From contig JABMLP010000033.1 of the NCBI GenBank assembly GCA_013176395.1, positions 62,001 through 126,000 of the forward strand: 64,000 nt of DNA. The letters are read 5' to 3'. Source of the stretch: Venturia oleaginea. Its lineage: Eukaryota; Ascomycota; Dothideomycetes; Venturiales; Venturiaceae. Under the pieces are notes generated by a model. The model made no database searches and was not told where the DNA came from. It saw nothing but the letters and a program-made list of their open reading frames with translations. Positions within the stretch are counted from its first letter, which is position 1. Every line of letters starts with the position of its first letter. This document shows positions 1 through 64,000 of the stretch, in pieces. The position numbers and the translations under genes were made by a program.

Positions 1-909
1 GTATTCAAATTCATAGCCAACGACTCCCTACCATACCGACCTCTCTCCTCTGCCAGGTCCAATCAAAGCAGCAAATCTGGCGGCTCCACCAACTCCAAAC
101 GCAAACGCAATCGACCGCTGGCAGACTTGGACGACTCTCAATCCGACTCCAAGAAGAAACGCCGATTACGCCTCCTCCTCATCACCAGTCGCTTGTCCAG
201 TCCCTTCTCCACTCCAGCATCCCACATTGTCGATCCTGGGAGCTCGAAGATTGCTGTCTGGGCCAAGAAGAAGTCGGGTTTGGGGCCGCAGGTTTTGCGA
301 AAGGCGGCGATCATGAACTTTATACGTTTTAGGATTCGGGAGAAAGAGGCGTGGTTGAGGAAGGATTCCGGTGTTAGTGTTGGTGAAGATGAGAGGGCGG
401 AAGTCAGGAGGAGGGTCGGTTTGGGTGTCGAGACAGGTATTTTGGAAGAGATTGAGGTAGAGAGGTGGCAGGGACCGAATAGTGTTGTATTGGATTCGAC
501 GTGGCCGGCGACGGCGGAAAGGTGTGTCGAGAGGATCGCTCAGCCTAGTCCTTTGGGTTTGAGCAATTATGATGCGCTGGACGAAGAGGATGAGATTGAC
601 TTTGGATACTTTGATGACAAGGATGAGGATGCAGGCTATGAGTTTGGCCGAATGGACAAGAAGGAGAAGGAAGGAGATGAGGAATACTACACGGATTGGA
701 ATTGCTTTGACAATACGGAGGATGCAACGACAGACGAGGAGGATGAATATGACGACCCTTTCTCGCTTTCGGTGCTGAGTAAGAAGCTGGTCAAGGATAG
801 AAGACCGCCTAGTCCGCCTGAGGGGGAGCTTGTGGAATTTCTGAAAGAGAATGAAAGGGAGAAGGGGATTTTGATGATGGGATTCAATGGATTTGGGACT
901 TCCCTTTAG
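1..909 (+). CDS. Conserved fungal hypothetical protein, C-terminal part (5' end outside window)
   Basis: The reading frame is open from base 1 to the stop at 907-909, so the gene begins before the window and about 302 residues are visible. The visible part opens with a Ser/Asn/Lys-rich basic stretch (SKRKRNR, then SKKKRRLRLL) that could serve as a nuclear localisation signal. A conserved-looking block follows (HIVDPGSSKIAVWAKKK, then LRKAAIMNFIRFRIREKEAW). The second half is strongly acidic, with runs of Asp and Glu around positions 570-760. I do not recognise a characterised family; it resembles proteins annotated only as hypothetical in filamentous ascomycetes. The basic-then-acidic layout suggests a nuclear protein, but that is inference. 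No intron is needed in the visible part. Confidence 0.7.
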   Translation, partial: VFKFIANDSLPYRPLSSARSNQSSKSGGSTNSKRKRNRPLADLDDSQSDSKKKRRLRLLLITSRLSSPFSTPASHIVDPGSSKIAVWAKKKSGLGPQVLRKAAIMNFIRFRIREKEAWLRKDSGVSVGEDERAEVRRRVGLGVETGILEEIEVERWQGPNSVVLDSTWPATAERCVERIAQPSPLGLSNYDALDEEDEIDFGYFDDKDEDAGYEFGRMDKKEKEGDEEYYTDWNCFDNTEDATTDEEDEYDDPFSLSVLSKKLVKDRRPPSPPEGELVEFLKENEREKGILMMGFNGFGTSL

Positions 910-1836
910 TAAGTCGGCGATACTGATGGAACATTTTGATGGGAGTATTCTGGGCAGGACAATGGAGGAGTTTCCCAAAGCATTTACTGGTTAGCGTTTG
1001 ACACGGCATGGCATCTTTCTAATGCCCACCTCAGCATTTCGGAAGGTTCTTTGCTCAAAATAAGCGTACAAGCGTGGTGCTGTTGGCCAGGACTGGATAT
1101 GGATTTGGATAAGGATCAGGGTCGGATTTAGGTGCAACATTGGTTTGGTTGGTCTGGGAATGGGAGTTTCTCTTCGTCAATATATGAGATGGTATGGAGC
1201 ATTGCGGTGACATATTATGATTCTCTGTCTTTTCTGGATGTTAGCACAACGATCGTGGCGCTGATTGGGGTGTTTACTTGCATATCTTATGAACATTTCG
1301 AGACTGCTCTGTCCCGTTTCCTTCATCTACTATTGGACGGCCTCATGTGGAAATCGTTGAGTCGTTTAATGATGATATTTTCCAGATGTTCGTGTTTGAA
1401 TGTCGTAAGTTGGCGTCGATGCGCGACGGCTTCAATACGACACGTATCAAAAATAGATGAAGTGAATATGAAAGAGAAAGAAAGGAAGAGGAGAGAGGCT
1501 GGAAAGATAAGAAAAAGAAGAGAGGATTCGAGATAAGGCCTTGTGAAATGTAGCTCTGGCTGAGCCTTGATTACCAGTACTTAGTCACATGTCCCGAAGT
1601 GAAGCTCTGGAGCTCTCCACGCAACGCAACTGAATCTTCGACATCCACAAACCCTGTACTATCAAAAGCATAGAAACATCTCAATTGTAACAAACTTCGA
1701 GCACCACAGGCCGCCCAACAGTACGAACTTCCTGCGATCAATAAATACAACATACAACCACAAACGACCCAATTACTCCAAACGACCCAATCTCACGCAC
1801 CTCTTCTCCCCCAAACCTCCAGAGACATTGAGCAAA
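910..1836. other. Intergenic region between the unknown gene and the TRAPP subunit gene
   Basis: No convincing gene. A 134-codon open frame on the plus strand (1132-1536) has no recognisable motif and ends in low-complexity Lys/Arg/Glu. The last 100 bases before 1837 are C/A-rich, like a fungal 5' UTR. I see no repeat or RNA gene. Confidence 0.5.
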
Positions 1837-2770
1837 ATGAGTTCCGCGCCCTCGAATACTCTACCAGGCCAGGCCTTACAAAGCCAAAACACACACAATC
1901 AATCGTCCCGCGCGCTACAGCAAACACCTGGCTTGAGGACTCCCTCGAATAAGAAGACAATATATGATCGGAATCTGAACAGGACGAAGAATGCCGAGTT
2001 GAGTCGGGCGGCGTTTGCGTATTTGTTTGTGGAGATGATTGGGTATGCGCAGAGGAGGGTTAGTGGGGTTGCTGATTTGGAGATGAGGTGAGTTGCGGTC
2101 TACTTTTACTGGGGATGTGGGAAAGACACGGGAGGAAGAGTAGGAAGTAGAAAGAGGAACGAGGAAGTCAGCGGAAGTATGAGGACGGTTAGACGACAAG
2201 TGAAGAAGCTTCGAGATTGAGGAAGCCTCATTCTAAAGCTTCATATTGAAACTGAGGACACCCCTAACAATAACTACAAACAGACTCAACGCAGCAGGCT
2301 ACCCCCTAGGCCTCCGCCTCCTCGACCTCCTCCTCTCCCGCACACCAACCTCAAGCACACAACCACCCACAACAAGACCCACCCGCATCCTCCCCCTCCT
2401 CCAATTCCTCTCCAACACCCTCTGGAAACACCTCTTCGCCCGTCCAGCAGACGCCCTCGAACGTTCCGCCCAAAACCCAGCCGAATACATGATCACTGAT
2501 AACGCGCCCCTGGTATCCGAATACATCAGCGTACCGAGTGAGATTGGGAGTTTTAATCCTGGGGCGCTGGTGGCGGGGATTATGGAGGGCGTTTGTGATG
2601 GGGCTGGGTTTGGGACGGTGGGGGGACGGGGTGTGGGTGTGTCTGCGCATTGGAGTGAGGATACGAGTGGGGGTTTGTGGCCTGGACGGACGATTTTTCT
2701 GATTAGATTCAGTGAGGAGGTGCTTGAGAGGGAGGAGATTTTGGGGAGGGGGTCGCAGGCTATCAATTAG
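1837..2770 (+). CDS. TRS31: TRAPP complex subunit, TRS31/TRAPPC5 type
   Basis: Two exons, 1837-2087 and 2284-2770, give 245 residues. The 196-bp intron starts GTGAGT, has CTAAC near 2264 and ends CAG at 2281-2283. The start is the ATG at 1837; the in-frame TTG upstream is not a eukaryotic start. After a Ser/Gln/Asn-rich leader comes KTIYDRNL, then SRAAFAYLFVEMIGYAQ, then RLNAAGYPLGLRLLDLLL across the splice. This is the Bet3-like fold signature of TRAPPC5. TRAPP is the multisubunit tether and exchange factor for the Rab GTPase Ypt1 on ER-to-Golgi vesicles, and Trs31 is a core subunit. The C-terminal half keeps the SVPSEIGSFNPGALVAGIMEG block and the SFxIRF-like end (FLIRFSEEVLERE). Nothing looks broken. 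Confidence 0.88.
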
Positions 2771-3471
2771 AGGAGGAATTTGATTCGCATGAGAGGGTAG
2801 ACGGGGCTCATAGCATGCATGGTGTTCAGGAAGGATAGTGGCATTGCGTATTCTCCACGGGCATTGAGATCATTTTCGGCAGATGTGAGGTCTAGCTAGA
2901 AATTGGGTGAGGGCAAAAAGCAAGAGCTTATTCCTCGATGTATCAGTGAAAGAAAGCCTCCTAGAAATGAGATGTTGAGATTGATAATCTCCAACTGCAA
3001 GATATCCATAAAGAGCACCTAATTGGAGATAGTCTAGCATCCACAAAGACGCGAGGAATCTAAAGATCTACGTTGGGATCAAGCATAAAAGAGAGAAAGA
3101 GCGTATTTGAAGAAAAATCAGGAGGCTCAACAGATCCAGGCAGATATGTCAGAAGCAGTCAGTCAATCGAGGAGTTTTGTGATATTTGAATAGCAGGAGA
3201 GTTTATGGGTAGATGGATGGATGGATATACCGACGTGATGAGCAGGAACTACTCGAGGACTTTCAAATATCTCACTTAAGGCGTATACGAGCCATAGATC
3301 AAAAATCAAGATTTATCAAATTCGAGCGCTTAATTAATGTTGACATATCAAACGTATATATCTCGAGTTATACAATATCAACACGAAAGAATTAGATATC
3401 TGGGTTGAAAAATCCCATCGTTTTGGCGCGGCCAACGTACGTAGCTAAATTTAGCTACTTTGTATTTACTA
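2771..3471. other. Intergenic region before a DNA transposon
   Basis: The 3' flank of the TRAPP gene, increasingly AT-rich towards 3471. The only open frame above 60 codons (3213-3395) has no recognisable content. I see no gene here. Confidence 0.5.
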
Positions 3472-3601
3472 GATGACGTACTTCACAAGCGAGTGGGCCA
3501 CCCAACAAACGTAAACCGCCTTCGTAAAAATACTACGCAACCCTACAACAATTTATAGTATTAAATAGAATAGAATGATTTTATTTAGAAGCTTCGCTAT
3601 C

Positions 3602-3856
3602 TGTCAAGTTACGACCGCGGACAAGTCCTTCCCGCCGTTAGGGTGGCCCTCCGGCACGTGATCAAGGCAGAACCGGAGTTCTGTCGAGGAAAGGTTTTAA
3701 AGCCTACGTGGCTTCAAGCAATCCGTCTCTCTTTGAACCACGTCCTATCGTCGAACCTGCCTGTTGGTTTGCCTGCCAGTCCGTATATAGCCTGTTGAAT
3801 GATACCTGTTCCTGCTGCTGCTCCTTCCTCCTGATACCCGAACCCGCCCCGTGACA
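3602..3856. repeat. Solo LTR, 255 bp, with 5-bp target duplication CTATC
   Basis: The segment begins TGTCAAG and ends GTGACA (TG...CA, with inverted TGTCA/TGACA termini). CTATC lies directly on both sides (3597-3601 and 3857-3861), the 5-bp duplication expected of LTR-retrotransposon integration. Inside is a TATA-like GTATATAG near 3782, which would fit a plus-oriented LTR promoter. No internal retroelement sequence is attached, so it is a recombination remnant. It lies in the 3' untranslated part of the deleted Fot1 element and is therefore younger than that insertion. Confidence 0.85.
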
Positions 3857-3872
3857 CTATCATCTATTTTCT

Positions 3873-4735
3873 CTAACAAGTGCGGGAGTTATGCCCAGTC
3901 TCGCTGCAACGGCCGCAGTGCCTCTCTCCACGTACCCTCTTCGCAGGCTTCTCACTATCATTACGATTACCACCCTCCCTTACAGTAACTAAGTCAGTTA
4001 CTTCACCAGCTGTCAAGGTCTGCTCAGCCCGTATATATCTCCTTTTGCGACTCTTACGCTTTGTAACTGCCTCAATTGCGTCTCGAAGGCGCGCTGTTTC
4101 TTCGCGCATCAACACCATTTCATGTGCTATCTGCTGCGCGCCTTTACTCAACTGCCTGACCTGCTCATCAATAGAACTTGCAGAGGATCCTGGGCCTGTA
4201 ACGACTAGCTGAGACGATATCTTGCCTATTAAGAAGCCAGATTCATCAAAATTGTAGATATCCTCGTCTATGATACTGTACTCTGCCTTTATCTTCTGAA
4301 CAAGTGTGAACCAGGGTATAATAACCGCCGGGTCTTCGCAGGCAGCTCGCTGGCGATCGTATGGACGGCTCCATTGGGTGGTAAGCTCTGACGTACGCTT
4401 TACCAAGTTGTTAACCCAGTTCTTGCCAACAGGCTTCTCACCCCGCTCTCTTAGTAGTTTATTAGCCATATCTTGTACGTAGGCCTTCGACGGCGGTAGG
4501 CCGCGTAAGCTTTCGTTAAGAATACGCTTAATAACCACCTCAATCGCTTCGAGTTCGGCTCGCATTCGCGTCGAGGGCGCTGTCCGGCGCGTCGGCGTTG
4601 TACTGTTGTTCGAGGTACGCTATATATTACTGCAGCGCGTCTTTCGCTTTGGATTTGCTTTGAATTGATATCTGAGATAGCAAGGAATATATCTCCTTCT
4701 TTATAGATCTTCTGCTTTTCGTGTTGTTGAGGCAT
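3873..4735 (-). pseudogene. Fot1/pogo transposase remnant of element 1 (frameshift plus core deletion)
   Basis: The N-terminal helix-turn-helix (MPQQHEKQK to about SVPRTTVQRR) lies in the frame ending at 4451. The CENP-B/Tc5-like second DNA-binding domain (MANKLLRERGEKPVGKNWV, RPYDRQRAACEDP) continues in another frame from about 4565, so a frameshift separates them. The first catalytic Asp is present in YNFDESGF. Soon after VVTG the sequence jumps in frame to the C-terminal coiled coil (HEMVLMREETARLRDAIEAV, KRKSRKRRY) and a CCHC knuckle, CGRCSETGHNSRTC. The second and third catalytic Asp of the DDD triad are therefore deleted. The surviving domains are those that bind DNA or multimerise. Confidence 0.85.
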
Positions 4736-4892
4736 TACGCGACGTTGTTACGAAGGCGGTTTACGTTTGTGAGGTGGCCCACTCGCTTGGGTGGCCCACT
4801 CGCTTGTGAAGTACGTTATCTACCCTAGTCATTTAAACTAGCCAAGTACCTATTTAATAGCTCCGGCCACTCTGATAAATCTAGGGTTGTTG

Positions 4893-5271
4893 TGTTACAG
4901 ATCACCTCAAGGCTAAAGAGCAGGAAGGCAGGACTCGCAAAGAATGGTTGGATGATAAGAAGTCATTGCTAGGACTGATAATGGAGGGGAATCCTTCGAG
5001 CACACAGGATGAGACTGGTGCGACGGAGTCAGTCCTAAAGGAGAATAGTACGTGCAAAAGTCACGTGATACTCCCACAGTTCCCACGGGTCTTGGCAGCT
5101 GCCCACAGATCTGAAGGTGTGGGAAGAGCCAAGAGGTGTGGGAATACACCTTGGCACCCAGAACCAAAAGGGTATATAGGGAGGACGTTGGACGGACTTT
5201 CCTCTCTCTCTTCGTGGTTATCTCATGTTATGTTTCTCACATAGGAGCTTCTTCAACCTACTACAGTAACG
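4893..5271 (+). repeat. LTR-like sequence, plus orientation
   Basis: Begins TGTTACAG at 4893. A possible end at GTAACG (5271) is nearly the inverse of the start. A TATA-like GGTATATAGG lies near 5170, followed by a CT-rich stretch, as in an LTR promoter. The first roughly 185 bp match the reverse complement of 39573-39754 closely (shared GCAGGACTCGCAAAGAATGG, CCCACAGTTCCCAC and CACAGATCTGAAGGTG). The copy here has an extra segment around 4950-5010. I found no clear target duplication, so the right boundary is uncertain. Confidence 0.6.
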
Positions 5272-6238
5272 ACCTTCTACTTAGATACAATCAAGCACAA
5301 GTTATATGCACACGAAGCAAGTCCACCCCCCACCTTCATACTAACCGACAAGCGTTCAGGATTGATCTGAGGATCAAATCGGTTAGACGACAATTGAATT
5401 GGGAGATACATCGGATGGCTAGGATCTAGTGAGCCTCCAAAGAACCTGGGCAAGGGAACGTATTTAAGGTAAGTACTTCCAGACTGATATTGCCCTTACC
5501 CCAAACTCGCGGACCAGAACAAGAGGACACAGGTTTCAAGAAGGTCTTGACATAATCAACTGTGTTGAGAAACGAGTTCCCCGTAACATGTGGGTAGATT
5601 CTTTTTGGAGCGACGTGTTGAAATTGTATGTACGCATTACCTTCGATGGGTTGGATATACCGAAAATGGTGAATTTTGACTCCTTATATGTTGTTCGTAT
5701 GCGCTTGTTGGGTAAGGGAAGGGTATATGGTGTTTCTTTTAGGTTAAACATGTGGTTTTTCGAAGGAAGGACTATTATATTCGATTTGTTGGGATTTTCT
5801 CTCGTTTTGGTTGAAGGATATGTTATATTCAAAGTGAAAAAAGAGTGGATCGATGTTGATGTTGACGGGCTTTAGATCAGTTGATTGTATAAGTGAAATT
5901 TGAATATCGGTGAGATGGACTATGATTCATATAATGGTGAATGTAATCGACGTTATCAAATCCAATTTACTTTTTGGTTTTGAGTTTCAAAGGTGAAGTA
6001 GTCCAGAATTCAGCTACTCGAGAACGAATAGATCACCCCCTGAAAATCCTAAAGATCTACAACCAACTAGATCTCCCCGTCCGTCGTCACGCGGCATCTC
6101 TATTTTGATCAAGGATGAGGCCGTTTAAATAAGCTAAAATGTCAATCTTATACATCCGTATACATTGAAATACACAAACTACATACAACACGAATACGAG
6201 GATACCAAAGATAATAGATTATATAATCTTTTAAAGTA
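5272..6238. other. Gene-poor stretch between LTR-like repeat and Fot1 element 2
   Basis: Short open frames only (for example 5588-5875 on plus, 95 codons, Val/Phe-rich, with no recognisable domain). Probably repeat remnants and AT-rich spacer. Confidence 0.4.
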
Positions 6239-7353
6239 ACGTAGTCTATAGGCCTATGCGCCATATATGCCTGTGCGCCAACCCTACCAAACGCGACGCG
6301 TTCCTCCATTACCACACGAGATGGTACCGCCACAACGACAAGAGGCCTTACACCGAGAAGGTAGGCTTAAACTAGTTGTTCAAGCCTATAAAAACGGCCA
6401 TTTTCAAAGCTATAGAGCTACCGCGCAAGCCTATGACGTCCCACGAGATACCCTGCAACGCCGTATTGCTGGTACTCAACCACGACTTGGTTCTACCGCG
6501 AAAAACCGCCTCCTTACACCCACCGAAGAAGAGTACCTTGTACAGCGTATACTTTCAATGGATGAACGCGGTATGCCACCTACTGTTGCCGCCGTACGGA
6601 CTATGGCAAGCCTTTTAGCCAGTCAACATGGCCAACTCGTCTCTGCAGGCCAATGCTGGGTACGCAACTTTATTAACCGCCACGACGTACTAAAATCGAA
6701 GTACAACCGCAAGTACGACTACCAGCGAGCAAAATGCGAAGACCTAGACCTAATTCGAGCCTGGTTTGAACGCGTACGACGTACACAAGCTGAGCATGGC
6801 ATCCTCGATGACGATATCTACAATTTTGACGAGACTGGTTTTCAGATGGGGGTAATTTCAACTGCAAAGGTTGTTACAGGAGCAGATAAGGCTGGGAGAC
6901 CGAGGACAACGCAGCCAGGCAACCGTGAGTGGGTTACGGTTATTGAGGCTATTTGTGCGAAAGGGTTTCCAATTCCTCCGCTCGTTATTTTCGAGGCAGT
7001 AATGCACCAGGCAGCCTGGTATTCAGACGGGATCCTACCACCAGATTGGGCAATTGGCGTGAGCGAGAACGGCTGGACAACCAACGAGATAGGTCTCTGG
7101 TGGCTAGCAGAATACGCCTACTGAGGGGGTTGAAAATGTAACTGCTCAGGTACGGCAACGAGCACCACCAAAGTGCAGCGTATGCCAGTCGCTTGAGCAT
7201 AATGCTAGGACCTGCCCAGAGCGTCAAAGAACCAATTAAAATGTATATTACTGTTATAGATGGCGGTGTTGTTGAAATATATACGTTTTTTGTAAGAATA
7301 CTCGGTGGGGTGGGCGCACAGGCATATATGGCGCATAGGCCTATAGACTACGT
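6239..7353 (+). mobile_element. Fot1/pogo-type DNA transposon, internally deleted (element 2)
   Basis: Inverted repeats of about 45 bp: the left end starts ACGTAGTCTATAGGCCTATG at 6239, and the right end is its near-perfect reverse complement ending at 7353. TA duplications flank it at 6237-6238 and 7354-7355. The 1115-bp length is well below the roughly 1.9 kb of full-length Fot1-like elements. The element ends about 400 bp downstream of the polygalacturonase stop codon. Confidence 0.9.
6267..7239 (+). pseudogene. Fot1/pogo transposase of element 2, core deleted
   Basis: An open frame runs from the ATG at 6267 to a stop near 7124 and encodes 285 residues. It has an HTH-psq type domain (residues about 30-70, with YDVPRDTLQRRIAG), then a CENP-B/Tc5-type domain (LTPTEEEYLVQRIL to RKYDYQRAKCEDLD), then the start of the DDE_1 core with the first catalytic Asp in YNFDETGF. 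It is intact up to SENGWTTNEIGLWWL and then breaks. The C-terminal zinc knuckle (PKCSVCQSLEHNARTC) follows directly in another frame and ends at 7239. The second and third catalytic Asp are missing. The 285-residue frame could still be translated as a DNA-binding fragment of the transposase, but no evidence for expression is visible. Confidence 0.85.
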
Positions 7354-7762
7354 TAGGACTCTTTGGTATATTTGACTAATATGAGTATAGTCAAAGCGTC
7401 AGGGCCTAGTTATCTCGGACGAGATAGGCAGAGGCAGCATGTACTCGAACGTCGACAGTATGTAACAGTACTCGTAGAATTAGAATACGATATGCTCCGA
7501 CTGGGTCTTCAACAGTCAGTTGAAAGAGGTCGATGAGGATGCAATGCAGGGAAAGGATAAAGACAGGACTTGCTTGAGATTTGATAGGAATGAAAAGTAG
7601 GCGTTTCTTCAGATGGATGTCATGGAGCAATGAATTGTTGAATTAAGAGTTAGAGTGATTTTGAACACGTCAGGGCTATCATGATACCCGCTATTAACAT
7701 TTCCCCAGTATATAATCCTCGCTAAAATACAGATGCATACGAAGCTCGTTCCCCAAGCTAGA
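7354..7762. other. Spacer between Fot1 element 2 and the polygalacturonase stop
   Basis: About 400 bases holding the 3' untranslated region of the minus-strand polygalacturonase gene. I see no gene or repeat. Confidence 0.5.
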
Positions 7763-9136
7763 TTACTGCTTGCAGAAAGAAGAGATACCACTTGGTGGCG
7801 ATATACATCCACTCGGTAACCCCTTTTTGACGGTTCCACCCTGAATAGAAATGTCTGAAAATTTCCAATTGGTACATGTGCTCTTTCCGCAGTTGATGTA
7901 GACTGCTTGTCCGCCAGAACATGTTCCGCGAATGTTCGAGAGGGTGACACCCTTGATCGGGACTGTGTTCCCTGCCTTGCCAGTTGGGCCCTCGTTGCGG
8001 TAATCCTGCTGGATGACAATGCCAAACTTCTCAATACCTTCGAGTTTGATGTTTTTGTATGTGATATCGGACACGGAGGCGGCAGTGGCGTCGTCATAGG
8101 TCTTGATGCGAATACCGTTCTCGGATCTGCGGATTGTGCAGTTGGAGATCGTGGCACCAGTGACGACCTTGTTGGATTTTATGGATCCGATGGAGATGCC
8201 GTGGCCGCCAGTGCAAACATTGTTCTCAAATGTGATGTCAGATCCGGAATTGAGGGCCAGGCAATCGTCCTGATTGTCGATAACAGAGTTTATAATCTTG
8301 ATGTGTGAAGAGCCCGAAATTCCGAATCCATCAGAGTTGTGGCCGCAGCTTTTGCCTCCACCGACATCAGTGCGCTTGATTTTGCGGTCAATCTGTGAAC
8401 AGGTCTTGTCGGCCAAAGAACCATCGATCTTGATAGCGTTGAGGGTGACATGTTTGCTGTTGCTGATGGCGAAGCAATGAACTGGGGCGTTCAAGATGGT
8501 GATGCCTTCAATTACGGAGTTGGTCACCTTTTCGACGCGCATCGTCTTCGGTTTCTTGACGCCTTTGTTTCCTCCACCGCCGTCCCAGTAATCCTCACCA
8601 TGACAGTTAATAATGCTGCCGTCGAGACCGACAAGTCGGCTGTCGTCGCATGAGCTGAATGTGATGAGGGGGTTGGTTGGGTCGCGACCGCCGGGTGAGG
8701 CAGCGAATTCGGTTGTACCATCGAAGGCAACCTTACATTTGTTAGAGTACGAAAGTGATGTTGAGTAGGGCGGGAGACGAACAGTTTGAGATTTAAGGCC
8801 CGTTATTACTAATGAGCCGCCAACCGGTACTTTGATGTTTTTCAAAACCGAAGTTGGGCATTTGGCGATGATGGATTTGTAAGAGTCGTAGGAAGTCGCG
8901 ATGCAATTTGATGGGACTTCCGACCTGACGCCATTGACCATGAGTGATTTGAAAGAAACGGTAGAACCAGCAGGAGAAGCGCCATCCGAGCTCACAGAGC
9001 TGTCGGACTCGATCGAGCCTGTGTAGTTGGTCGCAGATGCGGTGTCGTAGACGGTTAAGAATTCTGCAGGGTGAGCCGATCCTAGAAGGGATCCAAAGCC
9101 CAAGATCAGGCAAGAAAAGTTTCGTGAGTTCACCAT
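7763..9136 (-). CDS. Secreted endopolygalacturonase, glycoside hydrolase family 28
   Basis: A single exon of 457 residues starting at the ATG at 9136-9134. GH28 enzymes hydrolyse alpha-1,4 bonds of homogalacturonan in plant cell-wall pectin outside the cell. A signal peptide is likely (residues 1-21, hydrophobic CLILGFGSLLGSAHP). All catalytic motifs are present: NSD at 267-269 (an NTD-type variant), DD at 290-291, GHG at 311-313 and RIK at 343-345. About ten turns of parallel beta-helix with repeated I/V-x-N/S patterns surround them, and C-terminal Cys pairs are conserved. At 457 residues it is longer than the roughly 360-380 of most fungal endo-enzymes. The extra length lies before about residue 100, which has a Ser/Thr-rich part and no recognisable domain. 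A TATA-like element is at 9248-9254. Endo rather than exo action is inferred from the motifs. Confidence 0.9.
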   Translation of the reverse strand: MVNSRNFSCLILGFGSLLGSAHPAEFLTVYDTASATNYTGSIESDSSVSSDGASPAGSTVSFKSLMVNGVRSEVPSNCIATSYDSYKSIIAKCPTSVLKNIKVPVGGSLVITGLKSQTVRLPPYSTSLSYSNKCKVAFDGTTEFAASPGGRDPTNPLITFSSCDDSRLVGLDGSIINCHGEDYWDGGGGNKGVKKPKTMRVEKVTNSVIEGITILNAPVHCFAISNSKHVTLNAIKIDGSLADKTCSQIDRKIKRTDVGGGKSCGHNSDGFGISGSSHIKIINSVIDNQDDCLALNSGSDITFENNVCTGGHGISIGSIKSNKVVTGATISNCTIRRSENGIRIKTYDDATAASVSDITYKNIKLEGIEKFGIVIQQDYRNEGPTGKAGNTVPIKGVTLSNIRGTCSGGQAVYINCGKSTCTNWKFSDISIQGGTVKKGLPSGCISPPSGISSFCKQ

Positions 9137-12051
9137 TGCGAATTGAAAGAGCGATTACGGTAAAGAGCGACGTTAAAAAGTGACGTGAAGTGATAGCAAT
9201 GACCTGATTGCTTGAGCTTGAGGCAATGTCGGCGAGGTCCATGAAATCTTTATACAAACCATCAAAGCTCCACCAGAGCGTAAAAACCCCGGTCCGTCCA
9301 TATCCACGATGCAAGGTGACTGGGGATGCGCGATCAGCTTCCTGGGGTCTTCTAATGAACCTGTAGACGGTGAAATATAACGGAGCTCAAGCCACGAGCG
9401 AGTCTCCTTACAGAGGAGGGCAAGTGACTGTTTCCAGAAGATATACCGCTTCCCCAGATATCGCATCATTGGTGGAGAATAGACCGCAAGTGGGGGATGG
9501 ATCCGGAGCTTTTGCGAACTGCTTGGATGTGCTTGTGTCAAGGTTAGGCGATGTCAATCTAATGGAAACGTGTGAGAAAGATGCCTTGAACAGAAGCTCC
9601 TTGCCAACAAAGGAAGTCGTCAAAGTCAGCGGCCTCTCCCCCGTGATCCACGGCCCGTGAGAGAGGAGATCAGTGAGATCATCTTGGGGTATGTGGTACA
9701 ACGGTACAACATGATTGGAAAACTGCAGGTGGTGAGAATCAGTCAAGTTTGCCTGGAGTGGGATTGCAGAATTTTGCAGCGGACCTGCCCGCTCCGCTAT
9801 ACGAAGGCCTTGAATTTTTGATAAACTTGGCTGACGAAGAGTTGTGGAAGATGGCTGGTGAAGTGTAAGAAATATGGTTCCACGAAATGAAACGGTGGAT
9901 TGGCAAAGCCACGTGACGGTCCTTGTAATTCATCTTCCCGTCATCGCACGTGCTGAAGAACCTCCAAAATCTTTAAGCTCTCGAAGACCACCTAGAGTAT
10001 AAAGAAGGCTCTGTTATTTCTTCTACGCGGACAAACTTCCATCCTCGTTGGCATCAGACAGGTTTCAAGACACGATCGTGGCCGCCTTCGATTTTGAACA
10101 ATCACTCCAATCGATGAAACATCTTTGCTAGGTTCTCCAGCTGCAAATGATCCAGCACCATTTTTTTCACTCCTAAGCTTCCAGTTCCATCATAGTAACC
10201 TTGTCTTGGCCACCAGAGCACAGCTGATGGGTTCTTGCTTTTTGGCCTCGACTGCCCGCAATTGCAGCTTTACATCAATCCATGTCGGATCATCTGGCAC
10301 ATCGCATTTACCACAAATGTTCGAGGCCACAAACACCATTTCCATCGATTTCCGGCCCGCCATCCACGACATGTAGAGCTCCGCGGTCGTGTCTCTCTGC
10401 TGGACGGTCGTTCTTCAGCAGAGGCCGAAAAGGTAGTCGTGTATATTACGATGAGACGTCGATCTGTCCATTCACCCCTGCTCCAGCCCGTTGATATCAG
10501 TTCAAGTTCCAACTCGCAAATTTCCTGAAAAATCTGACCGCTGTGAGGCGCTTTGTCCGACGAGACAACAGTATGCTGGTCGTGTAGCACGGTAGAATTC
10601 TTGATCATCGGATATTTGAAGGATAAAAATGGAAAACCCGCCGAGAGGTTTGCAGGAAAATTAGTGATGTCAAGATCCGAACGCGGCCAGATGGTGTTGT
10701 ATATAAATCGTAACCAGTTTTCCCGCCAATCCGTGGCATGGAGTCAGCCATCGAGAGAGAAAACATCAGAACAGAGACGTTCAGAATTGCGGCTTGTAGC
10801 GCTTCTGTAAATTGTTTCAGATATATCGATACATCGTTTGCATATAGCGACTGATGAATGGGTAATGCCAGTGGGTTTTGTAGATATCGTATTTACATTC
10901 TCTTGACCCTCAAAACAAACAGCGAAGATCCCCACGGCCCACGAACCGCGGAGTCGCGGTAAGCAGGGTGTTTAGCAGGTTGTGATTGTCGGTACCACAA
11001 TCGTTTCAATTGGCGTATGTCTATGTGGGCAGGTTTTATTGTTGTCAGTATACCATACGTTGATAGTGTGACTGTACCTTCTATGACAAGAACTATCCAA
11101 GCTCGTACGACTGGATTATGGAAAGCATAGCAGTCAACGTCTTCAATTTGATGCTATACTTCCTGGCAGGTTGTTCTCGCCCGTTGAATTTCGGGAGAGC
11201 GATGGCCATAGCTATCAAAATAGTTCAAACCACCAATCTTGGAGACGTGCGGTTGTCGGGCTGATTTGAAGATACAGGAACAGATTCTGCATGTTTAATG
11301 AAAGAGTGTTTTTCCTGCAGGTCGAGATTTCTTCCCGGGTGTTTCGGATAGGAACAGTGACCATATTCAGAACATAGTATGGTAGTGGGAAACGCCTGTT
11401 CTCATAGCTATCATATACGGCAACCTGGCGAGAAGTAGAGTTCATTAGAGTTCCTGAAAATCACTTCGGACGACCTCCTCTGCAACCGAGCTGCACGATG
11501 AAGAGGTGAAGTCAGCACGATAAGCCGAAAGCATTCGTACCCTCACGACCCTGTTCGCCCAGCTTGTGAGAGACGTCCGCAAGGCAGGGGCTTCTGATGG
11601 AGTGAGAAGGATACCTTTGTCACCTAGTTGAGCCGCCGATGTCCGCTAGAATGGATGTGGTTGGCTTCCGCTGTAGCTTGTTTCGCGATGCACCTCAGCA
11701 TCGTCAGTATAATCATCTGAGGACATGTGATGGGTGTATACAATTTAGTAGGAGCATTGGATGTCCGATCCTAGTGCTGCTCTTGGTGTAGGCAGTGTCG
11801 ACTGTAGGTAACAAACTTGAGCCTCGTCGTTCCGTTTCCAAGGATGTCGAGCTTCAATCAAAGCTTTGGACGGAGCGGCAACCTCAAACAACCTCAACCA
11901 CAATCCGATACACCACCAGTCACCTATCCTCCCGCGTTCCCTCTACCAAGACAGAGCTGAAGCTACCAGAAAGCGCCCGACATCCCCTCTTGGCAGCGAG
12001 ACACGAGCTACGACGCAGCAGCCGCCGACGGCCCAAGGGCTCACGACGGCC
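9137..12051. other. Long intergenic region upstream of both the polygalacturonase and VAC8
   Basis: About 2.9 kb between divergent genes, holding the promoters of both. Several open frames of 60-120 codons exist on both strands (9408-9746, 10270-10608, 11795-12286 and others), but none has a recognisable domain, consistent codon use or a plausible splice pattern. The first 200 bases are the polygalacturonase promoter and leader. I see no RNA gene and no repeat family. Confidence 0.45.
9248..9254 (-). promoter_or_regulatory. TATA-like box of the polygalacturonase gene
   Basis: On the minus strand this reads TATAAAG, about 112 bases upstream of the start codon, a plausible distance for a fungal core promoter. 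Assigned from position and sequence only. Confidence 0.45.
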
Positions 12052-14239
12052 ATGGCTTTCTGCAAATCGATGTTTGCTTTCTGCGGTTGCGGCGGTGCGA
12101 TATATCTCGGTCCAATATTGCGACTCCATTGCTAATCCTCTCCAGGCCGGTCCAAGGACAGTCTCTACGAACCTGGTGAGTTGTCGTCCTAGCACACCAC
12201 ACGACACCACACCCCGCCGGCCCAGAGGGCACCCATGGCTATTTCCGAGCATTTCCACTGACCATATCCATCGCAGTGCTCGCTGATTCAGAAAGGGATG
12301 CTGTGTCGGAGCTGCTAGGTATGCATCCACCAAGACCAAGCCTCCCAGCATATGCAGCATCAATTGACCATTCCTTGCAGGCTATCTCGAGAATGTAGGC
12401 CAGACCAATGTCAACACCACTCCCACAACGCTGACCCCCAACAGCGAGCCGAGACAGACTTCTTCTCCGGACCACCATTGGAGGCTCTTACTACACTGGT
12501 ATACTCGGACAATGTCGACCTGCAACGATCCGCCAGCTTGACATTCGCCGAGATAACCGAGCGAGGTGAACAAGATCGCGAGCCAGATGGCTGTCGCCCA
12601 AACTTACAGTCCTCAGATGTTCGAGAGGTCGGTCGCGACACCCTGGACCCCATCCTCTTCCTGCTACAAAATAGCGATACCGAAGTCCAACGCGCCGCCA
12701 GTGCTGCTCTTGGTAATCTCGCTGTCAACAGTATGTTGCCATCTCCTGCGACGCAAGCGCTGTACTGATATATTCCAGCCGAGAACAAGGTCAAGATAGT
12801 CGACCTAGGCGGCCTCGTCCCTCTTATACGGCAGATGAACTCGGTTAATGTCGAAGTACAATGCAATGCTGTTGGTTGCATCACGAACCTCGCTACACAT
12901 GAAGAAAACAAGGCAAAGATAGCCAAATCTGGTGCTCTGGGGCCATTGACAAAGTTGGCGAAATCAAAGGACATGCGCGTGCAACGAAACGCTACTGGTG
13001 CTCTTTTGAACATGACACATTCCGGTAACTCTCGTAGTTAGTCCTATCGCAATAGACTTTGCTAATATTTCTGCAGAGGAGAATAGAGCGCATCTGGTCT
13101 CCGCGGGCGCAATTCCTGTCCTGGTCGCCCTCCTGTCATCCCCAGACGTTGACGTCCAATATTACTGCACGACTGCTCTCAGCAATATTGCGGTAGATCA
13201 AGCCGCCCGAAGACGCCTAGCAACAACCGAACCAAGACTGGTGCAGTCCCTCGTCACACTCATGGAATCGCAGTCGCCCAAGGTGCAATGCCAGGCTGCT
13301 CTTGCTCTCCGAAACTTGGCCTCAGACGAGCGATACCAACTCGACATTACAAGGTCGAAAGGATTGGGTCCTCTCCTTAAGCTGCTCAAAAGCACCTATC
13401 TGCCCTTGATACTGAGCAGCGTCGCCTGTATACGAAACATCTCCATCCATCCAAGCAACGAATCCCCCATCATCGAAGCCGGGTTCTTAATTCCTCTCGT
13501 CGATCTTCTCGGCTCCACAGACAACGAAGAAATACAATGCCACGCCATTTCCACGCTCCGAAATCTGGCAGCAAGCTCGGACAAGAATAAGGAATTGGTT
13601 CTGCAAGCAGGCGCGGTCGCGAAATGCAAAGAGTTGGTTCTGCAGGTTCCGTTGAGCGTGCAGAGCGAGATGACAGCTGCCATCGCGGTGCTGGCACTGA
13701 GCGATGACCTGAAGCCTCGTTTGTTGGAATTGGGCGTCTTTGACGTTTTGATTCCGTTAACCGAAAGCGAGAGTGTGGAGGTGATGGGGAACAGCGCGGC
13801 TGCGGTTGGCAATTTGAGCAGCAAAGGTAAGTCGTGCGCGAATCTGGAGGCACGGAAATACTGATAATTCACAGTCGGCGACTACACACCTTTCCTCTCA
13901 TACTGGCACAGCCCACACGGCGGGATCCAGGGATACCTTAACCGCTTCCTCGCTTCGGGCGATCCAACCTTTCAACACATCGCGATTTGGACCCTACTAC
14001 AATTGCTCGAATCGGAGGACAAGAAGTTGGTGGACAAAATCAATGAGAGCAAAGAAATTGTGGGCATGGTGCGGGGCATTTCAGAAAAGGAGGCTACAAG
14101 CGACAATGAGCGGGAAAGCGGCAGCTTCGAGGGGGAAGATCCCGAAGACGACGGTGAAGGAGAAGTCGTTGGACTGGCAAAGAGATGTCTTGAGTTCCTT
14201 GTGGGAGAAGGAAGCACGAAAGGGTTGACCGAAGGATAG
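12052..14239 (+). CDS. VAC8: Vacuolar armadillo-repeat protein Vac8
   Basis: Nine exons: 12052-12094, 12146-12175, 12277-12318, 12381-12394, 12445-12565, 12617-12730, 12779-13024, 13077-13826 and 13875-14239. They sum to 1725 nt, 574 residues, the usual fungal Vac8 length. Introns are 48-101 bp with GT...AG ends; exon 4 is only 14 nt. Vac8 is a palmitoylated vacuole-membrane scaffold acting in vacuole inheritance, homotypic fusion, nucleus-vacuole contacts and selective autophagy. The body is a run of armadillo repeats with the family's characteristic blocks ([74 protein letters not shown]). The C-terminus is acidic. The N-terminus as modelled is Met-Ala-Phe-Cys with further Cys at 11 and 13: suited to palmitoylation, but without the Gly2 needed for myristoylation in yeast Vac8. 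Exon 1 is the least certain exon. Confidence 0.9.
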
Positions 14240-15789
14240 ACACATTGCCTTCTTGTTGTTTGTTGCTCTCCCAATTGTTTGGACTGGCTTTTGTTTGGAG
14301 TTTGTTGGGCGTTTTGGACATATCTGTCAGCGAACAGACATGTCATGCGGGCTGGACATTTGTATCTGGGATGAGTTTTCTCATGGGGTCCCACTCTGTC
14401 CTCTTCATCCTCCCTCTGTTTCTTGCCCTCTTGTTTTATCATTGGATTACAGGATTTACAAGCAGGATTCCAGCACCACTAGTTTGTCTTGCTTTGTTTT
14501 TGAGTACTTTGTTTAATTCTTGATTTGAGATTATATCAAAGTTGTGTTTTGATAGGTGGTGGGCATTGATTATTGCTAATGGAGTGCAAGAGGGTGGCTC
14601 TGTAGAAACGATGTGAGGGCGGGAAAATACGAGTAAGAGTAGGAGTAAGAAAGAATAATTGATGACTGGAGGGCGCCTTTGATTGGGGTGTTGTCGAGGC
14701 TGAGTGGGATATCGTTTTCTGGTTTGATCAGTCACTTGTGTTGATTTGTTGTATTGCTACGTTTTTGAGGTGATGAGGGTGGCGTGGTTTTAGTTCAGGT
14801 TTGGACAATGTATTATTTTACTGTTACGTGTGCGTGTGTGTGCTTAAACTTTTACTTTTACTATGGTGTTTTTTGCTTTTTGTTTTAATGGGGTTGTGGA
14901 GCTTATCGGCATCTCATGTTTTAAGAATGGGAGGGTGTGGGATTGATTCTGATGGTGATGGTGATGAGAGTGAGAGAGTGAGTTTTATGGTGAGGTTAGG
15001 TGTTGGAATAAGGGCTGTTCGGGAAAGTATTCATTGAAGACTTAGAAACAGCTTATGGAGGGAGGAAAAGATTGAATGGCTTACTTTCCTAAGTGACGGC
15101 ACAAAGCCTGACTATATACACTAGAAGTGAAAGTGTGAGGTAATTACCTGAACTTGACGTAATGTCAAAACGCTCCTACCCAAAGATGTTTCAACATTAG
15201 GCATTTATTTCATGATATGAGGTGGGTGGATGTTCTGTTGTGTTGTGTGGTGTGGAGGGAGGGAAGATAAGTAGACTTGGGTAGATTGTAGATGTGAAGA
15301 TATTGATATTGATGTTTCTATTGATATTGATATTGTTACGTGCTAAGCTTGATTAAACCTTGACTGATGATATTTCGTTTGATGGGGTCATGAAGCTCTC
15401 ATGAATTCGTTAAGTGACGGTTTCGTGGGATTGGGAGCAATTGTGAAATTTTGGTGGTATTCGTTTCTTTTCTTTTCTTTTCTTTTCTTGGCTTGGATTT
15501 TTGAGGAGGTTAACGACGAGCTTGGAAATTGGGTAGTTGAGATGTTTGATATGTGGGTAGAGCAGGGATGACATCGACATTGGTTGTAGATATGAATGAA
15601 AGGGATATATATCAATAGAGAGGTAAGGGTGGAGAAACATCGGTCTTTCGCCTTCCACACTTTCATTCAAAGCATGGTAAAAGTATACTAATCGCCGAAA
15701 AACCTCGAAATGTCTCGTCTTTTCTGATTACCTTCTCTCACTTGAACCATCACTACTTAACCTTAACTAGAGAGAGACCACCATCCTCC
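14240..15789. other. Convergent intergenic region between VAC8 and TRM3
   Basis: 3' flanks of the two genes, 1.5 kb, T/G-rich on the plus strand. It holds a (TTTTC)n run at about 15463-15487 and a short (GATATT)-like repeat near 15298-15335. I find no gene. Confidence 0.5.
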
Positions 15790-18700
15790 CTACCGCCCAT
15801 CCCCCCAAATCCTCCTCCACTCAAAAAGCACACAACTAGCCGCCGTCTGCACGTTCAAACTCCTAGTAACACCCCACTGCTTAATCTCAACGCAGATGTC
15901 GCACTCAACCAACACATCAGCTGGGATACCCGTCTTCTCGGCACCCATGACAACAATGGAACGTTTAGGCATCGTTGGTGGATTCCTCCTCTCTTCCTCT
16001 TCCTTCTCCTTCCCCTCGCGCGACGCCTCAGGCATGCCAATAATAATACTCGTATCCGTCTGTTCAACACCAACAACGCACCACCCCTCTCCCTTCCGCC
16101 CTCTCAACCAAGCTGCCAACTCCTTCTCTTTCAATTCCGCAATCTTAACGTGGATTTCAGACCTCACGCTCACATTTTTGAACTGTTGGTTTTTCAGGAC
16201 GGAGATATCGGGGATGTGGAGACTGGTGCAGCCGAAGATTTCGGAGGCGCGGGAGAGTCCGCCAAGGTTATGTGGGAATTCGATTAGGGATGCGATGAGA
16301 ATGGGGCCGTTTGGTGCGTTTGGTGCTGTTGACGGGGAGGATTCTTGGAGGGAGGGGTTTGTGAAGGTTGAGTCAAGGGTTAGGGATTTGGTTTGGAGTG
16401 GGGCTGGGATGCGTGGTGTTGATTCTGATGGGATGTCCGGCTTTGTAGTGCTGGCAATTGGTCGACTGGGAAGTATTTGTTTCTTTGGTGAGGAGACGTG
16501 TGTCTCGTATGACCACTCTTCTTTGCCATTTCCAAGTGGGAAACAGGGAGGTGCTATATGTGCAACTGTCTCTGGTGTATCTTTTGCCCATACCTCCTCG
16601 AAATCGGATGCCCGAATGAGAGGGATTTCGGAGGGATTAATACGCAGATATCCGCCTTCGAAAAGGGTTTGCAAATTCATGTCTTTGCCGACATCGAAAG
16701 AGCTTAAGAGTTTGGCCTCGGGTGGTGCATTATACTTGTCTAGTGTCCTGATAAACTTATTCATTGCGATGAAAGCGGGATTCTCGGTGATCGATGTTTG
16801 GCCTTGTTCTTGACAATATGCGAATAGGATTGGGAAGCACCATTGTGCTTCGTGTCGGATTGGGATCTTGGGAGAGGCGGACATGGCGATCAGTTCTGTG
16901 AGTAACGACAGATTGTCGGCCTCCATTTCTTCGTGGGAGAATGGAACGTGCAACAGTGGTGGGTTGAGGGCAAGTTGCATGGCAACCTTGATGAGGGATG
17001 AGATGTTCTTTGGGTTTGAATGGTCTGCACAGCCAAGTCGTGATATACTCATTTGCAAGCCAAAGTTTCTCAAAGCAAGCGAACTGTTCCCAACGTTGGC
17101 CGATTTCTCCAGAATTGTGACTCGTTGAGAAATCGATACAAGTGCCCATTCTAGTAGGAAGCGAAACCGGGGATGAGGTTCGAGTGCAAGGACGGAGAAG
17201 ATCTTCTCCCAATACGAGCGAGCATCCTCCAACTCGTGGACACATTTTTCGAGCAAAATGATAATGGCTTGGGCTTGGGTAGTACGCTTCCACTTGGCCA
17301 CCATTGGAACTGGCTCCTTCTGCTGCAGCCATGGCTCCAAGATTCGGTCAAGTAAAAGGAGTCCCCAGGCTTCGTGACCTGGTCTGAGCCTGTTGAGTAT
17401 GTCAAATATACAAACGTGTCCTATCGTCTCGTCCGCAAAGACATTTAGAAGGTGATTCCCAGCGTCATCAATCTCACGATAAGTAATTGCGGCATCGAGA
17501 AGATATTCCGGACGAGGCAGAGGGGGATTGTTGATGAATTCGAGTATGACATCTTCGATTCGCGGGTGCTCCAGCAAGTTGAGACTTCCGAAGACTGAGG
17601 CCCGCGTGATAGACTCCGTCTCAGGGTTGCCAGATTGAGGGAAGTGGTCAGGGTATTGGAAGTATGCATCGCGAAGTGTTTGCGCCAAAGGCTTCCACAA
17701 AAACGTCTTTCCTTGGACCAACTGGAACAGTTTCTGAACATACTCTCCAACATAGTCTTTGGAATCTGACTCGGACGAAGCGCATCTTGCCATGTGAGAC
17801 AAAGCTTGTGGACCGAGAAACTGCGCCGGCGCTTCTGCCCATTGAGCTTGCTGAGTCGCCCCGTCCACGAGTTCAATCCACTGGGCGTATTTTTTATCTC
17901 TCCAGTCTGGCGCAATGTCTCCTAAAGCCTGATCATCATCTTTGTGTTGCGCAGACGTGGCCAGATATAGTTGACCATCTTGCTTATACAAAGATTGCAA
18001 TTTCGCTAGCCGAGGCTGAAGATGTGTTCGCCTGGCAACTTCATCTTCCGGTACATCAATGTCAACCGATTTCAGCTTTGATACAATCGAGATGCAATGT
18101 CGAAGCAGGACCACTCGTTGGATTTGAGAAAATGCCGTCTTGAACGGCAAGTCGACAGCGGACTCGGCATCCTTTAGCGTAATTTCCCATGTCTTATTCT
18201 CATCCAACCCTTGCAGGATATAGCAAGTGGCGTGCGGATTGAGAGTGTTGCAGTTGTCGACCAGGTATTTCAGAATGGTTCCGCCACAGGTCTCCGATAT
18301 TTCCTTGCTTTCATATAGACTGGCGCAAAGTTGAGAAAGTCCTTCCCCGTGGGTCGAAAGGACGACTTTCCCATTTCGTTGAATGCTTTTGGTAAAGAGA
18401 CTGCCTTGCATCACATATGGAAGCAACGACTGGGCCAGAAATAGCTTGTAACTGTTGCCTGAGTGGCGGCCAGGTTCTGCTGTAGGGTAGTAATTTTGAA
18501 AGACGAATTCTGCCAGAAGCTTTCGGATGGGTTCGCTGTTCGCTTGTATCAGGCCAGCCCCGAAAAGGATGGTCCACCATGTTTGCCGAACTAATGGCGT
18601 CGTTGTTTCTTGGACTTTAAAGCCAGAGGCTGTGTCTCGATGTCAGCTGTAGTTTCGACGCCGGCAAAATGAGGCAGAAGGAGGGTGGAAGGCATGGCTT

Positions 18701-19752
18701 TGTTGTGTCTGACTAGAAATGGTGACTTACTCCATCGTGCCAAGTATATGTGATACGCTGTACATTAGTAGCCCCATCATGCCGGGTCATTCAGTTCATG
18801 TCCCTCTATCTTGTAACTAAGATCAAGTCGAATTCTTGAACTGAGGATCAATATTGATGAATTTCTTGCAGTTTGATCTTAGATATAGCCAGAAATCTAT
18901 CGGTATGAATCCCAAGACAAAGACCAATCATAAATGTAGGATGGAAGATTTGACGCAAAATAAATCATACAAGAACTCACCGTGCTCTGCCTCAAGATCC
19001 CTCTTCTCGCCACTTCCAGACGGCCGTTCAAAGGCGGGGACCTGGTGAAGACATTCTTCCGCTTGATTGACAGAGCGGCCAATCACAATGGTCTCGAACA
19101 GACTGCAGTACTTGTTGTAATCAGCTTCATAGCTCAGCTTCCGCTCTACCTCGAAATCGAAGCTCTCGGTGTGGACGTCTTGTTTCAAAAGCAGCATCGA
19201 TTTACGCAGCACATAGAGCACATATTTCTGCAACGCTGGATGCCCGATGCAGTCTTGGAGCGCATTTTGCAAAAGGTCGAAATAGGCACGTTCTGGATGG
19301 CAGAGAATGTCCTGTGTGGGCAGCAGATTGTCGGGCAGAGAGAACCACTTTGTCCACACCACGAGTGCGTTTCGTAGAGGCTTTTCTTCTCGCGACGCAA
19401 TCCATTTCTGGAGAGTAGTGAAGAGAGCGCTCGGAATTGACTGCAAAGATTCGGCTGGTGCATCAACAGTGTCTGCTCCTCTCAGTAGATCCAACACGGA
19501 TGAGATAGATGTTTCCTCCACATCTGAGGGAGCCTCTTCCCAGTCGAGCAAGACTTGGAGATGCATGGCGGTGTGTGTTGGTTGGTGTTGGAGGCGTTGT
19601 GCCGAGAATTTTGCTTCCAGCAGGGTCTCGCATAGTCTAACCTCAATAGAGTAGCATGTTTGTATTTGCCTATCAATATCAATCCCACTTGATTCACAAC
19701 TTTGCTTTGTAGAAACCCTCAAACAATCTTGCCATAATCTCGAGCTCAACAT
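15790..19752 (-). CDS. TRM3: tRNA (guanosine-2'-O-)-methyltransferase, TRM3/TARBP1 type
   Basis: Three exons on the minus strand: 19752-18981, 18757-18731 (27 nt) and 18629-15790. They sum to 3639 nt, 1212 residues. Splice sites are GTGAGT/CAG and GTAAGT/CAG. Trm3 methylates the 2'-OH of Gm18 in the D loop of several tRNAs, using S-adenosylmethionine. The last 170-odd residues form the SpoU (SPOUT) domain: ILIASLIEFPHNLGGLSRA carries the conserved N and R of motif 1, SIVVMGAEKTGIP is motif 2, and IKQWGVTRSLNVQTAAS is motif 3 with the knot and AdoMet loop. The long N-terminal part is a degenerate alpha-helical (HEAT-like) region, as in yeast Trm3 (1436 residues). The start chosen is the ATG at 19752; a later in-frame ATG (MHLQVLLDW) is possible. 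The gene is divergent from the kinesin gene. Confidence 0.9.
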
Positions 19753-19867
19753 GGATCGCTCCTTCTTCCGCCACAGCGGACTGCAACAATTCCGTCCCTT
19801 TGAGTCCACAGCATCTGCTCCCTCACTACGCGCATTGGAACCGCTGCCCACGTCTATACACGATACA
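19753..19867. promoter_or_regulatory. Bidirectional promoter between TRM3 and the kinesin gene
   Basis: Only 115 bases separate the two modelled start codons, so core promoters and leaders must overlap. The whole interval is also open in the kinesin frame from an ATG at 19751, which overlaps the TRM3 ATG (19752-19750) on the opposite strand. Confidence 0.6.
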
Positions 19868-21714
19868 ATGGCCGGGGATGGCAGTGGGAATGTAAAGGTG
19901 GTGGTGAGAGTGCGCCAGTTTATCAAAAGAGGTAGTTCATTGCCTGTAAACATCAACACAACCAAACTGACACAACATCAGAGCAGGATATCAGCGCACA
20001 ATGTATCGTCCAGATGGAACCAAAGACCGAATCGACCACCCTACTACCTCCCTCCTCAGTCGATGCTGCCGAAGTCTCCAAACGAGCAAAACAAGTCGAC
20101 GAGAGGTCCTTCATATTCGACAAGTCCTTTTGGTCGCACGATCCTACATGTGCATATTATGCCACGCAAGAATCCGTATACGACTCGTTTGCCACCGACT
20201 TCCTCTCACACAACTTTGAGGGCTTCCACACATGTATCTTCGCTTACGGCCAGACTGGTTCGGGTAAATCGTACACCATGATGGGCACACCCGAGCAGCC
20301 AGGTCTCATACCGAGATACTGCGAGGACTTGTTCCGTCGCATCAGGGACGAGCCAGAGGAAAACACAACATACAATGTCCATGTTTCGTACTTTGAAATC
20401 TACAACGAGCATGTTCGCGATCTACTCGTGCACAAAGCCTCGAGTCGGGACCACGACCAGCACTTCCTCAAGATTCGGGAATCGCGGCAAGATGGTGTCT
20501 ATGTCCAAGGTCTCACAGATTCCCCTGTCAAATGCTTCAACGACATTGAACGAATCATGGAACTCGGCGATCAAAACCGTACAACTGCCGCTACAAAGAT
20601 GAATCAAACTTCCTCGCGATCTCATGCCGTCTTCACAATCACCCTCAAGCAGATTCAACACTCCCTCACAAACGACGAAACGATCGAACGGACAGCTCGA
20701 ATGAGACTGGTAGATCTGGCAGGTTCTGAGCGAGCAAACAAAACAGAAGCCAGAGGCCAACGCCTCGTCGAAGGCGGCAAAATCAACAAATCTCTCACCA
20801 CACTTGGCCGCGTGATAGCAGCTCTCGCAGACCCTCGTCGACAAGCCGCTGGCGGTCCAATGATGCCCGGAAGAAACAGTCCCCGTCCCAGTTCCTCACA
20901 TGCACGACCGAAATCCAAGGCTGGCTTGGCTGGTCTTGAAGTCGTGCCATACAGAGATTCAGTCCTAACTTGGTTGTTGAAGGACTCGCTGGGTGGTAAC
21001 TCGAAGACGGCCATGGTTGCTTGTATCTCCCCTTCCGCAAGCGATTACGATGAGACCCTCTCTACACTCCGCTACGCAGATCAAGCTAAGCGTATTCGTA
21101 CTCGTGCTACCGCGAATATTGACGCTGTGTCTGCTGCTGAACGTGATGCTCAAATCGCTCTCATGTCTGAGACTATCAAGAATCTCCAGTTGTCTGTGAA
21201 CCACGCGCATGAGAAGAAAATGGAAGAGATGGAGGCGCTTGATTCGTATCAGGCACAGGTTGAGAAGATGCAACGTCTGATGGAGGAGACGAGGCAAGTC
21301 AGCGATGCGAGGATTAAAGCTATGGCTGGCGAGTTGGAAATGCTGAGACCGGAGAATTCGAGGATGAGAGGGGAGATTGAGGCGTTGAGACGGCATCTCG
21401 GGTTGGTTGTGGGAGAGTTGAGGAATCCAATTGTTATTCCGCCGGAGCTTGTGCCGCAGCCTGAAGAGGAGGAGAGATCAAAGGGATATGCTGATTTGAT
21501 TGATGACGAGGATAAAGAGAATGCGGGCGCGGGTGGGAAGAGGCGGGCGAGGGGTTCTGTGGAGGAAGACCATGAGTCTTGGGCGAAGGATATTCATAGT
21601 GAGGCTGAGCAGATGTTGCTGGAGTTGGGGTTGTTTAGGAGGAAGGTTCATGAGGATCGTAGCCGGTTCTTGGATCTGGATTGTGGGGTTTTGAGGGAGG
21701 TCGGTGTTAATTGA
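19868..21714 (+). CDS. Short kinesin, kinesin-3-like motor without a cargo tail
   Basis: Two exons, 19868-19931 and 19982-21714, encode 598 residues. The 50-bp intron runs GTAGTT to CAG with CTGAC as branch site. The N-terminal motor domain is complete: NVKVVVRVR beta-strand, P-loop GQTGSGKSYT near residue 111-120, switch I NQTSSRSHAVF, switch II VDLAGSE, and the neck block LSTLRYADQAKRI. A coiled coil of about 150 residues follows (EKKMEEMEALDSYQAQVEKM and on), then a Glu-rich tail. It moves along microtubules by ATP hydrolysis. Motor features (GKINKSLTTLGRVIAAL, the long insert with PGRNSPRPSSS before YRDSVLTWLLKDSLGGNS) look kinesin-3-like, yet there is no recognisable FHA or PH domain. 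It may be the short kinesin-3 of filamentous fungi. The in-frame ATG at 19751 would add 39 residues. Confidence 0.82.
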
Positions 21715-23035
21715 GGTTGAGATGGGGTGGGGTTGGGTAGCGTTGGCGTTTGGTCTTGATATTTGGAGGTTTACAGTTTGTATTTTGGCATCATTGGTGT
21801 TGCAAAACCGCCTTGGGATATGAATATTATGAGTTTGTTTATAGTCTCTTACTCTTTTGATTGGACGGGTAGACTATTATTATTGAGTTCACCCCTGCCA
21901 TTTACCTAAGGAAATGAGACATTATTCAATCATATAGTATCCGGCTCCAAGGTATTTCTTTGTTGTAACGCTGCTGTCTTTTATTATTGTGAAAAGGTTG
22001 GGGTGGTTGGGAATGGGCTTTGTGTTTATCGTACTGGAGATGTAAGGGGTGGATTTTCTTGGGGGGGTAGGGAGAGAGGGGAGAGATATAGATGGATTGG
22101 ATTGTTTTTGTTTTTGTTGAGGAGAGGGTTCGAGGCATTCTTTTGGATTTGGGGGTAATGGGTGGATTGCTGTGTTGAAGGTTGTGGATGTATAAGGGTA
22201 ATGGAGGCGTGGGTGATTGTTTATCTTTTTGGATTCGATGGTGGTGATGGGTCGGATTTGGAAGGTTGATGGGCGAAGATTGGGTGTAGATTTGGTCGTA
22301 GAGTTTGCGTGGGAGAAGGAGAAAGAGGAGTCGGGATTGATGTTTGGCTTCACGGGTGGGAATGCAGAATTCGCCTGTCGAAGATGCTAGTATTTCGACT
22401 GTTACTTGTTCCAGGCGATGAGAATGCTTTCAACGAGTGTGGTTGAGGTCGAGGCTGAGTGATGAGGGTGAAGGAGAAGATCAACTGTTGCTTTGCGTAT
22501 TCTCGGTGTGGATCATGCTTGTATGCTCTTTTTCCTCCAGATGCCTATCTTCTATAATCTCGAGGCGGTGAGGGCGTTCAGATCAAGGTAGCTGAAGCTG
22601 ACTTTATGTGGCCAAGGCGCATACCTCATGCATGGCTTAACTGGCTGGCTGGTGCCTCCGTGAGACACACGACAGGGGGAAGCAATTGAGTAGGGCTGAG
22701 ATGGCCACGTTGGATGTCCCCTCTCTGGACTCGAATGGTTGGCCCAATGATCTTCATTTCGGAAAGTGTGAGGCTAGGTTTCACGGCACTGTGGGAGCTG
22801 ATACCCATGCGCTGTCTCGTTGATGTACCGCTGCGGTGTACATAGCTGAGCCGTTACTAAAGAACATGTTCTTATGATGTCGAAGAACCCAGGACAAGAG
22901 ATTGAGGGTGTGAAATATAACTTAAAATACTTCGGATGCCCGTGTCAATACATTCCATTATCCAGAGAATAATTCGTACACCCACTCACTTACCTATCCA
23001 TCACGCAAGCCATCGTTGCGCTAATAAATTTACCC
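21715..23035. other. Intergenic region downstream of the kinesin and membrane-protein genes
   Basis: 3' flanks of two convergent genes. A 143-codon frame on minus (21922-22353) is low-complexity (Pro/Thr/Asn/Ser) with no domain. No repeat or RNA gene recognised. Confidence 0.5.
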
Positions 23036-24434
23036 CTACTTCATCTCGACGTAGGCACTTCCAGCATTTGTCCTGAAACTCATCTTGCTATCACCATCCC
23101 CCTTCTCTGCTAGAACATATCCGCCCACAGGTCCAACACCACCCTCCTTGATGACCTTGACATCTCCTCTCAATACCAATGACCCAATCCTCGTCCTCCC
23201 CTCTATCAATCCCTCCCACTCAGGCGGGTATTCGATCGTGAGACTCGCGGCTTGCGCCAGATGCGAACTCGTAAGGCCTTTGATTTTCGACCCAACAGCG
23301 TTGTAAGGGCTGAGTACATTGATTCTCTGGGCTCCTGCGTCGGTGCGAGTGTCAAGTACTGATTCGAAATCTTTCACGATATACGGAAGGATATCGGCCG
23401 TGATGGAGCCAGAGTTGGACTCGAGAGTTGTTTTGATGCCATGAATGTAGTTGCCGTTTATTGATCCATAGTGACTCCGGACAATCGTGTGGTATTGCCG
23501 GTTTGGAATAGCAAAGCCAAGGGGTGGGTATGCTGCGTGTACAGAACCGGCATCAGAGTTGATGGTTAAGACAGCCGGGACTGGCTTTTCGTCGTCAGCC
23601 TCTTGAGGAAGAACGTTGACAGTTACAGAACCAGCGCGGGTCTGAATCTGAAGGAGGTCATATAGTGAGTATTCTCCCGTCACCGAACCAGCACCAAGAC
23701 TGATGTGAGTTTCTCGAGAGGTGAAGAAAGGTGTCGCGTCGAGCCCGCCAGCGTGAAGATCGATCTTGCTTGTATTTACTTTGAGATTCAATTTTGAGGG
23801 GATCTCGACTCGTGATGCGTCAAGGTCAAGGAGCAGTTCTTCTAGCACGAGACCTGGACGGACGAAAATGGAGACGTTGACTTTTAGGCAGGAGTCGGAT
23901 CTGATTCCTCGACCCCAATGGTGTGGCAGATTGATTTTGAGAGATGACTCCGTCACTTCAGTCTGTACTGACTCGGAAATAATAGCATCACTGGCTGCGA
24001 TAGCAACATCCACGTTGATGTCTGATTCCTGTCCTTCGCGAGCTGGCAGAAGTTGTAGATTCCCAATGAATATGCCGCTGGAAGACTTTGACGAATCGCG
24101 CTCGAACTTCTCCAGAAACTCGAAGTGGCTGAGTTTGTCATATGCAAACGAGAGACTACGATTCGACTCGACAGGTCGGCAAACTTGTGGCCATTCTGGT
24201 TGGCCCTACGCATGTGTTAGCTTCTTCGTACTTCAGTGGAATTGTGATACTTGCGTGAACTCGATTGGTGATTGGTGCATGGTACCAAAGCATTAGACCA
24301 AATGCAACCATAAACAAAACAAAACGTTTCCCAGAAATCCCAAAGCGGCTACGGTGTCGTTCACTCACCCCACTTTCGACATCCTCGCTTGGCTGGCTCC
24401 ATTTGACATTGATTTCGGGGTTTTTGGTGTCCAT
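23036..24434 (-). CDS. Single-pass membrane protein with a repetitive beta domain, unknown function
   Basis: Two exons, 24434-24255 and 24205-23036, encode 449 residues. The 49-bp intron begins GCAAGT rather than GT, carries GCTAAC and ends TAG; with it the frame joins perfectly, and no GT donor does this. A short cytoplasmic N-terminus (residues 1-35) precedes a membrane anchor (RFVLFMVAFGLMLWYH). The rest is a lumenal or extracellular region of beta-strand repeats built on phrases such as LGAGSVTGEYSL, TRAGSVTVNVLP, SDAGSVHAAYPP, SNSGSITADILP and TNAGSAYVEMK. The recurrent x-x-GS-[VI]-x pattern resembles adhesin-like beta-solenoid proteins (DUF4097-like), but I cannot assign a family with confidence. 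It looks like conserved hypothetical proteins of ascomycetes. Confidence 0.75.
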
Positions 24435-26974
24435 TGTGTATGATGGTGACGATTATTTTGGATGGAGCTCTTATCGCGAGGCAGAGTGGCGTTTGTATCA
24501 TATTTATCGGGCGATGTCACGCTTTCTAGGCATCTAGATTATCTCGACGCCGGTTGGCGAGAACAGCGCGGGGTACGCGTTGACCCTCGTAATTATAGTC
24601 ACCATCATGTCATCTCGTGGTGAGATGGCGAAAAGGTGAACAATCTATGTAGTGTTCTAGTAGAGAGGAGCGAGTTGTTGATGGTACAACCCCTTCTAGA
24701 GCACTCGTTGTAAGGTTACACCTGTGATGCAGTACATAGCATTATACTATCTAGTAATATAGATGGAATCGAGTACTTGGCATCGATGCTGATGAATTTG
24801 TTGCAATTTTCGAAAGTGATTGGTCGGAGAATTGAATGATACAGTGGCCCATTTAAGGGCAATGAACTGGTAACCGGATGTGCCGTTGTGGTGCTGCTCT
24901 CCGCGACAGGCCGTCAATTACTCTGGACGTGTTCAAACCGTTACTTGTCGTTATCGATATCGTATCGAAGACCGGTCACCCAGGGGACCTTTTCTCTTCT
25001 TCCCTGAAATTGAGGGCAGCGTGGGGCAGCCCGAGCCTCGCGGCTAGGAAGGGCGGCGGGTGGGCTGGGGCGTGTGTAGCCTTATCCAATCACTTGGTGT
25101 CACCCGGTAATTTGGGAGACGGAATGGCATCCCCGAAATATGCATGAGTGGCACGAACATCACCGATGTGTGAAACTCTGAGACTGGAGGGGTAAATGAT
25201 TCCACCATCCATGCTAGTCAGGTACGGCAGGTGGAGGTGAACGGAAAACAAAGTACAGTTTTTGCTCGTGCTTTTGTCAGGAACCAATGCATTATAGAGA
25301 GCTATTTCTGGAGGGGAAAGTTGCAGCGATACTTCCGGGCTGGCTGGGCATATTGCGCCGAGGGAGAAGGACTGCTAAGAGGTCTTCAGATGCTTGAGTG
25401 TTTGGTGTGAAAAAGATGAAGTGCCGAGTTTCATGGACAGTTCCTGCGCATGTTTGAATTACTCAAACGTAACGCGATGGCGAATTGAACCAGTCGAGTC
25501 AGTCGTGGATTTGAGTTGATAAGTGAGTTCGTGAGTTCGTTCCTGAGGGAGTTCCTGAACATCTTCGAGCTCCTAAACATCTTCGAGCTCCTGAACATCC
25601 TCGACGCTGGCTTCGAGCCGCTGAGCCGCTCGAGCGTGAACGTCCTAAACATGGACCATCCGATCGCGGAAGACGAGTGCAAATCCTTAGCTCAAGGTTT
25701 TGACAAGCCTGAGGTATGCCGGGAACTGGTCAAATCCAACGGCGGTCCTACAATCTATACGTCCCGCTTTGTGATGAGTTACATAGTCACAACTTCCCCG
25801 CTGCCTCGTCGAGACCAGTCGAGATACAGGGCAACTTCGACGATGAGAAGGAGTCAGCTAGCAGCTACTCGTACATCACGACACGACAGCGAGCTCTTGC
25901 GGGCCGAGATGACGCTGGAACCAAAGCCAGAGCCAGTTTCAGCTTCTCTACGCCCTTCAGTCGAGCTGTTAGGTAAGCTTCAATACCGTATTCCAGACGT
26001 GGGGCAGCAAATCGTAGGCGTTTCTGTGAGAGAGATTGCCATTATTGTGGCTCAGCATCTTGCTTTTGCTTCATGCCATTTCTAGCTGGAGGGTACAGTA
26101 TATTGGTAGGGCAACTCCGGCGAGTGTCTGTCTGTCCCAGGCGGATTGTCGCCAACGCCGAGCAAGACGTCCAAGAGGTACTTCTATCAACACGCCTCTA
26201 CGTACGGCCTCGATGCGCTTCCAACCCACGAGCAAACTTCTTCCCCTTATTAACGGATTGAAACGAACGGGTTGATCCGAGCTGTGCCACGTGAAGAGCC
26301 GCCCCGAGGGATGAATTTATCCATGCTTCAGATCTTGAAGTCGATAGATTGAGGGGCATCAGGTGTATTCTAGAAGACCGAGGGAACGTTTCCGGAGTAT
26401 ACCACAGCATGCATGCTGTACCTAAGCGTTGAACACTCTCGACTCTCGACTCTTGAACTGATCTTCTCTTCCTGCCAGGCTGAGCATATCTATGTCAAGA
26501 CCACCGGGAAAGCAGCAAGGGCGTCTTCGTGGCTACCAGAGCATCTGCATGACTGCTCATCTCCTAAGATTTGGACCTTGCCGAATCCGATGCCAAGGGA
26601 AAAAGGGAAAACCGGTCTAGTGATGATAATTTACACTGAAAAGTGCTATTCCTGTCTATATACTAAATTCCCGTGTGTTCCCCTCCCCCCTCGCCTCTCT
26701 CTCTCCCACCTGTTTGCTACTGTCGTTTCCATACTCGCATTCAATCCATCCCACCACCACCACTGCCATCACCCATTTCTTTGCTATTGCTGACCCTCGA
26801 CACTGCGTCTTCTCAACCACACCCGCCCATTCATCGTTAAATGCTGACACGTCGACGGAATGCACCCAGTTCTCCTCCTCACCCAGCTATCAACACTTTG
26901 AACCGCCGTAGACAAGTCGCCCACGACCTCAACTCGCCCACGGTACCATCATAAACGGCCGGTCCGTCAACGTA
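24435..26974. other. Long intergenic region upstream of the C2H2 regulator
   Basis: About 2.5 kb. Its right half is probably a long promoter and 5' leader of the transcription factor gene (26640-26970 is strongly C/T- and CCACC-rich). A 189-codon plus frame (25516-26085) contains the 18-bp tandem repeat listed separately but no known domain; I do not call it a gene. No RNA gene or transposon recognised. Confidence 0.45.
25555..25608 (+). repeat. 18-bp tandem repeat, three units
   Basis: Units at 25555-25572, 25573-25590 and 25591-25608, each a variant of CTGAACATCTTCGAGCTC. In the plus frame they would read LNIFEL twice and then LNILDA. The unit length keeps the frame, but the surrounding open frame has no recognisable homology. 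Confidence 0.7.
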
Positions 26975-29611
26975 ATGCCCGCTGCAACAGCAGTGATGCA
27001 GACCGCCTCGGCCTCGCCGTCGACGCGCAAAGCGGGAGGTGCGCCTGAGAAGAAATACAAATGCCAGTTCTGCAACCGCGCATTCAGTCGGAGCGAACAT
27101 CGCAGCCGACATGAACGATCGCGTAAGTAAACGGCGATGCGGCGTGGGAACCCTCGCGGTCGCGATGAGGGGCAAACTTGCTCATCGCTAACACCCAATC
27201 ATCACAGATACCAAGGAACGCCCATTCAAGTGCCAGAAATGCAAAAGCACTTTCGTCCGACGAGATCTACTGTTGCGACACGACCGCACTGTGCATGCAA
27301 AAGATGGCGGTGTGCCTTTGCATAGCGAATCGAAGCGAAGGATTGCCGCCAAACCCACAGAAACTGCCGCTGCAAAACAGCAAGCTGCTGCCGCCGCCGC
27401 CCCAAGTCTCGACACCGCTACATTGGAACAGATAGAGACGAGTAGCGATGACATGGTGGATCTGGAAACGGCTGCCATGCTGATGACCGACTTCCATCAT
27501 AAGGCCATGGCGAGCCAGGAGCCTGAAGCTATGCCTGATCAACTGGATCATCACCAGTCTGTGAACAACTCATCGATGATGGGAGAGGCTCCTAGCTACG
27601 CGACTGGCTCAGTATCACTTCCACAGATGCCTTGGGACTCATTCATGCCGCACTCGGTGCCAGAATCAAAGGCCCACTCGATATCATCGAGTAACGGTGG
27701 GCACGATCTTCGTGCGTCTTTCGACGGTGCAAATTCGTCGCAGCCGCATTTGCCTCATCTGCCACCGATAATGGAGCGGACCATGTCGAACACAGGCAGC
27801 GAGACAATGGGAATGCCTTCGTTCTCTGCGCTGAACAGCTCGTTAACAGCTTCTGGCATGGGCACTCCTGGCGCCCTCTCACCGTACCCTGCAATGATGG
27901 GACCTGTGTCGCCGGTCGACTATCGCAGATCGCCTGGTCCTTCGCAAGCCCTCACAATGGCTCGGGCGCCTCAGCTAGAAACGGAAGAGCAAAGCGCTCG
28001 AATCTGGGAGAACATCCAGAGTGCCGATAGCGAGGGCCATCTCCTTGAGACGTTCAGATTGCCGAGCACATCTGTTTTGAATCGTTACCTATTGACCTAC
28101 TTTAACCTTTTCCACCACCACCTGCCATTCCTACATCCTTCTTCCTTTGATCCGACAGAAGTCTCACCTCCGCTTCTACTAGCCGTTCTGTCAATCGGCG
28201 CGCTTTATACCTTTGAGCAAGAGCAAGCATACATGTTGCATATTGGATCCAAAGTGCTGGTCAACCAGTTTCTGCAAAACAAGGACAGCTTCAGCTCGAG
28301 GAAGTGCCCCCTATGGACGATGCAAAGCACGCTCGTCAACATGTTCTTTGCCAGCTGGAGCGGCGACCCGAAAGGTCTTGAATGGGCTTGCTCGATCAAG
28401 AGTCTTTTGGCCAACATGGTTGCTGGAAATAAATATGAACTCCATATCCGTTGCGAAGGCCGCGAGGGAGCCCAACCGACGCACGAAGAGTGGATTCATG
28501 ATGAAAGTTGCAGACGCACCTACTATGCCGTCTATATCTTCTTTGGTCTGATGACGCTAACATACAACCACACGCCAGCAATTGGCTTCAACGAATTTGA
28601 CACGCTTGAACTCCCATCATCGGAATCACTCTGGAACATTGAGGCCGCCGAGGAGGAATCGTGGCGAGAAAGCTTGACCGCGTCGACTATCATCACATTC
28701 CGCGAGGCTCACGATAGCCTGTTCCAAGGCGAGAGCTCACGATACAGTGCATTCGCCACCCGTGTCATGATCAATGCTCTGTTCCTTGAAGTGTGGTACC
28801 ACAAGCGCAGTCCCGAGGCATTGCAGGATATTGTCACAGAGTACAAACTCCGTCTTGCGTTGGAGACTTGGGAAAAGTCGCTCCAAATGTGCGAACCAGA
28901 GACGGTTGTTGTTCAGCTTAGTGCGCCCCACAAAGGCCACCCGTTGATTTTCAACGCCATGGCCATGTACCGCAATACTCGTGCTCGGCTGCTGGTTGAT
29001 CTCAAAGCCGTTCAAGAGGCGCTTCGGTACCACGACTCCTACGAAGTGGCCGCTGCCATGACCAACGCGCGCGACAAGGTCAAGCGATCCCAAGAGATGA
29101 TCAAAGTCATCCAAGAATCCTTCGATTGTATCGAGGTTGCTGCTGTACAAGGTATTCGATGGGTGGCCAGAACATCGGCCACCAATTGGAGCGTTGAGCA
29201 TCCTCTCTGCGGCATGGATTTAATGGTCATTCTCACACAATGGCTGTACAGACTCGAACATGATGAGGAGCCAGCGACTGAAGACGAGCTCGCCATGTAC
29301 AACAAGCTGCGCAATTTGTTCGACGATGACTCTGTGGACGTTTACGGCGCAAAGTTGTCTTCGACTGTGGCCAGACTGTGGGGTAGCATGATTGACGAGG
29401 TTGTCGTCTGGGGGTAAGTTTGGTCCTATCGATTATGACAAACAGCCACTAACAATTGCCCAGCATCACCAAGCTGATGGGTGAGTCCTTTAAGCTCCAC
29501 TCTCAGGCCCTTGTTGGCTACGAGGACGCCATGTCCGAACGCTCAGGCTCTCCAACGCCATCACTAGCTGCGCAACACGTTCCGATCCTCGACATGCAAA
29601 CTGCCTATTGA
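26975..29611 (+). CDS. C2H2 zinc-finger transcription factor with fungal-trans (MHR) domain, AmdX/Klf1-like
   Basis: Three exons, 26975-27122, 27208-29413 and 29464-29611, encode 833 residues. Introns are 85 and 50 bp, the second with CACTAAC. Two adjacent C2H2 fingers lie at the N-terminus: Cys30, Cys33, His46, His50 and Cys58, Cys61, His74, His79, joined by the TKERPFKC linker. Their order and spacing resemble the Adr1/AmdX type, which binds DNA in the nucleus. A Ser/Pro/Met-rich linker follows (residues about 90-320). From about 330 comes the fungal-specific regulatory domain (VLNRYLLTYFNLFHHHLPFLHPSSF, then SIGALYTFEQEQAYMLHIGSK). The C-terminus ends shortly after AAQHVPILDMQTAY. The target genes cannot be told from sequence; AmdX similarity is from general recall of the finger layout. 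Confidence 0.85.
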
Positions 29612-31205
29612 CAGATTCACTAATTGCTAATGACCACCATGATTTCTTTCGTTTTCCATATACCAGGCTGCCCATCTTTTGGCGTTCATTTTCATACAAA
29701 TTTCACCTGCGATAGGTGCCCCCAGAAAAAAGTCCACGGCTTCCCCTCTCACATTTGTTATTGAGCATTCTCTTGGGAAATCGGCGAACAACATAGCGGA
29801 GCCGTGATGAGGCTGATTGGGCACACCTAATTCTGACGGGGCTACGAGCGAGCGAGCCGGCTGGCTCGGCTTGCTATTGTTCTTCCATTTCTCTTCCCCA
29901 TTTCTCTGCCTACCCTACATGATACTTATCGATAGTCCGGTTTAATATTTTGGTATATGGGTTTTGAGCGCGATGGTTCTTTTTTCCACTTTGTCAGCCA
30001 GTCTTATACCATGTTCGTTAATCGTGCGTTTTTATGCATTTGTCGTTTGGTGGGAGTTTGAGGTGGAGATGCTAGGGTTGGATGAGGGGAAGGAATTTTT
30101 TGCATGCGTGAGCTGTGTCGAGTTTCGACTCGGCTGGCGGCGCAGAGGGAGTCGGTTGGGGCCATCTGTATTCATAGATATGGGTAATCAATATGTTGTG
30201 TCTTACGTGCGTGTCTATTTATTGAACATGTCTCAAATCGTTCACATCTTGGACTTTGAATCAATGCCAACCAGGTTCCTAGGGATGGAGATTGGTCGCC
30301 GATATTGATATCCAAATACCTTGCGCAGAGTACATCTTAGTTGACTCAACCAGCCCAAGTCCAATGGCCCCAACAACTCATCCTTCGTACGGGGTCTTGA
30401 TCCTGAACCCCAAATTTTACCCGTACTTACTATAACTGTATCTCACAAACTCTCGTTAGAATTAGCTAATTGAGGAATTCCGAGTGGGAAATATAGCCCC
30501 CTAAGACACTAAGTAAGGAAGGAGCGGGTGTAAGGCTTGGGGATATACCTAGTAAGATATATAGATAAGATTTAGGTACGGGGGAAGTATATAGATTGAA
30601 AACTTCTAGGTAGAAATTAATTAGATCTTGAAATTCAAAAATGGATGCCCCGAATTTTAGCTGTTGAAATTGAATTTAAGATTCCGGGTATCGTCTGACT
30701 TCGTGGGTTTCGCCTCAGACGCTGAAGTTATTACGGTGTGGCTGGTAGAGGTTGGTGGACATGTATTCGTTTGTATTCGGATGTATTTGGTTTCATTCAT
30801 GTGCATTCAAATGCATGCCATTCTATTCTTTATGATTGGTTGATCGTTACACAGATATGTAAGATCACGTGTGGCTCATTCATTCTTGGCGAAATGAACA
30901 AAATGAACATATTGAAGAGCTAGAATTTCTTAGGAGATGGATCTCTATATGAAGGACGAGACTATGCTCCCTCAGTATCCCGTATCTTCACTCTCTAGTT
31001 ACTTCGCTATTGCTTTTAGTTACTAAGCACAATTCACGACTCTTATATCTTCCAAACTTCGCTTCACTTGTTTGATACGATATTGTCGCCCTGGACCACT
31101 TGAACCCTACTGTACAGATTAGCCAAATCCAGCTAGATTACTTTGAGCCATAGCCTCTGCGTAACTTAGAGAAGATACCGCTTTATACAGTAGAGTTGAC
31201 GAAGT
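29612..31205. other. Intergenic region between the C2H2 regulator and the chromovirus
   Basis: 3' flank of the regulator gene, then AT-rich DNA from about 30400. A TATA-like CTCTATATGAAG near 30938-30949 is followed by CT-rich sequence and could belong to a degraded 5' LTR of the downstream retroelement (roughly 30840-31115), but I could not find its partner or a target duplication. No gene recognised. Confidence 0.4.
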
Positions 31206-33183
31206 GTCCAACAACCTGTGTCCACGGTTTCATCCAAAGATCAAGGGAAACGAAAAGAATCCGTTCCACCGCCGCCTCCGCCGCCTCCGCCTCAAAGACA
31301 ACGTACGGCAGGACCCGAGTCGGACGAAGACGAGTCTGAAGAAGAGATGGCCTCTTCAGGACGGAACGAATCCCACGACGATCGAAACAAAGCCAAGGTC
31401 AATCCACCAGAAGTGTTCAAAGGGGAACGCGGCAACTCAAGACATTCCTTACACAATGCAATCTGTATATGTATTGGAACGCTTCCGAGTTTAGTACCCA
31501 TGAAAAAAGAATCATGTTTGTCATCAGCTACATGAGAGGAACAGCTTATGCATGGATCGAAGACCGCCTCAACGGGTATCTCGATGATCCCAGCGAGTAT
31601 GAGCATCGACGACTCTTTCTTTCGTATATGGAGTTTAAGAAAGAAATCAACATGGTCTTTGGAAATGCTGATGAGAAGAGGATCGCCGAACGAGAGCTCA
31701 AGGTTTTGAAACAACATACATCCGCAGCAGATTACTCCGCCCACTTCCAGCGCATTGCTGCATACCTTAATTGGGGAAGTGAGGCCCTGCTCAGCCGATA
31801 CTATGATGGCCTCAAGGAGGACATCAAGGATGAAATCAGTCGGAAAGAAGATCAGCCTCAGGACCTGCATTCGATGATTGAAACGTCAATCAAGATCGAC
31901 AACCGCCTATTCGAAACAAAACTTCAGAGGAAGTGAGTTAGTTCTTATCGAGGACATGGAAGCAACAGTCGTGCGAACACAGGTGTTCGACGAATTGATC
32001 CATACGGACCACAGCCAATGGAGCTCGACAAGATTCAGAGCGCTCCACGTGGATCCAAGAAAGGCACAGGTCAGAAAGGAAAGTGTTACAACTGTGGAAA
32101 GACAGGACATTATGCCAACAAATGTCGACAGCTCAAAAAGAACAACACTGGACGTTTCACGAATGAGGGACAACGATTCGGAAACTCACCCATGGGCTCA
32201 GGACACCTCAACACTTTACAATCCAATGCGTCAGTACCGCCAATTCACGACGTACTGAGCTGGACGGCTTGTTATGAGGACGACTGCAAGGTACACCTAT
32301 CCGAGAAGCAGGGCTCCGGATACTACCGTCGGGGTAGAGGAGGTTACCAAGGCAACGGCAATGTCAAAGGACATCTCGCTATGATGAGTTCGTCATCTAG
32401 CTCACCCGGTCTTTATTGCACTCAGTTGGGATTGCCAAAACCAGAGCATGGCCCAAACCAATTCAGGGTTGGGAATACAATGGCTGCTTTCAAAATTATC
32501 AGCAGATACCCAAGCATGAAAAAGAATCCGGAACACGATCTTCACTGGGTGATTCCATCGAACTGGTGCAAAGTCAAAGAATGCCCACTGTGGGAGCACA
32601 AGTCCGAGGAAGACCCAGGAGAACCAGATTGGGAATTCCACTGGGTTCACGAAAAGGAAGTCAACAATACGACCCTTAGGAAGATCATCAAAATCCCAAA
32701 CATTCGTACAAATATACAGCACATCCACCACAGACACCTACCAATGAATTGGTGCGAGAATGAGGAATGCGATTTACCTCAGCACCAGGAAATGGAAGAT
32801 CTTGGAGAAATACTCCACGAGTTGCCAGCCATTTCCGGGAGTTGGTCTACACCAAACGAAAACGAATCTCTACAGACTATGTCGGGCGACGACAGTGAGT
32901 CTACGGTAGAAGACAACTCCGACGAAGAAGAATCGAAGGAAGATCCAGAGTTTATGACCTTCCGGCTCTCACGTTTTACACGAGACATTGAGCGAGCCAT
33001 CAATCAGGACGATTCTTGCCATAAGGAACTCAACCCAGATGCATGTATCTGCTTCACCTGCCCATACCATCCGAATGGGGCAAGGAACCTTCGACACCTT
33101 GTCCGACGATTGGACATCGCAGTCAATACGAAGCAAGCACGCAAATGGCATGAGAATTCGGGAAACGAGGAGGATCAACAGTA
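31206..33183 (+). pseudogene. Gag-like region of the chromovirus, frameshifted
   Basis: Three overlapping frames are needed. The first has a Pro-run and an acidic stretch. The second (31469-31936) is the capsid-like part with MRGTAYAWIEDRL and AADYSAHFQRIAAYLNWG. The third (32018-33184) begins with the nucleocapsid knuckle CYNCGKTGHYANKC (CX2CX4HX4C) and continues for over 300 residues of hydrophilic sequence, longer than usual for a gag tail. At least two frameshifts separate these parts. A genuine start codon could not be fixed. Confidence 0.75.
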
Positions 33184-35517
33184 GAGAGGCCTCTGTTGAG
33201 TCCTAATGAAGCGCCTCATTTTCTGAACAACCTTGGCACACCCAAGATGCTGGTCGAAGGAAAGATCGACGACGTACCAGCATGAGCCTTCATCGACACT
33301 GGTGCCGATAGGAACCTTCTTAGCGAGAAATTGGTCGACGAATGGAAACTACCCGTACGGTCGAAACGGCATCCATATCCACTAACTATCGCCGATGGAA
33401 GACCTGTTGACTCCAATGGAGGCATGGTGATTTACGAAGCAGACGTAACCTTGTGGATACAAGGGAGGAAAGAACAGATTGTTCTAGACGTCACGAATAT
33501 TGGAGACTCGGATTTGATCCTTGGTCTGCCATGGCTTCGAACTCACAATCCGCATATCGACTGGGGAGCATTGACGCTCACGTTCCCAGACCAACGATAT
33601 CCCGTGCAGGCTAGCATGCGCGCTAGAACACGGACAGCACAAAGACCTTTCGGAAAAGGCCCACACAGGTTGAAGTGGCTTACTGCTATCGTCTCCAGAC
33701 AGAGGAGGATAGGTCAGTGTTCCAAATTCCCCATGAGTAACAGGAATTTGTGGAACTTTTTAAAGAGGAATCGATCGAAGATTCTCTTCCACCACACCAA
33801 CCATGGGGTCATGAGATCAAGCTCAAGAATAATGAACAACCGAAGAAGTTCAAGATCTATCCATTGAGGGAAGATCAGCTTGAAACCCTTTCGTGAATAT
33901 ATCGACGATTTCACGAAGAAGGGGTTCATCCGGGAGTCGAAGCCACCCGCCGGATATCCAGTTTTCTACGTACACAAGCCCGATGGTTCACAGCGAATGT
34001 GTGTCGATTACCAACATCTGAATGGGATTTCAGAGAAGAATGCGTACACGCTGCCTTTAATCCAGGAGTTGAGAGACAGACTCCAAGGAGCCAGATGGTT
34101 CACGAAATTCGATATTCCTGCGGCTTTTCATCGAATTAGGATTAAGGAAGGTGACGAGTGGAAGACAGCATTCCGCACTCGCCTTGGGCACTACGAATAT
34201 CTTGTCATGACCTTCGGTTTGACAAACGCCCCTGCGACGCTGCAAGCCTATATGAACAATGTGCTTCGCGAGCACTTAGACAAGTTTGTGTCTGTTTATA
34301 TGGATGATATTTTGGTTTACTCTCGAACGTTCGAAGAACACGTCAAACACGTTCGAATCGTCCTCGGCGCACTACAGAAATTTAACTTACGGCTGAAACC
34401 CTCGAAAAGCGAATTCCACAAGCAACGAATCAAGTTCGTTGGATGTTTTGTCTCTCAAGATGGACTTGAGATTGACCCGGAAATTTACCAGAAGGTCCGC
34501 GATTGGCCGGTACCCTCGAACGTCAAAGGAGTACAGTCATTTCACGCCTTCGCGAATTATTATCGACAATTTATCGAAAGCTTTTCCGAAGTTGCAGAAC
34601 CCCTCACGGGATTGATGAAGAAGGGGATTACCTTCGAATGGAACGAGCATGCGCAAAAGGCCTTTGACGCACTCAAGATACGGTTAACAACACCACCCAT
34701 TCTGCAACTGTTTGACTCAGAAAAACCAGCCACAGTCGAGACGGATGCGTCCGATCGAGCCCTCGGAGCATGCCTCAGCCAACCCGATTCAGATGAAAAG
34801 CTTAGACCAGTAGCTTACCACGCACGAAAATTCCTGAAAGCAGAAATCAACTACTCCACTTCAGACAAGGAACTCATGGCCATGGTTGATGCCTTCAAGC
34901 ACTGGAAGCATTATCTTGAAGGAGAGAAACACAAGATTACCGTGTATTCCGATCACAAGAATCTGCGGGATTTCACGACGACAAAAGAATTGAATTGACG
35001 GCAACTAAGATGGTCAGAAGAACTGTCATCTTACAACTTCCTTTCCTTTACAGGAAAGAAAAGGAAAACGTTAACGCCGACGCATTAAGTCGACGAGAAG
35101 ACTTCATGGCAGGAGAAAAAGAGAAAGTCGAACGCGCTTTGTTCCGACAGGAAGGTGATGCACTTGTGCACCAAGTCTCATCACTTCAGACAGGAAATCC
35201 CTCTTATTGGCAAGAGGTCAAGAACGCGCAGCAAAAGGATCCAGATGTACAAGGCTAAATTCAATCAGCAGATCAGAATACCCGTATTGAAGACGGATTG
35301 TTCCTCTTCAATAACTTGGTATATCTTTCCACAAGCCTTAGGAAACAGTACATTCTACATCAACACGAATCTCCACTCAATGGTCATTGCCGACCAGAGA
35401 TTGTCCTTTCACGACTTCAGAATACCTTCTACTTTCCGCACATGCGACAGGAAGTTTTCAGGAAATAGGAAAGTGTGTTCTTTGCAAGAAAGCCAAATAC
35501 GAACGACACAAGCCCTA
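33184..35517 (+). pseudogene. Protease, reverse transcriptase, RNase H and integrase zinc-finger part of chromovirus pol
   Basis: The retropepsin active site reads AFIDTGAD near 33285-33310, preceded by an in-frame stop. Frame 33880-34998 (372 residues) carries RT motifs including KFDIPAAFHRIRI, FGLTNAPATLQAYMN and the catalytic YMDD at about 34299-34310. RNase H follows with VETDASDRALGACLSQ and YSDHKNLRDF. A stop and a frameshift break the RNase H tail (ELN then RRQLRWSEEL). The ADALSRRED tether continues in 34995-35258. The integrase HHCC finger is split by a frameshift, with KCVLCKKAKYERHKP just before the Fot1 insertion at 35518. Confidence 0.85.
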
Positions 35518-36641
35518 ACGTAATTCACTAGCGAGCGGGCCACACCACCGAGCGGGCTACCGAATCGATCATTTCATCTTTGCAAGCCTCTACACCACCA
35601 CCTCATGCCTTCTAAAGCCCAGCAAGAAGGCCGATTACTTCTTGCTCTTCAAGCCTATCAAAAAGGCCAAATCACAACTATTTGCCAAGCTGCATTAGCT
35701 TATAATGTACCATACAGTACCCTCAAATATCGCCTCTCTGGACGCGTTGCACGCGTCGAAACGCGCGCAAACAGCCACAAACTTACTCCCACAGAGGAAG
35801 AAGTCTTAACTCAATGGATCATCTCAATGGATAATCGAGGCTATCCTGCTCGAGTCTGTGCAGTACAGAATGCGGCGAAATTACTGCTTCAACAACGCGT
35901 CGGTCCCTCAGCCTCAATCGGTATCAACTGGTCTGCCAGGTTCATCAAGCGACAGCCTACCCTGCAATCGAGATTCAATCGCAAGTACGATTATCAGCGT
36001 GCTCAATGCGAAGATCCAGAGCTTATCGGAGCCTGGTTTCGGCTTGTGAGTAATACAGTTCAGAAATACGGCATTCAAGAGGATATCTATAACTTCGATG
36101 AGACTGGCTTTGCAATGGGTATTGCAAGCACCTCACGCGTCGTTACTACCTCAGATCGACGGGGCAAGCCACCTCAATTACAGCCAGGCGATCGGGAGTG
36201 GGTTACAGCAATTGAAGCGACTGTTGGCAGATGAGAATGAGAAATTGAGAGCAGCGAATGAGAGGCAAAAGAGGAAGAGAGCAGTCAAAAAAAAGCAGAT
36301 CTCAAAGAAAATAACACTTACAGTTGCAGAGGCACAAGGCCTGATGGAGAATACTGTACAGCAGCCTATACAGGCAAGTGTTGCTCCTATACAGCAAACA
36401 GTTGTTGCAACAGCCTCGTCATCAAGTAGTGCAAGTCAAGGGAATTGCTTTGGTTTACCTAGTTGTTTTGTATGTAAGGGCTTTGACCATGCTGCGAGCG
36501 ATTGCCCTAAATATCGATAATCTTCTGTATAATAGATAGTCTTGATTAATTAAGGCGTTGTGGTGGTGTAAGCTTGCAAAGATGAGATGATCGATTCGGT
36601 GGCCCGCTCGGTGGTGTGGCCCGCTCGCTAGTGAATTACGT
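35518..36641 (+). mobile_element. Fot1/pogo-type DNA transposon, internally deleted (element 3), inside chromovirus pol
   Basis: Inverted repeats of about 70 bp: the left end begins ACGTAATTCACTAGCGAGCG at 35518 and the right end is its reverse complement ending at 36641. TA precedes it (35516-35517). The expected right TA is displaced by a 52-bp hairpin and appears at 36695-36696, where pol coding resumes. Total length is 1124 bp. It is inserted at the TA of a Tyr codon in the integrase region. Confidence 0.88.
35605..36520 (+). pseudogene. Fot1/pogo transposase of element 3, core deleted
   Basis: The frame from the ATG at 35605 gives 209 residues: an HTH domain (LAYNVPYSTLKYRLSGR), a CENP-B/Tc5-type domain (KLTPTEEEVLTQWIISMD to RKYDYQRAQCEDPE) and the first catalytic Asp in YNFDETGFAMG. 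It stops right after PGDREWVTAIEAT. The C-terminal part follows in another frame (36098-36520): coiled coil RLLADENEKLRAANERQKRK and zinc knuckle CFVCKGFDHAASDC. The deletion removes the second and third catalytic Asp, much as in elements 1 and 2. Confidence 0.85.
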
Positions 36642-36642
36642 T

Positions 36643-36694
36643 GATGTGACGGCACGGCACGTGACCATTAGGTCACGTGCCGTGCCGTCACATC
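36643..36694. repeat. 52-bp perfect hairpin (24-bp arms, 4-nt loop)
   Basis: Left arm 36643-36666 (GATGTGACGGCACGGCACGT and four more bases), loop ATTA at 36667-36670, right arm 36671-36694. All 24 positions pair. It is bounded on the right by TA (36695-36696) and on the left by T at 36642, next to the terminal ACGT of Fot1 element 3. A minute TA-inserting MITE that landed in the target duplication is the simplest reading. Confidence 0.9.
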
Positions 36695-36720
36695 TATGCA
36701 CTTCTTCAACCCAACAAGGC

Positions 36721-37370
36721 CCCAGTTATGGCATTGGCAAGAGTAGGTGCGCGACACAGTAAGTAGTAAGGACGCATAGAAGGAGCCTATTGGCGGCAAA
36801 TCCCCTCCCTGTAAGCTAGCAGACGTAGCCTTGAGCCTCTCCCCAGACTGTTGCGTCCCAGTTATGGCATTGGCAAGAGTAGGTGCGCGATATAGCAAGC
36901 AGGGAGAGCGACTAGCAGCAGATAGGCTCCGACTATAAGACGACAGGTCTACAACACAATCGGTGCGACACGATACGGCAGCTGCTAGAGAACCTCATCT
37001 ACTATCGTCTCCGCAAACCGTCCTGCTGCAAGCTGATGTCCAGAGCCTTGAGCCTCTCCCCAAACTGTTGCGTCCCAGTTATGGCATTGGCAAGAGTAGG
37101 TGCGCAACACAGTAAGCAGTAAGGACGTATAGAAGGAGCTTATTGGCGGCAAATCCCCTCCCTACAAGCCAGCAGACGTAGCCTTGAGCCTCTCCCCAGA
37201 CTGTTGCGTCCCAGTTATGGCATTGGCAAGAGTAGGAGCGCGATATAGCAAGTAGGGAGAGCGACTAGCAGCAGATAGGCTCCGACTATAAGACGGCAGG
37301 TCTATAGCACGATCGGCGCCATACAATACGGCAGCTACCAGACAGCCTCGTCCACGGGCATACCCGGAGT
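36721..37370. repeat. 353-bp tandem repeat, about two units, with an internal sub-repeat
   Basis: The phrase CCCAGTTATGGCATTGGCAA starts at 36721, 36857, 37074 and 37210. First to third and second to fourth are both exactly 353 bases apart, and the alternate copies share longer contexts (GGACGxATAGAAGGAGC after copies 1 and 3, GGGAGAGCGACTAGCAGCAG after 2 and 4). So the unit is about 353 bp, with a shorter phrase repeated inside at 136-bp spacing. Confidence 0.85.
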
Positions 37371-37863
37371 ATCACACCCAAGCAGCGAAATCACGACTAC
37401 GATGGTTACTATTGTCTCCAGCATCACACAACCAAATACACCGCCGCATAGGAATCTGGTGCAAGGCAACTTTCACAAGCAGAAACATACTTAGGGAACC
37501 CATTGGCCTTGAGGGATAAGGCGAAACAGATAGACAAAGCTGAGCATTAGAGGGAGACTGTAGGTAGAAGGATAGCGAAACACGAGGCATTGCCTCTTGA
37601 GTCTACATAGCACAGATATACTAGCAGAATAACCAGTATCTACAAGAGCCAGCGGGCATTTGGAGATACTGGTTAAGGGAAAAGAGGGAGGACGGAGGGG
37701 ACAGCTGGTCTTGTTTCAGTGAACGGGGCGAAGTGGGGCGCGGTGGATTATATAATCTATCACGTGTCGGCTGTCTGATGAAGTCCTCCTAACCGGACAT
37801 AGCTGCGTGATTAAGCGGCTGCAACCGAGTAGGATAAAATCAATCAATCAATCAATCAATCAA
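36721..37863 (+). mobile_element. 1.14-kb non-LTR-like insertion with 15-bp target duplication and (AATC)n tail
   Basis: TCAACCCAACAAGGC occurs at 36706-36720 and again at 37864-37878, bracketing the insert; with one copy removed the chromovirus integrase frame is continuous. The right end is an (AATC)n run (about 37837-37863) directly against the second copy. A variable-length target duplication and a simple-repeat 3' tail are typical of target-primed non-LTR elements (LINE or SINE), so orientation is taken as plus. No open frame has a recognisable domain. The left half is a 353-bp tandem repeat. It could be a 5'-truncated LINE 3' end or a SINE-like element. Confidence 0.75.
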
Positions 37864-37878
37864 TCAACCCAACAAGGC

Positions 37879-38998
37879 ACCCGACGGTGCATGGAAGACC
37901 ATATCGATGGACTTCGTTGGACCATTGCCACCTTCTCCGAACTTGGATAGTGTTCAGTTTGAACATATCATGGTTGTGATAGATCGACTCACGAAGTACG
38001 CGATCTTGATCCCACTACCGAAAGGCTGTGACACGCAATACTTGGCAGGAGTATTTGTGCGGGATGTCGTCAGCAAGCATGGCATTCCTGATAGTATCAT
38101 CTCGGATCGAGACAGCCTCTTTACCTCTCATTTTTGGAAAGAGATCTGTGAGATGTTAAAGATCAGAAGAAGCTTATCAACAGCTTACCACCCTCAAACG
38201 GATGGACAAACAGAAAGAACGAATCAGACAATGGAACAGTACCTTCATATCTACGTCGATGACGATCAAAGCAATTGGGTATCGCTTTTACCTCTTGCAG
38301 CATTCGCTTATAATGCTACTGTTCAGGACACAATCAAGATGTCACCATTCTTTGCTAACTTTGGACGAGAACCTCAATTAAACCTCTTACCCACAGAAGC
38401 AACCGTTGTTGCCTCTGAGTTGTCACGGCTTCAGGAGCAATTGAAGCGTGACATTACCTTCTTGAATATGCGCATGGCGATGCGTACGAATCAGAAGAGA
38501 ACAGTGGGACCTGTTCTTAAGAAGGGGGATAAATTTTACCTATGACGACGCAACATCAAGACGAAACGACCAAGCGAAAAACTTGACTTCCAGAAGCTCG
38601 GTGCTTTCGAAATCGACGAAGTCAAAGGTGCAGTCAACTACAAACTCAAGCTACCCAAGGGAATGAGAATACACCCGGTGTTCCATATCTCCTTGCTTGA
38701 ACCAGCACACCCAGACGCCCCGTTTGACGAAAAAACAATACTCCAAGGCGATCAACTTGAGCCTGAGTATGAAGTCGAAACAGTTCTTGATCACGCTATT
38801 ATACGACATCAGCACAAGTACCTCATCAAGTGGAAAAACTATCCTACATCGGAAAACACTTGGGAACCTATGTCACACTTGTCGAACTCTCTCCAAGCTC
38901 TGCGGGATTTCCACCGGGCAAATCCACAGCACTCCAGTCCACCGTCCCTGACCCGTCTGGAGAAAAGAAAGAAGCAAAGTCGGAAGGCTCAGAAGTAA
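37879..38998 (+). pseudogene. Integrase core and chromodomain of chromovirus pol
   Basis: Continues the pol frame after the nested insertions. The DDE core has the first Asp in SMDFVGPLP, the second in SIISDRDSLFTSHFW and the Glu in STAYHPQTDGQTERTNQTME. One stop codon interrupts the frame near 38543 (after KKGDKFYL), then it reads on through KLPKGMRIHPVFHISLLEPA to a C-terminal chromodomain (VETVLDHAIIRHQHKYLIKW, then TWEPMSHL). Chromodomains of this type steer integration towards heterochromatin marks. The last 131 bases overlap the antisense ORF. Confidence 0.85.
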
Positions 38999-39461
38999 CG
39001 ACTTCACCGCGCCTCCGCTTCGAGCTTCGCCTCTCTTCATCCTCCTCCTCCAACTCGTCCAACAAACAAATCGTTTTCGATTTCGCTCTCTCATGAGCCT
39101 GTTTCAGGATATGCTCGTTACGCTTAATCCGCTCCAACAACGTCGACTGCTTCTTTTGCCGACGAACGACCTCTTCCATCATCATCCGAACCTCGTCATT
39201 CGCTACTGACAGCTTTTCCTTATCCTCAGCAATTCTCTGTTCCTTTTCTTCGCGAGTTTTGTCCAGCGACTCCCACGACACTTCAACACACGGTTTCCCC
39301 AGTCTCTTGCAGCTAGTGCATTTCGTTGAGCGCGTGGACGGAATTATGATGCAAGTGCGGTTATTTTCGAAACAAAGTTGACAGGAGAAAAGCGCAGGCT
39401 CTCCGTAGGTAGAAATTTCTTTGACGGACCTTTTGCGGTCTTGAGTATGTTTGGAACTCAT
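38868..39461 (-). CDS. Antisense ORF of the chromovirus: Zn2Cys6-like cluster plus coiled coil
   Basis: An intact 197-residue frame from the ATG at 39461, convergent with and overlapping the last 131 bases of pol. The N-terminal part has six Cys spaced CX2CX6CX10CX2CX6C (CQLC...C...CTSC...C, residues about 28-57), which fits the GAL4-type binuclear zinc cluster. It is followed by basic and helical sequence with strong coiled-coil character (EEKEQRIAEDKEKLSVANDE, VVRRQKKQSTLLERIKR). The C-terminus is Ser/Glu-rich. The sense pol frame has many stops whereas this one has none. Antisense or extra genes have been reported in some fungal gypsy elements; I cannot confirm that this is one of them. 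Function is unknown; DNA binding is inference. Confidence 0.65.
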   Translation of the reverse strand: MSSKHTQDRKRSVKEISTYGEPALFSCQLCFENNRTCIIIPSTRSTKCTSCKRLGKPCVEVSWESLDKTREEKEQRIAEDKEKLSVANDEVRMMMEEVVRRQKKQSTLLERIKRNEHILKQAHERAKSKTICLLDELEEEDEERRSSKRRRGEVVTSEPSDFASFFSPDGSGTVDWSAVDLPGGNPAELGESSTSVT

Positions 39462-39572
39462 TGGGCTGCGGGGCTCGTGCCACCTTAAGTAAGCGCTGAG
39501 GGACCAGCTTACTAATAAGGAGGGCTAACAAATCCATCGCGTCCCACTTCGCCTTGCTCAATGTAAACAAGA

Positions 39573-39754
39573 CCAGCTGTCCCTCACCTTCAGATCTGTG
39601 GGCACGGCCAAGAACTGTGGGAACTGTGGGAATATCACGTGACTCCTGCACGTTCTATTCTCCTTTAAGACTGACCCCGTCGCACCAGTCTCGTTATCCA
39701 ACCATTCTTTGCGAGTCCTGCCTTCCTGCTCTTCAGCCTTGAGGTGATCTGTAA
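39573..39754 (-). repeat. Inverted partial copy of the LTR-like repeat at 4893
   Basis: Read on minus it begins TGTTACAGATCACCTCAAGG at 39754 and follows the start of the repeat at 4893-5115, then diverges. On minus it lies upstream of the antisense Zn2Cys6-like ORF, in the orientation of an LTR promoter. Read on plus it ends CTGTAACA and could be the end of a 3' LTR of the chromovirus. Both readings remain open. Confidence 0.6.
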
Positions 39755-40456
39755 CAAATCGTAGGAAACGCTATCCTTTAGATCGCACCCGTACTTAAAA
39801 TGATTTTATTTGTTACTAGGCTCACCCTTAATAAACATAGCTTAGCACGTCTCCGTAGCCCCTGGAAGCTCCTAGGAGCGTGGTCTTCGGCCATGCCTTC
39901 CGCTAGACGAAAATCAATACTACTTACTTCTACTACTACTACTTCACACGACATCATCCATCTTCCACCCGGATCTCAACGCGACTGACCATCCGATGTA
40001 TGTCAAGTCTAGTGATGGTGTTGCGGGGGCGACGATGCTTGACGACTTCTTTAGCGCCGGGAAATTTCGACGTTTGTCCATGGCCAACCATCGCGTTCCC
40101 ATCACTTCTGAGAGCGCCAAAACGTGAGGTCCTCTGTGGAAACGCTGTGCTGCCATTGCTGGGACCTTGTCTTTATTCCTCGCTCCAGCAATGACGACAG
40201 TAAGCCTGCACGCTTTCGGCGCGTATCAGTTTTTCTGTATACATAACCGCCAACAGTGACATTAATGACCAGCTGATGAGACGGCTCACGATTGAAAACC
40301 CTTTCTTAACCTTCCTTTAATTTCTCAACTTCATTTTCGAGCTTTACTCTGCTAATCTCTAATGATGCGATTCAATCATCCAAGGTCAGTCGATATCCAG
40401 CCTCGCAATGTCAAACTTGGTCTAATCGGAATGGTGTGCTGCAGCTTATCAGAAAT
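39755..40456. other. Intergenic region between the repeat island and the CFEM gene
   Basis: Promoter and leader region of the CFEM gene. No open frame above 70 codons and no recognisable repeat. Confidence 0.5.
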
Positions 40457-42454
40457 ATGCTTATGAGCTTTACATCTCTGCACATATACGCGCTTCCATT
40501 CTTTTCCCTCCCTCGATTGCTGGTGTTTGCAGGATTACCTTCTCCACTCCAAAACCAAGTCCCAGTCTGTGCTCAGCCTTGCCTCGTTGGCTTTCTGCAA
40601 CAAGACTTCCATACCTCGGTTTGTCCAGACTCGACCGATTTAGACTGTCTCTGTTCGCATTATGACTCTGATGGATACACGCTTGGAGAAAGAGCCTACG
40701 CTTGTCTTTATACAACAGGCTGTACGCAGGCATCTCGATCAAACGGAACTACAATATTCTCGTTGTGTACGAACAGAAGCAATGCTGTCACGCCTACGCA
40801 TAAGACGTTACTCATAACAGCGACCCCGATAATGACCAGCTCTACGGTGAGCATTGCTGTTGTGAAAACCACGTCTCCTACCACCTTCTCTACAACGTCA
40901 ACAACAAGATCTACATCTAGCGCCGCTTCTGCCACTTCAACGAGCTCGGGGGCAACATTTTCCCCAGGTCCAGATAAAATGCCTGGCAACATCTCCTTAA
41001 CAATGGCTCAAATCGCCGGAATCACCATTGCCGCAGCCGCTCTTCTGATCTTGACTGTTGGAATTGCATGCTGTTTGATCTTCGTTCGAAAGAGAAACAA
41101 GAGGTTGGAACTAGAAGATCAAAAGGTTCTGATTTACGAGACCTCGCCGGATTCTCCGCACAATCCGCATGTTCTCTCCGCGCATAGGAAAGACCCTAGG
41201 AGTCGGACCGCTGGTATTGGAATTATACCTTTGCAGCGGTATTCACCAGAACCACGGCCACAAGAGCAGCAGCGAACTTGGCCACGGTACTATCCTGTTG
41301 TGCCTGATGAGAGGGCAATCGAAGCCATTGTGAACCAGATTCCGCCACAACCTCCCGTTCGACCGTCGAGCCATTCTGGGAGACGAAACTCACACGAATA
41401 CCAGAGTCAGCAGGACCCACGCATTATCCATCCACCAGTCCAAGCCCGCTCAAGGCCCCCAAAACCATCGCCTTTGAAGATTCCCCAGACTCTTCAGCCT
41501 TGCAAAGACTTCGGCCCAGTCAGTGCGACGACGGACTTTGAGGAAGACGATCCAAGCCTACGGCCACGCTCAAATTTTGCGGGTTCAAGACCAATGAGTG
41601 GCATGGACTTTGGAGAATGGCCTAAACCACCTGTTTTTGCTGCTCCTTCGCCGCCGAAAACATCACGGCCTCCCGCTTTGACTATCGTAATCCCAAAAGC
41701 GGTTCAAGCCGTGCCAATACCCCTTCCGCTGGCTCCACAACGGCCTCCATTGGCTCGACACGATGCCACTCAGCAAGTGCCGCCTCGACAATGGCCACTT
41801 GCACCACCATCCCAAAGTCAACAATCGAGCTACAGCTCTGCGATAGCTTCTTCGCAAGCCCTAGGTGCCTCGACTGGCCCTGGGACCTCACAAGCTTCCG
41901 AAAGATCAGCATTGAATTCTCGACGTCCTTCAAAGAGCAGTGCACGCTCTGATTCTCTAGCCTCCTATACTTCGTTCGAGTCAATGGGATCGGACGATGA
42001 TCCAACGCCACCGAAGGAGGAAGACAAACGCCTATCTCCTGTTCACGAAAGCCCCGTGTCGTACCTTCGCTATCCAAAAATCCCTCGAGCGTCGAATCAG
42101 ATTGTCCCTCGCACACCACCAAGCCAATGGGCTAGAGAGAGTGGTGTCTCCTCATTGGGCTCCCCGTTCATGGGATCACAAGGAAGCATGGCCTCACCCG
42201 ACTGGAACCTGAGCTCAAGAACATCTCCAAACTGGAACACTTCGCCTTCTCCAGTTGTTAAACAAGGCATCGGCAATAAACTGTGGAAGACGGAAGTTTC
42301 TCCCCGAGAAACAAAACCACAGTATGCGGCCTGGGGCACTCCAAACTCGCCCCCGATGGCCATGAGCGGGGTGGATAGTCCTGGGTTTGGTGTCATGCCT
42401 AGACTGACGCCGAAGAAGAGGGGCGGGGATTTGGTTCTGGATGTTAGTCGGTAG
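40457..42454 (+). CDS. CFEM-domain single-pass membrane protein with a Pro/Ser-rich cytoplasmic tail
   Basis: One exon, 665 residues from the ATG at 40457 (a second ATG two codons on is equally good). A signal-peptide-like start (LHIYALPFFSLPRLLVFAG) is followed by eight Cys between residues 38 and 104: PVCAQPC, SVC, DLDCLC, YAC, TGC, SLC. This is the CFEM pattern. CFEM proteins are fungus-specific surface proteins, some binding haem, others linked to sensing or host interaction. A Ser/Thr-rich stalk (about 110-175) leads to a membrane helix (IAGITIAAAALLILTVGIAC, about 186-206) and an RKRNKR stop-transfer signal. The remaining 450 residues are a Pro/Ser/Arg-rich cytoplasmic tail with many SxxxP and PPxP motifs. 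No GPI signal, so it is a receptor-like or sensor-like layout; the function is inference. Confidence 0.85.
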   Translation: MLMSFTSLHIYALPFFSLPRLLVFAGLPSPLQNQVPVCAQPCLVGFLQQDFHTSVCPDSTDLDCLCSHYDSDGYTLGERAYACLYTTGCTQASRSNGTTIFSLCTNRSNAVTPTHKTLLITATPIMTSSTVSIAVVKTTSPTTFSTTSTTRSTSSAASATSTSSGATFSPGPDKMPGNISLTMAQIAGITIAAAALLILTVGIACCLIFVRKRNKRLELEDQKVLIYETSPDSPHNPHVLSAHRKDPRSRTAGIGIIPLQRYSPEPRPQEQQRTWPRYYPVVPDERAIEAIVNQIPPQPPVRPSSHSGRRNSHEYQSQQDPRIIHPPVQARSRPPKPSPLKIPQTLQPCKDFGPVSATTDFEEDDPSLRPRSNFAGSRPMSGMDFGEWPKPPVFAAPSPPKTSRPPALTIVIPKAVQAVPIPLPLAPQRPPLARHDATQQVPPRQWPLAPPSQSQQSSYSSAIASSQALGASTGPGTSQASERSALNSRRPSKSSARSDSLASYTSFESMGSDDDPTPPKEEDKRLSPVHESPVSYLRYPKIPRASNQIVPRTPPSQWARESGVSSLGSPFMGSQGSMASPDWNLSSRTSPNWNTSPSPVVKQGIGNKLWKTEVSPRETKPQYAAWGTPNSPPMAMSGVDSPGFGVMPRLTPKKRGGDLVLDVSR

Positions 42455-44526
42455 AGGGTTACAGGTGTAGCGGATTTTTCTTTCATTTCTTCCATATACC
42501 CGATTCTTGTTTCTATCGTTTTTGGTATTTGGTCTGGGGCATAGCGTAGCGTTGGTGGCATTTTTTTTCGAATTTTATCGTGGACAGATCTAGAGTTGTC
42601 CTTTTTTTTGTTCATAAAATTTTCAAATCACTTCAAAGTTCAAGGAGATATTGACAAGATGGACTACTACATTCCAATTTTCATCTCAGGTAATATACAA
42701 CTAACGAGCATGCATCAACACAACTCCGTTTATATGAGAAAGCAGTGTTATAGCTAGTCTAATAGACAAGAGTCAGAGTATCCTCCTCACTCTAGAGTAT
42801 CGCAACAATCACCCAACAATGGCTCGGCACAAGCGACCAGACCGAGTGCCAAACGCCAGGCCAGCAACAATAAAACCACGTCCTTCTCCAGCGCCGACCG
42901 ATTGTAAACCCCAACTTGTGCAGAAGATTGGATGGTGCCCAGAAGATATACAAAATACGCTTGAGAGCAAGTAATGCCACATCCTGGTCATGGAACCAGC
43001 AATTCAAGGCCCTATACATGCCCTCAACATAGCTTATAAGGCTTAATCAGGGATCGATATTGACAGATGTCCGACAATTTTTATTCGAAAACCGGCCGGG
43101 GATTTATCGAAAGCGGTCCCGGGAAAGATTGTTCCAAGGCAGCTGGATTGTGCGTTCGAATGTAGAAGCCGCACTGTATAACCTATTGGTATATTGACAC
43201 GCTTGCAGAAACCAACTCATCTCTTCCGCGGTTCGAGACCATGGTCAGGCAACGGCATTGAAATCGACGAAGACATGGTACCCATCGCCTTCTTCCTCGA
43301 TAACCCTCGCGACGGCCACAGAACCATCTATCGGGCACGCTATCTTGAGAAAATGTGTAATAACCACCTCCAGGCGGAACGAAAATGACCACGGAATTCA
43401 GTTCCTGGGCGGAGAGGATATCCGTTGCGATGGATTTCTTCATCATTTCATTATGAGCATGAGCAGGTGAGGCTGTTGGTGATTGATACTAGGCGATTCC
43501 TGGATCAGGGTATTTACCATGTTCTAAGTTTGTATGAGGTGGGATTCGTGGATGGTGTGTATGATCGTGAGGCGGATTCGGATATATGCCGTATCTGATG
43601 ACAGGGTACGAGAATGAGGTCTTTGAAAACTGTGGGGCTCAATATGGAGCTGAGTTCGGGCTGGAGTACGGGGACGAGTACGTTTATGAATATGGGGATA
43701 TACCTGCTCTCACGATGGTAGAGGTAAGGACTGCAAAGCGGGTGGCGTCAACGTATGGCTCTCATTTTGTGGCGTCAACTGCTTATCCATTCCGCCAGAA
43801 ACTAGCAACAACCTGACTCCAGAATTGCAACGAAAGAGGTGGGATTGATTGCGGGTATCCTAAGCGAGAGGGCACGAATCGAAGACTACGCCAAAGTCGA
43901 AAAGATTGCGAGCGACTTCCTGTTCACGGAAGGGTTTGTGGAGATGAAGCAGATGATACTTCTTCTGCGGCTGTTGGCGAATCATATCTATGGGGATGTT
44001 GTCGAGGGTACGGAAGAGAAAGATGCTGAAGACGGAAAGCTAGTCAGGAATAGAGTGGTTGAAGAGGAAGCCGAGGAAGTTAAGGTAGAGGAAGGAAGAA
44101 AAGCTTGGTGGAGAAGAGCCATGGAATTCTGGGCGGAGTGTCAGTTCCGGGTGAAAGCATTATTTTTAGCTACTAATGTTGCTGCTAATCGTGGTTGAGC
44201 CGGAACAACCTTTTCTTGCGAATCAATTCTTGGACATGTCAGGAGAAATTCTTTCAATTGCTAAGGGTATAATAAATCCAACTGACCGCTGTATTTTAAT
44301 TTTCTTTGTGTCTATGATTGGTGTTGAGTGCTCTATGTATGAGGTATTGTATGTCAATAACTGTTGAGGAAGTACGGGATTGTAGAGCCATCCCATTCCA
44401 GCAAGCATTCATTCCAAGACAACTTGGCAAATCTCCAGCAGTGTAATAGACATCTCGAAACCCACCCTTCTATACTTTCATACATTCTCCATCAATACCG
44501 ATCATTTCGTTGCCTTCTATCACCAT
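42455..44526. other. Gene-poor stretch; a possible decayed or unannotated small gene near 43190-44198
   Basis: Plus-strand frames at 43194-43388, 43586-43816 and 43839-44198 might be exons of one gene. A CTGACTCCAG acceptor-like site at 43813-43822 precedes the last frame, which would give about 120 residues ending in an acidic and Lys-rich helix (EEEAEEVKVEEGRKAWWRRA). The layout vaguely recalls BTB-domain proteins, but I see no BTB signature and the joins need stops to be skipped. I therefore do not call a gene. 42455-43180 looks non-coding. Confidence 0.3.
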
Positions 44527-45507
44527 TCAAGCGTATTTCTCCTTCGTGACAGCCTCCTTTAACCTTGTAGCAATCTTCCTCAATGCTGATAACTTCTCCA
44601 CTGTGGACGCCTCCGCTGCGGGCAAAGCCTGCTTGACAGCTATGTTCTTTCTCGTCATCTCTTTATTGTTGGAATGACCCCACGAGAATTTAGGAGCATG
44701 TGGGCGCAGTCTCAAAGCTTGTTCTGTGTTAAAATCCTCCTTGTAATCATAATACCGCTTGATGGCTACCTCGTCTTTGAAAGCCATTTCACGAACCGTG
44801 GCAATAGTGCGTCTTGATAGTGGTGCTCCATCAGAGACAAAGTCCCAGCGAAGCATCGTGCCGTGGGAAGTCTGTTGTAGTTCAGTGTAATATCTCATGC
44901 AGTTAAGATTTGTGGAACTCACTGTTTGCCTAGTCTGGAGCACAAGTGGCATGGCCTTGATGAGTCCACACTCCAAACTCGGGAAATTCTTGAACTTGTA
45001 GCGAAGAAACTCGACAGCCGGAATCGCAACGACAGCATTGTCAATCGTGTCATTTTTTCCCTTTCCTGGCCGAGGCTCGCCATGTGGATGCAATGCGCCT
45101 TGGTAATGTACGCTAGCCCAGTCCTTCTGTGGCACGATCAATGTCATATTGACACTCCAATTGGTGTCGTCGTAAACATGGAACCGTTTCAGCTTTGGAA
45201 GCCATTGAACAATTAGAGGACCCCTAGCAGCCAATCTGTCGCCATTGCGGAGTAAGACGTCTTTAATGTAGCTTCTCGCTTGTTCTCCGAGAGTCGAGAG
45301 TCTGATCAAGGCGTCGGCGTTGGACTTGGAAAGGAAAGTGTTGTCGCTGTATAGGGCTGGGAGCGCTTCATTGTATATGAGTGTGCTGGTCCGAAGGAGC
45401 TGGCTTGAGGCGCGGACAGGATTCTCGGTGTCTGCGATTGCGACGACAAGGGGGTTCTTGTAGATTTTGAGCCGGAGCTCTGCAGGCAGATCGTTCCAGC
45501 CCGCCAT
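44527..45507 (-). CDS. F-box-like hypothetical protein
   Basis: One exon, 326 residues, starting at the ATG at 45507-45505. The N-terminus WNDLPAELRLKIYKNPLV followed by LLRTSTLIYNEALPALYSDNTF fits the short F-box-like/leading motif of the large fungal families that begin LPxELRxxIY and then describe a node with YSxNTF. Such proteins often act as substrate adaptors of SCF ubiquitin ligases, but this short form may lack a true Skp1-binding F-box. No repeats are visible downstream, and the C-terminus is Lys-rich and helical. No intron is required. Function unknown. Confidence 0.65.
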   Translation of the reverse strand: MAGWNDLPAELRLKIYKNPLVVAIADTENPVRASSQLLRTSTLIYNEALPALYSDNTFLSKSNADALIRLSTLGEQARSYIKDVLLRNGDRLAARGPLIVQWLPKLKRFHVYDDTNWSVNMTLIVPQKDWASVHYQGALHPHGEPRPGKGKNDTIDNAVVAIPAVEFLRYKFKNFPSLECGLIKAMPLVLQTRQTVSSTNLNCMRYYTELQQTSHGTMLRWDFVSDGAPLSRRTIATVREMAFKDEVAIKRYYDYKEDFNTEQALRLRPHAPKFSWGHSNNKEMTRKNIAVKQALPAAEASTVEKLSALRKIATRLKEAVTKEKYA

Positions 45508-46042
45508 CCTAGTTCACAGTTGGTTGAATTCCTGGTATTCTCCTGGGTGATGGAGTTGTAGATAGGCTATGAGATTGAGTGCGGTCTTTGGAATGTCGGA
45601 AATGAGTTGTCTGAGCAGAGCCTTAAGCCTATACATTGCCAAGAATGGTGTTGATACTGTGGCTCAGGTCGGAACTCATCAACAGACGCGTGCAACATTG
45701 CACTCCTGCACCGCTCTCATCTTCAAAACAGCGTTGGTAAGTTTCTCCCATTCCCAGACCCTCATAGATTCGGCCTCGATCCAATTATGGGTATCTCGAA
45801 AGGCTGGTCAGTAACAGCTTGAGATACAGAGAAACATATTCGCTTAACAAGCCTAACACAAGATTGAGTATATTAGAGTCGATCCGAAAAGATTGTATGA
45901 AGAGGAGCAGCCACACGACGTGCCAGATTATCTACTAGCAATTCTTCAACGCCCGACAAGCTGGGCATTTTCGAGCCAATCTTGTCGATTTCAAAGCTCC
46001 TCCTCCTACGTCAACAGATCTCGGAGGGTCTTAGTCATCAAA
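45508..46042. other. Intergenic region between the F-box-like gene and the tRNA-like gene
   Basis: About 530 bases. It holds only a short frame (45569-45814) without recognisable content, and presumably the promoter of the minus-strand F-box-like gene. Confidence 0.45.
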
Positions 46043-46180
46043 GGCACTGTGGCGGAGTGGTTATCGCGATAGACTAGAAATATATTTCCTTAGGGAACGC
46101 AGGTAAGTTTCTCTTGAGGAAGGCAGTGGAAGGTGATGTGGTGCTAATATCAGTACTAGGTTCAAGTCTTCTCAGTGTCG
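46043..46180 (+). tRNA. tRNA-Ser(AGA)-like gene with a 57-bp intron-like insertion in the T arm
   Basis: Acceptor stem GGCACTG (46043-46049) pairs with CAGTGTC (46173-46179), with one G:U pair, and G46180 is the discriminator. An A box TGGCGGAGTGG lies at 46050-46060. The anticodon loop CTAGAAA gives AGA (serine). A long variable arm (TTCC/GGAA) fits class II tRNA-Ser. The T arm is split after CGCAG by 46103-46159, which starts GTAAGT, has GCTAAT at 46143-46148 and ends TAG. The B box GGTTCAAGTCT resumes at 46159. Without the insert the gene is 81 nt, normal for tRNA-Ser. The anticodon stem has one mismatch and the T stem has a mismatch plus G:U pairs, so it may be a pseudogene. Confidence 0.7.
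46103..46159 (+). other. Spliceosomal-intron-like insertion in the tRNA-Ser-like gene
   Basis: 57 bp, starting GTAAGTTTC and ending CAGTACTAG, with a branch-like GCTAAT 11 bases before the 3' AG. This matches the length and signals of the protein-gene introns in this window. AGGT occurs across both junctions (46101-46104 and 46158-46161). Canonical tRNA introns lie next to the anticodon and have no such signals, so this is not one. Confidence 0.65.
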
Positions 46181-46212
46181 TCTGATATCTGTTCAGTTCT
46201 GCTGGACACGAC

Positions 46213-46216
46213 TTTT
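46213..46216 (+). terminator. Possible RNA polymerase III terminator
   Basis: TTTT run 33 bases after the tRNA-like 3' end. Four T is the minimum for Pol III, so this is weak support only. Confidence 0.35.
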
Positions 46217-46807
46217 GCTTCGATTAAGTGTGCGGAAGAATTGTTGCCTGTGGTGGCCCTTTCATCACCATGGTTGGTTGAAATGGAAGAGTTGACGAAT
46301 GCTGAAGGTTGGGCCGTGTGGGAGTTGTCGATGGGCAAAGCGAGATTGGTGCCGGAAGTCTAGCCTCATCAAGCAAGGCGCAGAGAGTATTCCACCCCTC
46401 AAAGACTTCCTTCTCTTCATACCAGTAGAAATATTCGGTTTAGGTCTTTGATAATAAATCAATCAACCAATAGGAAAGACTTGCAGTGAATCATCAACGA
46501 AATTTAGGGTGACATCTTCCATTCGCGACTAAACTAAGTATTGTTCAAATCCCAGAAAGCAAAGGCCATAATACCATGAGTAAGGCTCTTAAGCTGTCAT
46601 ATCTCTCAAAGAAGAGTTCCTTGGTCTAAACCATTGATGAAAACCGGCAATGAAGCAAATCCAGCATACTCGTGACACCACTCCAACACGCCATGCACTC
46701 CTAACCAGAAAAATCACTCCACCCTCAGATCCACAGTGAGATCTGATTGCGAAGGTCATCGTCATCCACCCTCAGATCCGCCATCGTTGCTGTAAGCGTC
46801 GAGAGAT
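46217..46807. other. Intergenic region between the tRNA-like gene and CDC48
   Basis: 3' flank of CDC48. No gene recognised; a 65-codon minus frame has no domain. Confidence 0.5.
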
Positions 46808-49566
<2,759 letters not shown>

Positions 49567-50845
49567 GGTGGCTGCTGTGGTCTGTCTTCTGTTTAAGCTT
49601 CCGGAGCTGCTGTACTGGGGCGGTGATGGGATTGGCGTGGTTTTGATGAGGAAGGGAGCTTGAATGAGCTTCCCTGGGTGCGTGGAAATAATTGTTTGAT
49701 GGAGAGAGAAAGTCGGGGGGAGATGGGTGGTTTTGTAGAGAGATGTATTGAAGCGAAGCTGTTTCCAGGCGATAGAGCAAGCGTCACGAAGGCTGACCCT
49801 TGCTCTCTATCCACGTGACTGAGACCGTGCTGGAAACCCGAAGAATGTTTTGGACATCGAACATTTCAAACCGCTTTCTGTGTCGAAAATCATCGGAATT
49901 GTGGCCACCTATACCTAATATTTCCATCGCCTTTGCTCTTATTCAGGCCCAGCTAACGCTCTATTCCAACATGATTACCCATCAGGTGACAATCCGGCCG
50001 CTTTTTGGCCGGAGATGCCTTGGATAGGCTGAAGAGAAACAAAGAAGTCGTCCATGGAACTCTGCAGCCTTGCGTATGGCCTCGCGTGTAGCCTAGCGTG
50101 TAGCGATATTCAACACATTCTGGGTGCCGCCGTTGCACGCAGGTGAAAAATATTGCGGGCCTTGTAAGCGATTCTGAATTCTCACCTAAAGTCGCAACTT
50201 CAAGGAGGAATTCCTTCACGACTATATAATAATAATAATCAGATTTTACGTGGTATGTAATGGCGTATATGCCGTGTGCCCACAATCTCTATCTATAATT
50301 GCAAAAACCTAACTCTCTGGGATAAAAAAGCCTTTCGTCACTTTCCATACCGCGCCCCGTCCACGGACCGGCGCCGTCGAACTATGCCCCCCCGTTCACT
50401 ACCCGAGTCATCTATGCTGTAGTCAGTATAGAACACCCCCCGGTCCTGATGCTCCCAATCCTCTGTTCCGGGTCCGGTGTTGTCCAGATTCCGAGTTGGC
50501 CATTGTTGTTGTAAATCCAGGGTCCAGGATTTTTACAACACCAGGATCCAATATGCCAAGCATCGTGAGAACCCAAACATTGCGAGTCCAGGTGAGGGCG
50601 TGGTAACGGACACGGCGCGCCCTGGTAACGCGCCGTTAATAAATAAACAACTTCCGCCCCGATCTCTCCTCCCTCCTTCACCTCACAGCAATCTTCAGTC
50701 CACACCTCCTCTTCTCTCCTCAGTTCCTCCTCAAGACCCAATCGCACCTTCAGCCCTCCAACTCTTCCTCCTGGTTGGCTGGAGTTCGTACTGATGTACG
50801 GTGTTTGTACCGTCCATGGTCCGGGAATTCCGCTCATTTCTCACT
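49567..50845. other. CDC48 promoter region and repeat-derived spacer
   Basis: 49567-49850 is the CDC48 leader and promoter. A (TAA)n microsatellite lies at about 50224-50240. From about 50300 the DNA may be the 3' untranslated part of the LINE remnant to the right. A 141-codon minus frame (50412-50837) has no recognised domain. Confidence 0.4.
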
Positions 50846-51802
50846 TCAGCTTCTCCCCCTTCCCGTCCGTACTCTCTGCTCGTCCCCCCTCCTATCCTGT
50901 GTCTTCTCACTCAACTCTCCCCACCAGGCGCGGCGCCGCGCCGCGGAGAAGTTTGACCTGTCCTCTTTTTGTGCGTTGTTTGCCACGGTAAGATAGGGCA
51001 GGATATTATTATCGAGCATCCACCTAGTAGCAACCTTGCATCCCTTGCTGGTATTGAGTGCCGTACGTATCGATGTGGTACCATTTTCGCTACTCAGATG
51101 GTCTCTATTGTATCTAGGGCAGAAGTCGAATACATGGGTTAGTATCTCGTGTCGCCATCCACACGCGCATTCTGGGGTTATCCCTGGCACATGTATCGCT
51201 GCCAGCCAGGACTGGAGTCCCAATACCTCTGTTCTCATCAAAAACACCGCTGTAGCTTCAAGTTTCGTGAGGCCATCGTACAGCCCCAGTGTCTCGTCCT
51301 CCCACTCCTTAGACCAAGTCGCACCGGCCTTGTTCCTTCTCTTCTCCTCCCACCTGGCCATCCATATCTCCTCCAGCAGCGCTGAGATTTTGGAGGGCAG
51401 CCTATATCTATGCAGGTTTCCCCCCCTTCGAGCTCTCTTTCTCCTATTTTCGGCTCCCGGTTCCTCAGCGTCGGGCCTTCCTCGCTCCCTTCTTGTCCTG
51501 GCAATGGCCCGTCTCTGGTTGTAGGGTCCCACTTCATGTGTAGGTCTCCCTAGCGTTGGTCTTGGCTCTGGCTCCGGTCCTCCATAGTATAAGTTGGGTA
51601 GCTCTGCGGGAGCATACTGAGGCATTTCGTTGGACTGCTTTTCCCGTAGTGCTAGTCTAGCAGCTCCCATCTCTGCCGGTATCTCCTGTCGCCGAGAAAG
51701 TACCCTAGGTCTTCCTCTCCTTCTTCTCCCCCTTGGTGGTGGGGGGACAGCCTCCATGTCCTTCCACATGAGTTTAACTGTGTGTTGTATCTCTTTTTCC
51801 AC
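50846..51802 (-). pseudogene. Tad-like LINE remnant: C-terminal part of a non-LTR retrotransposon ORF2
   Basis: 318 residues open on minus; the frame reads on upstream to about 51880 without a good start codon, so this is a 5'-truncated piece. The diagnostic stretch is LTKLEATAVFLMRTEVLGLQSWLAAIHVPGITPECACGWRHEILTHV in part: a helix, then CxCGxxHEILTHVxxxCPRY. This is the CCHC-like end found after the RNase H region in Tad1/MGR-type fungal LINEs. The preceding 170 residues are Arg/Pro-rich and hydrophilic (PPPPRGRRRRGRPRV). No reverse transcriptase or endonuclease domain remains. It sits between CDC48 and Fot1 element 4. Confidence 0.65.
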
Positions 51803-51880
51803 CGGATGGTCCTTTACCTCGTTCCAGGACGAGCTGTTCCACGTATAGGTCCATCGGCTGGATCCACGACTATATAGAGA

Positions 51881-52106
51881 ATAATTCTAGAAGTTTACAG
51901 TAGGATTCCCTGCAGATAAGAGTACGATTCCATCTTTTTAGAATTTTTAATTTCGACTTGAATAGTCGATTTGCAGCTGCAAATTTGTAGACTTTACAAG
52001 GTCCGAGTTGGGAGTGGTAATTAGTTACTTTCCCTAATTAAGAGATAGCTCTAATATACGGAGCAATTGCCTTTGCTATTCTATTAATAAATATCGATTT
52101 AGGTTA
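51881..52106. other. AT-rich spacer between LINE remnant and Fot1 element 4
   Basis: About 220 bases rich in A and T, with no gene or recognisable repeat. Confidence 0.4.
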
Positions 52107-53953
52107 ACGTGTTCCACAACCGAGCTGGTCAACCCACCGAGCTGGTCAAAAAGGCTTGGCACGACCAACTCATGTTACGACTCTTTAATTTAATCGCTAT
52201 TAACAATAGATTCTAAGTCCGTCGTGCTGCTATCTGATTCAGATGATATCTCGATATCTTTTTTACAAGTTCGCGCATTATGCCCAGTTGCGCCGCAGTT
52301 CCTACAGCGCCGTTGAGTTGGTCGGGCTATTTATTGACCACCACTACCACGAGCCTTCTTTGATCCCTGAGGCGCGACAGACGCCTCGGCAGCTACCTGC
52401 GCTGCTACAGTCCCATACTCTATAGTACCACCTTACTGAATCCACTTCCTTTTGCGCGATTTTCGCTTTGTCATTACTGCCAATTGCTCTTCAAGCTCGC
52501 GGTTGCGCGCAACAAGTAGAGCGTTTTGGTGTAGCATCAGTTCAGCGCCCTTGACAAGCTGGGAAAAGCCTGCCTGCGCAGTAACTGGTGACCGAGTAAA
52601 GGACTCGCTTACGAGCTTGGATTGGGATCCAAATTCAAGAGTATTGCTTGGAGTCTTCGACTGCCACGGCGTCTCCTGCGGTGGGGGTGCTGGTGGGGTA
52701 CGTAGCCGTACTTCAAGGCGATCCAATACCATCTCCGCGTTGATAGGGACTAGCCCTACCATCTCAAAAGCCTTTCGACAGTTCTCTTCTGTAAACACGT
52801 CGAAAAACGCGTCTTTGAAGACTGGGAGGAAGCCTTCTTTGTTGATATGGTAGACGCGTCGGCGTGCCAAGTCTCGAACTCGTTGAGAGTACTTGCACTT
52901 CAACGGCGAGAAGCAGACCACATCAAGCGGCTGGAGGATATGCGATGAATGAGGTGGCATACAGAGCGTTATGATCTTATGTTCGAGGCAGTAGTCCTTG
53001 AAATCCTGGTTGAGATGGCTCTCATGGCCGTCCAAGATGAGCAGCCTATACCCCCCCACTTGACGCGCCTTTGTATACGCGTCAAAGTGCTTCAACCACT
53101 CAAGACCAAGCGCGTTGTTTGTCCAGCCGTTCTCAGACCGAGAGCTTCCAATTCCGTGGTATATCTGCCTCCTCATACCACGCAGAGATGTGAACGCGTC
53201 CTTTGTAGATAATGAATGGCGGGGTCGCATACCCAGCGGCGCAGATGCTCTGGATAACTGTAACCCACTCGCGATCGCCTGGCTGGATCAAATCAGGCCG
53301 TGTACGTCTTTCAGAAGCTGTGACGACCTTCATTGACCCAATAACGCCCATCCGGAAGCCAATCTCATCAAAGTTGTGCGTATCCTCGTCGTGGATGCCG
53401 TACTTTGCCTTGGTGTCTGCAACGAGCTTGAACCACGCGCCAATAATCTCTGGATCTTCCTGTAGTATCCTCTGCCTATCCTTAGCTCGATTGAAGGGCA
53501 TCTTGAGCTCATCTGAGCGCGTTATAAACCTCACAGCCCAGTTTTTCCCTACTGGCTCTCCACCGCGTACACCTAGTAGTTTATCCGCCATATCTGCCAC
53601 CTCACACAGCCGGGGCGCGAATCCTCGCGAATCGAGGTCGAGGATGTGTTGGACAATTGTCTGCTCTTCAGTCGTAGTGAGCTTGTGCTGGGCGTTGCGA
53701 GTATCTAGGCGATACGTGATTCCGTTGTATCGGCTAGTCAATGTTGAAGGAGGTACATCAAACGCTTCAGCAGCGCGCCGGAGGCTTCGGAATTGGTGGG
53801 TGTTGTAGGCAGAAAGGGCAAGCTGAATTCTGCCTTCTCTGTTAGACAATTGCGCATTTTGTTGTTGAGACATATCGTGTTAATGAGGGAGTTGGTCGTC
53901 TTGGCAGAAACTGACCAGCTCGGTGGGTTGACCAGCTCGGTGGTGGAACACGT
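52107..53953 (-). mobile_element. Fot1/pogo-type DNA transposon, near full length (element 4)
   Basis: 1847 bp, the usual size for Fot1-like elements. Inverted repeats: the left end begins ACGTGTTCCACAACCGAGCT at 52107; the right end at 53953 is its near reverse complement. TA flanks both ends (52105-52106 and 53954-53955). The motif CCGAGCTGGTCAACCC is repeated just inside each end, as in the other three copies. The transposase gene is on minus and fills most of the element. Confidence 0.9.
52190..53873 (-). pseudogene. Fot1/pogo transposase of element 4, frameshifted with two stops
   Basis: The frame from the ATG at 53873 encodes an HTH domain (FDVPPSTLTSRYNG), a CENP-B/Tc5-type domain and the start of the DDE_1 core with the first catalytic Asp in HNFDEIGF. 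It shifts frame near 53135 (after NWKLSV) and resumes at SENGWTNNALGLEWL. The second Asp (LLILDGHESH) and third Asp (HSSHILQPLDVVCFSPLK) are both present, so the DDD triad of pogo transposases is complete across the break. The C-terminal coiled coil (ARNRELEEQLAVMTKRKSRK) is followed by two stop codons before the zinc knuckle CRNCGATGHNARTC. The frame would end at 52190. Not functional as it stands. Confidence 0.88.
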
Positions 53954-54705
53954 TAACTAAATGAGATTTAAAGAGTTTATGTTTTACGGTAGTCCCGGGC
54001 CTCTCTAAAATGCAAGGTCCGACTCCGATATAAAACTTATCCTAATCTATCGCTAATAAAGAACGACTCTAGCCAGATTCATCGCTCGTCGTACGTTAAT
54101 CTCGACGGGTCTAAGATGAATTCGACCTGAAACGTCCAAATTGGGATACCAGTCTGCAATTTTGCAACTGCAAACCGACTCTATTGGAGACAGAGGTACT
54201 CTTCGTACTCTTCTTTTTCGTGAGGGAAATAGCTTGGATAGACCGGCAATATTAATCACCCGGGTGCGTGGCTAAGAATTATACTAACACGCCATTCTGA
54301 GAACATCTTGCAAACGAACCAAACACAGAAGAGAAACCCCAATTGACAGCGTGATTCCGTACAGGAATGGCAGCTGCCAAAATAGAATATGCGACGAACA
54401 TCGCCAGGATTCAGAAGACACGGCGTGAAACTGCCAGCTCAATATATCGACCATCCCGCCTTCATGGCCCGAAGCCAACCTCGAGACGATAGTCGGATAG
54501 CTCTTCTCACTGTGAATACTGCGACTCCGGGCCGGAACCCGTCTCATACTTCAGGTTCTGATATTCTAAGATGGACTTCTCGTCAGCCGTTGTATTTTTC
54601 TCCGCCACGATTAATATTTACAAGCAATTCACACACATAAACCAGCCTCAGCCTTCAATCCTATCTGCTATCTCTCGATCCTCTCGGAGTCTCAATGACG
54701 ACATA
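53954..54705. other. Spacer between Fot1 element 4 and a MITE
   Basis: About 750 bases. Short frames at 54284-54547 (minus) and 54389-54640 (plus) have no recognisable domain. Nothing identified. Confidence 0.4.
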
Positions 54706-54936
54706 CCGTATAATCTGATTCCTAACCCTAGCTTAACAGGGATTAATCCGTGGACTCCGGTGAGGCATCATGTCACATTTAACTATAGGCTTGTACATAC
54801 GAAGTTTTAGCATAGGTGACTGATCTGTAGATTACTTCCTAAAGAATGAAGTGAGGTCCCCTCTCAAGCCAGAATATCTTACCGGAGTCCGCGGATTGAT
54901 CCCTGTTAAGCTAAGGTTAGGAATCAGATTATACGG
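54706..54936. repeat. MITE, 231 bp, TA-flanked
   Basis: Inverted repeats of about 47 bp: the left end begins CCGTATAATCTGATTCCTAA at 54706, and the reverse complement of the right end reads the same from 54936. The differences between arms are transitions (C/T or G/A). TA lies on both sides (54704-54705 and 54937-54938). There is no coding capacity. It ends 25 bases before a TATA-like box and 82 bases before the PEBP start codon. Confidence 0.88.
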
Positions 54937-54961
54937 TAGCCCCGTAACCATCAAAGCATCT

Positions 54962-54968
54962 TTATATA
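54962..54968 (+). promoter_or_regulatory. TATA-like box of the PEBP gene
   Basis: TTATATA, 57 bases before the ATG at 55019 and just past the right end of the MITE. Assigned from position and sequence only. Confidence 0.45.
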
Positions 54969-55018
54969 GATAAGAATCTCAGCCAACACTGACCTTCCAA
55001 AGCTCGATCATCTCCATA

Positions 55019-55558
55019 ATGTCCGACAACACAAACGTGAAAGCCACCCTCTCAAACACCCTCCCTCTCCTCAAAATAACATTTAACACCTCCGACACCT
55101 TCCAAAACCCAGGCCAACATCTCCCCCGCGCAACAGCAGTATCAGCACCGACCATATATTTCAACACAGCGAGCAGCACAGGCCGCTACCTCCTCCTGAA
55201 CATCGACCTCGATGCTCCCTTCACTTCCTTCCCAGTCCTTAGTCCAATTCTGCACTATCTTCTACCAGACCTTACCATCGGCGTCTCAAAAGATGATGCA
55301 GGATTTGCCATATTAGCAAGAAGTAAGGGCGAACAGAGCGCCAGTGTTGACTGGGCTGCGCCGGGGCCTCCTCCCGGTGCTGGACCCCATCGGTATGTTT
55401 TCCTGCTTTATGAGCAGCCCGAGGGATTCGATATGAAGGCTTTGGGACTGGGCGGGGATGTGGGATTCAGGCAGAGGATACGATTTGATATTGATGGGTT
55501 TGAGAGGAGGGCGGGGTTAAAGAAGGCTGTGGCTGGGAATTGGTTTACGAGTAATTAA
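55019..55558 (+). CDS. Phosphatidylethanolamine-binding protein (PEBP) family member
   Basis: One exon, 179 residues. The PEBP signature is visible: YLLLNIDLDAPF (the DPDxP-like anion-pocket strand) near residues 57-68 and GPHRYVFLLYEQP near 121-133, with PPPGAGPHR giving the conserved His. PEBPs are small cytosolic or secreted proteins that bind phospholipid head groups; in yeast, Tfs1 inhibits carboxypeptidase Y and the Ras-GAP Ira2. No signal peptide, so probably cytosolic. Size and fold order match the family (about 180-220 residues). A MITE sits against its core promoter. Confidence 0.85.
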   Translation: MSDNTNVKATLSNTLPLLKITFNTSDTFQNPGQHLPRATAVSAPTIYFNTASSTGRYLLLNIDLDAPFTSFPVLSPILHYLLPDLTIGVSKDDAGFAILARSKGEQSASVDWAAPGPPPGAGPHRYVFLLYEQPEGFDMKALGLGGDVGFRQRIRFDIDGFERRAGLKKAVAGNWFTSN

Positions 55559-56919
55559 GAGATAAGATGGAAGGTGACTAAACTGCAACTGATCACGTTG
55601 ATGGCGAGCTACTGATCACGAGTATCTCTTGGGAGAAGACACTAATCACAATCTCTAATTCAATGACGAGATTTCTCATCTCTATCAGCTTCTCTATCCT
55701 GATTTCCTTGGCACTTTCCTCGACAGTTCAAAGGTTATATCCCTCAGGTAATACTATCGATCTCGGATACCTCTATGCTTAACTCTACTCTACTCTTAAA
55801 TATTTGTTCTTAAACCCTATAAAAACAGATGTTTCAGTAAGCGAAAATAAAGCTTAGCTACGGAATCTTTCATTCTTGAATTATGAGCAGTTTAACTTCG
55901 AAATTTCGCGAGAGAAATATCGACGTGACTATGAGATACGATGGTCCAACGGAATCCCGTTCGTCATGGGAAGAGTTCTACTGTACCGTCGAGGCTTACA
56001 GTGAGAATACTCTGCCAGATTCGATGGAGTTCAAGAAGGATCTAATTTGCTCGACTACGTATTCTCATGGTTCCAACGCAACCAGCCCACAACCCGTCAG
56101 GCAATGAGAAAAGCAACAATAGCCACAAATCATCTCCATCATCAGTTTAGTATCAAAATTAGCAATAGATCCACCGACACAAGAAACCGACCTTCTCGAC
56201 CAGTTCCTATCTTCACCCCATCACGTATTCCAAGACCAAAATCACACACCAAGAGATACCACGAAATTTGCAAACACCACAGAAAATCCCAACAGCCAGA
56301 GACCTACCCCAAACAAACGCCGACTCGGACAAGGAGGCAGGACTAAAATTCCATGATCCATTTCATCCATGAGGAGTAGGCCGGTAAAAGAGGTCTATTT
56401 GCGATCCTCGGAGTATGTCATACCACCTCCCAGTTCACCCAAGAAACTTCTGGTTACGGCCAGTTTAACATCAGCGGGGAAATCTTGATTTCGACGAGCG
56501 TCCCCATTTCAAAAAGCAGCATCAGCCAGCTCCGAGCTCGACACAGACGGAATTGAGGACGCGAGAAGAAAGGGCTTGGAGATTTTGGAGAAGAGACTGA
56601 AAGTAGATTGAAGGAGAGGATGACAGGATATTCAGGTACGAGAGATAATGCATGTAGATGAGAGTATTGCTGAAACTTTGAGAATAAGAATCAAGATAAG
56701 TCTGCCGACCACAAATTCACAACCCAGCGCTGTTTTCAGCGATGACAATTAATCTAAAGACAAAGCTATACCATTCGATTTAGCTGGGGGTATCATGTTA
56801 ATCCTTGTGTATGATTAAGTACACCCACCCTGAAACGTCCTATCAAAGCAAGTCAAACTTTCAATCAGTCCACATGCTGGACGTCAAAACGCCCTCATCG
56901 CCGCTTCATACACTGTGGA
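55559..56919. other. Intergenic region downstream of the PEBP gene
   Basis: Plus-strand frames at 55883-56107 and 56047-56346 look like fragments of a decayed or mis-split gene, rich in Arg, Thr and Pro at the end. I cannot join them or assign a family. The rest is AT-rich. Confidence 0.35.
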
Positions 56920-57765
56920 TCAAAATACCATATCCTCAACATCGCTTTCGTACTCAGCATCCCGATCTGAGCCTTCACCCTCCCCATCAATCTTCATGGC
57001 GTCATCGGCTCCATCCTTCTTGACTTTACCAGCCGCTCCGATACCCTGTGCGACCTCCTTCTGCACTAGTCTGCCATTACGAGAGACGATGTAAACGTAT
57101 TTCTGGTTCCGGGACTGCATGGAGCCAAGCGTGAAAGCGGCGATTGAAGAGCTCATGTTGGGGTTATTCCGGTACTCAATTTTCTCGGCTTCGTTGAAGA
57201 TGTCGCGGTGGAAGATCTCGAGATGAGTACCCTCTATTTTCTTGCGTGCGATGCGCAAACTAGGTTCTGGAAGAAGTGTTAATCTGTGCTGATCATGAAA
57301 ATCCGGGATTTTGGTGCTGGGACAGCGCTTATGGATCGACCATCCTCATTTTTGTCAGGATCGATGTGTATGTATTTCTAGCGATTCTGCATCTCAAGTC
57401 GCCAGAATCTTATCAACGTCGATCTCGAATCGAGAGCTCCAGACTCAAGGCGTTGACAGACAGCGGCACATACCTTTCTGTGATGCTTCATAGAGCAAAG
57501 GCTGGTTCCAAAGCATCTCGTCCAAACCCTCCTTGTTGTGCGGCATTTCCTCCTTCAAACGCATGGCCCTAACTTCATGGGTAATGTAGACAATCACACG
57601 ATCAGAATCGTTGATCTCTAGCTCGCAGACCCGGCCATGGGGATCCATTAACTTTCTTGCGTTCTTGGTGGTCTTGAAAAACTTGCTGAAGGATGGAGGT
57701 GGTGGTGGCGGATTCTTTGTTGCTGCTTTCTCTAGAGACTTTGGCGATGCATTGTATTTAGACAT
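56920..57765 (-). CDS. Conserved fungal hypothetical protein, two exons
   Basis: Exons 57765-57474 and 57266-56920 give 639 nt, 212 residues. The 207-bp intron (GTATGTG to CAG) is long for this window. The N-terminus has a short Pro run (PPPPPPSFSKFF), followed by a compact region (DPHGRVCELEINDSDRVIVYITHEVRAMRLKEEMP). Exon 2 begins EPSLRIARKK and includes SSIAAFTLGSMQSRNQKYVYIVSRNG. The C-terminus is acidic (EGEGSDRDAEYESDVEDM). It has no membrane segment or signal peptide. I do not recognise a family. The acidic tail suggests a nuclear or cytosolic protein, but that is inference. Confidence 0.7.
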
Positions 57766-58895
57766 GTCGGCGGATGTAGCGTTCTTATGTGATGATTTGA
57801 ATAAGCTTCGAACGTTATGTGAAAATTTGCTGGGTGTCCGTCAGTCATGTTGATGACAATGTGTGAGAGCAAACAATGAGGAGATAGATAGCTTGCAAAC
57901 GGGGTCGATATGGTGGCAAAGAAAGCGTATATATTGAACCATATGAATGCAGCGCTTTATAAGTATGTTCGGTGTGTTTTCGCACATTCAAGGTTGAATA
58001 AAGGGAATCTGAGTCTAACACTTATGTTGCACTTACTTGGGTTATCTTCAGTGACAGCCACTGCCTTGTTATCATGGAAGGGGCCTTCTGTTCTCATAAT
58101 AAGTGCCCCAAGTGAGTGTGAATAATTGAAAGATGCCCGAAATGCCGGATCTAGGTGATTCTGTTGCGCAAAGTGGTGATCGCTTTCGTTTTCAGAAGCT
58201 GCTGGCTTGACGAAAATCTGTCAGAAGTTTGGGTTGAGAATCACGGCGAGAACCTGCGGTGCGACAGAAGACAGCTACTTTGACAAGGTGATAAGGCGAG
58301 CAGGTATGATTGTGGTTATAGCGGCAGGGAACCACAGTCAGCGCTTTTCATATCAGTTCGTCCAGATCAGGTAGCAAACGCAGATACGTGGATTCTAGTA
58401 TCATATCGAGAAGATTTGTTGTTCGCGCTGGATGTCTCCACGAAGAGAGTCGGACTCGAATGATTGCCGTTACAACGCGAGAGCGAGGATAGAGCGAGGA
58501 TGTAGGTGTAGTTATTGATAATTGCCTCTACTCTGCCTCGACGAGAATCTGTGTATGTCTGCGTATGTCTGCGTATATCTGCGTATGGGCGATGGATGAA
58601 GATGCTTGTGGATGCCAGTGTTTTCGCTTGATTGCCTTGTTGTCCTTGCAGAACTTGGCGTCTTTTCGTCTCCTGGCACAACGGGGCGAGACTCAGCTTC
58701 CTCCTCTATCTAGCATACACTTACTCATTCAACCACGCATAAATCTCACAGATCGCTCTTTCATGAGGCATATCATTATTAACACCAGCGAACACCACCC
58801 GTAGTAAGGACAACGGGCGTTTGCTGCTGCGCCCCGGCCTACGAGCCACCAACACAAGGGGCCCTCTTAACCCTCACGGAGAACAACAAGCCACG
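57766..58895. other. Divergent promoter region between the hypothetical gene and CHS7
   Basis: 1.1 kb between divergent genes, with no recognisable gene. A 12-bp-period repeat (TGTCTGCGTATG and variants) lies at about 58553-58590. The last 100 bases are the CHS7 leader. Confidence 0.5.
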
Positions 58896-60000
58896 ATGGG
58901 CTTCGGCGACTTCGATTCATTATGCCACCAAGCCGCGCTGCCTATATGTTCCGTGGTGGGAAAGAGCGGCTTGTTGGGGTCAACAGGCATAGAAACGCAA
59001 TGCTACTCGAGATCCATTGAGCTGGCGAACACCATCATATTCCAGGGCGCTACCGATTTCATGCATATTCTGGCTCTGGTCATGACAGCAATCATGATTA
59101 TCCATGTGCGGTCAAAATTCACAGCTGTTGGTACGTTCCGAACCCTCTTGACACTCTTTGCGCCTGCTAATACAAATCACTTAGGCCGCAAAGAAATCAC
59201 CACCTTTTTCTACATCTACATGGCCCTTACCTGTATCTCCTTGGTCCTCGATTCTGGCGTCGTTTCTCCGGGCTCTGGCGCATTCCCATATTTCGTCGCC
59301 GCTCAAAATGGCCTCTCCTCCGCCCTATGCGTCTCCCTCCTCATAAATGGCTTCGTTGGTTTCCAGCTCTACGAAGACGGCACAACTCTATCAGTCTGGC
59401 TATTGCGTTTCTGCTCCGTTGGCATGTTCATCATGACTGGTGCCATTTCTCTCCTAACCGTCAAAGGCTGGGCTGGACTTTCACCAACCAACACTGTTGG
59501 TCTCTTTGTTGTTCTATACATTTTCAACGGCATTTTCCTTCTCGTCTACCTCATCATGCAGATATTGCTTGTTACAAACACTCTCCAGGACCGCTGGCCA
59601 ATTGGAGACATTGTCTTCGGCGTCTTCTTTTTCGTAATCGGCCAGGTCATTCTTTACACCCTCGCAAACAGCATCTGCGAGGCAATCAGCCACTACCTGG
59701 ACGGTCTGTTTTTCGCCACGACGTGCAACCTCCTCGCAGTCATGATGATCTACAAGGTGAGTTCCGTCGCCACTTTTGGGCCGAGGACTCTAGCTAATGC
59801 GACCACAGTATTGGGACTCAATCACCAAGGAAGATCTCGAATTTAGCGTTGGCACAAAGATGAACAACTGGGAAGTCAAGGAACCATTCTTGTCCGACGC
59901 CGACCGACCCAATACGCTGTATGGGGATCAGCCCGAATACAACAGCAGTTTGTACACCCAGCCCGTGCATCATCGCGTCTCCGGCTACGATCGCTATTAA
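58896..60000 (+). CDS. CHS7: Chitin synthase export chaperone Chs7
   Basis: Three exons, 58896-59130, 59185-59756 and 59809-60000, encode 332 residues. The two introns are 54 and 52 bp, both with GCTAAT. Chs7 is an ER membrane protein needed for folding and exit of chitin synthase III (Chs3), so it serves cell-wall chitin synthesis. The N-terminus [21 protein letters not shown] with paired Cys is highly characteristic. Six or seven membrane helices follow (for example [33 protein letters not shown] and [20 protein letters not shown]). The cytoplasmic tail has [12 protein letters not shown] and ends in a Tyr-rich stretch ([10 protein letters not shown]). The length fits fungal Chs7 (about 315-340). 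Intact. Confidence 0.93.
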
Positions 60001-60769
60001 GGGTCTGAAATATATCGTGTACAACATCGGGTTGGGTTTTTGGGTAGCATTTTCTACGGCGTTTTAGCATTGGCAAAGAATTGGATTCACAGCGTGGGTA
60101 GCAGAGGAATAACGATTGCATGGTTTAGAGCGTGGCGTTTTGTGGAGGATGTAGTGAATGGGATCATTATTTTGGCATTGTTCCGCCTTCTCAATTTCGT
60201 ACATAGATGATCGAGTACACACTCCTAGGATAATTTTTACATTACTCAAACAATCTTCGGTGGCCGGCATGGACCCGTATGTATGCGAGTGTGCATTCTC
60301 GAGTACTCCAATACCCAGGTTACGGGTATCCCCGAGAATGGCAATGTAATGCACCATTCCGATCTTGCATGTATCCAGATATATCTCTTTGCTTGCTCCT
60401 AACTGCGGGACTCAATATCTTGTCCTGGAGGAGGTCGATATATTGACATGTCCGCCTTATCCTTTTACCATTCAGTGAGAAGAAGTTCATCTCTGGATTA
60501 CTTGTTCCACTATTTTAGCTGTATTATTCCAATTTCTGTTTCTGTAAAGCCTACCATGTAAAAGCCTTATTCTCGATCTCGTTGTTTCTCCCACATGTGA
60601 AAAGATGGATTAAAGGTTGTAGGACTGGCACGGAAGAAGACGATGTGTTATAGTACTGCTTTGTGATTGTCAAGGAAAGTCGTTCAGCGTGTTTTGGTGA
60701 TGCAGCTTTTCAAACCGAAATACCCAGCCAGCATACCTCACATGTGTTTGAAAACTGCATAGCCATCGC
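60001..60769. other. Convergent intergenic region between CHS7 and the amidohydrolase
   Basis: 3' flanks of the two genes. No gene, repeat or RNA recognised. Confidence 0.5.
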
Positions 60770-62181
60770 TCAAATCTTCCCCTCCCAATCGACTGACAGA
60801 ATCCCTTCCCTCCACACCCCTCTGATATTCAAGGTGTCGTCGATTTGCGCCAACGGATTCCCTTCAACGAGGAGGAGATCGGCATTTAACCCTTCTGCGA
60901 TTCTTCCTCGGTCATCGAATTTCATCCGCCGAGCTGTGACGCTCGTTGCTGAACGAAGGGCTTCAAGAGGCGTGAAGCCGCATTTCGAGACGAAAAGGAA
61001 GAGTTCCTGGTGTAGAGAGAGGCCCCACGCTGTCCCCACGGCCGGTTCGGCGGAATCAGAACCACTTGTTCAATTACCATTTGTGCAAGGGAAGAGGGTG
61101 AGGAAAGGGAGAAAGAAAGCAAGGATGTACTAACCAAATAATATCAATACCCGCGTTCTTGAGTTGACGGACAGCCTCATAAGCATATTCAACTTTACTC
61201 CCCTCCTTCTTGAAGTCCATACACTGACACATCCTCTTCCTCTCCACCTCCCCTAAATTTCCCTCAGCCCTGGAATCATGCGCATACCTCTCCGCCAATT
61301 CCTTCCCTTCCGTCGTCAAACTCCCAATAGCAGCTAACGTCGGATTCAAAAAGGCATTATTCGTTCTGTACGCTTCTATCAACTCCTTGGTTGGAGGCTG
61401 ATCGTAAAATGCGTGTGCCAAGCCATCGATACCGCAGGAGAGGATTTCGATGTGGTCGTTCATTGCAAGGGCGTGAGCGAGTGTTATTTTTCCCGCTGCG
61501 TGGGACATATCGATGGTAGTTTTTTGGAGGGCGAGGGAGGGTTTTGTGAATTCTGCGCCCATTGCTGCGCCGGATTCGTGCATTAGCTTTATATAGTCGG
61601 CTCCATTCGCGATATTTTCCCTCAGATAATCGTGAACATCTTCTTCTGTGCGGAGACGTGGCCATTTGGCTATTTCTGCTAGCATCTAAATGACCTCCTC
61701 GTTAGACTTGGTATCTCCTAATGCTCTCAAGATGATCAAGATTAGGACGAAGCTCTTGACTCACCTCGGGACTTTTGTTATGCGCAAGCACAACGGGAAC
61801 AGGCCATCCATTCTCAATCGTCGCCGCGATCCCCGCACACTTGAAATCAGCTCCCTCCTTTTTGAAACCCTCTTCAGCAACAGCTTGCTTGATCTTCAAG
61901 AACGAATCGACTTCATTATGGAGATCCATAATCGTGGTCACACCGAAGCGAAGGGCTTGTTTCAGAGCATCTACATTTCCGCCGTGGAGGTGGTTATGTG
62001 CGTCGATGAGGCCGGGCAGGAGGGTATGGCCAGGTTTGGAGATTGTCTTGATATCAGAGGAATTGGAGGGCGATCCGACGCCAAAAGATGATATTTTTCC
62101 AGATTCGACAAGGACGTAGCCATTTTCAATTTCGTCGTGGCCGTCGAAGATACGAACCTCGCGGATTATGAAGGAGGACAT
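60770..62181 (-). CDS. Amidohydrolase-family metal-dependent hydrolase
   Basis: Three exons on minus: 62181-61765, 61685-61135 and 61064-60770, giving 1263 nt, 420 residues. The introns are 79 and 70 bp. The family has a TIM barrel with one or two metals and hydrolyses C-N bonds in rings or side chains. The metal-binding HxH is His62-Asn-His64 in GLIDAHNHLHGG. The Lys of YIKLMHESGAAMG, the His of TLAHALAMN and the Asp of CGSDSAEPAVG complete the usual set. The C-terminus keeps the GFTPLEALRSATSVTARRM helix and the ADLLLVEGNPL strand typical of imidazolonepropionase-like members. No signal peptide. The substrate cannot be predicted. Confidence 0.85.
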
Positions 62182-62699
62182 TTTCGTATTCGGTTGACGT
62201 TGACTTTTGCTTCGAGTGCTGTGGACTTTGAATAAGGGTGAGTGGTAGAAATATGAAATTTAAGGTAGGATTGATCAAGACTCAATTACTCGTCAACAAG
62301 CTCTTGTTCTTGACGGCGGGTTGGAGCAGAAGTAACGATCGGAATCCCTAGAGATCAGAGAGCAAAAAAAGGAAAGGAGTGCGTGACAGATGAAGAGGAA
62401 TAATAAGCCTGTTGCAGTCCAGCCTCACATCAGAGCTTTCTCAATAGATTAGATTCGGATTACTTGAAGATGTGCAGGATGAAAGTGCAAGGCAAAAGGT
62501 ATTCAAGAGAGGATACAAGAGGTGGTCCGAAGGTACAGCATGAGGTCCGAAATCGTTGGATGAGACGAGAGGGGTGATTGGTCAAGCCCGCGACTAGAGC
62601 TGCAGGGTCGAATCCGGATTATGACGCTGGGGATCCGCTACGGCTCCCGAGACACGCAGACACGCAGACACGCAGACACGCAGAGCCAGCGGATACTAT
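62182..62699. other. Intergenic region with a short tandem repeat
   Basis: The promoter of the amidohydrolase gene and the 3' flank of the deaminase-like gene. ACACGCAG-containing 10-bp units (four copies) run at 62651-62684, 16 bases downstream of the next gene's stop. Confidence 0.5.
62651..62684. repeat. 10-bp tandem repeat, about 3.5 units
   Basis: Direct repeats of GACACGCA with CA joins, 10-base period, in the 3' flank of the adenosine-deaminase-like gene. Confidence 0.7.
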
Positions 62700-63620
62700 T
62701 TAAAGCCTGTTGTTCCCAACCTCCTCTCTGAGCCTTTTATAAACCTGCCGCAAGCGCGCTTTCTCGTCCTCGCCCGCAAAGGTAATGTCAACGACACCTT
62801 CGCAAAGTGTGACAATATCTTCTTCGCATAGGTTGAAGTGCTCCGCAGCAAGGGCGTATTCTTTCGAGAGAGGACTGCAGAAAACACCCACGTCGTCCGT
62901 CTATTCAAGTCAGCCACCATCTTATCTGCGAGGAGAAAACAGCTCACGCAAAGCGCTACACCAGCATGATTATCCTTCCACCACCCAAAATGGTGATCAC
63001 CATACGATCCTGTAATCATCTTAGCATGGACATTGCAGCTCAGGCAGAGCTCAACGCCAATTTTCCTCTTCACGATTTCCTTCTTCAAATCATCGTGGAC
63101 ATTGATGACATGACCGAGCCTGTCGGGTTGCCAACTCAGCAGCATCCACAATTCCTTATCCGAAGAAGAGATTGGAGCTTCAGCAAAATGAAGGGTGATT
63201 TTCAGTCCAACCTTCTGAGCCCTTTCAAATGCGGGTGCGAGATGATCGATAGGAACCCTGGCTGGGTCACCACAGAGGTCGACAGCACAAACACCTCGGC
63301 TGTGAAATGCTTTGGCGAGCTCAATCACTTCGTCCGCCTGCTCGAGGGTGTTTCTTCGATCCACGGAGAGGATTAAGCCGGTGCGAAGTTGATGTCGAGG
63401 GTTTTGCTCGTACTCCTTGATGCAATCAAGAACAGTCTCAACATATTTCTCCTTTGTAATATCTTGTTGCGGGATTGCCCTCGGCGTCGTTCTCAATTCA
63501 AGATATATCACACCATCTGCCTCGAAATCTGCAAGGGTCTGGAGTGTGCTGAAGCGTATGCTGTCGAGATCGGAGCAGAGTTTGTAGATGTATGACGAAA
63601 ACAGTGGAAAGAAGCTGTGT
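62700..63620 (-). CDS. Adenosine-deaminase-like protein (ADAL/N6-methyl-AMP deaminase type), N-terminus missing
   Basis: Two exons are clear: 63620-62948 and 62900-62700 (47-bp intron), about 291 residues after a 3' splice site (TTGACTTGGCAG) at 63621 upwards. ADAL enzymes deaminate N6-substituted AMP to IMP in the cytosol. The sequence starts with FFPLFSSYIYKL, then VIYLELRTTPRAIP, the catalytic-region ITLHFAEAP, RLGHVINVHDD, ELCLSCN, HHFGWW and the metal-binding TDDVGVF near the end. All of these fit ADAL. The first metal motif (LHxHLxGS) should be in the exon just upstream, but there I find only LHQCHLVDS (about 63665-63691) with one residue too many and stops around it. The gene is therefore either truncated, has a long intron into unseen sequence, or carries a sequence error. 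Confidence 0.75.
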
Positions 63621-64000
63621 CTGCCAAGTCAATGATTTGCACTTTATTATTCTCCGAAGTGTGGAATCGACAAGGTGGCATTGGTGCAATTGCGCGTTGT
63701 GTTAATCTCGAGGAAACAACCGATCAGGGAACCCGTCTGTTGAATGACCAAATTATTCCGATTCTCTGGCCCGTGTATTTGATCGACAAACGCCACGAAC
63801 GATCGATTCCCGGCTCGATTGATCCAATAACTTCAAATTGTTTCGCATCATCGAGAGTTGGAGGCCCTCGTCTTTCCGTGGCTTGACGGCTTCTTGCGCT
63901 TTAGGAGACGACTTTGAGATCAGAGGCGATGACCGACTTGGTAAAATCCAAAAGTTTACTACCAACCTTTTATTACCGGAGATGAAGAGGACGAACTCTG
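63621..64000. other. Upstream region of the deaminase-like gene; expected first exon not found
   Basis: Should contain the N-terminal exon with the HxH metal motif but shows none with a clean frame. On minus, a 71-codon frame (63753-63965) has no similarity that I recognise. The window ends here, so the true exon may lie beyond. Confidence 0.4.

Follow-up and report, generated by a model that had tools for sequence, protein, structure and literature searches.

The genome of Venturia oleaginea contains at least 13 tRNA genes that carry, together, 15 inserts of the spliceosomal type, and these inserts are very probably, as judged from their sequences, functional U2-type spliceosomal introns of nuclear tRNA genes. 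One of the genes is located in the window analysed here, a stretch of 64,000 nucleotides (C27:62001-126000) of the 46.08-Mb assembly of 61 contigs that was searched; this copy may be a member of the set that has begun to decay. The inserts are found between tRNA positions 52 and 53 (52/53), at 53/54, 57/58 or 29/30, or in the D loop.

The window gene encodes tRNA-Ser(AGA) and occupies positions 46043-46180 of the plus strand. The preliminary description had claimed that it is cut by 57 bp that start with GTAAGT, hold GCTAAT 11 nt before their end and finish with TAG; this was confirmed by RF00005 and ARAGORN, which place the insert at 46103-46159, between T-arm positions 52 and 53. Exon 1 (46043..46102, +) comprises positions 1-52, that is, the 5′ side of the acceptor, the D arm, the anticodon arm, the variable arm and the 5′ side of the T stem, as delimited by the RF00005 match, by alignment to the four other Ser(AGA) genes L002-L005 and by ARAGORN on the spliced form. 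Exon 2 (46160..46180, +), delimited by RF00005, ARAGORN and stem scoring, holds positions 53-73 with the T loop, the 3′ sides of the T stem and acceptor and the discriminator. The 57-nt spliceosomal-type intron between them (46103..46159, +; GTAAGT...CTAAT...CTAG) has the 5′ splice site GTAAGT at 46103..46108, a branch-site-like CTAAT at 46144..46148, in which A46147 would be the branch nucleotide at a distance of 12 nt from the end of the intron, and the 3′ splice site AG at 46158..46159, all on the plus strand; seven other tRNA genes are cut at 52/53. The RF00005 match spans exactly 46043-46180, insert included, and its 23.1 bits are below the 29-bit gathering score. ARAGORN found no tRNA in the unspliced gene and a tRNA-Ser(AGA) after the 57 nt had been dropped. 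AGGT is present at both junctions and removal of the insert restores the tRNA, as had been described. The accompanying idea of a duplication-driven gain does not hold in general: apart from the window gene, AGGT at both junctions is seen in L003 alone, which is one of 14 inserts.

The tRNA gene sits between an ORF at 44527-45513 and CDC48 (last exon end near 46808); both neighbours are on the minus strand, so the tRNA gene is part of no intron of either. Just downstream of it, at 46440-46502 on the minus strand, a SNORD34 match was seen that stayed below threshold (22.8 bits against 38). Protein similarity agrees with a source in the Venturiales (Dothideomycetes): a predicted tRNA/rRNA methyltransferase has identities of 83 % with V. 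inaequalis and 81 % with V. nashicola, a kinesin has 89 % with V. effusa (best match 93 %, to an unnamed protein) and a zinc-finger regulator has 96 % with V. inaequalis. The window ORFs 3873-4619, 6252-7124, 35524-36234, 52433-53879, 31937-34998 and 37838-38545 are, by eye, presumably fragments of pogo/Fot1-type transposases and of a Gypsy-type retroelement.

Using the segment 46030-46200 as a query against the own genome, five Ser(AGA) genes were obtained, three of which are interrupted at 52/53 (the window gene, L002 and L003) and two of which are uninterrupted (L004 and L005). Among the Ser(GCT) genes, L053 carries an insert at 52/53, L059 one at 57/58, and L099 and L100 two each, at 52/53 and 29/30. 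The other interrupted genes are those for Ser(TGA) (L121, 57/58), Gly(CCC) (L056, 52/53), Leu(TAG) (L102, 52/53), Arg(TCT) (L051 and L101, the latter at C20:147032-147158, both 53/54) and Arg(CCG) (L057, D loop). An anticodon intron is present as well in the interrupted Gly(CCC), Leu(TAG) and Ser(TGA) genes.

These loci were gathered in several ways. An Rfam tRNA search, in which 63 of 1697 first-look candidates were scored, gave 62 matches, 15 of them on contig C38, which is read as mitochondrial. Pattern searches and queries of the own genome with single tRNA genes were used in addition; as the Rfam list held only 7 of the 13 interrupted genes, 13 is a lower bound. In the loci examined, a non-random sample, ARAGORN recognized 36 distinct other nuclear tRNAs. 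The patterns served as candidate finders only: CTAAY upstream of a T loop gave 81 matches against 125 for the reversed-pattern control, that is, no enrichment, and CTGAY in the same position gave 146 against 77, candidates being drawn from the first places listed. The CTAAY pattern led to L101, L099 and L102, and 30 loci from this pattern were also run through a tRNA-shape script. By eye, no tRNA likeness was seen in 14 pattern places (L071, L076, L079, L094, L095, L097 and L113-L120), and none of L103, L104 and L105 is tRNA-like. Two further loci were left out of the set. The Arg(TCG)-like L058 (C45:1547090-1547185), with GGTTCGAG followed directly by GTAGG, has no 3′ exon within 400 nt and is either truncated or provided with a long intron. 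The tRNA-like L106 (C13:552000-552180) is called Leu CAG by ARAGORN, the anticodon loop being enlarged by 69 nt, and was judged too ambiguous in identity for inclusion; its acceptor, GGATCCG/CGGATCC, is fully paired. L054 (C19:646319) and L055 (C60:820814) are identical tRNA-like sequences (35.7 bits) whose near flanks are identical too; they may be a relic that was duplicated.

The signals in the inserts are those of mRNA introns. All 15 have GT-AG ends, and 13 of them contain a CTRAY word, the A of which is separated from the insert end by 9-18 nt; the two without it, one each in L099 and L100, have weaker TTGAT- or TTAAT-like words there. A 5′ site of the form GTRNGN is found in 13 of the 15, the exceptions being one of the two L099 introns and the insert of L003. 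The inserts are between 49 and 89 nt long: 13 measure 49-60 nt and the others 69 and 89 nt. For comparison, the five CDC48 introns in the window, delimited by eye with the help of the reading frames, have lengths of 50-62 nt, start with GTATGT, GTGCGT or GTGAGT and contain CTAAC or CTGAC, with a branch spacing of 10-12 nt in four of the five; the script put the fifth at 22 nt. Random window segments of insert-like lengths combined GT-AG ends with a CTRAY word at this spacing of 9-18 nt in a fraction of 0.0001 of 400,000 trials. This control and the recurrence in 13 genes rule out a chance resemblance, and the initial observation of mRNA-type intron signals in a T arm is supported; 12 further tRNA genes have GT-AG inserts.

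It is unlikely that the inserts have simply killed the genes, which would then be tRNA pseudogenes with unspliced intron sequences, perhaps acquired through reverse splicing. For Ser(AGA), Ser(GCT), Ser(TGA) and Leu(TAG) there are also genes in which the T arm is whole, and the interrupted copies of these isotypes could therefore be dispensable. In its treatment of insertions in the D and T arms, most of which affect one of many synonymous genes, PMC4090602 supposes that they mark pseudogenes. The spliced forms argue against this for the set as a whole. ARAGORN recognized a tRNA with a sensible anticodon in all 13 of them, that of L121 being tRNA-Ser(TGA), and in only 4 of 12 unspliced forms, two of which it misidentified. 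When G-U is counted as a pair, the acceptor and T stems of 11 of the 13 spliced forms are without a non-pair. The exceptions are the window copy, with a C-C opposition in the T stem and a further non-pair in the anticodon stem, and L059, with one non-pair in the T stem; in the 10 genes of which the anticodon stem was scored, the window copy alone has a non-pair there. In the anticodon loop of L101, position 33 is an A, although U is expected there in tRNAs; the other ten genes have no non-pair in the stems that were scored.

Comparison of related copies points in the same direction. L003 without its 53 nt is identical to L004 letter for letter, and the 1.5-kb flanks of the two have nothing in common beyond the tRNA at E 0.01. 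The exons of L099 and L100 are identical at 81 of 81 positions, yet their introns have diverged to shuffle level, with interior identities of 0.53 and 0.47 against shuffled means of 0.49 and 0.51. Likewise, the Arg(TCT) genes L051 and L101 agree in 71 of 72 exon positions and have unrelated introns. The anticodon stem of L053 differs from that of L099/L100 by two compensated pairs (TTGGC/GCCAA versus CGGGC/GCCCG). The introns of the window copy and L002 have an identity of 0.60, above the shuffled 95 % limit of 0.56; this is the only one of eight comparisons above the limit and may be due to chance or to remnant homology. The pattern is apparently that of exons under selection and introns free of it. 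The same picture could be produced by recent gene conversion confined to the exons, but this would have to skip the introns.

The suggestion in the preliminary description that the gene may have been killed keeps some force for the window copy. With its two stem mismatches this is the most decayed of the 13, which suggests that it is losing function, and it is rather doubtful that it still gives a usable tRNA. Its acceptor, GGCACTG/CAGTGTC, is unlike those of L002-L005, yet fully paired, as would be expected after a long period of use. The presence of intact Ser(AGA) genes at other loci had been named as part of a possible refutation, and L004 and L005 are such genes. The reading as a lone pseudogene with a chance insertion nevertheless fails for the set, because the acceptor, anticodon and T stems of the interrupted Ser(AGA) genes L002 and L003 are without a non-pair and other isotypes are hit as well.

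Spliceosomal introns are normally found on Pol II transcripts, and the interrupted loci could be spliced noncoding Pol II RNAs with a tRNA-like part, the intron belonging to the host transcript. We consider this very unlikely. At the window gene there would be room for a plus-strand transcript, the ORFs of both neighbours being on the other strand. Every intron, however, is located wholly within the tRNA, which is restored by its removal, and the flanks of L003 and L004 have no likeness beyond the tRNA at E 0.01. Sequence words of the kind expected of Pol III genes are also present in most of the set. In the window gene, TGGCGGAGTGG (46050..46060, +) and GGTTCAAGTCT (46159..46169, +) are an A-box-like and a B-box-like word by the consensus; the latter runs across the intron 3′ end and consists of the G of the 3′ AG plus the start of exon 2. 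The first downstream TTTT (46213..46216, +), 32 nt past the tRNA end, is a possible Pol III terminator. In the introns at 52/53 and 53/54, the AG abuts GTTCRA or TTCGA, by which the DNA keeps GGTTCRA or AGTTCGA, and in L002, L053, L099 and L100 the DNA word GGTTC is nearer to the B-box consensus than is the spliced RNA. The D-loop intron of L057 starts with GTAGG after TAATG and keeps the A-box word TGGCCTAATGG. Overall, the B-box word is intact in the DNA of 11 of the 13 genes and is broken by the two introns at 57/58 (L059 and L121). TTTT within 40 nt downstream is present in 10 of the 13 interrupted genes, compared with 33 of 43 rows of other nuclear tRNAs (duplicates included) and a fraction of 0.13 of random 40-mers from the window; in L059 and L051 the first 60 nt after the gene are free of TTTT. 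As the B-box word is mostly kept and T-runs mostly follow, transcription of the interrupted tRNA genes by Pol III is likely.

U6 genes of the same genome provide a parallel, as had been anticipated from other fungi. Seven U6 matches were obtained (47 of 2907 first-look candidates scored), four of which, including L112, have an uninterrupted length. Two interrupted genes show clear signals, CAGAGAA|GTAAGT...CTAAC...ACAG|GATTAG in L108 (C12:1178091) and GCATG|GTAAGT...CTAAC...ACAG|GCCCC in L109 (C36:59841), and end in T-runs; in the third, L110 (C2:1122156), the intron is degenerate. The U6 gene of fission yeast contains an mRNA-type intron that is spliced during maturation and is thought to originate from reverse splicing, according to the passage on it in PMC10484740. 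The likeness to this system lies in the presence of a spliceosomal intron in a Pol III-transcribed noncoding RNA gene. The difference is that U6 is itself part of the spliceosome, which suggests how its intron arose, whereas tRNAs are not, and that several isotypes and positions are affected here. The inserts are not a general feature of Pol III genes: 33 5S rRNA matches above the cut-off (47 of 2145 first-look candidates scored) are all at most 121 nt long and none is enlarged by an insert, so Pol III genes have not been hit at random.

Introns of nuclear tRNA genes are located mostly (PMC4090602) or exclusively (PMC3978253) at 37/38, with Cyanidioschyzon and nucleomorphs as the exceptions in these accounts, and are removed by a protein endonuclease and a ligase (PMC4090602; PMC3978253). 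In Cyanidioschyzon merolae and in nucleomorphs, introns are also described in the D arm, the anticodon stem-loop and the T arm, sometimes two or three per gene (PMC4090602; PMC3978253). It is conceivable, but highly improbable, that the inserts are ectopic introns of this kind and that the tRNA splicing endonuclease removes them, as it does in those systems and in archaea. T-arm, D-arm and 29/30 introns are known there (PMC4090602; PMC3978253), and three of the interrupted genes have anticodon introns too. The positions used here are, however, not 37/38, the usual one in most eukaryotic nuclei, and the full central helix of a bulge-helix-bulge, with four pairs, is formed at the splice sites in none of the 14 introns tested (all but that of L121). 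When the sites are slid by up to 2 nt, two of the 14 reach four pairs, which is about chance by estimate, and several of the values of three out of four depend on wobble pairs. The missing bulge-helix-bulge is not decisive, because many ectopic nucleomorph introns form no defined one, as stated in PMC3978253, and many of those of Guillardia theta lack it. The ectopic introns of G. theta differ from the present ones in being 3-24 nt long instead of 49-89 nt with spliceosomal signals, and those of C. merolae in being tied to the bulge-helix-bulge; in the parts of PMC4090602 and PMC3978253 that deal with these introns, GT-AG ends or a branch site are not mentioned. An endonuclease has no need of either. 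Canonical 37/38 Sen introns occur in many tRNAs of this genome, including the three interrupted genes, and differ from the inserts in position, mostly in length (6-29 nt in nearly all ARAGORN calls) and in their ends: 0 of 21 ARAGORN-called introns of other nuclear tRNA genes are GT-AG with a slide of 2 nt allowed, although some calls misplace the intron. Chlorarachniophyte nucleomorphs have both permuted tRNA genes and ultrasmall spliceosomal introns, none of which is named as being in a tRNA gene in the sections of PMC4494063 concerned.

As to the origin of the introns, rather than their splicing, spread of a transposon-like introner family through the tRNA genes, as had been proposed, would account for the several isotypes hit and for the use of 52/53 in Ser(AGA), Ser(GCT), Gly(CCC) and Leu(TAG), but is barely credible, since 17 introns (14 of tRNA and 3 of U6 genes, L121 being left out) share no blastn similarity at E 0.01, the 171-nt query with the whole window intron found no copy, which is no proof of rarity, and intron-containing queries of the own genome for six isotypes (Ser(AGA), Arg(TCT), Ser(GCT), Arg(CCG), Leu(TAG) and Gly(CCC)), by which diverged copies would be missed, gave none outside tRNA genes of the same family; an old, diverged introner family is possible. 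Ser, Gly and Leu tRNAs have all been hit at 52/53, immediately 5′ of the conserved GTTC. Either reverse splicing may have acted repeatedly on a proto-splice site, or the Ser genes may have inherited the position from a common ancestor.

If the inserts are spliceosomal introns, the following route can be proposed. Pol III would transcribe the genes from their internal A and B boxes, which introns at 52/53 and 53/54 would leave readable, the last G of the intron substituting for position 52 or 53. U1 and U2 would recognize the pre-tRNA at the GTRNGN-like 5′ site and at CTRAY, and the intron would leave as a lariat, like that proposed for U6 of fission yeast. The anticodon introns of Gly CCC, Leu TAG and Ser TGA would be cut by the tRNA endonuclease, and the spliced tRNA would then fold and be processed normally.

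The Arg(TCT) family has a special place in the set. With an Arg(TCT) query, no uninterrupted gene was found in the genome search; there are two copies, L051 and L101, and both are interrupted, which also speaks against the pseudogene reading. AGA codons are in use, nine of them, for example, in the kinesin stretch. If assembly and search are complete, L051 would have to be spliced for the cell to live, as only interrupted Arg(TCT) genes are available. For Gly(CCC) and Arg(CCG) one gene each was found, and their codons may be read by other isoacceptors. Taking these observations together, we lean towards a reading in which the spliceosome would act as a tRNA-processing machine in this lineage: tRNA-Arg(UCU), which is indispensable, would come only from genes with a T-arm intron, some tRNA-Ser(GCU) would require two spliceosomal events, translation of AGA would depend on pre-mRNA splicing capacity, and introns would be tolerated where their AG rebuilds the B box.

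To our knowledge, no spliceosomal intron is known in tRNA genes. No report of one was found in the titles and abstract openings of the open literature; subscription papers and preprints were largely outside this scope, and an earlier report is possible. In lichen-forming ascomycetes, GT-AG spliceosomal introns occur in rRNA genes at proto-splice sites, that is, in Pol I transcripts and not in tRNAs.

If the inserts are spliced, there is a practical side as well, since genes of this type can escape programs that search for tRNAs; 8 of 12 unspliced forms are missed by ARAGORN. Paralogues with and without introns offer a natural experiment in which intron gain can be followed at known sites and reverse splicing tested as the source. 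If the introns are indeed spliced, the spliceosome would accept short, structured and presumably uncapped Pol III transcripts, the supply of tRNA would depend on how much splicing the cell can carry out, and the two splicing systems would no longer be strictly separate in this lineage of the Venturiales.
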